Source: a virus. Taken from it: 33,606 nt of DNA. Shown piece after piece: positions 1 through 33,606 of the stretch. The stretch lies in the IMG/VR virus record IMGVR_UViG_3300046787_000219, positions 1-33,606 of that record. One strand, given 5' to 3'. The notes beneath the pieces are model-generated. The model searched no databases. It had not been told where the DNA came from and saw only the letters and a program-made list of their open reading frames with translations. Positions within the stretch are counted from its first letter, which is position 1, and each line of letters begins with the position of its first letter. The translations under genes and the position numbers were made by a program.

Positions 1-17
1 GCCGTAATCAGTTTCAT
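1..17 (-). CDS. Start of a gene cut by the window edge
   Basis: An ATG overlaps the stop codon of the preceding gene in a TAATG arrangement, the same coupling used at several other junctions here. Five codons (M-K-L-I-T) can be read before the sequence ends. If the window were joined end to end, this frame would stop after 12 codons, so either the gene continues in unseen sequence or this is a chance ATG at the genome end. No function can be assigned. Confidence 0.35.
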
Positions 18-223
18 TAGAACCCCTCCACTTCAATGCCCTGCTCGGCTACGTAGTCGTAGTGCTCACTCACGGCAATCCTGTAGGCAATCGGGTCTAC
101 GCTTTTCAATACTTGGCTAGGGCTAAAGTTCAGCGTGCCAATCACAATTCGTTCATAGCACTCGTCTAGCATTTCAGCAAAATCTGCTTCAAGTTGCTCT
201 TGCGTCCATACGGTCTTGCTCAT
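17..223 (-). CDS. Hypothetical small acidic protein, 68 aa
   Basis: A short acidic ORF with many Glu/Asp residues, no Cys pairs and no membrane segment. I do not recognise a family. It follows the 226-831 gene by only a few bases on the same strand and probably shares its transcript, so it would be made early from the promoter near 874-905. Its stop overlaps an ATG that runs off the window edge. Confidence 0.6.
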   Translation of the reverse strand: MSKTVWTQEQLEADFAEMLDECYERIVIGTLNFSPSQVLKSVDPIAYRIAVSEHYDYVAEQGIEVEGF

Positions 224-225
224 GG

Positions 226-831
226 TTATGCCACCTCTGCTACTGCGTCAAGGTTCATGGCTTCAATTTGGGCGTTCAGTTCGGCTGCCTTGGCTGCTGA
301 GTGCCATAGGTTCATGCCCTGCAACTGTTCAAGGGTTACACGGCGTTTCACGTCTTTGCCGTTGTTTACACGGGTAAGGATTGCACCCTCAGTGCTCACC
401 GCTTCAACTGTCCAGCGTACCCACGAGGTCTGGTACGTAACTACTGCACCGACTGCACGGTCTGCTAGGCGTTCTGCTAGGCGTTCTGCGTCACGGGCTT
501 CACGCTCTGCACGCTGTATCGCTTCGTGGTGTGCGTAGATTGCACGGGTCTTTACTTCGTAGGCATCTTCAACACCAGTTTCAACTAGGTGTTGCAATTT
601 GTCGGCCAGTACACGGGCTTCGGCTACACGCTCAAGGGCTTCAACCAAAAACAATTCGTTTACGGCAATCTGCTCAATGGTTTTGCTCTCGCCCCACCGA
701 CTAATGAACTTGGTCGTGCTGCCGTAAGAAGTGTTGCAGGCACTCACGGCGTTGTTGTAGGCGTTTAGAGTTGTTTCGTATTCCTGCTCCTCAGCGGTGT
801 ACTCAGGGGCGGTGGTGGTTACTTCAGTCAT
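226..831 (-). CDS. Hypothetical protein with a long central helix, 201 aa
   Basis: Not recognised. Residues about 60-125 are rich in Ala, Glu and Arg with regular spacing (VAEARVLADKL, REARDAERLAERLADRAV), which suggests a long helix or coiled coil, followed by a short beta-like stretch (about 128-165). It is the first gene behind a well-marked promoter and hairpin leader (852-905), with a GGGAA Shine-Dalgarno just before the ATG. This indicates a strongly expressed early gene. The leader is nearly identical to the one in front of the plus-strand gene at 13334, so the two are probably co-regulated. Confidence 0.65.
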   Translation of the reverse strand: MTEVTTTAPEYTAEEQEYETTLNAYNNAVSACNTSYGSTTKFISRWGESKTIEQIAVNELFLVEALERVAEARVLADKLQHLVETGVEDAYEVKTRAIYAHHEAIQRAEREARDAERLAERLADRAVGAVVTYQTSWVRWTVEAVSTEGAILTRVNNGKDVKRRVTLEQLQGMNLWHSAAKAAELNAQIEAMNLDAVAEVA

Positions 832-851
832 TTTGTTTCCCTATTTTTTAG

Positions 852-869
852 GTAGCCGTTGTTGGCTAC
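852..869 (-). promoter_or_regulatory. 5'-leader hairpin, class I (GTAGCC-AACAAC-GGCTAC)
   Basis: A perfect 6-bp stem with a 6-nt loop begins 4 nt after the -10 box, so it should form the extreme 5' end of the mRNA. It is followed by an A-rich stretch and ATAGGGA, which serves as ribosome binding site. The same hairpin with the same spacing is present in plus orientation at 13295-13312. It may stabilise the mRNA or act as a binding site. Confidence 0.65.
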
Positions 870-873
870 AAAA

Positions 874-905
874 AAGATAATGACAGGTCAAATAACCGAA
901 TGCAA
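874..905 (-). promoter_or_regulatory. Early promoter, shared architecture copy 1
   Basis: On the minus strand: TTGCATTC, 18 nt, TATCTT. Three other sites (12138-12169, 13193-13224 and 13259-13290) have the same upstream block, the same 18-nt spacing and a matching -10. The bases before the -10 (CCTGTCAT) also match other copies. It would drive the 226-831 gene and 17-223. Confidence 0.65.
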
Positions 906-943
906 ATTAGATTGGCAAAGAATGTGCCATCGTTACCATTTCG

Positions 944-1408
944 TTATAAATCAAAAGAACCCTGCTCACGAGCCCGTTCAGTAAACAGGTCGGGTTCGTG
1001 GTCAGGGAGCAGCCAAGACCAATTTGAATAGTCAGGCTCATTTGAAGTGGGGAGTTCTTTTCCTGCAACGAGTTGGTCCCAGAGAATTATGAAGCGGCGA
1101 TAGTCACGGTTGCGTGGAGGTTGCCACCCTCGTGTTATGGCACGGCGATACTCATGCCATGCGTTGAGACCGCTGCCGAACCTCTTGTGAATTGCCATGT
1201 GGCAGTAGAAGCAAATACCGATGTACGTGAACGGCTCATGGTAGTCCTCGTTATGGGCTTGAATTGTTGCACCGTCTCCAGTGGTCAAGTGGCAGAGCGT
1301 GCACTCAGTCGGCCGAGTAATTTTGCCAGTTTTGAAGGCTCGGTAGACCTTGCCTCCTTGCTTGTCTCGAAAGGCTGCACTGAATCCGTTATAGGGGCGA
1401 CTTACCAT
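944..1408 (-). CDS. HNH-like zinc-binding nuclease candidate, 154 aa
   Basis: Contains CTLC (C36, C39), then A-H-N-E-D-Y-H-E-P around H52-H57, then ICFYCHMAIHKRF (C66, C69, H70, H74). This layout is common in small phage HNH/beta-beta-alpha-metal proteins and would bind zinc and cut or bind DNA. The C-terminal half (80-154) is unassigned and Trp/Arg-rich. No Shine-Dalgarno precedes the ATG. Instead a TATACT -10 ends 6 nt upstream, so the mRNA probably begins at the ATG itself. This is the third HNH-type gene in the window. Confidence 0.65.
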   Translation of the reverse strand: MVSRPYNGFSAAFRDKQGGKVYRAFKTGKITRPTECTLCHLTTGDGATIQAHNEDYHEPFTYIGICFYCHMAIHKRFGSGLNAWHEYRRAITRGWQPPRNRDYRRFIILWDQLVAGKELPTSNEPDYSNWSWLLPDHEPDLFTERAREQGSFDL

Positions 1409-1414
1409 GTAACG

Positions 1415-1420
1415 AGTATA
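1415..1420 (-). promoter_or_regulatory. -10 box for a leaderless transcript
   Basis: TATACT on the minus strand, separated by 6 nt (CGTTAC) from the ATG of the HNH-like gene. A start site 6-7 nt after the -10 would coincide with the A of the ATG. No purine-rich ribosome site is present. Leaderless mRNAs are common in actinobacteria. The -35 is not clear. Confidence 0.5.
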
Positions 1421-1424
1421 GCAG

Positions 1425-1793
1425 TTAGAGGGTCTTGCGAAGCACGGTTACTTTCCATTTCGTAATTCGTGTGACCTTGAAGCCGTTTCGTAGATACCAT
1501 GCAGGGTTACGGGCGAATACCTCAATCACCTTCGCACCGCCGCTCACGGCTTCTGCGACTAGATGACGTAGTAATGCGTCTCCATGACCTTGACCACGAA
1601 CCTCAGGGGCTGTGACCGTGCCCTTGATACGAACCGTGCCAGTCTTGCCGACCCAGACCAGTGCACCGCAACTGACGTCACTGCAATACCAGACTGCACT
1701 CTCAACGGGCTCGTACGGAAGGTGCTCCATACGGTAAAGGTATTTGAACCGCTCCATGGCGGTCTCATAACTAACCTTCTGAATCTGGCTCAT
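1425..1793 (-). CDS. GNAT-family N-acetyltransferase, 122 aa
   Basis: The acetyl-CoA pyrophosphate loop is visible as T-V-T-A-P-E-V-R-G-Q-G-H-G-D-A-L-L (about residues 59-75), followed by a strand VIEVFA and the typical late motif NPAWYLRNGFKVT. The length is that of a minimal GNAT domain. The substrate is unknown. The start lies inside the end of the preceding ParB-like gene (about 23-bp overlap), so it is translationally coupled to the ParB/PAPS-reductase-like cassette. Phage GNAT-fold enzymes can modify DNA bases (Mom of phage Mu is a known example), but nothing here proves that role. A role in modifying a host protein or small molecule is equally open. Confidence 0.75.
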   Translation of the reverse strand: MSQIQKVSYETAMERFKYLYRMEHLPYEPVESAVWYCSDVSCGALVWVGKTGTVRIKGTVTAPEVRGQGHGDALLRHLVAEAVSGGAKVIEVFARNPAWYLRNGFKVTRITKWKVTVLRKTL

Positions 1794-2319
1794 TGTCGCC
1801 GCCGTCTAACTTTGTTTCGGCTGGATACCATGCGTTTGAGTATGCCCAGTCTTTGATTTTCTTGGCAGTGAATACGCTGTCTTGGAGCAGTAGGTCTACC
1901 TCGTTCAAGTGTGCACCGATTTCGGCTGCAATCTGTTCACGAGACCACCCGTACTCGTCTACGAGACTAAAGACCAACTTGTGCATTTCAACTGCAACGT
2001 GAGTTCCCTTGGCTCGGTTGATACGAACTGTAATCGCCATGGCGACATCGTCCTCAACTGGTAGAACTGCAACTGGAAGTCGGCCGCCGTAACGCTCAAC
2101 GACCGCTTTACTGTCCTGCGATAGACGCCAACGGTGGAAGCCGTCAATGACCATGCCGTTCTTGTTCACCAAGATTGGCTGTATCCAACCCGTGCTCAAG
2201 AGACTGTGCTCAAGCAACTTCAGTTCGGGCTTGTGCACACGGTTAGGATTCCAGTGATTGGCGTGCAGAGTTGAGGCTTCTAGCCACTCAATTTTGGAGA
2301 TTGGGTCGTTTTCAAACAT
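1771..2319 (-). CDS. ParB-like protein, IbrB type, 182 aa
   Basis: The N-terminal ParB/sulfiredoxin-fold domain shows N-H-W-N-P-N (21-26), Q-P-I-L-V (47-51) and the signature V-I-D-G-F-H-R-W (57-64), where D59 and R63 match the nucleotide-binding loop. It is followed by INRAKGTH (100-107) and a helical segment (GWSREQIAAEIG) ending in an acidic tail. This form is the usual partner of IbrA-like PAPS-reductase-family proteins. Only two bases separate it from that gene upstream. ParB-fold proteins can be CTPases, nucleases or kinases; which applies here is unknown. It is not a partition protein in the chromosomal sense, because no ParA or parS site is evident. Confidence 0.75.
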   Translation of the reverse strand: MFENDPISKIEWLEASTLHANHWNPNRVHKPELKLLEHSLLSTGWIQPILVNKNGMVIDGFHRWRLSQDSKAVVERYGGRLPVAVLPVEDDVAMAITVRINRAKGTHVAVEMHKLVFSLVDEYGWSREQIAAEIGAHLNEVDLLLQDSVFTAKKIKDWAYSNAWYPAETKLDGGDNEPDSEG

Positions 2320-2321
2320 GT

Positions 2322-3377
2322 CTACTTCTTTCGGGTTTGAGGTTGAATTACTCGTTTGTACTGTCCTGCCATCATTGCCTTCAAGACATAGTCGGCTGGG
2401 TACGAATCAGGTGAAGCAATTGCTCGTGCTTCAATTGAGCGTAGTTCGGCGAGTGCTTTGTCTCGCTGGTTCACGTTGTCCAAGTTGTCCATAATCCAGT
2501 CATACACGCCTGCATAAGACTGCCCGTACTTCTCAACGAGGCTAGAGCGGTCGTATTCGCCCCAATAGCGTGCCTGCACTGCAGTCTCAGGGAATACGGT
2601 CATCAACTGCTCATAGAGCGTAGGGTCAAGTCCTGCGAGTTTGTTCAACTTCTTGGCTGCCTCAGCGTGCAGTGGAGTTGCAACACGAAGTTCGCTGCCG
2701 TTCCAGATTTGCTGGTCGTAAATTGGGCAGTAAGTAATTTCCTTTTCAAAGAAGTAACGGAAAATGTCGTTCTCCTCCCAGTCGTAAATTGGCTTCACGA
2801 GCATAGCCTTTCGGCTACCAGAGGCGTTGATGTAATTCTCGTTCAGTTTGTTCACGCTGGCACGGTAACGAATTAGGCTCTCGCTGGCACGGATACCGTT
2901 CACTAGAGCCACTTTACCTTTGTACCAAGACGCCATGAGGTCGTCAGTGGTGTACTGGTCCCAAACTTTGTCGGCCGCAAAACCGAGTTCCTCGTTGTTC
3001 AGCCCGTACTCAGGCTTCGGGCGAACCCACTCACGTGAGTTGTCCCACTGAACGTACTCATGCGACTGCCCCAGAATAAACTTTGTTGAGGCGAGTGGCA
3101 CGGTCAAATATTTCATGTCTACCCACGGCAAGTGGTAATAGTGGTCTACGAAGTCAATTACAACCTGCGGAATCAACTCCTCGTCACGGAATACTACGTC
3201 CACTTTCTCAATGCCACGCTCTTGAGCAACCTCATGCACTAGGTGCAATACGGCGAGGCTGTCTTTGCCACCAGAGAACGCAACTACGACACGGTCAAAG
3301 ATGTCGTACGTGTGATGAATACGCTTCTTGGCTTCCTCATAGACGTTAGTCTCAATGTATTTCTTGTACCTAGCCAT
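2322..3377 (-). CDS. PAPS-reductase-like ATP pyrophosphatase (IbrA type), 351 aa
   Basis: Adenine-nucleotide alpha-hydrolase fold: VVVAFSGGKDSLAVLHL with the PP-loop S35-G-G-K-D-S40, then NGIRASESLIRYR (160-172) and KPIYDWEENDIFRYF (195-209), all standard for the PAPS reductase/IbrA family. The catalytic ECG-H cysteine motif of true PAPS reductases is absent: the only Cys is C217 and the C-terminus (to 351) has none. It is therefore more likely an AMP-forming thiolation- or ligation-type enzyme, or a regulator, than a sulfate reductase. The start overlaps the NrdH gene (GGAG five bases before the ATG), placing a redox partner directly beside it. Its substrate is unknown. Confidence 0.8.
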   Translation of the reverse strand: MARYKKYIETNVYEEAKKRIHHTYDIFDRVVVAFSGGKDSLAVLHLVHEVAQERGIEKVDVVFRDEELIPQVVIDFVDHYYHLPWVDMKYLTVPLASTKFILGQSHEYVQWDNSREWVRPKPEYGLNNEELGFAADKVWDQYTTDDLMASWYKGKVALVNGIRASESLIRYRASVNKLNENYINASGSRKAMLVKPIYDWEENDIFRYFFEKEITYCPIYDQQIWNGSELRVATPLHAEAAKKLNKLAGLDPTLYEQLMTVFPETAVQARYWGEYDRSSLVEKYGQSYAGVYDWIMDNLDNVNQRDKALAELRSIEARAIASPDSYPADYVLKAMMAGQYKRVIQPQTRKK

Positions 3378-3630
3378 GTCGCTCCAGTGATTTGATGTGA
3401 TTGGCTAGGCTCTTGATTTTTTCAAGGCGAAACCCAGACCAGATTTTGACGTCAGTAGTCACTATCGGTGCAGCCGTGTAACCCAGTGCTTTGAACTCAG
3501 CGAGTTTCTCAGGGTTCTCGTTGAGGTCTACTTTCGTGTACTCAATGCCTAACTTGTCGAACTGCCGAGCGGTGCTCATGCACTGAACACAATTCGGCGT
3601 CGTGTAAATGACTACTGGAATCTTTGCCAT
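3370..3630 (-). CDS. nrdH: NrdH-like redoxin (glutaredoxin fold), 86 aa
   Basis: Thioredoxin/glutaredoxin fold with the redox motif C-V-Q-C (C15, C18), which is typical of NrdH, a cis-Pro segment (A-A-P-I-V) and the NrdH-type WSGFR-x-x-x-I near 64-72. NrdH normally donates electrons to class Ib ribonucleotide reductase, but no reductase gene is in the window. It sits between the ParB-like gene upstream (TAATG overlap) and the PAPS-reductase-like gene downstream, so it may instead serve that enzyme or the host reductase. Length is normal for the family. Confidence 0.85.
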   Translation of the reverse strand: MAKIPVVIYTTPNCVQCMSTARQFDKLGIEYTKVDLNENPEKLAEFKALGYTAAPIVTTDVKIWSGFRLEKIKSLANHIKSLERHG

Positions 3631-4223
3631 TACTTGTCCTCAATTACTTCCATGTCTTGAATCATGGCAACAATTCGTTCAGCGTTAGTTTCAGCCTCAG
3701 GGTGAAGTAGGCGTGCAACCTTCAAAAACTCAAACCAGACCTTCTGCTGGTCATAGTCATCGAACACAATTTCGAATGCGATAATCGGGTTGCCTAGTCC
3801 ACGGCTCTCAACTGCATCGCCTCCCTCGGTTGAGGTGCTTTCTTGCGATACGTTCCATGCGTCAAAACCCAGAGCGTTCATGTCGAAGTCGTCTAGTTCC
3901 TCAAGGTGGCTAAGAAGTTCACGGGCGTCCCACTGAGCAAGTTCTGCAGTGCGATTGTCGGCCAGTGCGAACGCTGCAACCTTCTTGGCGTCCCAGTCAG
4001 TGGGAACGGTTACGGCGTCAATTTTGTTCCAACCGAGTTCAGTTGCTGCCTGCAGTGTGCCGTTACCTGCAACGACTGTACCGTCTGCAGTAATCACAAT
4101 TGGCTTCTGCTGCCCGAACAGCCTCAGGCTCTCCTTGAGGGCTTCAATGTTCTGGGTCGGGTGTTTGCGTGCGTTACGAGGGTCAAAAGACAGGTCGGTA
4201 ACTTCAAATGATTCAATCTTCAA
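3630..4223 (-). CDS. ParB-like nuclease-domain protein, 197 aa
   Basis: ParB N-terminal domain: D-P-R-N-A-R-K-H-P (14-22), a helix with NIEALKESLRLFGQQKPIVI, then V-V-A-G-N-G-T-L-Q-A-A (50-60) and ADNRTAELAQWD (89-99). The signature box has GNGT instead of the GHHR of classical ParB, a variant common in phage proteins of this type. I chose the TTG at 4223 because GGAG lies seven bases upstream and it overlaps the end of the RusA gene; the frame remains open further upstream but with no ribosome site. The C-terminal half (about 115-197) is acidic and unassigned. It is the first gene of the cassette with NrdH, IbrA-like and IbrB-like proteins. Confidence 0.75.
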   Translation of the reverse strand: MKIESFEVTDLSFDPRNARKHPTQNIEALKESLRLFGQQKPIVITADGTVVAGNGTLQAATELGWNKIDAVTVPTDWDAKKVAAFALADNRTAELAQWDARELLSHLEELDDFDMNALGFDAWNVSQESTSTEGGDAVESRGLGNPIIAFEIVFDDYDQQKVWFEFLKVARLLHPEAETNAERIVAMIQDMEVIEDK

Positions 4224-4716
4224 TGGGTTCTCCACAATTCTTGCAAGTAGGGGCTGGGAATAATTCGTCAATGACGGCGATACTTCGCAACGTCTCCAAC
4301 TGTGTCTCACTGAGCAGGTCTACGGTTACTTTGACGCCTGCCTGCTCTGGAGCGGCTGCATAGACTTTTCGTACGTTCCAATGAACTATGAGGCTGTCGT
4401 CCTCAATGACTTTTGAATCTACGCTCAATGCGTCACCGAGTGCTCGGCAGAGTTTGTCTAAATCTGGAGGCACGGTCGGCAACGGTCTTTTCACGCTCTT
4501 AGGGCGTGGCATGTAAAACGTGGCATGGACAACAACTGGCTCTGTGAATTGCCTGTCGTCACCCGATGCCACGTTCTCCTCAAACACGGCGTTCTTGATT
4601 GCGTTACGCCATGGCTTGACGTCAGACGCTTCAATGAATCTGCCGTTTCCAACGTAACGCTTTGACCCCTGCGGTCTAGGAGTTCCGTACGCTCGGAATG
4701 AGAGTGTTTGCCTCAT
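4213..4716 (-). CDS. rusA: RusA-like Holliday junction resolvase, 167 aa
   Basis: Shows the RusA pattern: an N-terminal strand with TPRPQGSKR, a middle segment KSVKRPLPTVPPDLDKLCRALGDAL with the catalytic-site P-D-x-D-K, then V-I-E-D-D-S-L-I, matching the family's metal-binding acidic residues. It resolves branched recombination and replication intermediates. The ATG at 4716 overlaps the stop of the small membrane-protein gene (TAATG). A longer upstream extension of the frame would run antisense to known signals and through that gene, so it was not used. It extends about 10 bases past the start chosen for the next gene. Confidence 0.88.
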   Translation of the reverse strand: MRQTLSFRAYGTPRPQGSKRYVGNGRFIEASDVKPWRNAIKNAVFEENVASGDDRQFTEPVVVHATFYMPRPKSVKRPLPTVPPDLDKLCRALGDALSVDSKVIEDDSLIVHWNVRKVYAAAPEQAGVKVTVDLLSETQLETLRSIAVIDELFPAPTCKNCGEPIED

Positions 4717-4868
4717 TATGACTTGGAGTTTATCCAACCCGTAATCGCTCCTGCGATAGCGAGCCACGTTCCTGCAATGAAGCCCATGACCTTCAGCCAG
4801 ACGGTGTCTGCCTCGGCCGCTAGTGCGAACGTGAGTAATGAATAGGCGAATGCATAGGCTGCAGCCAT
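4716..4868 (-). CDS. Small membrane protein, 50 aa
   Basis: A 50-codon ORF in the exact gap between SSB and RusA, joined to both by TAATG overlaps (SSB stop/ATG at 4868, stop/RusA ATG at 4716). It has two hydrophobic stretches, AYAFAYSLLTFALAA (about 4-18) and MGFIAGTWLAIAGAITGWI (about 28-46), separated by an acidic turn containing EADTVWLK. Perfect fit at both ends is strong evidence that it is translated. Function unknown; its length and position differ from a lysis gene. Confidence 0.75.
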   Translation of the reverse strand: MAAAYAFAYSLLTFALAAEADTVWLKVMGFIAGTWLAIAGAITGWINSKS

Positions 4869-5245
4869 TAGAACGGAGTTTCCTCGTCCAAGACTGGTAC
4901 TGCACCCATAGAACTTAGGGCACGGTCAATTCCAGTTCCTGCAGGGTGATTGTTTCGTTCAACCTTTGAGACTTCAACTGCACGAACCTTCAGTGCGATA
5001 CCAGTGCTGCCGTCACGCTTTTCGTAGGTTGAAACCTTCAGGCTTCCGTGAACTAAAAGCAAGTCGCCTTCTGCGAAGCCAGTTGCGTCATCAACGGTTA
5101 CGTCAATGTAATCCTTGCCAACGGTTTCCCACTGACCTGTGCTCGTGTTCTTGGCACGCTGTGAGTGTGCCATGCGGAGAACTGTTCCCCAGTCCATGAC
5201 CTTGACCTCGTTCAAGAAGCCTTCAAATTGTAGATTTAGAGCCAT
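4868..5245 (-). CDS. ssb: Single-stranded DNA-binding protein, 125 aa
   Basis: OB-fold-like protein with beta segments LQFEGFLNEVKVM, KDYIDVTVDD, EGDLLLVHGSLKVSTYEKRDG and IALKVRAVEV, and a C-terminal tip D-E-E-T-P-F that matches the acidic protein-interaction tail of bacterial SSBs. The start at 5245 was chosen because AAAGGAAAC lies just before this ATG; an upstream in-frame ATG at 5296 lacks a site. It coats single strands during replication and recombination and sits between the replication protein and RusA. Confidence 0.8.
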   Translation of the reverse strand: MALNLQFEGFLNEVKVMDWGTVLRMAHSQRAKNTSTGQWETVGKDYIDVTVDDATGFAEGDLLLVHGSLKVSTYEKRDGSTGIALKVRAVEVSKVERNNHPAGTGIDRALSSMGAVPVLDEETPF

Positions 5246-5355
5246 CTTTGTTTCCTTTGTTTGTAGGGTCTCACTCATAGCGGTGAGCACTTGCATAACT
5301 AGACTAACCTCTGCAGCCCCGTGAAGCCGTCATAATCGTCTGGCGTGTCTCTGGG

Positions 5356-6297
5356 TTACTTTCGTGGTCGTTTGTTGTCTATGTCCCAACATAGGTCGCA
5401 ATTCGCCATGCAGACGCCGTGCGTGCAGTCAAGTTTCGGTATGCCCTTAGCAACGTCCCAACATGTTCGGCACGTGTACAAGATACGGTCGTGGTCACAC
5501 CGTGGCACTGGGTTCTCCTCAAGGTCACGGCGTATCCGCTCACGCTCAATTTCGTCAAGCCTCTGCTGTTCAATTTGTTTTGCACGCTCTCTCTCTCGGC
5601 GTGCAGCAAACTCAGCGTCTTGTTGAGCCTTCAGTTCCTCTTTGGATAACACCCGTACTGGATACGGTTCACTGTCCCACCCACCTGCGTTCAGCCACGA
5701 TGCAGGGTACGGAATAAATTGCTTAGGAGGCAAGTTCGGGTCGGCCGCTAGTCGCTCAACACCGTCAAGCATTTCCTGCCTGTACTTGCCGAACAATTTT
5801 TCGAATACCTTTCGGGCTGCCAGTTTCTCAACCTTGCGTGGATAGTAATTCCAAAACTTCTCAAACTCCTCCTCAAGCAACGCTTGGGGGTAAGTATTCT
5901 CTAAAGTTTTATTCTCTTGTTTTGTTTTATTCTTAATGTCCGTGTGCTGCTCCACGTGGTGCTGTTCCACTGTGGAATTGCCAACGGTGGTTGAGGTAGG
6001 GTCTTGGACGTACCACGCTTTCGCACCGTACTGACCGTTCGGCAACTTAGTTCGCTCAACCAATAGCCAACCGATACCCTCAAGGTTCGTAATTGCACCG
6101 TTGATTGCGAACCGCCCCAGACCTGTCTCACGCTCAATCTGACCGTACGTCAATTCGTAGCCGTGCTGGTGGCTCATCAAATACGCCAACAACCGAAATG
6201 CGTTCGCTGTAATTCGGGGGTCACGTATCGCAACTCTCGGTATCTGGGCAAACGGTTGATTGTCTAACCTGTAGACCTTTTGAATTCCTGCTTCCAT
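5356..6297 (-). CDS. Winged-helix replication protein with two C-terminal Cys-rich repeats, 313 aa
   Basis: Residues about 15-100 form a winged-helix domain (AFRLLAYLMSHQHGYELTYGQIERETGLGRFAINGAITNLEGIGWL is helix-turn-helix-like). The segment around EEFEKFWNYYPRKVEKLAARKVFEKL to YPASWLNAGGW is the usual phage replication-protein (DnaD/replisome-organiser-like) middle region. A charged helix follows, and the last 47 residues carry two copies of a C-x-H ... C-x2-C-W-D unit (C267, H269, C276, C279; C291, H293, C300, C303), likely zinc-binding. The start at 6297 has GAAAGGTG seven bases upstream. It probably opens the origin or loads the host helicase; no helicase or polymerase is encoded here, so the phage would rely on host replication. 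Confidence 0.7.
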   Translation of the reverse strand: MEAGIQKVYRLDNQPFAQIPRVAIRDPRITANAFRLLAYLMSHQHGYELTYGQIERETGLGRFAINGAITNLEGIGWLLVERTKLPNGQYGAKAWYVQDPTSTTVGNSTVEQHHVEQHTDIKNKTKQENKTLENTYPQALLEEEFEKFWNYYPRKVEKLAARKVFEKLFGKYRQEMLDGVERLAADPNLPPKQFIPYPASWLNAGGWDSEPYPVRVLSKEELKAQQDAEFAARRERERAKQIEQQRLDEIERERIRRDLEENPVPRCDHDRILYTCRTCWDVAKGIPKLDCTHGVCMANCDLCWDIDNKRPRK

Positions 6298-6311
6298 AAA
6301 TTGCACCTTTC

Positions 6312-6635
6312 TCAACGTGCAACTTTACGGGAAAAATCGTCCTCCAAAAAGTACGCCACGCCAGACACCATGTCTCGGACGGGGACTGTTTTTGGGTCGT
6401 CCCATGAGTTCAACTTCCACCCATGGCGACGAGCGAGGTCGGCCGCAACCTCGTCCGATTCGATAAGTCCATTCATGTACGAACACAAAATCACGATGTT
6501 GCTCGGCACGTCACGAAGTTTGCTTCCACCCATGCCACGATTGGCTCGGTGGTTCGGAGACAACGCCTCAGTCTCTCCACAATGGAGGCAGTAATTGTCT
6601 CGGTCAAGATACTTCTGGAACTGTTTTTGGTTCAT
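6312..6635 (-). CDS. HNH endonuclease, 107 aa
   Basis: C16-L-H-C19 zinc pair, S-P-N-H-R (26-30) carrying the first His, then NIVILCSYMNGLIES and the helix ending RRHGWKL, a form found in many phage HNH proteins. It lies between the Cys-rich 67-aa protein and the replication protein, with a 15-bp spacing to the latter. It may be a nicking enzyme in replication or recombination, or simply a homing-type gene. Confidence 0.7.
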   Translation of the reverse strand: MNQKQFQKYLDRDNYCLHCGETEALSPNHRANRGMGGSKLRDVPSNIVILCSYMNGLIESDEVAADLARRHGWKLNSWDDPKTVPVRDMVSGVAYFLEDDFSRKVAR

Positions 6636-6799
6636 GAGTTACCTAATTTTCATGGACGTGAAGTCCAGTACTGAAGCCGAAGTGGTCAAAAGGGTGTGGC
6701 ATAGCCGCTAATACACGGGAGGGGGGTAGAAGCCTCTACGGGGCTTGTGAGGCTAATCGAACGGTTTGCAGTTTTGCCCCAAAATAGCCCTCAAAGACC

Positions 6800-7003
6800 C
6801 TATTCGGGGTCACTTCGGAAGCCAATGTGAAGTTCAGGGAACCTAAAATCTGGTGCAGTTTCGACTTGTGCGAAGCCAGTGGTCGGAGAGTTGTCGAAGG
6901 TCGGCCGACACTTGTGCTGCTCTCTCCACTCAAGAATTAGAGCGTAGGCGTCCTCGTCATCGGTCTCAATTTCCGACCCACACGAGCAACGCTCACGAAT
7001 CAT
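6800..7003 (-). CDS. Hypothetical protein with a Cys motif, 67 aa
   Basis: Begins MIRERCSCGSE and has a third Cys at residue 32 (HKCRP), so it may bind a metal, but the fourth ligand is not clear. It starts immediately after the stop of the 7004 gene (TAA-ATG). About 160 bases after it, to 6636, contain no convincing gene. No known family recognised. Confidence 0.55.
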   Translation of the reverse strand: MIRERCSCGSEIETDDEDAYALILEWREQHKCRPTFDNSPTTGFAQVETAPDFRFPELHIGFRSDPE

Positions 7004-7363
7004 TTATCGTTCTCCGACACCTGCAGTTTTCCACTGCAACTCAATCATCTTGCCAGCGGTCTGAGTAGCGTTCATCGCTTCACTCAACTGACGTAACTTA
7101 GTCTTGATACGGTTCACTTCGACCTTCTTCAACTCGGCCGCCTGTCGTGCTTCAAGAGCCTGCAACTTCGCAACGGCATTTCTCTCAGCCACATTTCCTT
7201 GAGCGTCCAAGAACGTGATGTACTCAATGCGGTCAGCCTCAAGTTCCAAAATTACTGCAGCCGATTCAGTCTCACCAAGAAGTTGAACACCCTTCTCAGA
7301 TTGTTGTCGTATTTCATACAACTCACGAATAACGTCAGCAGGATACTCAATCAGTCTAGTCAA
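7004..7363 (-). CDS. Hypothetical helical protein, about 119 aa
   Basis: Mostly charged helix, with residues about 50-110 (NAVAKLQALEARQAAELKKVEVNRIKTKLRQLSEAM) giving a coiled-coil pattern. Two TTG starts are possible: 7387 and 7363. I favour 7363 because GAGGAG lies seven to eight bases upstream and it sits just at the end of the previous gene. No ATG is available. It is located within the recombination module, downstream of the annealing-protein candidate, and might be an accessory to it; this is only context. Confidence 0.6.
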   Translation of the reverse strand: MTRLIEYPADVIRELYEIRQQSEKGVQLLGETESAAVILELEADRIEYITFLDAQGNVAERNAVAKLQALEARQAAELKKVEVNRIKTKLRQLSEAMNATQTAGKMIELQWKTAGVGER

Positions 7364-7499
7364 TGTCTTGCTCCTCGATTTCCTCAATCACTTTCATTAG
7401 ACGGATACCTAGCCGAGTTGCCTCGGCTAGATACCCTTCCGCCTGTAGGTCAGACTTTGCCTCTGCAGCCATTTGGCTCAATTCAGCAATAGCCGTCAC
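7356..7499 (-). CDS. Hypothetical small helical protein, 47 aa
   Basis: A short ORF filling the gap after the annealing-protein candidate, starting best at GTG 7499 (10 bases after that gene's stop) and overlapping the next gene at its end. The sequence (SQMAAEAKSDLQAEGYLAEATRLGIRL) is a predicted helix ending in an acidic tail. The ribosome site is weak. Longer versions of the frame would overlap the upstream gene. Confidence 0.5.
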   Translation of the reverse strand: MTAIAELSQMAAEAKSDLQAEGYLAEATRLGIRLMKVIEEIEEQDID

Positions 7500-7509
7500 C
7501 AGTATGCGT

Positions 7510-8031
7510 CTATTTATCTGCAGTGGGTGCGAACGTGGCAACTTTAGCCTCAATTGCCTTCAACACGTCAGCACCTGCTCTACGCCCTCTAGCGTCATTG
7601 TAAAGGGCACGGGCAGCGTCAATGTTTGGTAGTGCAGCAATTTCAGCAGACCAGTCACGGGCAGGCTGAGGTGTTACTCCACGCTGCACCTTTTCCATTT
7701 CCTCACGGCTAGTCCGTTTGTTGCCCGACATGTTCATGTTAGCGAGGCAGCGTCCAATGGCCGAGGTCTCGCAGTTCTCAAGGGCACTGGTCTTATTTGC
7801 CATGCCGTTCATGCCGTCCACCTCAAAGGCTAGACCCGTTGCTTTAGCCAGACCGTGCAACTGCTCGTCAGCGGTCAAGTAAATAGTCGCTTGGACTACC
7901 CACGTGTTCACTTGTCGGTCTTGCAACGTAGTCAGGTTCGTAGTTATGACCCTCATGTCTGGGTACAACTCGTGGGCACGCTTTAGACGTGCCTCAACTG
8001 TCTCGTAATCTTCTGGGTTGAATTGTGCCAT
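7510..8031 (-). CDS. Putative ssDNA-annealing protein (Rad52/ERF-like), 173 aa
   Basis: The stretch A-N-K-T-S-A-L-E-N-C-E-T-S-A-I-G-R-C-L (about 78-96) matches the T-S-A-x-x-x-x-E-T-S-A-I-G-R-A-L core seen in ERF/Rad52-type phage annealing proteins, and the preceding strands (RVITTNL, TWVVQATIYL) fit the fold. It is shorter than typical ERF proteins. It lies directly downstream of the YqaJ exonuclease, the usual arrangement for an exonuclease-annealase recombination pair. Assignment rests on that motif and context; a non-annealing role is possible. Confidence 0.6.
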   Translation of the reverse strand: MAQFNPEDYETVEARLKRAHELYPDMRVITTNLTTLQDRQVNTWVVQATIYLTADEQLHGLAKATGLAFEVDGMNGMANKTSALENCETSAIGRCLANMNMSGNKRTSREEMEKVQRGVTPQPARDWSAEIAALPNIDAARALYNDARGRRAGADVLKAIEAKVATFAPTADK

Positions 8032-8036
8032 TTCCC

Positions 8037-8936
8037 TTATCCCTTCTTGTTCACTAGGTACGGTGCACCGTTACCACGAGCCTGTCGGGTAACAATTACG
8101 TTGCCCTCAACTAGACCCTTCTTGGCTTTACCCATGGCGTCAAGCACACGGGACTTCATTTCATTTAGGTGGCGTTCAGCCTGCTCCTGCTCTTTCAGAG
8201 CAATCGTGTAGTACATGCCGAGGTCACCTAAGTCCTCCTCACCCTCAGGGTCAATCTCAGGGTGCAGTTTGCGGATTGTGTCGTAGGTACTGGCACTGCC
8301 GTCATAGTCAGGCTGTCGGTGGTCTGCAACACAAGCACGGAAGTTCAATGCCGTATCAAGGTTCATCTGCTGCTCAAAGTCATTAGCAGCCAGTTCATAC
8401 TCAACGTACTTTGAACCTTGGAACAACACGACCACGTAGGCGTGTGAGAATCCAAAGGTCTGCAAGTACCACTGAACCTGAGTGGCGTAATAGACGGGCA
8501 CGCCTTGATACCAGTCGTCCTCATAGCGTGCAGTCTTTACCTCAATAATTCCGTACTGCCCGTCAGCCGTCTCGTAGATAGCGTCAGGGTTGCTCAACTG
8601 CCACGGACGCTCAACGTGTGTCCACGTACCAGCGTCACGGTGCAACTTGAGTTCAGGGTGCAACTCAGCAAACTTGTCCAGCACAACTGGCTCAAGACGT
8701 GTTCCCCACTCGGCGGCAGGATTGGTAACTTCCTCACGTTCAATTTGCTTTGTCTTTTCAGCCCACAGAGTTACGGCCGACTTCCAAGGGCTGCAACCGA
8801 CAATGGCTGCAACTTCAGAACCGCCAATACCAGTAGCACGCAGGTCGTGCCACTCTGGGGATTTAGGGTCGTAACTTCCAACACGGCGAGCCGTGCCTAA
8901 AGTCTCGCCCAATGATGTATCTTGTTTCTTAGGCAT
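8037..8936 (-). CDS. YqaJ-type recombination exonuclease, 299 aa
   Basis: PD-(D/E)XK exonuclease of the YqaJ/lambda-Exo family. It opens with SPEWHDLRATGIGGSEVAAIVG (26-47), typical of YqaJ. Likely active-site residues are E82 (W-G-T-R-L-E-P), D118 (S-N-P-D-A) and E132-x-K134 (I-I-E-V-K-T), followed by VPVYYATQVQWYLQTFG (146-162). It digests one strand of DNA ends to give 3' tails for annealing. A helical C-terminal part (245-299) is typical of phage forms. The ATG has AGGAAA upstream and lies behind a leader sharing AGAAAGATAGG with the early genes at 12101 and 13156, so it begins an operon. Confidence 0.88.
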   Translation of the reverse strand: MPKKQDTSLGETLGTARRVGSYDPKSPEWHDLRATGIGGSEVAAIVGCSPWKSAVTLWAEKTKQIEREEVTNPAAEWGTRLEPVVLDKFAELHPELKLHRDAGTWTHVERPWQLSNPDAIYETADGQYGIIEVKTARYEDDWYQGVPVYYATQVQWYLQTFGFSHAYVVVLFQGSKYVEYELAANDFEQQMNLDTALNFRACVADHRQPDYDGSASTYDTIRKLHPEIDPEGEEDLGDLGMYYTIALKEQEQAERHLNEMKSRVLDAMGKAKKGLVEGNVIVTRQARGNGAPYLVNKKG

Positions 8937-8974
8937 TTATTAGTTTCCTATCTTTCTCAGTAACTGCCTGCAAT

Positions 8975-9005
8975 ACAGAGGGCTCATCTTTTTGAGTACC
9001 TCTGT
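8975..9005. promoter_or_regulatory. Hairpin in the divergent exonuclease/WhiB region
   Basis: ACAGAGG and CCTCTGT form a 7-bp stem, continued by CTC/GAG around an 8-nt loop. Read on the plus strand it is followed by TTT, so it resembles an intrinsic terminator that would stop plus-strand transcripts before the WhiB gene. Read on the minus strand it lies 39 bases before the exonuclease ATG and could be part of its leader or an operator. Confidence 0.45.
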
Positions 9006-9088
9006 TTTGCATTTCAGCCACGTGTTCATTTAGTATTGCCCTACCAGTCTAGCAAACGGCTAAGACATTTATTACCAAGGATAGGCAC

Positions 9089-9442
9089 GTGTACAAAACT
9101 AGCCAAGAACGCAGAGACCACGACAAGTTACTTGAAGCCATGGACGCCATGGACGAATCACCATCGTGCTACAACTACCCCGATGCATTTTTCCCAGACA
9201 CGACAAACTACATTCACTCATGGGAAGTCAAGTGGGCAATTTCAACCTGCAACGACTGCCCTATCAAACAACTCTGTGCTGAGTACGGCATGAAGTGGGA
9301 AGTGCACGGAATCTGGGGTGGCACACTTCCACGTGAACGAGCCAACTGGAGAAAAGCGAACAACCGTTCGATTGAATACGACCGCCCATTTACTGACGGC
9401 AAACGAGTATCAACTAAAAACTCAAAGGGTCAGCAAGTCTGA
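9089..9442 (+). CDS. whiB: WhiB-family transcriptional regulator, 117 aa
   Basis: Has the four [4Fe-4S] cysteines C27, C54, C57 and C63 in the WhiB spacing (C-x2-C-x5-C) and the G-I-W-G-G turn (74-78) followed by a basic stretch, PRERANWRKANNR. Such proteins bind the region-4 end of the host housekeeping sigma factor and alter promoter choice; phage WhiB proteins are known to affect host gene expression. GTG start with AAGGATAGG upstream. It is the only plus-strand gene in the 1-13.3 kb part, diverges from the exonuclease and overlaps the end of the sigma-like gene tail to tail by about 21 bases. Confidence 0.93.
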   Translation: MYKTSQERRDHDKLLEAMDAMDESPSCYNYPDAFFPDTTNYIHSWEVKWAISTCNDCPIKQLCAEYGMKWEVHGIWGGTLPRERANWRKANNRSIEYDRPFTDGKRVSTKNSKGQQV

Positions 9443-10006
9443 TAAGCGGCTCAGTCCACGCTGCACACGCTTGAGAGCCCCGTCTTTGGTCAATCCAATG
9501 AGCGGGGCAATCTCCTCATAGGTGAGCCCGTCACGGAATCGCAACGTCAGGCAGTGCTTCAAGTCAGCAGGAAGCCCATAGAACTCACTACGTATTTCAC
9601 CCATGACCGACACTGCAAGATTAGCCTCATACGGCACGTTGAGCGGCTGTCCAGTCATAGGGTGCTCTGCAACAACTGTCTGCGGTGTCTCCTCCCAGAC
9701 GTACGGCAGAGCCCGTTCAAGAACCTCAACCGTGTACACCCTGTTCTGCCGAAGCGGTGCACCGTTGCTCACCGCCTGCTCACGGGCACAATACTTCGCC
9801 GCCTCCCTACGCAACGTCACATAGAGTTTCGCCTTTCCATGCGGCTCAGAACGCCAACGCTCAACATGGTGAACATGCTTGACCAGCCAAAGATACAACT
9901 CAGCCGTAACGTCCTCAGCATCAACGGCCGACCACTTACTGCCAATCACATGACCCACTTTTGACGCCGTAGACAATTCCTCAGCCGTCAGCAATTCAGT
10001 ACTCAT
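9422..10006 (-). CDS. Phage sigma-factor-like protein, 194 aa
   Basis: The C-terminal part looks like sigma region 4: LPADLKHCLTLRFRDGLTYEEIAPLIGL then a recognition helix TKDGALKRVQRGLSRL (about 143-190). The N-terminal part (DAEDVTAELYLWLVKH, about 29-44) resembles a region-2 helix. It is shorter than ECF sigma factors' usual two-domain form but close in size. It overlaps the phosphoesterase stop (four bases) and converges on WhiB. It is the best candidate in the window to recognise the special early promoters. An anti-sigma or simple DNA-binding role cannot be excluded. Confidence 0.65.
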   Translation of the reverse strand: MSTELLTAEELSTASKVGHVIGSKWSAVDAEDVTAELYLWLVKHVHHVERWRSEPHGKAKLYVTLRREAAKYCAREQAVSNGAPLRQNRVYTVEVLERALPYVWEETPQTVVAEHPMTGQPLNVPYEANLAVSVMGEIRSEFYGLPADLKHCLTLRFRDGLTYEEIAPLIGLTKDGALKRVQRGLSRLSDLLTL

Positions 10007-11244
10007 TTAGAAACCTCAATCGTATTTACCTTCGTGCGAGACCAGAAGTACGGCATGACCGATTCAACCTTCTGCTCAGTGGTCATAGTGAACCTCATCA
10101 AGCACGGGTCAGAAGTCAGCCCGTAAGACTGAGAGAACCATGCCGAGGTGTCGCAGAGTGCACCACCTTGAATCCAATACGTGTCTCCAATCAACGACTG
10201 GAATCGTGGGTGGTGGTAGTGCCCCGTGAAAAGAACGTCAGCGTCACCGATAGGGTCACGAGTTGCAGCCATGCTCTTGAACCAATTGAGAATCTTTCCC
10301 TCAACTCCTGCACCAGCCTTCGCAACGTGACCGTGAGTAAGTCCAACGACCCAGCCCAGAACATCAACCGTCAAAGACAGCCGTTCCTTCTCAGGGAAAC
10401 TGAACGTCACGTGGTCAAGATTGCCTGCAAGTGCGAACGCTTCAGCGACCTGTTCAACGACTGCAATGTCGTCATTATCGCCAAGACTGGTGAACGCTTT
10501 TCCGTTGTGTCGGAACTCACCGTGGTTTCCAGCAACAACTGCAACGTGAACGGGCAGCCCGTGAGACGCAATCGACACCAGAACCTCGGTGAGCAGCCTC
10601 CTGACGAGTTTGACTTGGTCACGGCGGTCAAGTGAAACCGAGAAGGTCTGCATTTCGTACCAGCCCCAAATACCTTCAACGAGGTCTCCAGTAATCGGCA
10701 CGAAGATGCGACTGGCTGCACGTCCAGACTTCTTGAGAGCCTGCAAGTCATCAGCGACAATGCCGCCAATCTGGAGGGCTTTCTCAACCATGCCCTCAAC
10801 GCCGAAGCCGTCTCCTTGACCAGCCTGCAAGTCCGTGAGTTGAAACCCGTAGACACGTTCAAAGTCGGCCGCAACTGGAGGCTTCACACGAGCACGCTTC
10901 GCTACCGAGACAATGTCGTCAATGTCGTAAGACGATAGAGGGGTCTTGCGGCGGAAGTTGAATCGGTACGCACAGAGCCACTCACCGTCATACCGTTGCC
11001 ATCGTGAAGTCCTCGGTGCACCCACGACTTCAAACTCCTCAGGGTCAAAGCCCTGCTCAATCAGGAAGTCATCAAAATTGGGAACGCCCTCACTAGGAGG
11101 CAAGGTTGCCACTCCAGAAGTGCCGTCAAACTCTAAAGATGGTCTCCAGCCCTCAGGGTGCTTATCACGTCGTCTAACCGCTTCTGATGAACTACCACTT
11201 ACCCCGACCTGTAAAAGTGCCTCTAACGGGCTCTTGTCGTTCAT
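10003..11244 (-). CDS. Metallophosphoesterase (calcineurin-like), 413 aa
   Basis: Motifs in order: T-D-L-Q (137-140, with D138; family usually D-x-H), G-D-L-V-E-G (186-191), G-N-H-G-E (239-243), T-H-G-H (303-306) and G-H-Y-H-H (341-345). These are the metal ligands of the calcineurin/Mre11 superfamily; Gln replaces the first His. The N-terminal 130 residues are unassigned. Related actinophage proteins occur near regulatory genes. It may be a nuclease or nucleotide phosphatase; no Rad50 partner is present. Confidence 0.8.
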   Translation of the reverse strand: MNDKSPLEALLQVGVSGSSSEAVRRRDKHPEGWRPSLEFDGTSGVATLPPSEGVPNFDDFLIEQGFDPEEFEVVGAPRTSRWQRYDGEWLCAYRFNFRRKTPLSSYDIDDIVSVAKRARVKPPVAADFERVYGFQLTDLQAGQGDGFGVEGMVEKALQIGGIVADDLQALKKSGRAASRIFVPITGDLVEGIWGWYEMQTFSVSLDRRDQVKLVRRLLTEVLVSIASHGLPVHVAVVAGNHGEFRHNGKAFTSLGDNDDIAVVEQVAEAFALAGNLDHVTFSFPEKERLSLTVDVLGWVVGLTHGHVAKAGAGVEGKILNWFKSMAATRDPIGDADVLFTGHYHHPRFQSLIGDTYWIQGGALCDTSAWFSQSYGLTSDPCLMRFTMTTEQKVESVMPYFWSRTKVNTIEVSK

Positions 11245-11435
11245 GTTTTCTCCTCACACGGGCAAAGACTACGGCGGTGTCTGTAGATACTGGAATAACT
11301 CAGTTTGAGCCCAGCCAGACGAATAGCCTTGACCAAATCATAGTCAGGCAAGTCAGTGACCAGTGCCTCGCTCAACGCTCCCCGATACGGTTCGGGAAGT
11401 GCTGCAACAATTCTGGCTGTCTTGCATAACTTCAT
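11241..11435 (-). CDS. Small helix-turn-helix-like protein, 64 aa
   Basis: Short basic protein with a possible helix-turn-helix: DLPDYDLVKAIRLAG then LKLSYSSIYRHRRSL, the second resembling a recognition helix. C4 and a terminal C-P-C are present. Its stop overlaps the ATG of the phosphoesterase gene by four bases, so the two genes are coupled. It may regulate its operon; not shown. Confidence 0.5.
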   Translation of the reverse strand: MKLCKTARIVAALPEPYRGALSEALVTDLPDYDLVKAIRLAGLKLSYSSIYRHRRSLCPCEEKT

Positions 11436-11502
11436 AGACCCAGCCTAACTCAGTTGAACTCGGTTGAAGTCAAGCGATTGTCGGCCGTGTCGCAAGATAC
11501 AG

Positions 11503-11535
11503 AAAACCCCCGACCACGTCAATGTAGTCAGGGGC
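11503..11535 (-). terminator. Intrinsic terminator of the early operon
   Basis: On the minus strand CCCCTGACTAC pairs with GTGGTCGGGG (one mismatch), followed by TTTTC. It comes about 30 bases after the stop of the last gene of the 13156-11569 operon. A second inverted repeat, AGTAGGG/CCCTACT with a 14-nt loop (11546-11573), overlaps that stop codon. Confidence 0.65.
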
Positions 11536-11568
11536 TCTGTCTCCTAGTAGGGAGATAGGGGGAAAACC

Positions 11569-11859
11569 CTACTGGGAAGTCTTGGCGTACCTCGCCATTC
11601 GGTACTCGGTCAAGTCGGCTTTGAAGTTCTCGTAGGCAATCCATGCTTCGTAGGCAGCCTCACGGTCAAGCCCGTTGTCGGTAATGAACTCCTCAAGCGT
11701 CAGGTACTGGTAGTAAGTGTCCCACTGACCCTTCTCAACCAAGCGGTTCGTGCTCTGGGTCTTGCGTATCCACTCGTGCAACTCCTCAGCCACGCTGTCC
11801 ATAATCCACTCGTGCCACGGATTGTTCTGCTTGTCGTAGTAGGCAATGATGTCGTTCAT
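11569..11859 (-). CDS. Hypothetical acidic protein, 96 aa
   Basis: Rich in Trp, Tyr and Glu with predicted helices (EWIMDSVAEELHEWIRK; REAAYEAWIAYENFKADL). No known family recognised. TAATG overlap with the preceding gene and a terminator directly after it show that it is the last gene of the operon. Small acidic early proteins often inhibit host functions, but no specific role can be assigned. Confidence 0.6.
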   Translation of the reverse strand: MNDIIAYYDKQNNPWHEWIMDSVAEELHEWIRKTQSTNRLVEKGQWDTYYQYLTLEEFITDNGLDREAAYEAWIAYENFKADLTEYRMARYAKTSQ

Positions 11860-12101
11860 TAGTTGCCCTCCGCAGGTAGCACTTCAAGGACTTCAACATT
11901 TAGGTCACGCAACGCTGCACGCAGGTCACGGCTGTTCATGTCCTCAAAGTAGTCAAACACGGCTTTGAACAATTCGTGCCCTAGACCCTCAAGCGGTTCA
12001 GGCTTCGCAGGCACAATGTCCAGCCCAGCGAAGTCAGTGTAGATTTCGTATTCTTTGTTCAGTACTCGTACTGCGTAACGCTCGTACATTCCAGTTTTCA
12101 T
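11859..12101 (-). CDS. Hypothetical early protein, 80 aa
   Basis: The start at 12101 is placed by the leader: TGAGAAAGATAGGGA lies just in front of this ATG, as it does before the 13156 gene, and the frame upstream runs through a promoter. The protein begins MKTGMYERYAVRVLNKEYEIYTD and ends with an acidic segment. Function unknown. It has its own promoter (12138-12169) in addition to read-through from the upstream genes. Confidence 0.65.
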   Translation of the reverse strand: MKTGMYERYAVRVLNKEYEIYTDFAGLDIVPAKPEPLEGLGHELFKAVFDYFEDMNSRDLRAALRDLNVEVLEVLPAEGN

Positions 12102-12118
12102 CAGTTCCCTATCTTTCT

Positions 12119-12133
12119 CAGGCTGTCTGCCTG
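12119..12133 (-). promoter_or_regulatory. 5'-leader hairpin, class II
   Basis: CAGGC-AGACA-GCCTG, a 5-bp stem starting 4 nt after the -10 box, so at or near the mRNA 5' end. It is followed by TGAGAAAGATAGGGA with the ribosome site. The same arrangement occurs at 13173-13187. Confidence 0.6.
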
Positions 12134-12137
12134 TACT

Positions 12138-12169
12138 TAGATACTGACAGGTCTGCAGCCCGAACGCAA
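12138..12169 (-). promoter_or_regulatory. Early promoter, shared architecture copy 2
   Basis: On the minus strand: TTGCGTTC, 18 nt, TATCTA. The 20-base block GCAAATCTATTTGGTAACGA (plus strand) containing the upstream element is also found at 13221-13240. It lies in the 95-base gap before the 12101 gene and explains that gap. Confidence 0.65.
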
Positions 12170-12196
12170 ATCTATTTGGTAACGAATCGGTAACGG

Positions 12197-12409
12197 TCAT
12201 TTGACGGTTTTATCAGCAATTTGAATCGCCAACTCAATCGCAGGGGTCGGCTTGAGAATCATGCCACCCAGAACTTCGGCCTTCTTTGGCGTCACCATTT
12301 CGTACATGGCGGAGACGTGCCCAGCCTCACGCCACTGGTAGAACATTTCCAGCCCCTTGAGTTGCACCCGATTTATTCGCTTGCTCACGCCCGTCTTGAC
12401 CCGTGCCAT
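12197..12409 (-). CDS. Hypothetical basic protein, 70 aa
   Basis: Lys/Arg-rich N-terminus (ARVKTGVSKRINRVQLKG) followed by a mixed segment; no motif recognised. It overlaps the preceding gene in a TGATG junction. A phage promoter directly follows its stop, so it ends a sub-operon. Confidence 0.6.
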   Translation of the reverse strand: MARVKTGVSKRINRVQLKGLEMFYQWREAGHVSAMYEMVTPKKAEVLGGMILKPTPAIELAIQIADKTVK

Positions 12410-12588
12410 CAGTTACTCTCCTCATGCACGCAACCGTGAATCTGGTATCCCAGTTGCACCGCTGTCTCCAGACTGGTCTCAGCGTTGAAGTATGAGAACT
12501 GCCTCAATTTCAAGTAGTCCTCACACGTCTCCACGTGCGTCCAAGTCTGGTTGATTTGCCCTTGAGTAATCACCATTATCCGCTGCAT
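12409..12588 (-). CDS. Hypothetical protein, 59 aa
   Basis: The ATG at 12588 forms a TGATG overlap with the previous stop and has GAGGAGG upstream; a GTG one codon earlier is possible. The protein (QTWTHVETCEDYLKLRQFSYFNAETSLETAVQLGYQIHGC) resembles a small two-helix domain with two Cys. No family recognised. Confidence 0.6.
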   Translation of the reverse strand: MQRIMVITQGQINQTWTHVETCEDYLKLRQFSYFNAETSLETAVQLGYQIHGCVHEESN

Positions 12589-12830
12589 CACTTGTCCTCC
12601 TCGTAACCCAGTGCCAACACCCAGTGAATGTTGCCCCAGATGTCCAGCATGGTCATGCCACCGAATTGAATCTCGCTTCGGTCATAGTTGCCCACGAAGT
12701 AACTCTCCTCACCGTTCGCTGCAAATCGTTTCCCCTCAGGGGCGTCCAGCGTGTAGTTGTCGTGTCGCAGCATGTCTGGGTCAAGTGTCGCTCCAGTCTG
12801 CTCAATCAGTGCCAGTGCCTTCCGCTTCAT
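12588..12830 (-). CDS. Hypothetical protein, 80 aa
   Basis: The ATG at 12830 overlaps the previous stop (TAATG) and has GGAAGGTGG upstream, so it is preferred to an in-frame ATG at 12845. A basic start (KRKALALIEQTG) is followed by aromatic and Gly-rich segments ending in an acidic tail. Not recognised. Confidence 0.6.
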   Translation of the reverse strand: MKRKALALIEQTGATLDPDMLRHDNYTLDAPEGKRFAANGEESYFVGNYDRSEIQFGGMTMLDIWGNIHWVLALGYEEDK

Positions 12831-13156
12831 TACGCCACCTTCCAATCTGGGCGGTGGCAGTAGTCAGCCCACTCGTTCAAGTAGGCGGTCACACGCTCAC
12901 CCGTAATCAACATTCCTGCCTCAAACTTTTTGGCACACTCAGACCCAATCGGGTACTTACCCATGTAGCCACCGTCACGCTCCCAGTCAAGGTACTCACC
13001 CTCAGTTGCAGGTCGTACCTCACCGCCCCCGTACCAGATTTCAACCAAGGCGGTCGGGTTGTTTGTAGGTCGGCCGCACTCAAGGCAATTGCTCAAGTGG
13101 TTCTCGTTCTCCCACCAGTGGTCTGGTACGTTCAAGTTTTCAAGTGTGTACTGCAT
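12830..13156 (-). CDS. Hypothetical zinc-binding protein, 108 aa
   Basis: Two Cys pairs or sites: C24-L-E-C27 and G-S-E-C74-A-K-K, with C99-H100 near the end. The first part up to G-S-E-C-A-K-K has the look of a small zinc-binding domain seen in many actinophage early proteins. It is the first gene of the leftward early operon, directly behind promoter 13193-13224 and leader hairpin 13173-13187, so it should be strongly expressed early. Function unknown. Confidence 0.65.
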   Translation of the reverse strand: MQYTLENLNVPDHWWENENHLSNCLECGRPTNNPTALVEIWYGGGEVRPATEGEYLDWERDGGYMGKYPIGSECAKKFEAGMLITGERVTAYLNEWADYCHRPDWKVA

Positions 13157-13172
13157 TTGTCCCTATCTTTCT

Positions 13173-13187
13173 CAGGCAACTTGCCTG
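13173..13187 (-). promoter_or_regulatory. 5'-leader hairpin, class II (CAGGCAA-G-TTGCCTG)
   Basis: A perfect 7-base inverted repeat around one base, in practice a 6-bp stem with a 3-nt loop, starting 5 nt after the -10. Followed by AGAAAGATAGGGA and the ATG of the 13156 gene. Confidence 0.6.
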
Positions 13188-13192
13188 TATCT

Positions 13193-13224
13193 AAGATAGT
13201 GAAGCATCACCATCAGGAATGCAA
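13193..13224 (-). promoter_or_regulatory. Early leftward promoter, shared architecture copy 3
   Basis: On the minus strand: TTGCATTC, 18 nt, TATCTT. It is back to back with the rightward promoter 13259-13290 in a 177-base divergent control region that contains no gene. Confidence 0.65.
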
Positions 13225-13258
13225 ATCTATTTGGTAACGATTTCGTTATAAAAGAAAG

Positions 13259-13290
13259 TTGCACTCAGCAAACTGATGTGTCAGTATCTT
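13259..13290 (+). promoter_or_regulatory. Early rightward promoter, shared architecture copy 4
   Basis: On the plus strand: TTGCACTC, 18 nt, TATCTT, with GTCAG before the -10 as in copy 2. It drives the three plus-strand genes 13334-14330. It uses the same spacing as the three leftward copies although it faces the other way, which argues against simple duplication of a longer segment. Confidence 0.65.
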
Positions 13291-13294
13291 TGAC

Positions 13295-13312
13295 GTAGCC
13301 AACAACGGCTAC
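13295..13312 (+). promoter_or_regulatory. 5'-leader hairpin, class I
   Basis: GTAGCC-AACAAC-GGCTAC, identical to the minus-strand hairpin at 852-869, again 4 nt after the -10 and followed by an A run and ATAGGGA. Confidence 0.65.
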
Positions 13313-13333
13313 CAAAAAATAGGGAGATACACC

Positions 13334-13744
13334 ATGGCAAAGACAACCGTAATCAACGCAGGGCAGCACCTAAACCTTGATGAACTGATGGGCGACAACA
13401 TTCGCCCTAACGGGCTAGGAGACGGGCACTTTAGCCTAGACACTTTTAGCCTAATCAAACTGGCAGCAAACCCACGTGAGTACAAAGGACACACACTGCA
13501 CGACTTCTACAGCGTAGGCGGCTGGACTGCAGACGGTGTTGGACGCAAGAAGTACATGGGTGAGATGGAGCAAGGTCCACACGCTTACATGAACGGGGTC
13601 GGCGTAATGATTACCGAAGCACCGCAACCAGACGAGATTGCGTACCTAGTGGCCGAGGGCAGCACCGTTGTTCTCAAGGGCACGACATACGTTGTGAAGT
13701 ACGACAAGTTTTTCCGTGACTACAGCCTAGCGGTTGCAGAGTAA
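13334..13744 (+). CDS. Hypothetical early protein, 136 aa
   Basis: First gene behind the rightward early promoter, with AGGGAG before the ATG. Gly- and Asp-rich with no Cys, no membrane segment and no motif I recognise (HLNLDELMGDNIRPNG; EIAYLVAEGSTVVLKGTTYVV near the end may be a small beta domain). Its position suggests expression at once after infection. Confidence 0.65.
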   Translation: MAKTTVINAGQHLNLDELMGDNIRPNGLGDGHFSLDTFSLIKLAANPREYKGHTLHDFYSVGGWTADGVGRKKYMGEMEQGPHAYMNGVGVMITEAPQPDEIAYLVAEGSTVVLKGTTYVVKYDKFFRDYSLAVAE

Positions 13745-13770
13745 CGGGCTAGAGCAGGCAGGAGCAGACA

Positions 13771-13983
13771 ATGAAACCGACTTGGATAAAGGTGCAAGTA
13801 GTTGCAAACCGATACACCGTGACCATGGGAAACCTCTGGGGGGCGACAAGCCGAGTGGTGTCTCCATGGGGAGGCAGAGAGGGTGCGATTGAGCACGGCA
13901 GACGAACCGCCGAACTCAACAACATCAACGGGTTCTACTTGACGGTAGGACGAGGCAAAATGACGTGGCAGGAAGTGAAGTAA
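13771..13983 (+). CDS. Hypothetical early protein, 70 aa
   Basis: Starts with AGGAG seven bases upstream. Basic, beta-rich looking sequence (WIKVQVVANRYTVTMGNLWGATSRVV) with a helix in the middle. Not recognised. Its stop overlaps the next ATG (TAATG), so these genes form one operon. Confidence 0.6.
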   Translation: MKPTWIKVQVVANRYTVTMGNLWGATSRVVSPWGGREGAIEHGRRTAELNNINGFYLTVGRGKMTWQEVK

Positions 13984-14330
13984 TGTTCGGTAGTTTTATG
14001 AACATGGCAGGCGACCAGACCCGAAGCGAAGTGCCAGAGATAGGAATGGGAGCAACGCTACTGATGTGGACTGACCGAAAGGCAGGCACGATTATTGAAG
14101 TGAGCCAGAACGGTAAGACCGTGAAGTGGCAGCGAGACCGTGCAACCCGTGCCGACAGTAACGGCATGAGTGACGCCCAGAGTTACACCTACGAGCGAAA
14201 ACTAGACGGCAAGATTGAGACGTTTACGCTCCGCAAGAACGGCAGGTGGAAACGAGTAGGCGACCCAATGAACGGGAGCGAGACCCTGCTCATCGGCACA
14301 CGAGACGAATACTACGACTACAGTTTCTGA
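13983..14330 (+). CDS. Hypothetical early protein, 115 aa
   Basis: The ATG at 13983 overlaps the previous stop and follows AGGAAG; an in-frame ATG six codons earlier lies inside the upstream gene and is less likely. The middle (ATLLMWTDRKAGTIIEVSQNGKTVKWQRDRATR) looks like a small SH3-like beta barrel. Not recognised. Last gene of the rightward operon, before a bidirectional terminator. Confidence 0.6.
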   Translation: MFGSFMNMAGDQTRSEVPEIGMGATLLMWTDRKAGTIIEVSQNGKTVKWQRDRATRADSNGMSDAQSYTYERKLDGKIETFTLRKNGRWKRVGDPMNGSETLLIGTRDEYYDYSF

Positions 14331-14342
14331 CCCCAGAACGCA

Positions 14343-14375
14343 GAAATCCCCCCACCCCGAAAGGTGGAGGGATTC
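14343..14375. terminator. Bidirectional terminator between converging operons
   Basis: AATCCCcCCACC pairs with GGTGGaGGGATT around CCGAAA, extended by CAGA/TCTG with one bulge. It lies between the stop of the last rightward early gene (14330) and the stop of the holin candidate (14386), where both transcripts should end. T tracts are short. Confidence 0.65.
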
Positions 14376-14385
14376 TGTTCAGTGA

Positions 14386-14610
14386 CTACTTATCGCTGAA
14401 GGCGTCATCAACTTCGTCTTTGGTGAGTTTGCCGTCCGAATAATACGAACGTCCAATTGCTCCCCAGACCGTCATTGCTGCAGCCAGTGCAGCGACTACG
14501 GCCGACTTCCAAGCGTCCATTTCCATGACCGAACCTGCAGCCATGATGACCGCAACCTCAGTTCCAATGAGTGCCAGAGTGCGTTTGATTGCTTCCCAGA
14601 GTAGTTTCAT
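14386..14610 (-). CDS. Holin candidate, 74 aa
   Basis: Two hydrophobic segments, TLALIGTEVAVIMAAGSVM (about 11-29) and WKSAVVAALAAAMTVWGAIG (about 34-53), then a charged C-terminal tail rich in Asp, Lys and Glu. Size, topology and place just after the endolysin are typical of phage holins, which form membrane holes to release the endolysin. It is the last gene of the late leftward transcript. CGAGGAATA precedes the ATG. Confidence 0.75.
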   Translation of the reverse strand: MKLLWEAIKRTLALIGTEVAVIMAAGSVMEMDAWKSAVVAALAAAMTVWGAIGRSYYSDGKLTKDEVDDAFSDK

Positions 14611-14629
14611 TATTCCTCGTTTCTAGCGG

Positions 14630-14704
14630 TCATTGACATGATTCACACTGCAGTAATTCCATAGGGTCGGCAGGAAAAATGTAGCCGTCTACAGTTTGCT
14701 CCAT
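14630..14704 (-). CDS. Possible 24-aa protein with CxxC
   Basis: A 24-codon ORF whose ATG lies within the last codons of the endolysin gene and has a strong AGGAGAGG five bases upstream. It reads M-E-Q-T-V-D-G-Y-I-F and ends L-L-Q-C-E-S-C-Q. It fills most of the gap before the holin. The strong ribosome site and the C-x2-C are the evidence; such short ORFs can arise by chance. Confidence 0.4.
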   Translation of the reverse strand: MEQTVDGYIFPADPMELLQCESCQ

Positions 14705-15468
14705 GTGACCTCTCCTACGATTCCGTCAGCCTTCAATTTCTTGGACTTCTGGAACTGAACGACTGCAGCCTTTGTCTTTTCACCGAACTGACCGTCTGCA
14801 GTAATTCCCAGACGGCGTTGCAGCCACTTCACGTCAGCACCCTTTGAACCGACCTTCAGCCAGCCGTTGAGGGCAGGCTTCACAGGAGTAGGTGCAACTG
14901 GCTTCACAGGAGCAGGAGCAGCCTTCACGGGGACGGCAGGGGTCACGTGGTCAGGAGCAGGAGCAGTCGGGGCGTCCTCAGGAGTTGCAAGCGGTGCAGT
15001 TGCGACAATCGCCGCCTTCTTGATAACCGCCTTGAAAAACTTGACTGGCTCAATGTATCCACGACCTGCAGCGTCCCAGACGTGCTTCTTGCCCTTATGA
15101 AGTTCCCAGTGCAAGTGTCGGCCAGTAGACGCTCCAGTAGAACCCATCTTGCCGAGCGGCTTCCCAGCCTCAATGACTTGACCCTTCTTGACCTGAATTG
15201 AACCATCAGCCATGTGAGCGTAGAGGGTCGTGTACCACTCGCCGTCAATGCGGTGCAGCAACGTCACAGAGTTGCCGAAGCCTGCAGGGTTGTGACCCAC
15301 GCCAACGACCTTTCCGTCATAGGCGGCTTCAATCCAAACGGTCTTGCCACCAGCCACGATGTCGGTACCGTTGTGATGTTTGCGTATTTTTTGAATCGGG
15401 TGGATTCGCCAACCCATGTACGAGGTGACGGTCATTTTGCCGTCAATAGGCATCTGCGGTTTCGCCAT
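14689..15468 (-). CDS. Endolysin: M23 peptidase plus peptidoglycan-binding domain, 259 aa
   Basis: Residues about 15-135 form an M23 (LytM-like) peptidase: H32 in H-H-N-G-T-D36, H85 (Y-A-H-M) and H118-L-H120, the zinc ligands and catalytic His. A Pro/Ala/Lys linker (about 160-198) joins a C-terminal PG-binding-1 domain (about 200-259; WLKVGSKGADVKWLQRRL, DGQFGEKTKAAVVQFQ, DGIVGEVTWSKL). It cuts cross-links in the host wall. No signal peptide is seen, so it needs a holin. Confidence 0.92.
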   Translation of the reverse strand: MAKPQMPIDGKMTVTSYMGWRIHPIQKIRKHHNGTDIVAGGKTVWIEAAYDGKVVGVGHNPAGFGNSVTLLHRIDGEWYTTLYAHMADGSIQVKKGQVIEAGKPLGKMGSTGASTGRHLHWELHKGKKHVWDAAGRGYIEPVKFFKAVIKKAAIVATAPLATPEDAPTAPAPDHVTPAVPVKAAPAPVKPVAPTPVKPALNGWLKVGSKGADVKWLQRRLGITADGQFGEKTKAAVVQFQKSKKLKADGIVGEVTWSKL

Positions 15469-15476
15469 GTTGTTCC

Positions 15477-15785
15477 TTAGAGTTTGATGATTGTGCCAGC
15501 GGTGAGAGGCTTCCCACCGTTGATTGAGTGCAAGTGCAGAGCGTACTCGTGGCTGCTCATGCCTGCAGGCTTCAAGGAAGCCCCCAGAACGGCGTAGGAG
15601 GCTTCAGCCTTCACGACATAGGTATTTGCCCAGCCGTGTGCTAAAACTGCCTCTACGGGCTGCTCAACGACCTCAATTTGAGGTTCAATGAGTTCAGTGA
15701 CAGGGCAACCCTCGCACGGCTCAAGACAGTCGTCACACGACAGTTCAACGGGCTCAGAGTTCACTACAGGTTTCTTGTTTGCCAA
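15477..15785 (-). CDS. LysM-like small protein with a four-Cys motif, 102 aa
   Basis: The C-terminal half (about 55-102) reads like a LysM repeat: TYVVKAEASYAVLGASL, a helix SSHEYALHLHSING, and K-P-L-T-A-G-T-I-I-K-L; LysM domains bind peptidoglycan. The N-terminal part has C-D-D-C-L-E-P-C-E-G-C (C17, C20, C24, C27), probably a metal site, and an acidic linker. There is no catalytic domain and no signal peptide. It sits between the one-TM protein and the endolysin, so it may aid lysis or be a small virion component. Confidence 0.6.
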   Translation of the reverse strand: MANKKPVVNSEPVELSCDDCLEPCEGCPVTELIEPQIEVVEQPVEAVLAHGWANTYVVKAEASYAVLGASLKPAGMSSHEYALHLHSINGGKPLTAGTIIKL

Positions 15786-15786
15786 T

Positions 15787-16011
15787 TTAGCCTCCTAAGA
15801 CTTTGACTATTGCTGCACCCACGCCACCAGAAGCAAGTGCCACTCCAATGAGTACCCACTTGAACTGCTCCAACTGACGGAGACGCATTTCATGGTCTTT
15901 GATGTTTCTTTCAACCCACTCAACGTGAGTAGGAAGTTTTGCGTTCAGGCGTTCGACTTGACGAATCAACTCAACTGCCCAAAGAGGCATCTGTTCATTC
16001 GGGTCAATCAT
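15787..16011 (-). CDS. One-TM coiled-coil membrane protein, 74 aa
   Basis: The ATG at 16011 overlaps the fibre gene's TGA (ATGA), so it is preferred to upstream ATGs. A charged helix with heptad spacing (ELIRQVERLNAKLPTHVEWVERNIKDHEMRLRQLEQ) leads to a C-terminal membrane segment FKWVLIGVALASGGVGAAIV. This layout is common in phage lysis regions, where such proteins are annotated as holin-like. It may be a second holin, a pinholin or an antiholin. Confidence 0.6.
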   Translation of the reverse strand: MIDPNEQMPLWAVELIRQVERLNAKLPTHVEWVERNIKDHEMRLRQLEQFKWVLIGVALASGGVGAAIVKVLGG

Positions 16012-17069
16012 GAGAGGTCTACCCATGCACTTCCCGACCAGCGTTTCGCAGAGGTAATGTCCACCCATGCCGAACCGTCCCAGCGTTTAGCCGTTGCCGT
16101 TGAGACCCATGCAGAGCCGTCCCAGCGTTTGCCACCAGCCGCAACGTAGATTCCCGAAGCGGTAGTCGTGTAAGCCGAGTTGCCAATTGTATTTCCCGAA
16201 TAAACCCTGAACAGATAAGTCAATGCTGCAGGCAAATTCAAATACGTGTAGACCTGAGAAGTCATCACCACTGGACTGCTCCAAGAACTGCCACCGTTCG
16301 TTGAATACTGAACTGAGTATCCAAGAATTGAACTGCCAGTTGATGAACCTGCAGTGACGGTCACGTTGCGAGCGTTACGCACGGCCGAAATCGAAGCAGG
16401 TGCAGTCGGGATACCGATAATGGTGGTGCTTCCTGACCAGACGCCATCGCCTTCACTATCGGTTGCACGTCCCTGAACATAGATTGTGGCTGTCGGGCTC
16501 ACCGTTGCTCCAGAGCCGCTGCTCACTGGACTGCTCCAAGTTGAGTTATCGGTAGACCACTGGTACTCGTATGAACCGCTAGTTCCATAGAAGGTCGAAC
16601 CAGTGTACGAAGCGGTCACAGTTGCACCGTCACTTGAACGGGTCAATGAACTGAGGCTAGGTACGGTCGGGGTACGAACAAAGTCGGTCAGCACCGTGTC
16701 AAACGAAGCAATTGAAGCGTCCCCGACAGTTGCAGAAGCCGTATTCACAGTTGCACTTGCAGCAACCGTCTTAGACCCGTTCGTATTGTGAGTAATCGTG
16801 ACCGTGCCAGTCTTGATTGTCTTGTTCGTGTTCTCGTTAGGCGACCTAAAGTCGTACGTGAAACCGCCAGAAGCAACCTGCGTTCCGTTGATGGTGACCG
16901 TGTAACTCTGGTCTCCTGAGTTGAGGTTGTAACTCGTGTAGTTTCCCGGTGGATTTATCCACAGAGTGTAGGTCACAACTGAGGTATTTGCGGCCGAGTT
17001 CGTTGAGGTTTCAGTGACCGAGAGGTAAGAAACGAACCCGTTGCTCATTGCGTCAGAGCCAGTAGCCAT
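16008..17069 (-). CDS. Minor tail/fibre protein with FN3-like domain, 353 aa
   Basis: Mostly Ser/Thr/Gly-rich beta sequence. Residues about 135-225 resemble an Ig-like domain and 225-312 an FN3 domain (APASISAVRNARNVTVTAGSSTG ... GYSVQYSTNGGSSW ... TYLFRVYSGNTIGNS). The last 40 residues are three near-copies of a 14-residue unit, KRW-x-GSAWV, a sequence type at the ends of actinophage tail proteins. It likely lies at the tail tip and contacts the host surface. Confidence 0.7.
   Translation of the reverse strand: MATGSDAMSNGFVSYLSVTETSTNSAANTSVVTYTLWINPPGNYTSYNLNSGDQSYTVTINGTQVASGGFTYDFRSPNENTNKTIKTGTVTITHNTNGSKTVAASATVNTASATVGDASIASFDTVLTDFVRTPTVPSLSSLTRSSDGATVTASYTGSTFYGTSGSYEYQWSTDNSTWSSPVSSGSGATVSPTATIYVQGRATDSEGDGVWSGSTTIIGIPTAPASISAVRNARNVTVTAGSSTGSSILGYSVQYSTNGGSSWSSPVVMTSQVYTYLNLPAALTYLFRVYSGNTIGNSAYTTTASGIYVAAGGKRWDGSAWVSTATAKRWDGSAWVDITSAKRWSGSAWVDLS
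16022..16130 (-). repeat. Three 42-bp tandem repeats
   Basis: Copies begin at 16022, 16064 and 16106 (plus-strand CCCATGC ... AGCGTTT), exactly 42 bp apart, and encode the KRW-x-GSAWV units at the fibre's C-terminus. The period keeps the reading frame (14 codons). Confidence 0.85.
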
Positions 17070-17080
17070 GACTTATCCTC

Positions 17081-17821
17081 CTACCAGAACCAGAGGTCAC
17101 CAGTGGCGTTAGCCGTCGGCGTACCAGACTGAATAAATACTGAAGTCGCTGCACCAGCAGAAATGCCTCCAGCACGAATTTTTCCAGCCGTAATGTTTGC
17201 CTGCTCAGAAGCACTGATTAGAGCGGCAGTAACTGCAGGCAAGAACGAAGTCCAAGCCGTGCCGTCCCAGAACTCAGGAGCGTTCAAAGTCGTGTTCAAA
17301 CCCACGGTTGGAACGGTAGGCGAAGTCGGCCGAGTTGCAGTAGTCCAGACAGCGAACGCAGTTCCCATGAACGGGCGAAGGTCAGTGACGTTGCCAGCGG
17401 AAATAGTCGTAGCGTTTGCAGCCACCGCAACTTGAGCGATAGTGACTTCCATGACGCCCGTATCAGTGACAGTCAAAGTCGGGGCACTAGGGCTTGAGGC
17501 AGCCGTACCAGTTTTGACCACGGCAGTGATTGAGTTTGCTGTCGGGTCAAGTTTCAGTACGACAAGGTCAATGCGAGGGTTAGTTGCGTTAGCCGCTGCA
17601 ATAGAAAGGGTCAGCACGCTGTCGTTGCTGTAGAAGTGCCCTCGTACCATGCCGAAGCCAGCCGCCACCTTGACCTGCATACCAGAACTATCACCAGTAA
17701 CCTTCAGTTCAGTTCCAGTCGGGCTACCCCAGACACCGTCACGATTTAGGCGGCGAAATAGTTGCGAGTACTGAGCCTCGGTTGTGTCCGTGTTATCGAA
17801 CGGGTAACTTGCTTGAGCCAT
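17081..17821 (-). CDS. Minor tail protein, 246 aa
   Basis: Begins MAQASYPFDNTDTTEAQYSQLFRRL and continues with a Thr/Ala-rich beta domain containing VKVAAGFGMVRGHFY and a segment RIDLVVLKLD, a form common in actinophage tail-tip or receptor-region proteins. The end reads AGKIRAGG ... ANATGDLWFW. It lies between the S74-containing tail protein and the FN3 fibre protein, so it is probably part of the tail tip. Confidence 0.65.
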   Translation of the reverse strand: MAQASYPFDNTDTTEAQYSQLFRRLNRDGVWGSPTGTELKVTGDSSGMQVKVAAGFGMVRGHFYSNDSVLTLSIAAANATNPRIDLVVLKLDPTANSITAVVKTGTAASSPSAPTLTVTDTGVMEVTIAQVAVAANATTISAGNVTDLRPFMGTAFAVWTTATRPTSPTVPTVGLNTTLNAPEFWDGTAWTSFLPAVTAALISASEQANITAGKIRAGGISAGAATSVFIQSGTPTANATGDLWFW

Positions 17822-17824
17822 TTC

Positions 17825-20380
17825 TTATTTTCCTTCCAATTGCGATACACGGTCTGCAAGTGCAGTAACCATGGACTTGAGTTCGTTGATTTCGTCACGC
17901 TGCTTCTGAACTACTGGCAGAAGTTCAATCCATACACGGTCGTATTGAATACCCTCGATTTCACGGTTGCCGTTCTCGTCAGGCTCTCCGTAAAAGACGT
18001 ACTCTCCAAGCCCAGCGGCTTCAACTTCCTCAGCGATTAGACCAGCAACACGAGGTTGCACCCAGTCAGCCGAGTAACCTGCGAACTGAGAAACGTCCTC
18101 ACCTGCAGCCAGTGCAGCCAAGAATCTTTGGTTCTTTTCGTAGGTGCTCTTGTCCAACCAAGTTTTCGGGTTGATAGACAAGATACGGTCAATGTCCGTT
18201 TCCTTGTCCTCAATGTCCAACTTGTACTTACTGGCAGAGGTAACACGACCTAGAGTTCCAGCGGTAGTCACACACACGGTCGGGTTAGACGTGTAAGTGC
18301 GAGCGTAAATGTCGGCCGAGTAAACACGTGGCGAACCATCGTTACCAAACGACATGGAACAGCCGTCAGTATCAGATGAAATAGTCATGGCAGCGTTTGA
18401 AGTAGAACCTTGACCAACGTACCCAGTACGAGTTGCAGAGCCGTTCTTATAGAAGCCAATGAAGGCAGAAGTGGCTGCAGCGTTTGAACCGACCTTGAGT
18501 ACTTCACCACCACCCGTGGTGATGACTGGCTTTTCATTCATCGTAGTTGCACCAGTGATGGTCGCTGTACCACTGACGCTCAATGTCGGTATGACTACAG
18601 TTCCAGAGAACGTAGGATAAGACAGCGGTGCTTTCGTGTTCACGGTTGCAGTAGTTGCATACCCAGACAGGTCAGTAGTTGTCGCAAGACCAGCGTTTGC
18701 AGCCGTCTTGTTTTTCCAGAGCCCAGAAGCCGATTCGTAAACCAAGACGTTGTTATTTGCGGCCGAGGTAATCAGCACGTTGTGCAGTTCCTCAAGTTCA
18801 AACCCGTTCTGGATAACGATTTGAATTTCACCGTTACTTGAGTTCTTGCGAGTTACGATACCGAGGTAGACCATGTGATTCGGTGCAACTGGTTTATTCG
18901 CCAATCCAAAGACCATGCCTCCAGCGGTAGTCGGAGACAACCAGACAGGGTCACCTTCAGCACCTGCAGCAGAAGTGTTCAAACCGCTCAAAATACCGTA
19001 CGAAACTACGTATCCAAAATCATTATTTGCTATGTCCGTTTTCACAAGACCCAGCGTCTTAGACGAGGTTGCTTCAGAGTTTGCTTGAGACTTGCTCACA
19101 AGAATGTTCGTGCCGTTAGCCGATGAAACGTACACGACAGTTCCAGCGGTCAGAGTTGCACCAGTGCTGTTCTTGACCAGCACCTCAATGTTCTCAGCGA
19201 TACGCTCAGGTTCGTTACGCTCCAGATTGGAGATACGCTGCTCCTGCTCAACCTGAGTTGATACAATCGCCGCCTCAGGCTCGGTAGAAGCCGCTGCAAC
19301 CTCAGGCTGTCCAACGGTTGCCCCGATACGAACGCCGTCCTCAGTAATGACCAGAGCCACCTCAGTAACGATTTGACTAATAGTCGTAGTGCCAGCAACT
19401 ACCGAAATCTTGTCGCCAAGATACCAGTCACTGCCGTACGCCATGGTCAAGTCATCAGAAGGGCTAACACTAATAGCCTCAAGGGTCTTGCCCTTCTCAG
19501 CGAGTTCAGCCGTGCCAGCCTGAGTTAGTTCAGCCTCAGTGCTACTCCGTGCATCTTTGAACACCTCAATGCGGCGTCCCCATGCAGTCTCAGCGGCTGC
19601 AGAATCAGTTGTAGTGACCTCAGCCATAAGACGGGCTGTACCAGTGCCCGTACCTGCCACGATGGCTCTAGTAACCTCTGGAGTGCTGTACGTGTACTCA
19701 GATTTAGTGAGGCGGTTGTTCTCAATGTCCATACGAACAGTTGCAGAACGGTCAGTAGGCTCATACACCTGAAACACGAGGTTACTGCCAACTTGCTTGA
19801 GGTCAAAACCAAGACCGTCAATAACCGACAACTGCTCAATGAGTGAGCCCAGAGTTTCAAATCGGGCACGACCAGTAATCATGCTTCCAATGCCTGTATC
19901 GGTTGCAGTAGTCAGCCCCGTAATCTTTCGGGCTGCAGGTGCACTTGCACCGATGTTTGCAGTGACGTAGCCATAGATAACCGTAGACGCTGTCCCTGTC
20001 CGTACGTCATACTCAGTTCCCTGAGCGGTAATGTCGGCCGTAGACGGGTCAGGGTAGGCAAGTCGTTCACCCAGAATTGCGTCATCAGTTACACCAGAAA
20101 TCAGCCACTGACCTTGAGGGTCGTCCTGTGTCTGGGAGCGAATTGCTTTAGTCGTGAACCCAGAAAACATGGTGCTACTACCAAGGGTCACGATTAGACC
20201 AGCGTTAGGCTGTCGCAACTCCTCAGCCATGGCGTGACCTACTGGCAACTGTATCTCCCACGTGCCCACGTTGCGGAAACGAATTACCGCTTTGAAGCCG
20301 ACTAGGTCTACAGGAAGCAATTGTCCAACACGGGCGAGGCTGCTATTGCGAACCTCAACGGTCAGGTCACTGATGTTCAT
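17825..20380 (-). CDS. Tail protein: Gp37-like N-terminus with S74 intramolecular chaperone, 851 aa
   Basis: Residues about 1-350 resemble the Gp37-like tail proteins of siphoviruses (EVRNSSLARVGQLLPVDLVGFKAVIRFRNVGTWEIQLP; DKISVVAGTTTISQIVTEV). A repetitive Ser/Thr/Gly region follows. The C-terminus (about 710-851) is an S74 peptidase/chaperone: SKYKLDIED with S717 and K720 as likely dyad, then AGLIAEEVEAAGL and a terminal coiled coil (QKQRDEINELKSMVTALADRVSQLEG). S74 domains trimerise fibres and then cut themselves off. One protein thus joins the tail hub and a fibre. Confidence 0.8.
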   Translation of the reverse strand: MNISDLTVEVRNSSLARVGQLLPVDLVGFKAVIRFRNVGTWEIQLPVGHAMAEELRQPNAGLIVTLGSSTMFSGFTTKAIRSQTQDDPQGQWLISGVTDDAILGERLAYPDPSTADITAQGTEYDVRTGTASTVIYGYVTANIGASAPAARKITGLTTATDTGIGSMITGRARFETLGSLIEQLSVIDGLGFDLKQVGSNLVFQVYEPTDRSATVRMDIENNRLTKSEYTYSTPEVTRAIVAGTGTGTARLMAEVTTTDSAAAETAWGRRIEVFKDARSSTEAELTQAGTAELAEKGKTLEAISVSPSDDLTMAYGSDWYLGDKISVVAGTTTISQIVTEVALVITEDGVRIGATVGQPEVAAASTEPEAAIVSTQVEQEQRISNLERNEPERIAENIEVLVKNSTGATLTAGTVVYVSSANGTNILVSKSQANSEATSSKTLGLVKTDIANNDFGYVVSYGILSGLNTSAAGAEGDPVWLSPTTAGGMVFGLANKPVAPNHMVYLGIVTRKNSSNGEIQIVIQNGFELEELHNVLITSAANNNVLVYESASGLWKNKTAANAGLATTTDLSGYATTATVNTKAPLSYPTFSGTVVIPTLSVSGTATITGATTMNEKPVITTGGGEVLKVGSNAAATSAFIGFYKNGSATRTGYVGQGSTSNAAMTISSDTDGCSMSFGNDGSPRVYSADIYARTYTSNPTVCVTTAGTLGRVTSASKYKLDIEDKETDIDRILSINPKTWLDKSTYEKNQRFLAALAAGEDVSQFAGYSADWVQPRVAGLIAEEVEAAGLGEYVFYGEPDENGNREIEGIQYDRVWIELLPVVQKQRDEINELKSMVTALADRVSQLEGK

Positions 20381-21243
20381 TAGTGAATAACCTCAAATCG
20401 TGGATTGAAATAACCCGAAATACGGGTAGCAGTAGTTGCGTTAGTTGCAGCAATTGAAAGGTTCTGGACGCCTGCAGGGATACTGAACAACTTAGGTGCA
20501 GCACCCAGTGAGGCATACTTATTTGCACCAGTCTGGTCAATGACCGTACCAACGTTCGTGTCTATCGTAATCGTATCAGTAGATAGCAGTGCAGCGTCAT
20601 AAACGAAGCCGACACCGTCCAAAAGAATCGTCACGTCATCACATGGTCCTTTGAGTGTCCACGTAACTGGAGCAGGCACGTCACCCACGTTTTCAACTGA
20701 AACAAGACCCAGAGCCTGAGACGACTTCACCTGCAGGCGAGAAAGGGTGTTCACGCCGCTCTCAGCCTTCAAAAGACCCTTAGTGGCAGTTGCACCGCTA
20801 ACCGAGAACGTAACCGCCTGAGTAGCCGTCCAGTACGGTTGAGGTGCTTTAGCAGTGATAACCCAGCGACAGTGATACAGACCAGCGTCCTCACCAAATT
20901 GCGTCTCTGCACCGCCTGCATAATAAATGTCCAACTGGTACGCTTCACCAGTGCTGTAAACGGCTGTGAGCGTGACTTTATCAGCAAACACTCGTGCCAG
21001 TTTCCTCAACTTAGTTTCAACGTCAGCACGGTCGTGACCCAGAACCGTAATCGGCAAGTCAAGTTCACGAACGTCACGTTTCTTGAAACGGAAAATACCT
21101 CCGTCACCTGCAGAAGCGTCAATGCGAAGCACCGTGTTAGGTACACCGAAGCCACGCAGACCAGTTTCAATGACGTAGTTTTCATCGTCAATTACGATTA
21201 CTTCACCAGTTGCACTGGCAAGTGTGAGTGTGATGTCTACCAT
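20380..21243 (-). CDS. Distal tail protein, 287 aa
   Basis: N-terminal half has the form of siphovirus distal-tail proteins (YVIETGLRGFG; IFRFKKRDVRELDLPITVLGHDRADVETKLRKLARVF), with a C-terminal galectin-like beta region (PVTWTLKGPCDDVTILL). It joins the tail tube to the tip complex. It is placed directly after the tape measure gene (overlap of seven bases) and ends one base into the start of the Gp37-like gene, the standard order. Confidence 0.8.
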   Translation of the reverse strand: MVDITLTLASATGEVIVIDDENYVIETGLRGFGVPNTVLRIDASAGDGGIFRFKKRDVRELDLPITVLGHDRADVETKLRKLARVFADKVTLTAVYSTGEAYQLDIYYAGGAETQFGEDAGLYHCRWVITAKAPQPYWTATQAVTFSVSGATATKGLLKAESGVNTLSRLQVKSSQALGLVSVENVGDVPAPVTWTLKGPCDDVTILLDGVGFVYDAALLSTDTITIDTNVGTVIDQTGANKYASLGAAPKLFSIPAGVQNLSIAATNATTATRISGYFNPRFEVIH

Positions 21244-23891
21244 CCGAACGCCTTTGCTCTCTTGAGTGCTGTGAATAGTTGCTGCTCTGAATCAACGCTC
21301 TGGTTCGGTGCAGCGTAGTAGTTCATGACGTTGCCGCTCTGTCCAGCACCGCTCATACGCTCAAAGTCCTTGAGTGGCATAACCACCTCTGGACCAGCCT
21401 CGCCAACGAGTGCCATGGTCGGCCGTGAAACGAAACCGCCCTTAGCCAATTTAGGAATGTTACTGAAGGCAGCGTTCGGGTCAAACGTAGTCGTAGCCGT
21501 GCCAGTGGTCTTGTTCGTGCTACTGCTAGTTGCAGTGACGTCACCAGTGTGGTCTTTTGAAAGCAACTTACCCAGTGCAGTTACGAAGGTGTTTGCGAGG
21601 TTCTCCATGGCAGCCGACAGTGCGGCTTCCTCAGATACCAGCCCGTCCACAATTCCCTTAGCCACGTTGATACCTTGGTCAAATAGAACCGCTCCAGCAC
21701 GCTCACCCAGAGCGGCAGCCGACTTATCAGCCTCGGCCGACAATAGGTTCAATTGAGCAACGGTTTCAGCACCACCAGCCTGAATTGACTTAGCAAAATC
21801 AAGGTTGCCAGACGAAACAATTTGACCGTAGAGGCTGTCGCTTAGACCAGCCGCTTTGAGGTCGTCAAGAACCATGAGCAGTTCTTTGTTCTTGGCAATA
21901 CGTTCCTCAAGTTGCTTGATGGCGTCAGCCGCACTTGTGTCCTCGTTGAGAGTTAGAACACTGCCGTACTTCTCAGCAATTTGACCAATGTAATCAGCCT
22001 TCTCTTTGAGTTTGTCGGCAAGGCTATCTTGAGCCGCCTTCAGTTTCTCAATGACTGCATCGTGCTGTTTCGCAACTGCACCCAGTTCAGCCGTCAAGGT
22101 CTTGATTAGTTTGTTTGCAGCGTTCTTAGTTTTCTTACTGATTTTCTTATCAGCGAAGGCGTCAGTGATGAACTTACTGACCTTCTGAATTGAGGACTTG
22201 ACCGAAGCCTCGTCACCCACCAGACCTTTGTTCAGACCCTGAATAATGTTCTTACCGAACTCTTTGAACACCTTTGACGGCGACTTGATTCCAAGTGCAG
22301 CCTTGAATGGTCCAACAATCCAAGAAGGCAATAGGTTCAGAAAGAACTCGCCAATGACCTTACCAGCGTTCTTGAGCCCGTTGAGCAGACCGTCAATGAT
22401 GTTCTTGCCTGCGTCAAGAAGCCACTTACCTGCACCAGCAAAGAAGTCCATAATCTTTTGAGGCAGCGACTTGAACCAGTCAATTACGCCGTTCCAGACT
22501 TTACTGATGTTGTCGGCCGCACCTTTGAAGAAGCCCACGATGGCGTCCCAAATAGAGCCAAAGAACTTCATGATGTTGTCCCAGTTCTTGATGATTAGAC
22601 CATAAATAGTCCAGTTCAAGAACAGTTGCACCAAGAAGTCAATAGCCCCTTGAAAGAATGCGACAATGTTATTCCAAATGTCCTCCACGGCTTTGAAAAT
22701 CCCAGCCCAGAGTTCGCTCCACCATGTTGCAATTCCGTTGAGGCTATCGGTGAGCCACTTAGTGAAGCCGTCCCAGACTTCACCTACCCACTTAGTCACG
22801 GCGTCCCAGTTCATAGCCAGTGCCACGATTGCGGCAACGAGGGCAATGATTGCGAGGGTAATCCAAGTTGCAGGGTTTGCCAATAGAGCAACCGTCCACG
22901 CCCACGTAGAGGTCACCGCTCCCCAAATTGCAGGGGCTAGGTTGTAAAGAATTGCTGCACCAAGACCAGCAAGAATCGGAATCATGATTTCGCCATGTTC
23001 AAACATCCACTGGAAGCCGTCAGCGATACCGTTCAATGCAGGTACGAGGGTGTCGTTTGCGAACGCTGCAAGGGTCGTCATGACGGGTAGCAGTGCAGTA
23101 CCGAACTTAGCCTTCGTGTTCTCAACTTGTGCAGCAAGAATTCGCTGTTGGTTCGCAAGACCCTCAGAGGTTCGGGCGAAGTCGCCCTGTTGCAGATTAG
23201 TCTGCTCAAGAATTGAGGCTTGAGAAGCCAGCACCTTCTGTTGAGGGGTCAGTGCACCAGTGCCTGAGTAAATACCCATCTCCATGGCTTTAGCCTTGAG
23301 CGTGGCGTCATCAAGTAGCACACCGAACCTACGAAGCGGCTCACTCTCTCCACGGAGACCAGCCTGCAGAGCAAGCATGGCGTCATCTACGGAAGTGTTG
23401 TTGAACGAGGCGAGGTCAGCCGAAAGGGTCAGAAGGCTAGTAGAGAACGATGCAGTGTTTGCTTCGTTGAGCCCTGCAGCCTTTCCAAAGATACCGAAAC
23501 TCTTAGCACCCTCTAATGCTTGAGCGGTTGATAAACCGAGGGCACTATCAGCCTTTCTTGCGAAGTCCTCAACGGCTTTAGCCCCGTCTCCGAACACAAC
23601 TTTTACGGCCGAACTCTGCTCTGCAAGGTTACTTGCACCAGTAACGGCGTCTTTGAAAAAGTTTGCAATACCCACGGCAGCAAAAGAAGCGGCGGCAGCG
23701 GCAGCGATAGGGGCGAGGTAGCCTTTGAGTTTGCCACCCATGCCCTTACCGACACCCTGTGCCATGCCTCCACCAGCCTGCTCACCAGCGGCAGCAAGTT
23801 CACCCTGTAACTGAGAACGTACGGCAGAGCCGACACCATCTATGCGAGGTACAATCTGTACGTACGCTTCCGCAATACGGCTCTTAGCCAT
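21237..23891 (-). CDS. Tape measure protein, 884 aa
   Basis: The longest gene of the window. N-terminus VQIVPRIDGVGSAVRSQLQGEL, then a Gly/Ala-rich hydrophobic part (about 50-80), a helical region, and several hydrophobic stretches about 300-360 (ILAGLGAAILYNLAP; WITLAIIALVAAIVALAM) followed by WxxxI-rich repeats (GIATWWSEL, VEDIWNNIVAFFQG, FFGSIWDAIVGFFKG), all typical of siphovirus tape measures. Length sets the tail; at the usual 0.15 nm per residue the tail would be about 130 nm (inference). The second ATG (23891) is preferred for its AAGGAG spacing. Confidence 0.93.
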   Translation of the reverse strand: MAKSRIAEAYVQIVPRIDGVGSAVRSQLQGELAAAGEQAGGGMAQGVGKGMGGKLKGYLAPIAAAAAASFAAVGIANFFKDAVTGASNLAEQSSAVKVVFGDGAKAVEDFARKADSALGLSTAQALEGAKSFGIFGKAAGLNEANTASFSTSLLTLSADLASFNNTSVDDAMLALQAGLRGESEPLRRFGVLLDDATLKAKAMEMGIYSGTGALTPQQKVLASQASILEQTNLQQGDFARTSEGLANQQRILAAQVENTKAKFGTALLPVMTTLAAFANDTLVPALNGIADGFQWMFEHGEIMIPILAGLGAAILYNLAPAIWGAVTSTWAWTVALLANPATWITLAIIALVAAIVALAMNWDAVTKWVGEVWDGFTKWLTDSLNGIATWWSELWAGIFKAVEDIWNNIVAFFQGAIDFLVQLFLNWTIYGLIIKNWDNIMKFFGSIWDAIVGFFKGAADNISKVWNGVIDWFKSLPQKIMDFFAGAGKWLLDAGKNIIDGLLNGLKNAGKVIGEFFLNLLPSWIVGPFKAALGIKSPSKVFKEFGKNIIQGLNKGLVGDEASVKSSIQKVSKFITDAFADKKISKKTKNAANKLIKTLTAELGAVAKQHDAVIEKLKAAQDSLADKLKEKADYIGQIAEKYGSVLTLNEDTSAADAIKQLEERIAKNKELLMVLDDLKAAGLSDSLYGQIVSSGNLDFAKSIQAGGAETVAQLNLLSAEADKSAAALGERAGAVLFDQGINVAKGIVDGLVSEEAALSAAMENLANTFVTALGKLLSKDHTGDVTATSSSTNKTTGTATTTFDPNAAFSNIPKLAKGGFVSRPTMALVGEAGPEVVMPLKDFERMSGAGQSGNVMNYYAAPNQSVDSEQQLFTALKRAKAFGW

Positions 23892-24536
23892 CATTCTCCT
23901 TCGGGTTCATACGCTGCAACTTGTCCAGAACGTCATCACGTTTCTGAGGTTTCGCAGAGCCAATTTTGTTCTCGTCAGCCGACTTCCAAGGTCTTGGATA
24001 CGGCTTCGGCTTCTTTTTGCTGTTCACGATTGCCAGTAGGTCATAAACGTCAGCAAGTATCTGCCACTCATGTGAGGCAGCAAACTTCCATTCAACCTCG
24101 GCAGCGTGCAACATGGAGGACGGGTCACGGAGCAACATGGAGACCAGTAGAACTGCCTCGTACCATGAAACTGAGTAACCCAGTTCCTCAATGCTTAGAC
24201 CTAATTTTGAGCGTAGGTCGTACGCTAATTCTGCAGGGTGCTCAGAGGCTAGTTCTCTGAGCCTAAGGATTCCCCCACGGCTGCACCCTGTGTCCAACCC
24301 TGAAGCCAGTCACCGAACTCGGTTGCAGTCATGCTGTCTACGGCAGCCAGTTCAGGACTGTCCTCACCCATGACGGTTTCAATGATTATGAAGGCTTGGT
24401 CGGCCTCGTCTTTAGCCTTTCGGCTTTTACGTAGTACGCCCATCGGCAGTGAGCCGAAGGCAGGAATCGTGTAAGTCTTGCCATCGTGAGTGAACGAGTA
24501 AGTCTTGCTCTTGTGGTCTTGAGGTGTTGCGGTCAT
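23884..24536 (-). CDS. Tail assembly chaperone, frameshifted long form (G-GT), about 217 aa
   Basis: Translation starts at 24536, slips one base back at G-GGG-GAA (24276-24270) and continues in the downstream frame to 23884. The two open frames overlap at 24249-24297 and are related by exactly -1. The extension begins I-L-R-L-R-E-L-A-S-E and has the helical, charged character of lambda-type T extensions, ending in KPYPRPWKSADENK. A minority of ribosomes would make it; short and long forms together load the tape measure during tail assembly. Confidence 0.85.
24249..24536 (-). CDS. Tail assembly chaperone, short form (G), 95 aa
   Basis: Starts at 24536 and stops at 24249. Includes YSFTHDGKTYTIPAF, then a helix SRKAKDEADQAFIIIETVM and DSMTATEFGDWLQGW, similar to the small chaperones located between major tail protein and tape measure. 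This is the main product; it is in 0 frame throughout the slip site. Confidence 0.85.
   Translation of the reverse strand: MTATPQDHKSKTYSFTHDGKTYTIPAFGSLPMGVLRKSRKAKDEADQAFIIIETVMGEDSPELAAVDSMTATEFGDWLQGWTQGAAVGESLGSEN
24270..24276 (-). other. Programmed -1 frameshift slippery site
   Basis: Minus-strand heptamer G GGG GAA, in phase as X-XXY-YYZ with 0-frame codons GGG-GAA. It occurs in the last part of the short chaperone frame, where the -1 frame is already open. The P-site re-pairs perfectly; the A-site re-pairs at one or two positions. Confidence 0.75.
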
Positions 24537-24574
24537 AGCGGTTTCCTTTGTTTGCAGCGGTCTTGAGGGGTGGA

Positions 24575-24613
24575 GACTAGGTGGACGGTGACCGCTTTAC
24601 CGCCCACCTAGTC
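24575..24613. terminator. Long hairpin between tail tube and chaperone genes
   Basis: GACTAGGTGG-a-CGGT pairs with ACCG-c-CCACCTAGTC around an 11-nt loop. No T tract follows on the minus strand, so it may be a partial terminator or an mRNA-stabilising stem for the highly expressed tail tube message. Confidence 0.55.
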
Positions 24614-24627
24614 AGTTGCTTAGAGGA

Positions 24628-25155
24628 TTAGTCCTCAAACTCCGAGAAGAAAATGTCGTTGGTACGACCTTCTTTTGCGTAGGCGGTTACGGTCATGCCG
24701 TACGCTACTGCCTCGCCGTTCTGGATTTGCTGTGATTCAACCGACAGTACTTCACCAGAAGGTACGTAGTGGCGAATAGCCTTCGCACCGTCTACAACGT
24801 CAAAGACGAACGACTTGCGTCCACCAGTTGCAGTAGGAACTACCGACAGTTTGCCAGCGGTCATAGTGCCACCGAAGTAGGCTTCAATGGCAGCCTGAGT
24901 GGTCTCCAGAAGGGTGAAGGCATAAGTTACAGTGCCCTCAGTTACAACCTCACGAACGAGGTCAGCGTTCTGCCATGCACGAATCTGGTTCGTTGAACGG
25001 TCAGTTGCATAGGTGATGCCGTCAGCCGAAACGTAACCGAGTTCAGTGAAGCCAGTCAGTGTTGCGGTGGACGAGGTTGGAGCAGTAGCCGAGGTTGCAC
25101 CGACATAAACTTTGCCAGTGATACCCACTACCACGTTGTCTGCGTTTAGCGACAT
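24628..25155 (-). CDS. Major tail (tube) protein, 175 aa
   Basis: Sequence type of small siphovirus tail tube proteins: NVVVGITGKVYVGATSATAP, FTELGYVSADGITYATDR, IRAWQNADLVREVVTEGTVTYAFTLLET, and a C-terminal strand with AVAYGMTVTAYA. It forms stacked hexameric rings. It lies between the tail terminator and the chaperones, with hairpins on both sides, consistent with separate high expression. Confidence 0.8.
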   Translation of the reverse strand: MSLNADNVVVGITGKVYVGATSATAPTSSTATLTGFTELGYVSADGITYATDRSTNQIRAWQNADLVREVVTEGTVTYAFTLLETTQAAIEAYFGGTMTAGKLSVVPTATGGRKSFVFDVVDGAKAIRHYVPSGEVLSVESQQIQNGEAVAYGMTVTAYAKEGRTNDIFFSEFED

Positions 25156-25166
25156 AGTGTGTTTTT

Positions 25167-25218
25167 CCTTTCGAAAGGGTTATGCCCCGAAGGGCTGTTT
25201 TTTTCTGCGGTGCAGAAA
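25167..25218. other. Hairpins upstream of the tail tube gene
   Basis: Three inverted repeats: CCTTTCGAAAGG (25167-25178, perfect palindrome), GCCC-cgaa-GGGC (25184-25195) followed on the plus strand by seven T, and TTTCTGC-ggt-GCAGAAA (25202-25218). The middle one has the shape of a plus-strand terminator, which would stop antisense transcripts; on the minus strand these would fold in the leader of the tail tube message. Confidence 0.5.
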
Positions 25219-25219
25219 T

Positions 25220-25624
25220 CTATAGTTCAGAGCCCTTAGTAATGACTTCGAAGGTCATGTACCTGCACTCTTGGATACCCGATTCGGCCACTCGCACGGG
25301 GCTGAGGGCGATAGATACCTGTTTGATGTAATTGCCCGTTAGGGTCTTGATTAGGGCTTCTACAAGCCTGCTGAGGGCGTTAGCGTCAGCGTACGTGTTA
25401 GCCCAAATAGTCAGACCGAGACGTTCTTGTTTGCGAACGTGGTCTAATTCTGCACCACCGTTGCTCTGCACAATGACCAGACGCTCAGGATACGGCACTA
25501 GGTCTGGTGCAGGTTTGATGGTTGCGACATAAACGTCTTGAGCATAACTCTCAGAGCGTGCAGCCAGTGCTTCCTCAATGCCAGCGACTAGCACTCTTTC
25601 AATGTCGGGGAAAATTACCGCCAT
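25220..25624 (-). CDS. Tail terminator protein, 134 aa
   Basis: Alpha/beta protein with VYVATIKPAPDLVPYPERLVIVQSNGG and a helix-strand pair YADANALSRLVEALIKTL, typical of siphovirus tail terminators that cap the tube and join it to the head. Order head closure, HK97 gp10-like, terminator, tube supports the call. It overlaps the preceding gene by ten bases. Confidence 0.7.
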   Translation of the reverse strand: MAVIFPDIERVLVAGIEEALAARSESYAQDVYVATIKPAPDLVPYPERLVIVQSNGGAELDHVRKQERLGLTIWANTYADANALSRLVEALIKTLTGNYIKQVSIALSPVRVAESGIQECRYMTFEVITKGSEL

Positions 25625-25875
25625 GATTCAGTCCTTCCGCTAACGGCTCTTGCAAGTGCACCCGTTGCCATCTCGTGTCCAAAGTCATTTGATACCACCA
25701 TGGCAATCACACGACTTTTACGTCTGTCGTACTCAACAACTACTGAAGCGTCTCCGCCTGCAGCCGTTGCAACTTCGTCAGCCACTGAAGCAAGAACACC
25801 AGCGAGTTCGGCCGACTTCATAATCTCACCGATACCAGAGCGGTCAAGTTTCACACCTACACGAGCCTTAGCCAC
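25615..25875 (-). CDS. Head-tail connector (HK97 gp10-like), 86 aa
   Basis: Short protein with a helix GIGEIMKSAELAGVLASVADEVATAA followed by a beta part ending GHEMATGALARAVSG, the pattern of the neck proteins found before the tail terminator. GTG start with GAGGAAACGCC upstream. Shorter than the usual gp10 family. Assigned mainly from order. Confidence 0.6.
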   Translation of the reverse strand: MAKARVGVKLDRSGIGEIMKSAELAGVLASVADEVATAAGGDASVVVEYDRRKSRVIAMVVSNDFGHEMATGALARAVSGRTESWR

Positions 25876-26206
25876 GGCGTTTCCTCAATGGCACGATAAT
25901 TCCACCTTCAATTGCAGGGAACGGTGAAATCCATTCCTGTGCTCCACCGTCTCGTTGCCACTGCGTGCCACGAATAATGAACACGTCACCGTCATGCACC
26001 TCAATGCCACGAGGCAAGTACAGAGTGACTGAAGCATCAGTTGCGTCTCTTTGTACGTCTACTTCCTCAGAGGTTGTCCCAATGGCTACCAGTGCGTTCT
26101 TGACGTTGATGGTTGTCGTTGAGTAACTAGCGTTACCGAACTCATCTCGTGAAGTCTGGCTGCGTCTCTTGATAGTTACGGTCTCGCCGCCACGGATAAA
26201 ACTCAC
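25868..26206 (-). CDS. Head closure (stopper) protein, 112 aa
   Basis: Beta-rich protein MSFIRGGETVTIKRRSQTSRDEFGNASYS ... LYLPRGIEVHDGDVFIIRGTQWQRDG, the form of SPP1-gp16-like stoppers. GTG start immediately after the previous stop (TAAGTG). It closes the portal channel after packaging. Confidence 0.7.
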   Translation of the reverse strand: MSFIRGGETVTIKRRSQTSRDEFGNASYSTTTINVKNALVAIGTTSEEVDVQRDATDASVTLYLPRGIEVHDGDVFIIRGTQWQRDGGAQEWISPFPAIEGGIIVPLRKRRG

Positions 26207-26629
26207 TTAGTTGCCCTCGCTCAATTCCCAGATTGGGTCAAGCGTAGTTGGAGAAACTGCGGCCGACCCTAAGTCAATCTCAAAAGCCTTCTTGCCTCGC
26301 TTCGGTGCGAGCAATTGTTTCTCGTTGTCGCCCATAAAGATGTCTATGTTCTGACCAAAGTTTATTGACTGAGCGAATGGTCCAGTGGACTGTTGAACGT
26401 AACCTGCAATGTCTGGATTGCGAAGCAGTCGGGAGACCATGCGAGTGGCAACCATGACTACGACTGAGACGTCTAATTCGTCTGCGTCAATGCGGTCTTG
26501 AATTTTTGGGTACTCAGATTTGATGACGTTTTCGGCGTCACCGATGAGCACTTCGATTACCTCGTTGGAGACTGGAGGCTCTCCTCCAACCCACCTGTCG
26601 AGCACGTCTTGAGCAGTTGTCCAAGTCAT
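26207..26629 (-). CDS. Head-tail adaptor protein, 140 aa
   Basis: The start at 26629 is preferred because GGAAGG lies seven bases upstream; the longer frame runs through terminator-like hairpins. TTAQDVLDRWVGGEPPVSNEVIEVLIGDAENVI followed by VVVMVATRMVSRLLRNPDIAGYVQQSTGPFAQSI is the usual adaptor form (Gp15/Gp19-like). It binds the portal ring. Confidence 0.75.
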   Translation of the reverse strand: MTWTTAQDVLDRWVGGEPPVSNEVIEVLIGDAENVIKSEYPKIQDRIDADELDVSVVVMVATRMVSRLLRNPDIAGYVQQSTGPFAQSINFGQNIDIFMGDNEKQLLAPKRGKKAFEIDLGSAAVSPTTLDPIWELSEGN

Positions 26630-26653
26630 AATTTTGCCTTCCAAATTGCCTCT

Positions 26654-26709
26654 AAAACTGCCCTCAGGAGGGTGTTTTGGGCTAAAAACCAATAGGCTTC
26701 AAAAAGCCT
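26654..26709 (-). terminator. Two terminator-like hairpins after the capsid gene
   Basis: Minus strand: AGGCTT-TTTG-AAGCCT (26709-26694) followed by TTGGTTTTT, then AAAAC-n2-CCCTC-n2-GAGGG-n2-GTTTT (26678-26654). Both lie in the 251-base gap between major capsid and adaptor genes and would reduce transcription into the connector genes. The gap also has CCCC-gtaga-GGGG at 26716-26728. Confidence 0.6.
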
Positions 26710-26827
26710 CATACGCCCCGTAGAGGGGTCAAACCCCTTGTCGGGCACAACCACCCACAAGGGTACGTGAAAATCGTTTTCCGCTTCGATACTGGGATTC
26801 ACGTCCACGTTTTTACAAGTTGTAGAA

Positions 26828-26851
26828 GGGGCTCAACATGTGTCGAACCCC
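26828..26851 (-). terminator. Hairpin directly after the major capsid gene
   Basis: GGGGTTCGACA pairs with TGTTGAGCCCC (two G-U pairs) around CA, about 30 bases after the capsid stop. The tail after it is only moderately T-rich. Likely a terminator or 3' stabiliser of the capsid message. Confidence 0.5.
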
Positions 26852-26880
26852 CTCCACGAACCTGTTTTGGGAGTTACCGA

Positions 26881-27738
26881 TTAGGCGGTGAACTTCACGA
26901 ATGCCGAAGCATCGGTGGTGATGAATCCAACTTCGATTTCTGCAAGAACTGCAAACATGTTCTGCTGGAAAAGGTTGATGGTTTCTTCGCCAACAACTAG
27001 CGAGGCTTGGTCAGAAATCTTGACCTGTACGCCTTCAACCGAACCCCACATAGCCTTCGACCAGTCTCCACCGAAGCCGAGAACGTCAGTGGTTGCGTCC
27101 TTGTATGCAGCCTTCGACTTGAAGATTGGACGTGCAAGAACAGAACCAATCGAACCGTCAGTTGCTGGGTTGTTGATGAAAAGAGGGCGGTCGTTGCCGT
27201 CCTTCTCGCCGTACAACATAGCCTCACCCTGAGGGGCAAGGATTGCACCGTTGAAGTCGTAACCTGCTCCACCAATGGTGGTCAATGCTCCAACGAAGCC
27301 GTCGTAGACGCCTGCTCCTAGAGAAATTGCGGTTGCACCTGCGATGGTGTCGAAGTTGTCGCCCGGAGCAGTGCCGTGCATGACGGTGCTGTCGAACTTC
27401 TTGGCAAGGGCTGCAGGCAGACGCTGTGCAAGAGCGGCGTACAGAGCAGGAAGGTCGCGGCGGAACTCGTTAGAGAACGTCTCGATTACTGCCAACTTGT
27501 ATGGACGCATGACCTTTGAGCCAACTGCACCGTTCGATACTGGCTTGGCTGCACCTTCATCAACCCACGAAGCCACTGGCTCGCCTGTGATGGTACGGAA
27601 TGCAATGCCAGAACCTGGAAGGCTCACCTGACGGCTCACACGCTGGATAACTGATTCTTCCTGCACCTTAGCAAGAATTTCGCCTGATACGGCTTCTGGG
27701 AGCAGAACTCCCGAGGTGGAACGACTAATGTCGGCCAT
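26881..27738 (-). CDS. Major capsid protein, HK97 fold, 285 aa
   Basis: HK97-type pattern: N-arm (SGVLLPEAVSGEILAKVQEESVI), then VSLPGSGIAFRTITGEPVASWVDEGAAKPVS, RPYKLAVIETFSNEFRRD, the spine helix DLPALYAALAQRLPAALAKKFDSTVMHG, and a C-terminal QNMFAVLAEIEVGFITTDASAFVKF. It forms the head shell. No protease domain was recognised, and a separate scaffold precedes it. Its wording of codons differs from its neighbours: it has the only CGCG and one of only two CCGG seen in the window. Confidence 0.88.
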   Translation of the reverse strand: MADISRSTSGVLLPEAVSGEILAKVQEESVIQRVSRQVSLPGSGIAFRTITGEPVASWVDEGAAKPVSNGAVGSKVMRPYKLAVIETFSNEFRRDLPALYAALAQRLPAALAKKFDSTVMHGTAPGDNFDTIAGATAISLGAGVYDGFVGALTTIGGAGYDFNGAILAPQGEAMLYGEKDGNDRPLFINNPATDGSIGSVLARPIFKSKAAYKDATTDVLGFGGDWSKAMWGSVEGVQVKISDQASLVVGEETINLFQQNMFAVLAEIEVGFITTDASAFVKFTA

Positions 27739-27765
27739 TTTTTCTCCTTATTTGTTTTGGATTGT

Positions 27766-28251
27766 TTAGAGCATGTCTGCCAGAGCGTTAGCGAACTGGT
27801 CGGCGGTGGAGTTTCCACCCTTCGCAGGTTTGCCCTGATTGACGTCTGGCTTGGTCATGTTCTTTGACTGATTTGCAATGAGTGCAAGCAACTTGTCGGC
27901 TGCTGCCTCAACTTCCTCCTTGGTTGAACCAGTGAGCAATTCAATTGCCTCTGCTGGTACGCCCTTGGCGGCTGCGACCTCATAACGGGTCAGTTTGACC
28001 TTGGCGTCATTTGCCTCAGCCTCAGCCATAGCAAGTCGTTCAGCGTTTTTCTCGTTGTCGGACTTCTGTGACTGCTCATACTCACGCCACTTGGAAGCGT
28101 CATCAACATCGGCTTTTGCAGCCTTTGCTCGTGCTTCCCATTTACGTGCGAGAGCCTTCCAGTCGGGCTCTGTTGCTTCGGTTTGCACTTCAGCGTCAGT
28201 TACCTCAACGGTCGGTTCGTCAATGGTTTCAGTGTTAGCGGTTTCACTCAC
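27766..28251 (-). CDS. Capsid scaffolding protein, 161 aa
   Basis: Acidic N-terminus, long charged helix (DWKALARKWEARAKAAKADVDDASKWREYEQSQKSDNEKNAERLAMAEAEA) and a C-terminal end ADQFANALADML that would bind capsid protein. Composition and the place immediately before the major capsid gene are characteristic of phage scaffolds. It directs shell assembly and then leaves. Confidence 0.8.
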   Translation of the reverse strand: MSETANTETIDEPTVEVTDAEVQTEATEPDWKALARKWEARAKAAKADVDDASKWREYEQSQKSDNEKNAERLAMAEAEANDAKVKLTRYEVAAAKGVPAEAIELLTGSTKEEVEAAADKLLALIANQSKNMTKPDVNQGKPAKGGNSTADQFANALADML

Positions 28252-28276
28252 TGCGTTTTCTCCTATGCAGGATTAT

Positions 28277-28308
28277 CAGCCATGCGGCTGCCTCTAGCGA
28301 TTTGCTAG
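28277..28308 (-). other. Two small hairpins before the scaffold gene
   Basis: CAGCC-atgc-GGCTG (28277-28290) and CTAGC-gattt-GCTAG (28294-28308), in the 61-base gap between MuF-like and scaffold genes. No T tract on either side. They may be RNA-processing or stabilising stems. Confidence 0.4.
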
Positions 28309-28312
28309 AAAT

Positions 28313-29110
28313 CTATCTCCACCCCGTACTCTGGCGAACGCCTGAGAGTATGTTTTCGGTGGTCAAACTTAGTTCTGGGTATGCCTTCAAAAAGTCACGG
28401 GTGAGGTTCTTACCCATCCTACCTCCTGAAGCCTTCCACTCTGCCTCCCACGCTGGGTAAACTTCAGAGCGTTTTGCCTGCAGTGCAGCACGGCTATTCC
28501 CGAACGCCTCACGAACTTCACCGTAAATCGGCAGTTCAGTTGCGTCTTGTCCTGTAAAGACTGGACGGCTGGTGCAGTGGCAGTTGTCGTGATACTTCTG
28601 GAAGTAGTCCTCAGTGCGGAACTCGGCCACGGCTGCCATGGTCAAGCAGAATGCACACGCCAGAGCACTAGGTACACGTTCGTAAAGAGTGCCGTCTGGG
28701 TCAGTGACAATGTTGTAACTGATTGTTGCACGTTCTGCCTGTCGGGTTGCTCGTTGCATAGTTCCTGTGAGCGTCCCTATGACGGCTTCCCACGGGCTGC
28801 CCTTAGTCACGTTAGCAATTGCGTATCCAATGCCGCCCTGCACCGTCTCAGCCACGTCTACGGCTGTTCTAGCGGCTTTGTACTCACTGGCTACTCCTGC
28901 TTCAGCACGAGCGGCGTCATAGTAAGTGATTGCAAGTTCCTCAGCGACTGCAGCGTACTCGTCTGCGATTACTGGAAGGTTCTCACGGAGTTTGAACGCC
29001 ATTTCAGGCACGGGGGCGTCTTTGACTAGGTCAAGTGCAGCCATAGTGTCCTGCGTAACTAGGAGGTTCAAGTTCTCCATGTTGCGGCGGTGGTCATCAA
29101 GCAGAGCCAT
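28313..29110 (-). CDS. MuF-like minor capsid protein, 265 aa
   Basis: The MuF core is seen as S-A-L-A-C152-A-F-C155 followed by Y-H174-D-N-C177-H-C179-T-S-R-P-V-F, with YERVPSALACAFC in front. The N-terminal half is helical. MuF-like proteins attach inside the head near the portal and may be injected with DNA. It overlaps the portal gene's end by 14 bases, normal order portal-MuF-scaffold-capsid. There is no C-terminal toxin domain. Confidence 0.82.
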   Translation of the reverse strand: MALLDDHRRNMENLNLLVTQDTMAALDLVKDAPVPEMAFKLRENLPVIADEYAAVAEELAITYYDAARAEAGVASEYKAARTAVDVAETVQGGIGYAIANVTKGSPWEAVIGTLTGTMQRATRQAERATISYNIVTDPDGTLYERVPSALACAFCLTMAAVAEFRTEDYFQKYHDNCHCTSRPVFTGQDATELPIYGEVREAFGNSRAALQAKRSEVYPAWEAEWKASGGRMGKNLTRDFLKAYPELSLTTENILSGVRQSTGWR

Positions 29111-30500
29111 TAGCCCCTGCCACGTCTACCACTGCCTGATTCTGGGCTGCAGCCTGAGCCGCTTGAGCAAGGTTGCCGACTAGGGCGTTTGCTTTCGCAC
29201 GGCGTTGCTCGTCACGAAGTTGCACCTTCTCAGTGTCGCTTAGACCAATACGGTTCAAAACAATCTCGCTGTCGGCTGGGAATACTCCTGCCGAAATCAT
29301 CTTGACTGCCTCGTCTGCACTGGCTGCACGAGTAGGTGTTGAAGCGTCTCGCCAAATCGGGCGTACGTTTGCAAACTCAGCAGGAAGGTTCTCAGCCGTG
29401 TAACCGTCACGAAGCATGACCGCTAACTTAGCCACCTCAGTCCATGTACGTCCAAACTGCTTCTGACGGCGTTCAGCACGCTTCACAAGACGGGCTTCCA
29501 TCTGGCGAATTGCGTCTGCCGATGCAGGGTTATCAGTTTGCATACCGAAGTAACTTGCAGGCAGAGCAGTTTCCGCTGCAGCCAACTGAGCGTAGGCACG
29601 AATTTGGTCAAAGTACGGCCGAACATCGTTAGCCTGAAACTGTCCAACCTGAGGCATGACGTTCTCAACCTCGTTGTACGGGATTGCGAGCATACGTCCT
29701 TGAATAACTGACCATGGGTTCAATGCGTTGCCGTCTGCGTCAGTGAAAGTGCTCTCGTCTGCACCTAGTGCGTACCGTTGAGGAGCACTATAGAACTCAC
29801 GAGCCACCTCAGCACCCAGAAGGGTTCTCATAGCCGAATCAGTAATGCTTCGAAGGGCTGGAGTAATCTCTGAACGCCCGTGAGGGTCGCTTGAGCGAGG
29901 GTTGTTGATTAGCGGCACAACCATTACACGTCCAAGATTGTGAATTGAACGGTCAATTTCGTACCATGCACCGTTTGAGAACTCAGCCATGATGGTCTGG
30001 TCTGGCAAATAAAGACTGGCACTGCGAGGGTTACCGTTGTCGTCTGAATCAAGCAATAGGGCACTTGAAAGACGGCGGCTTCTCATGTCGTACTCAGCCG
30101 TCATACGCTTCGGGCTTTCAATGGTAATCAGAGGGTCTGCTTCACCTGCATAGCCCTTACCGACTGCCACGAATCCAGTTGCGAATACCAGAGCGTCTCG
30201 GTGTCCAAGACCGCTTTCAAGGTCAAGGTTATTGGCACGGTAAATGTCGTTTAGTCCAAAACTGTCGCCACCGTAATAGCCCTCAAAGTCAAGACGTTCC
30301 TCAAGTACGTCTACGGCTGTACCTGACCACCCAACGACTGCCTCCACGGTAGTCAATTGAGGTGGAATTGAAATTCGTAAATCCTTGAGGCGGTTCTTAC
30401 CCTCGTAGTAGTTCTCAAGTAGTTCGTTCTTGAAATTGTGGTGCTTGAGTTTCTTTGCGAGGTGCTCAATCAGAGCCAGTTCATCGGCGGTTAGGCTCAT
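29097..30500 (-). CDS. Portal protein (SPP1 gp6-like), 467 aa
   Basis: Helical N-terminus (LIEHLAKKLKHHNFKNELLENYYEGKNRL), the wing with VVGWSGTAVDVLEERLDFEGYY, and the stem/clip region (SITDSAMRTLLGAEVAREFYSAPQRYALG; AAAETALPASYFGMQTDNPASADAIRQMEARLVKRAERRQKQFG), all usual for gp6-like portals. It forms the dodecameric channel. Overlaps the large terminase gene by four bases. Confidence 0.92.
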   Translation of the reverse strand: MSLTADELALIEHLAKKLKHHNFKNELLENYYEGKNRLKDLRISIPPQLTTVEAVVGWSGTAVDVLEERLDFEGYYGGDSFGLNDIYRANNLDLESGLGHRDALVFATGFVAVGKGYAGEADPLITIESPKRMTAEYDMRSRRLSSALLLDSDDNGNPRSASLYLPDQTIMAEFSNGAWYEIDRSIHNLGRVMVVPLINNPRSSDPHGRSEITPALRSITDSAMRTLLGAEVAREFYSAPQRYALGADESTFTDADGNALNPWSVIQGRMLAIPYNEVENVMPQVGQFQANDVRPYFDQIRAYAQLAAAETALPASYFGMQTDNPASADAIRQMEARLVKRAERRQKQFGRTWTEVAKLAVMLRDGYTAENLPAEFANVRPIWRDASTPTRAASADEAVKMISAGVFPADSEIVLNRIGLSDTEKVQLRDEQRRAKANALVGNLAQAAQAAAQNQAVVDVAGANGSA

Positions 30501-32023
30501 AAGATGGTTGCCCTTCGGTTCGTTGTCTTTCGGTCTTTTACTGCGTGTCTTGCACCGTTAGCCAGTACTGCACACGCTAAGAGGTCAATTTTTCGGGGCG
30601 AAGCCTTTTTCTCTTTCTTGAAAGAGCCCGCTTCGGTTGCAACTGCATTCAGGACGTGGCGTTCAAGACGCTTATCTCCGTTATGCCCGATTTCCTTTGC
30701 AACTAAGTCTGCTAGAAATTGTTGAGCCATCGGTGCAACACGCTGGTTCGTAGGCGGAATACGCTCAACACGATTTCTCCAACGCTTTGACCACTCAAGC
30801 ACGTCTGGTTCATAAAAAGACGGGTCAGCCCACAACATTTTGACGTCATACTGTTCGAACAAACGTTCGATTTCAGCGTTCACGTCAGCACGGTCTACTG
30901 TCCAGTCGGGGTTCGTAGAATCGGGCTCCCAGACGGCGTGCACTGCGATAGTTCCAGTTTCAACGTCTTGAATAACGATACCAGTTGCGTCACCAGAGAC
31001 AGAACCGTCAAATCCTGCCGTAATGGTTGCACCCTTTGGAATAGTTGCCTCACGGTGTGCCTCAGCCCAGAAATGAGGGCTAATGAAGTCCTCACCTGCT
31101 AGGCGTACCCACTGATTTAGTCGGTATCGCTGGAAGCCTGCGAAGCCTGCACTACCTGCAGCGTTGATTGCTGCAACGAAGTCGTCATAGTCCAAAAGAC
31201 CTTCGGCTAGGTTCGGGTTTGCAGCCTTCCAGATTTCAGGGTCAGTAGGGTCACTTTCGTTACCTGCTTCCCACCACCAGAAGCCAAATTGAGGGTCAAG
31301 TTCTCCACCTGTCTCAACTACACGCTTCCCGTGTTCGTACAGACGACCCAAAAGAGTGTCCGTGTTTCCACCTGCAGTCGTGATTGCAACTACTAGCGAT
31401 TCGGGGCGGTCGGCCGAACCAGTGGTAAGTGCGTCCCAGAGTTCGTCACCTCGGTGATTGCTCGGAGAACTCGGCCACCCGTGCAACTCGTCAGCAACAA
31501 CCAATGATGGTCCTAGACCGTGAGCCCTCATAGCGTCTGCCGAAATCGCCCTGTAAATACCACCGTTGATGGGATTTTCAAGAACGTCTCGGTACACCTT
31601 GATGAACCGACTTAGTTCTGGGTTGTTGATAACTTGCTGTCGTGCTTCACCGAAAACGATACGTGCCTGAGCACGGTCTCCTGCAGCCGAATAGACCTGT
31701 GCACCCTGTGGACCATGTACGAGGTGCTCCAGAGCAATTGCTGTTCCTAGAAGCGACTTCCCGTTCTTACGTGGTAGCCCGATAAGTGCACGCCTGTAAC
31801 GGAGCAAGCCCGTCTCAGGATTAGTTTCAAGTAGACGGTCAATGAGCCATTTTTGCCAGTTAGTAAACTCCAACGGCTCTCCTGCTTTGAATCCTCGTGA
31901 GGCTCGGAGGAGGAGAGAGGCGAAGTCTGTGACGTCATCACCCCTAGACGAGTTGTTCAGCGAAGGCACTGAGAATGCAGGCTGCCACGCCTCGTCTGGG
32001 TCTGGTAGGCGGTTGATAGTCAC
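30497..32023 (-). CDS. terL: Terminase large subunit, 508 aa
   Basis: ATPase domain with Walker A P-R-K-N-G-K-S (84-90), Walker B V-V-A-D-E (175-179, with D178, E179) and TTAGGN coupling motif (215-220). The nuclease domain has D339 (A-G-F-D-G-S), D400 (L-W-A-D-P-S) and D480 (K-I-D-L-L-A), the RNase-H-like acidic triad. It packages DNA into the head and cuts it. Length is typical of the family. Confidence 0.95.
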   Translation of the reverse strand: MTINRLPDPDEAWQPAFSVPSLNNSSRGDDVTDFASLLLRASRGFKAGEPLEFTNWQKWLIDRLLETNPETGLLRYRRALIGLPRKNGKSLLGTAIALEHLVHGPQGAQVYSAAGDRAQARIVFGEARQQVINNPELSRFIKVYRDVLENPINGGIYRAISADAMRAHGLGPSLVVADELHGWPSSPSNHRGDELWDALTTGSADRPESLVVAITTAGGNTDTLLGRLYEHGKRVVETGGELDPQFGFWWWEAGNESDPTDPEIWKAANPNLAEGLLDYDDFVAAINAAGSAGFAGFQRYRLNQWVRLAGEDFISPHFWAEAHREATIPKGATITAGFDGSVSGDATGIVIQDVETGTIAVHAVWEPDSTNPDWTVDRADVNAEIERLFEQYDVKMLWADPSFYEPDVLEWSKRWRNRVERIPPTNQRVAPMAQQFLADLVAKEIGHNGDKRLERHVLNAVATEAGSFKKEKKASPRKIDLLACAVLANGARHAVKDRKTTNRRATIL

Positions 32024-32499
32024 TAGCCGTCTTGGTCGGTCAGTTTTGCAGTTTTAGAACGGCTATAGGTCTCTGGCACTGTTCGTTCAAGCCACCATGC
32101 GGCTGCCTGCCATGAACCGTTCTTTGCTGCCGTCTGGATAAAGGCTACGTTTCGCACGATTGCCTCTGCTCGTGCCTGACGTAACTCCTCCCAGAACTCT
32201 AGGAAACTCTCATGCTCAGGAACTGGTTGCAGTCCTGTAGCAACACGCTCGGCCTCAATTTTGCCGAGTTCAAGCCACCGATAAACGGTAGGCAGTGATT
32301 GACCTGCGAAGTGAGCGGCAGTTTCAATGTCGTTGCCACTTCTCAGAGCCGATTTCATCTTTTCAATGGCTTCAAGTGCAGGGTGAACCTCAGGAAGCGT
32401 TATAACGCCCTCAGACGGCTCTAACCCCTCTTGGGGCATAGTTGCCTCGGTAAGTTCTGTTTGCGGCTCTACGGGCGGCTCAACGGGTGTGTTTTCCAT
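32023..32499 (-). CDS. Helix-turn-helix terminase small-subunit-like protein, 158 aa
   Basis: Acidic, Pro-rich first 38 residues, then EAIEKMKSALRSGNDIETAAHFAGQSLPTVYRWLELG, a helix-turn-helix typical of many small terminases, and a C-terminal AAAWWLERTVPETYSR, which is usual in that class. It overlaps both neighbours by one base. It is the nearer of two candidates to the large subunit; it may be the DNA-recognition part or a regulatory partner. Confidence 0.65.
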   Translation of the reverse strand: MENTPVEPPVEPQTELTEATMPQEGLEPSEGVITLPEVHPALEAIEKMKSALRSGNDIETAAHFAGQSLPTVYRWLELGKIEAERVATGLQPVPEHESFLEFWEELRQARAEAIVRNVAFIQTAAKNGSWQAAAWWLERTVPETYSRSKTAKLTDQDG

Positions 32500-33011
32500 T
32501 ATTGAGCCCCCCTCATGCGTTCACGTCTGCGACGCTCAAGTTCGTCCATAGCGTCTGACTGTCGAACCTCAGCAAGTCCAAGACGAGCACGGTCTGCAGG
32601 CGAGAAACCGAGTGCAGCGAGCCATGCAGTGCTCTGGGTTCGAATGTCCTTCAACTGGACTACGAGTGGGTGGCTCACGTATGAGCCGTTCGGGAGTTTG
32701 TAGAAGCGTGGCACTTCACCGATTGCGATTGCTCTGCGAATGTCCTCAGCCTCGTCATGCGACTGGCATAGCAGGGTCACGATGTGATAGTCGGCGTCTG
32801 GTGAAAGGTGTCGGCCTGCCTTCCAGACTTGCTGCCAGAGCAGTTGTCCGTCAATGCCGAGCACGGGTGCGGCTGGAATGCCCTCTGCGGCTGGTAGTCC
32901 CTGATTAGGCATCGGGGCAATAGGTAACGGGCGTTTACTAGGATTTCCTAGAGCACGCTTCACCTCTACGGGCTTGGGTGGGCGACCAGTAGGTCTGCCT
33001 GTCGTAGCCAT
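32499..33011 (-). CDS. terS: Terminase small subunit, P27 family, 170 aa
   Basis: Starts GRPTGRPPKPVEVKRALGNPSKRPLP and has the P27-type core (LWQQVWKAGRHLSPDADYHIVTLLCQSHDEAEDIRRAI) and end STAWLAALGFSPADRARLGLAEV. It would recognise the packaging site. It is the first gene after the nuclease and the 200-base noncoding region that may hold that site. Confidence 0.78.
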   Translation of the reverse strand: MATTGRPTGRPPKPVEVKRALGNPSKRPLPIAPMPNQGLPAAEGIPAAPVLGIDGQLLWQQVWKAGRHLSPDADYHIVTLLCQSHDEAEDIRRAIAIGEVPRFYKLPNGSYVSHPLVVQLKDIRTQSTAWLAALGFSPADRARLGLAEVRQSDAMDELERRRRERMRGAQ

Positions 33012-33211
33012 GCGGCTCTCCTGTCTTTGAACTATGCAGTTCGGGGCTTTTAGGGGCTAGACCATTACGGGCTACCCCCCCTAGAGTTTTGCGTCTGTGT
33101 ACACGGGCTACCCACGCCGTGCCGCCTCTGGGGGCGAGGGGAGGGGGTGTACCCCCGTGACGTGTGTTGATGTAAGTCTACTGTGTTGATGGCTCTGTAA
33201 GGCGTATGAGG
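33012..33211. other. Noncoding region, possible packaging site
   Basis: About 200 bases without a gene. It contains CGGGCTACCC twice (33068 and 33102 regions), the near-palindrome GGGGGTGTACCCCC (33143-33156), G-rich runs and TGTGTTGATG twice 19 bases apart (33163-33192). It lies between an HNH gene and the small terminase, the normal place for cos or pac. A promoter for the late genes might also be here, but none is clear. Confidence 0.35.
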
Positions 33212-33559
33212 CTAAAGACGGCGTTTCGTGCGGTTGCCCTTCTTTGCTTCATGCCCTTCTTTTGAACTCTTGTATCGGTGGCAGTGTGGAGCAACGTGGT
33301 CATGTACCGCTTTGAGGTTGCCTAGTGAGTGGTCGTCACCTGCAACTACGTGGTCAATGGTGTCTGCACCTTCCCCGTTGCATAGGTAGCAAATCCCTTT
33401 GTCTCGCTTGAGGACTACGAGCCTTCGTGTGTTCCAGTCTTGTGGCAGTCGTTGCTTCCTCGTTGAGCCGACCCATGGTCTTTGATGTTCTTTGCATCTG
33501 CCGTATTTGGTTGCGTACCCGTTGCAGTCAGGTTCTAGACAGGGAGTAGGGGCGAGCAT
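33212..33559 (-). CDS. HNH endonuclease, terminase-associated, 115 aa
   Basis: N-terminal zinc knuckle (C7, C12, C22, H25), then HNH: C57-Y-L-C60, I-D-H70-V-V, N81 (L-G-N-L) and P-H-C-H-R (91-95) with late H103. HNH proteins next to the terminase assist cos cleavage in several phages. No good ribosome site precedes the ATG, so the start is uncertain. It is the first gene if the genome starts at the window's right end. Confidence 0.82.
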   Translation of the reverse strand: MLAPTPCLEPDCNGYATKYGRCKEHQRPWVGSTRKQRLPQDWNTRRLVVLKRDKGICYLCNGEGADTIDHVVAGDDHSLGNLKAVHDHVAPHCHRYKSSKEGHEAKKGNRTKRRL

Positions 33560-33606
33560 AGGGGGAGGGGTTCGCTGTCTGTGTCTATTCAGTGAGGGGG
33601 TAGGGG

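Follow-up and report, generated by a model that had tools for sequence, protein, structure and literature searches.

The window, that is, the whole stretch of DNA that was analysed, is an IMG/VR virus record of 33,606 bp. Its genes include those for a terminase, portal protein, capsid, tape measure and endolysin, and the terminase shares 35-36% identity with those of the Streptomyces phages phiC31 and phiBT1. An ORF check of the window recovered five overlapping ORFs (ParB1, NrdH, IbrA, IbrB and GNAT) on the minus strand, and all ORFs and junctions given in a preliminary description of the locus were reproduced. The order of transcription is RusA, ParB1, NrdH, IbrA, IbrB, GNAT and HNH, and the genes that follow RusA are:

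3630-4223, minus strand: ParB1, 197 aa from a TTG start, with an alternative GTG start at 4310; a ParB domain of the kind that is fused to phage DNA methyltransferases
3370-3630, minus strand: NrdH-like glutaredoxin (active site CVQC); an accessory insertion outside the conserved module
2322-3377, minus strand: IbrA-like PP-loop ATPase with a short C-terminus and no detectable DUF3440 domain
1771-2319, minus strand: IbrB (ParB2), with a ParB NTPase-like domain, DGFHR and NRAKGxH motifs and an HTH-like segment
1425-1793, minus strand: GNAT-fold protein with a pI of 9.7, which occupies an interchangeable third-enzyme slot
944-1408, minus strand: HNH-type endonuclease, which closes the block in its GNAT or methyltransferase (MTase) form

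The TTG start of ParB1 falls inside the end of rusA, which stops at 4213, and this short start is backed by a 195-aa relative in locus L005. The junction between ParB1 and NrdH reads TAATG, the start codon of IbrA lies within the end of NrdH, IbrA and IbrB are separated by 2 nt, and IbrB overlaps with GNAT by 23 nt. The proteins matched the families PAPS_reduct (2e-16) and phrog_2302 (8.6e-116) for IbrA, phrog_2159 (1.5e-69) for IbrB, phrog_620 (1.9e-35) for ParB1, Glutaredoxin (2.3e-11) for NrdH and Acetyltransf_7 (2.7e-08) for GNAT. Every gene of the block displays a purifying pattern against L005 and L006 (pN 0.11-0.37, pS 0.67-0.90), with IbrA and IbrB being the most conserved (pN 0.11-0.17, pS 0.67-0.78); the synonymous sites are near saturation, so that the constraint is evident and the ratio imprecise. 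As judged from these sequence comparisons, the block is not a chance arrangement, since dozens of independent phages have the same core order and nonsynonymous changes are few.

To place the block in a wider context, relatives of IbrA were drawn from phage records (215 matching records), IMG/VR and bacterial genomes, with the best 80 loci taken in the alignment-based locus searches and the genes labelled with profiles built for this analysis. The loci are mostly metagenomic contigs, many of them partial, and include near-copies. Unless another total is given, counts for viruses refer to the 74 loci whose sequence reaches 0.9 kb or more upstream and 1.6 kb or more downstream. IbrB adjoins IbrA in 177 of 179 loci, and among the 74 viral loci, IbrB is present in all, ParB1 in 72, a third enzyme in 66 and a redoxin in two. 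ParB1 is located upstream of IbrA in all 44 close viral loci and in 27 of the 28 distant ones, versus only 4/69 bacterial loci, and on these counts we define ParB1-IbrA-IbrB as the viral core. The flanking of IbrA by two different ParB types, which had been singled out in the preliminary description, is thus a general viral feature. A second architecture, SNF2 helicase-IbrA-IbrB, was seen in 14 of the 69 bacterial loci and in none of the viral set.

The earlier view of the five genes as one unit holds for ParB1, IbrA and IbrB, which recur together, and fails for NrdH; it also left out HNH, which is conserved. With full flanks, HNH was found in all 20 GNAT-type loci (including L034) and in 14 of 18 MTase-type loci. 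NrdH occurs beside IbrA only in the window and in L006. L005, with an IbrA 83% identical to that of the window, has no NrdH, and its ParB1 directly abuts IbrA. The translations of the small genes at the NrdH position in prophi79-1 and Phlyer (gp94, gp2 and gp3) contain no CxxC motif and are not redoxin-like. The window protein itself contains the CVQC motif and scores 79.4 with TIGR02194 (cut-off 85.75). By its distribution, NrdH is a local insertion outside the core; its occurrence in 2/74 loci rules it out as a core component and goes against its proposed role as the obligatory electron donor. Co-occurrence of the five families is rare only with respect to NrdH; the core is common, and GNAT is one of three alternatives for the same slot.

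The same pattern is seen in isolated phages. The order is ParB1, IbrA, IbrB, MTase and terminase in the Arthrobacter phage Salgado, and ParB1, IbrA, MTase and IbrB in the Bacillus phage 031MP003. The Mycobacterium phage Phlyer contains the ParB1-IbrA-IbrB core and no third enzyme, and prophi79-1 is another named isolate that agrees with the locus pattern.

In 66 of the 74 viral loci, IbrA is accompanied by one of three unrelated enzymes, namely a GNAT, a class-I methyltransferase-like protein or a bicupin, and eight loci have none of them. Two classes were never found together in one of these loci; an apparent GNAT and MTase pair in L034 was rejected, as it was due to a spurious 50-aa ORF within the IbrB gene. 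The bicupin is usually placed between ParB1 and IbrA, and the GNAT or MTase downstream of IbrB or between IbrA and IbrB. The latter position is also taken by a GNAT in some bacteria (L106, L109, L111, L115, L173 and L180). We mapped the GNAT and MTase labels onto an IbrA tree of 54 loci, from which long branches had been excluded, and obtained at least seven changes, five of which are forced by well-supported branches; neither group formed a single clade in any of 200 bootstrap trees. An earlier, quicker tree of 60 loci gave nine changes. On the IbrA tree, GNAT and the methyltransferase thus replaced one another a minimum of five to seven times. One such exchange can be seen directly in the comparison of L018 (GNAT) and L015 (MTase), which are 92.6% identical in DNA over 3.6 kb up to the stop codon of IbrB, after which the third gene is cleanly replaced and 84% identity resumes from within HNH onward.

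The GNATs in the slot are diverse, with identities to the window GNAT as low as 13%, and very basic, with a median pI of 9.7. A tblastn search of isolated phages identified no homologs of the window GNAT, which were found only in IMG/VR. The window GNAT carries the RGxG acetyl-CoA motif, and its predicted structure (pLDDT 96) resembles ordinary acetyl-CoA acetyltransferases, including amino-acid and small-molecule types. The preliminary description had mentioned Mom of phage Mu as a GNAT-fold modifier of DNA; among the matches listed there was no Mom family or structure, the nearest being ordinary GNATs, and a Mom-like nature of the window GNAT is unsupported by these matches. For the MTase-like protein, the Pfam hits are weak (E about 0.002, which is below the cut-off) and a D-G-LL motif is conserved, so that its activity as a methyltransferase is uncertain.

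The residues of IbrA that are invariant across all 78 aligned sequences are R19, SGGKDS, D65, E67, G161-x-R163, E166, R170, D199, D204, Y220 and R231, and the GxRxxES motif is invariant or nearly so. No cysteine is conserved in this alignment, and the only cysteine in the window protein is replaced by an asparagine in 34 of the 78 relatives. An AlphaFold2 model of IbrA (pLDDT 93) has FAD synthase, FMN adenylyltransferase, CysD and PAPS reductase as its nearest folds, with query-normalised TM-scores of only about 0.4, as these folds leave the helical part at the C-terminus unmatched. FAD synthase, FMN adenylyltransferase and CysD are the closest solved folds, and IbrA resembles these enzymes in its DW..D and Y-C/N-x-x-Y-D stretches. 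It differs from them in that the identity is only 12-18%, the C-terminus has an extra helical region and the gene context is non-metabolic. Judging from fold and motif, the reaction is likely to be AMP-forming or adenylyl-transferring.

The similarity to PAPS reductases could also be taken to mean that the phage carries a cysH gene for assimilatory sulfate reduction, and viral genes that match Pfam PAPS_reduct, as IbrA does, are commonly reported as such auxiliary metabolic genes (PMC9301287, PMC10434257). We consider this exceedingly improbable here, given the lack of a conserved cysteine in IbrA, its score of 26.9 with TIGR02057 (cut-off 254.2) and its nearly obligate ParB partners; the score with TIGR00434 is similarly low (30.7, cut-off 165.1). 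The preliminary description had instead proposed thiolation, which would be a phosphorothioate-like modification of DNA or tRNA by a DndC-like enzyme powered by NrdH. IbrA shares the PP-loop PAPS-reductase-like domain of DndC and BrxP, it is weakly similar to DndC (E 6e-08 in PADLOC, 7e-07 for TIGR03183), there is a redoxin within the window operon, and the Dnd system also has a partner from the ParB superfamily, DndB (PMC10853773). However, the TIGR03183 score of 28.5 is far under the cut-off of 290.4, nearly all relatives are devoid of NrdH, and no cysteine desulfurase (DndA), DndD or DndE was seen in or beside the block. Because IbrA, unlike DndC and BrxP, has no conserved cysteine, we reject cysteine-based sulfur transfer by this protein, both thiolation and sulfate reduction are unlikely functions for it, and we regard a thiolation system as very improbable.

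IbrA and IbrB resemble the IbrA/IbrB pair of E. coli ECOR-9 and YbdN/YbdM of E. coli K-12, in which a PAPS_reduct PP-loop gene also adjoins a ParB-domain gene, and YbdN/YbdM share the invariant motifs of the window IbrA and IbrB alignments. However, the identity of the window IbrA to its bacterial relatives is only about 20-26%, and in the phages, the pair is joined by ParB1 and a third enzyme. DUF3440 (PF11922) matches YbdN at 2.6e-32 and has no match in the window IbrA, which is therefore a short IbrA-like variant rather than a full YbdN-type protein. The literature that we found on YbdN/YbdM describes their regulation and no reaction, and no literature combining ParB, phosphoadenosine phosphosulfate and GNAT was found.

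By sequence, ParB1 matches the domain at the N-terminus of phage DNA methyltransferases (phrog_498, 1.8e-33; PADLOC MTase_II, 7e-19), which links it to DNA modification. It is strongly acidic, with a median pI of 4.65, which is odd for a DNA binder. IbrB aligns with ParB/Noc across the NTPase motifs and into the HTH, and its invariant residues are D59-G60-x-H62-R63, N101, A103, G105 and H107. Neither protein reaches the full-family score of chromosome or plasmid partition ParB (TIGR00180; ParB1 25.0, IbrB 16.0, cut-off 58.45).

In 63 viral loci, the sequence extends 3.5 kb downstream; TerL lies downstream on the same strand in 47 of them, at a median distance of about 0.4 kb. In the window, the terminase is found at the opposite end of the record, and would lie about 2.5 kb past HNH if the ends were joined. 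Since there is no exact terminal repeat of 9-200 nt, the adjacency in the window is only suggested by the gene order.

The region upstream of the terminase is also a common site for regulators, and IbrAB in E. coli is listed as regulating prophage genes (the eib genes), both of which count against a role in modification. One of the two main rivals is that the HTH-containing ParB protein IbrB acts with IbrA as a transcription co-activator that turns on late or prophage genes, with the third enzyme modifying a regulator. This would fit with the block lying directly upstream of the terminase, where late-gene activators are frequent, with the RinA-like gene close by in FP_Taranis, with the HTH in IbrB and with the annotation "co-activator of prophage gene expression" that IbrA and IbrB already carry. 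However, neither an invariant PP-loop site in 78 divergent sequences nor the swapping of GNAT, MTase and cupin is expected for a pure regulator, and we consider this explanation unlikely.

The other main rival is that the enzymes do not act on DNA, but make or alter a small molecule or free nucleotide (a decoy nucleotide, a signal or an antagonist of nucleotide-based defence), or modify tRNA. FAD synthase and CysD, to which the fold of IbrA is nearest, adenylylate small molecules, the modelled GNAT is similar to acetyltransferases for amino acids and small molecules, and an ectoine-synthase-type cupin fills the slot, between IbrA and IbrB, in one bacterium (L172). The remote relatives of IbrB include the ParB-fold free serine kinase and SbnI, at E-values of 0.15-0.33 that are not significant. 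The very basic GNATs, a ParB1 of the DNA-methyltransferase type and the position adjoining the packaging genes are less easily reconciled with such a target, which makes this alternative unlikely.

Of the proposals in the preliminary description, ATP-dependent modification of nucleic acids remains the best reading. We tentatively suggest, at slightly less than an even chance, that the block is a phage nucleic-acid modification module that most likely acts on the phage's own DNA just before packaging; here we infer the DNA target, the order of the reactions and the benefit. The arguments for hypermodification of DNA are the ATP-activating enzyme, the DNA-associated ParBs, the place adjacent to packaging genes and the exchange of the finishing enzyme between close relatives. 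Modification is favoured by the ParB1-IbrA-IbrB core, the exclusive slot and its swaps, the invariant IbrA residues and the adenylyl-type fold, as well as by the HTH-like part of IbrB, the methyltransferase-type ParB1, the basic GNATs and the proximity to TerL. Further points against it are that Phlyer and 8/74 loci keep the core without a third enzyme and that ParB1 is acidic, and no base-installing enzyme (transglycosylase or hydroxymethylase) is conserved in the block.

A precedent is the CmoA-CmoX-CmoY system for phage DNA hypermodification (carboxymethylation), in which an AMP-forming, ATP-using ligase finishes the modification and ParBc proteins are frequent neighbours (PMC12783734). The IbrA block shares with it the proposed AMP-forming enzyme and the ParB neighbours, but CmoY is a homolog of asparagine synthetase, and neither CmoX nor CmoA was seen in the block. 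In the modification module as we picture it, IbrB, through its ParB NTPase domain and HTH, and ParB1 would bring the machinery to the DNA. IbrA would spend ATP and release pyrophosphate, thereby adenylylating or otherwise activating a base substituent or a small precursor. The third enzyme would finish the product, that is, the GNAT in the window and the MTase-like protein or bicupin in its relatives. Exchange of this enzyme would alter the final group and might allow escape from different host recognition, and the final group would be under diversifying pressure. It is quite possible, although we would stop short of calling it probable, that the block represents a family of hypermodification pathways for phage DNA (or nucleotides) that has not been described before. 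Its fixed ParB1-IbrA-IbrB core would activate the substrate with ATP and involve no sulfur chemistry, and phages would exchange the plug-in finishing enzyme, be it an acetyltransferase, a methyltransferase or a cupin, to vary the final group and evade recognition.

For years, IbrA and IbrB of phages have been labelled "co-activators", "PAPS reductase" or cysH metabolic genes, with no reaction assigned to them. That the viral core is fixed while its third enzyme is mutually exclusive and has been swapped many times strongly hints, on comparative grounds, at a multi-step pathway, and isolated phages with the module exist (Salgado, Laroye, Phlyer and 031MP003). Some of the reported viral cysH genes of the sulfur cycle are probably not sulfate reductases and, if the modification reading is true, near-identical phages would carry different chemical products.

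In distant phages, the genes for ParB1, the PP-loop ATPase IbrA and its ParB-domain partner IbrB are accompanied by a bicupin whose HxHPS and HPDSD motifs are conserved (L-numbers denote loci with IbrA relatives). A paper on M. abscessus prophages (PMC8092301) mentions a cysteine-dioxygenase-like gene close to a PAPS reductase gene, which is possibly the same arrangement. A second architecture, in which a SNF2-type helicase is located beside IbrA-IbrB, is found in phages of Lactobacillus, Streptococcus, Fusobacterium, and Flavobacterium, and in 14 of the 69 bacterial loci. In a Planctomycetota genome, a cupin is flanked by IbrA and IbrB.

L068:7836-8600, together with another 29 of the loci L065-L100, bicupin with ParB1, IbrA, and IbrB
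L123:4796-5995, and also L184, L185, L186, and L188, SNF2-type helicase adjoining IbrA-IbrB
L172:7308-7676, ectoine-synthase (EctC) family cupin

The ParB1 family, including the protein encoded at 3630-4223 in the window, is strongly acidic (median pI 4.65, 94 sequences), whereas the GNAT that partners it from the third-enzyme slot is a very basic protein. The stretch FDD-QQ-W recurs at the ParB1 C-terminus.

The window also contains a sigma-factor-like gene and two further HNH-type genes. Towards the far end of the record, one of these HNH-type genes is placed immediately upstream of the candidate genes for the small terminase.

9422-10006, minus strand, phage-encoded sigma-factor-like gene (phrog_354, E 9e-10)
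33212-33559, minus strand, HNH-type gene
6312-6635, minus strand, HNH-type gene

In L073, L075, and L076, the main IbrA gene is adjoined by another IbrA-like ORF of smaller size, which may have arisen by duplication or may be a copy with a frameshift. The IbrA homologs in phage records are labeled as PAPS reductase, nucleotidyltransferase, adenylyltransferase or AMG, and counts of sulfur-cycle AMGs that are based on matches to IbrA homologs may be inflated.
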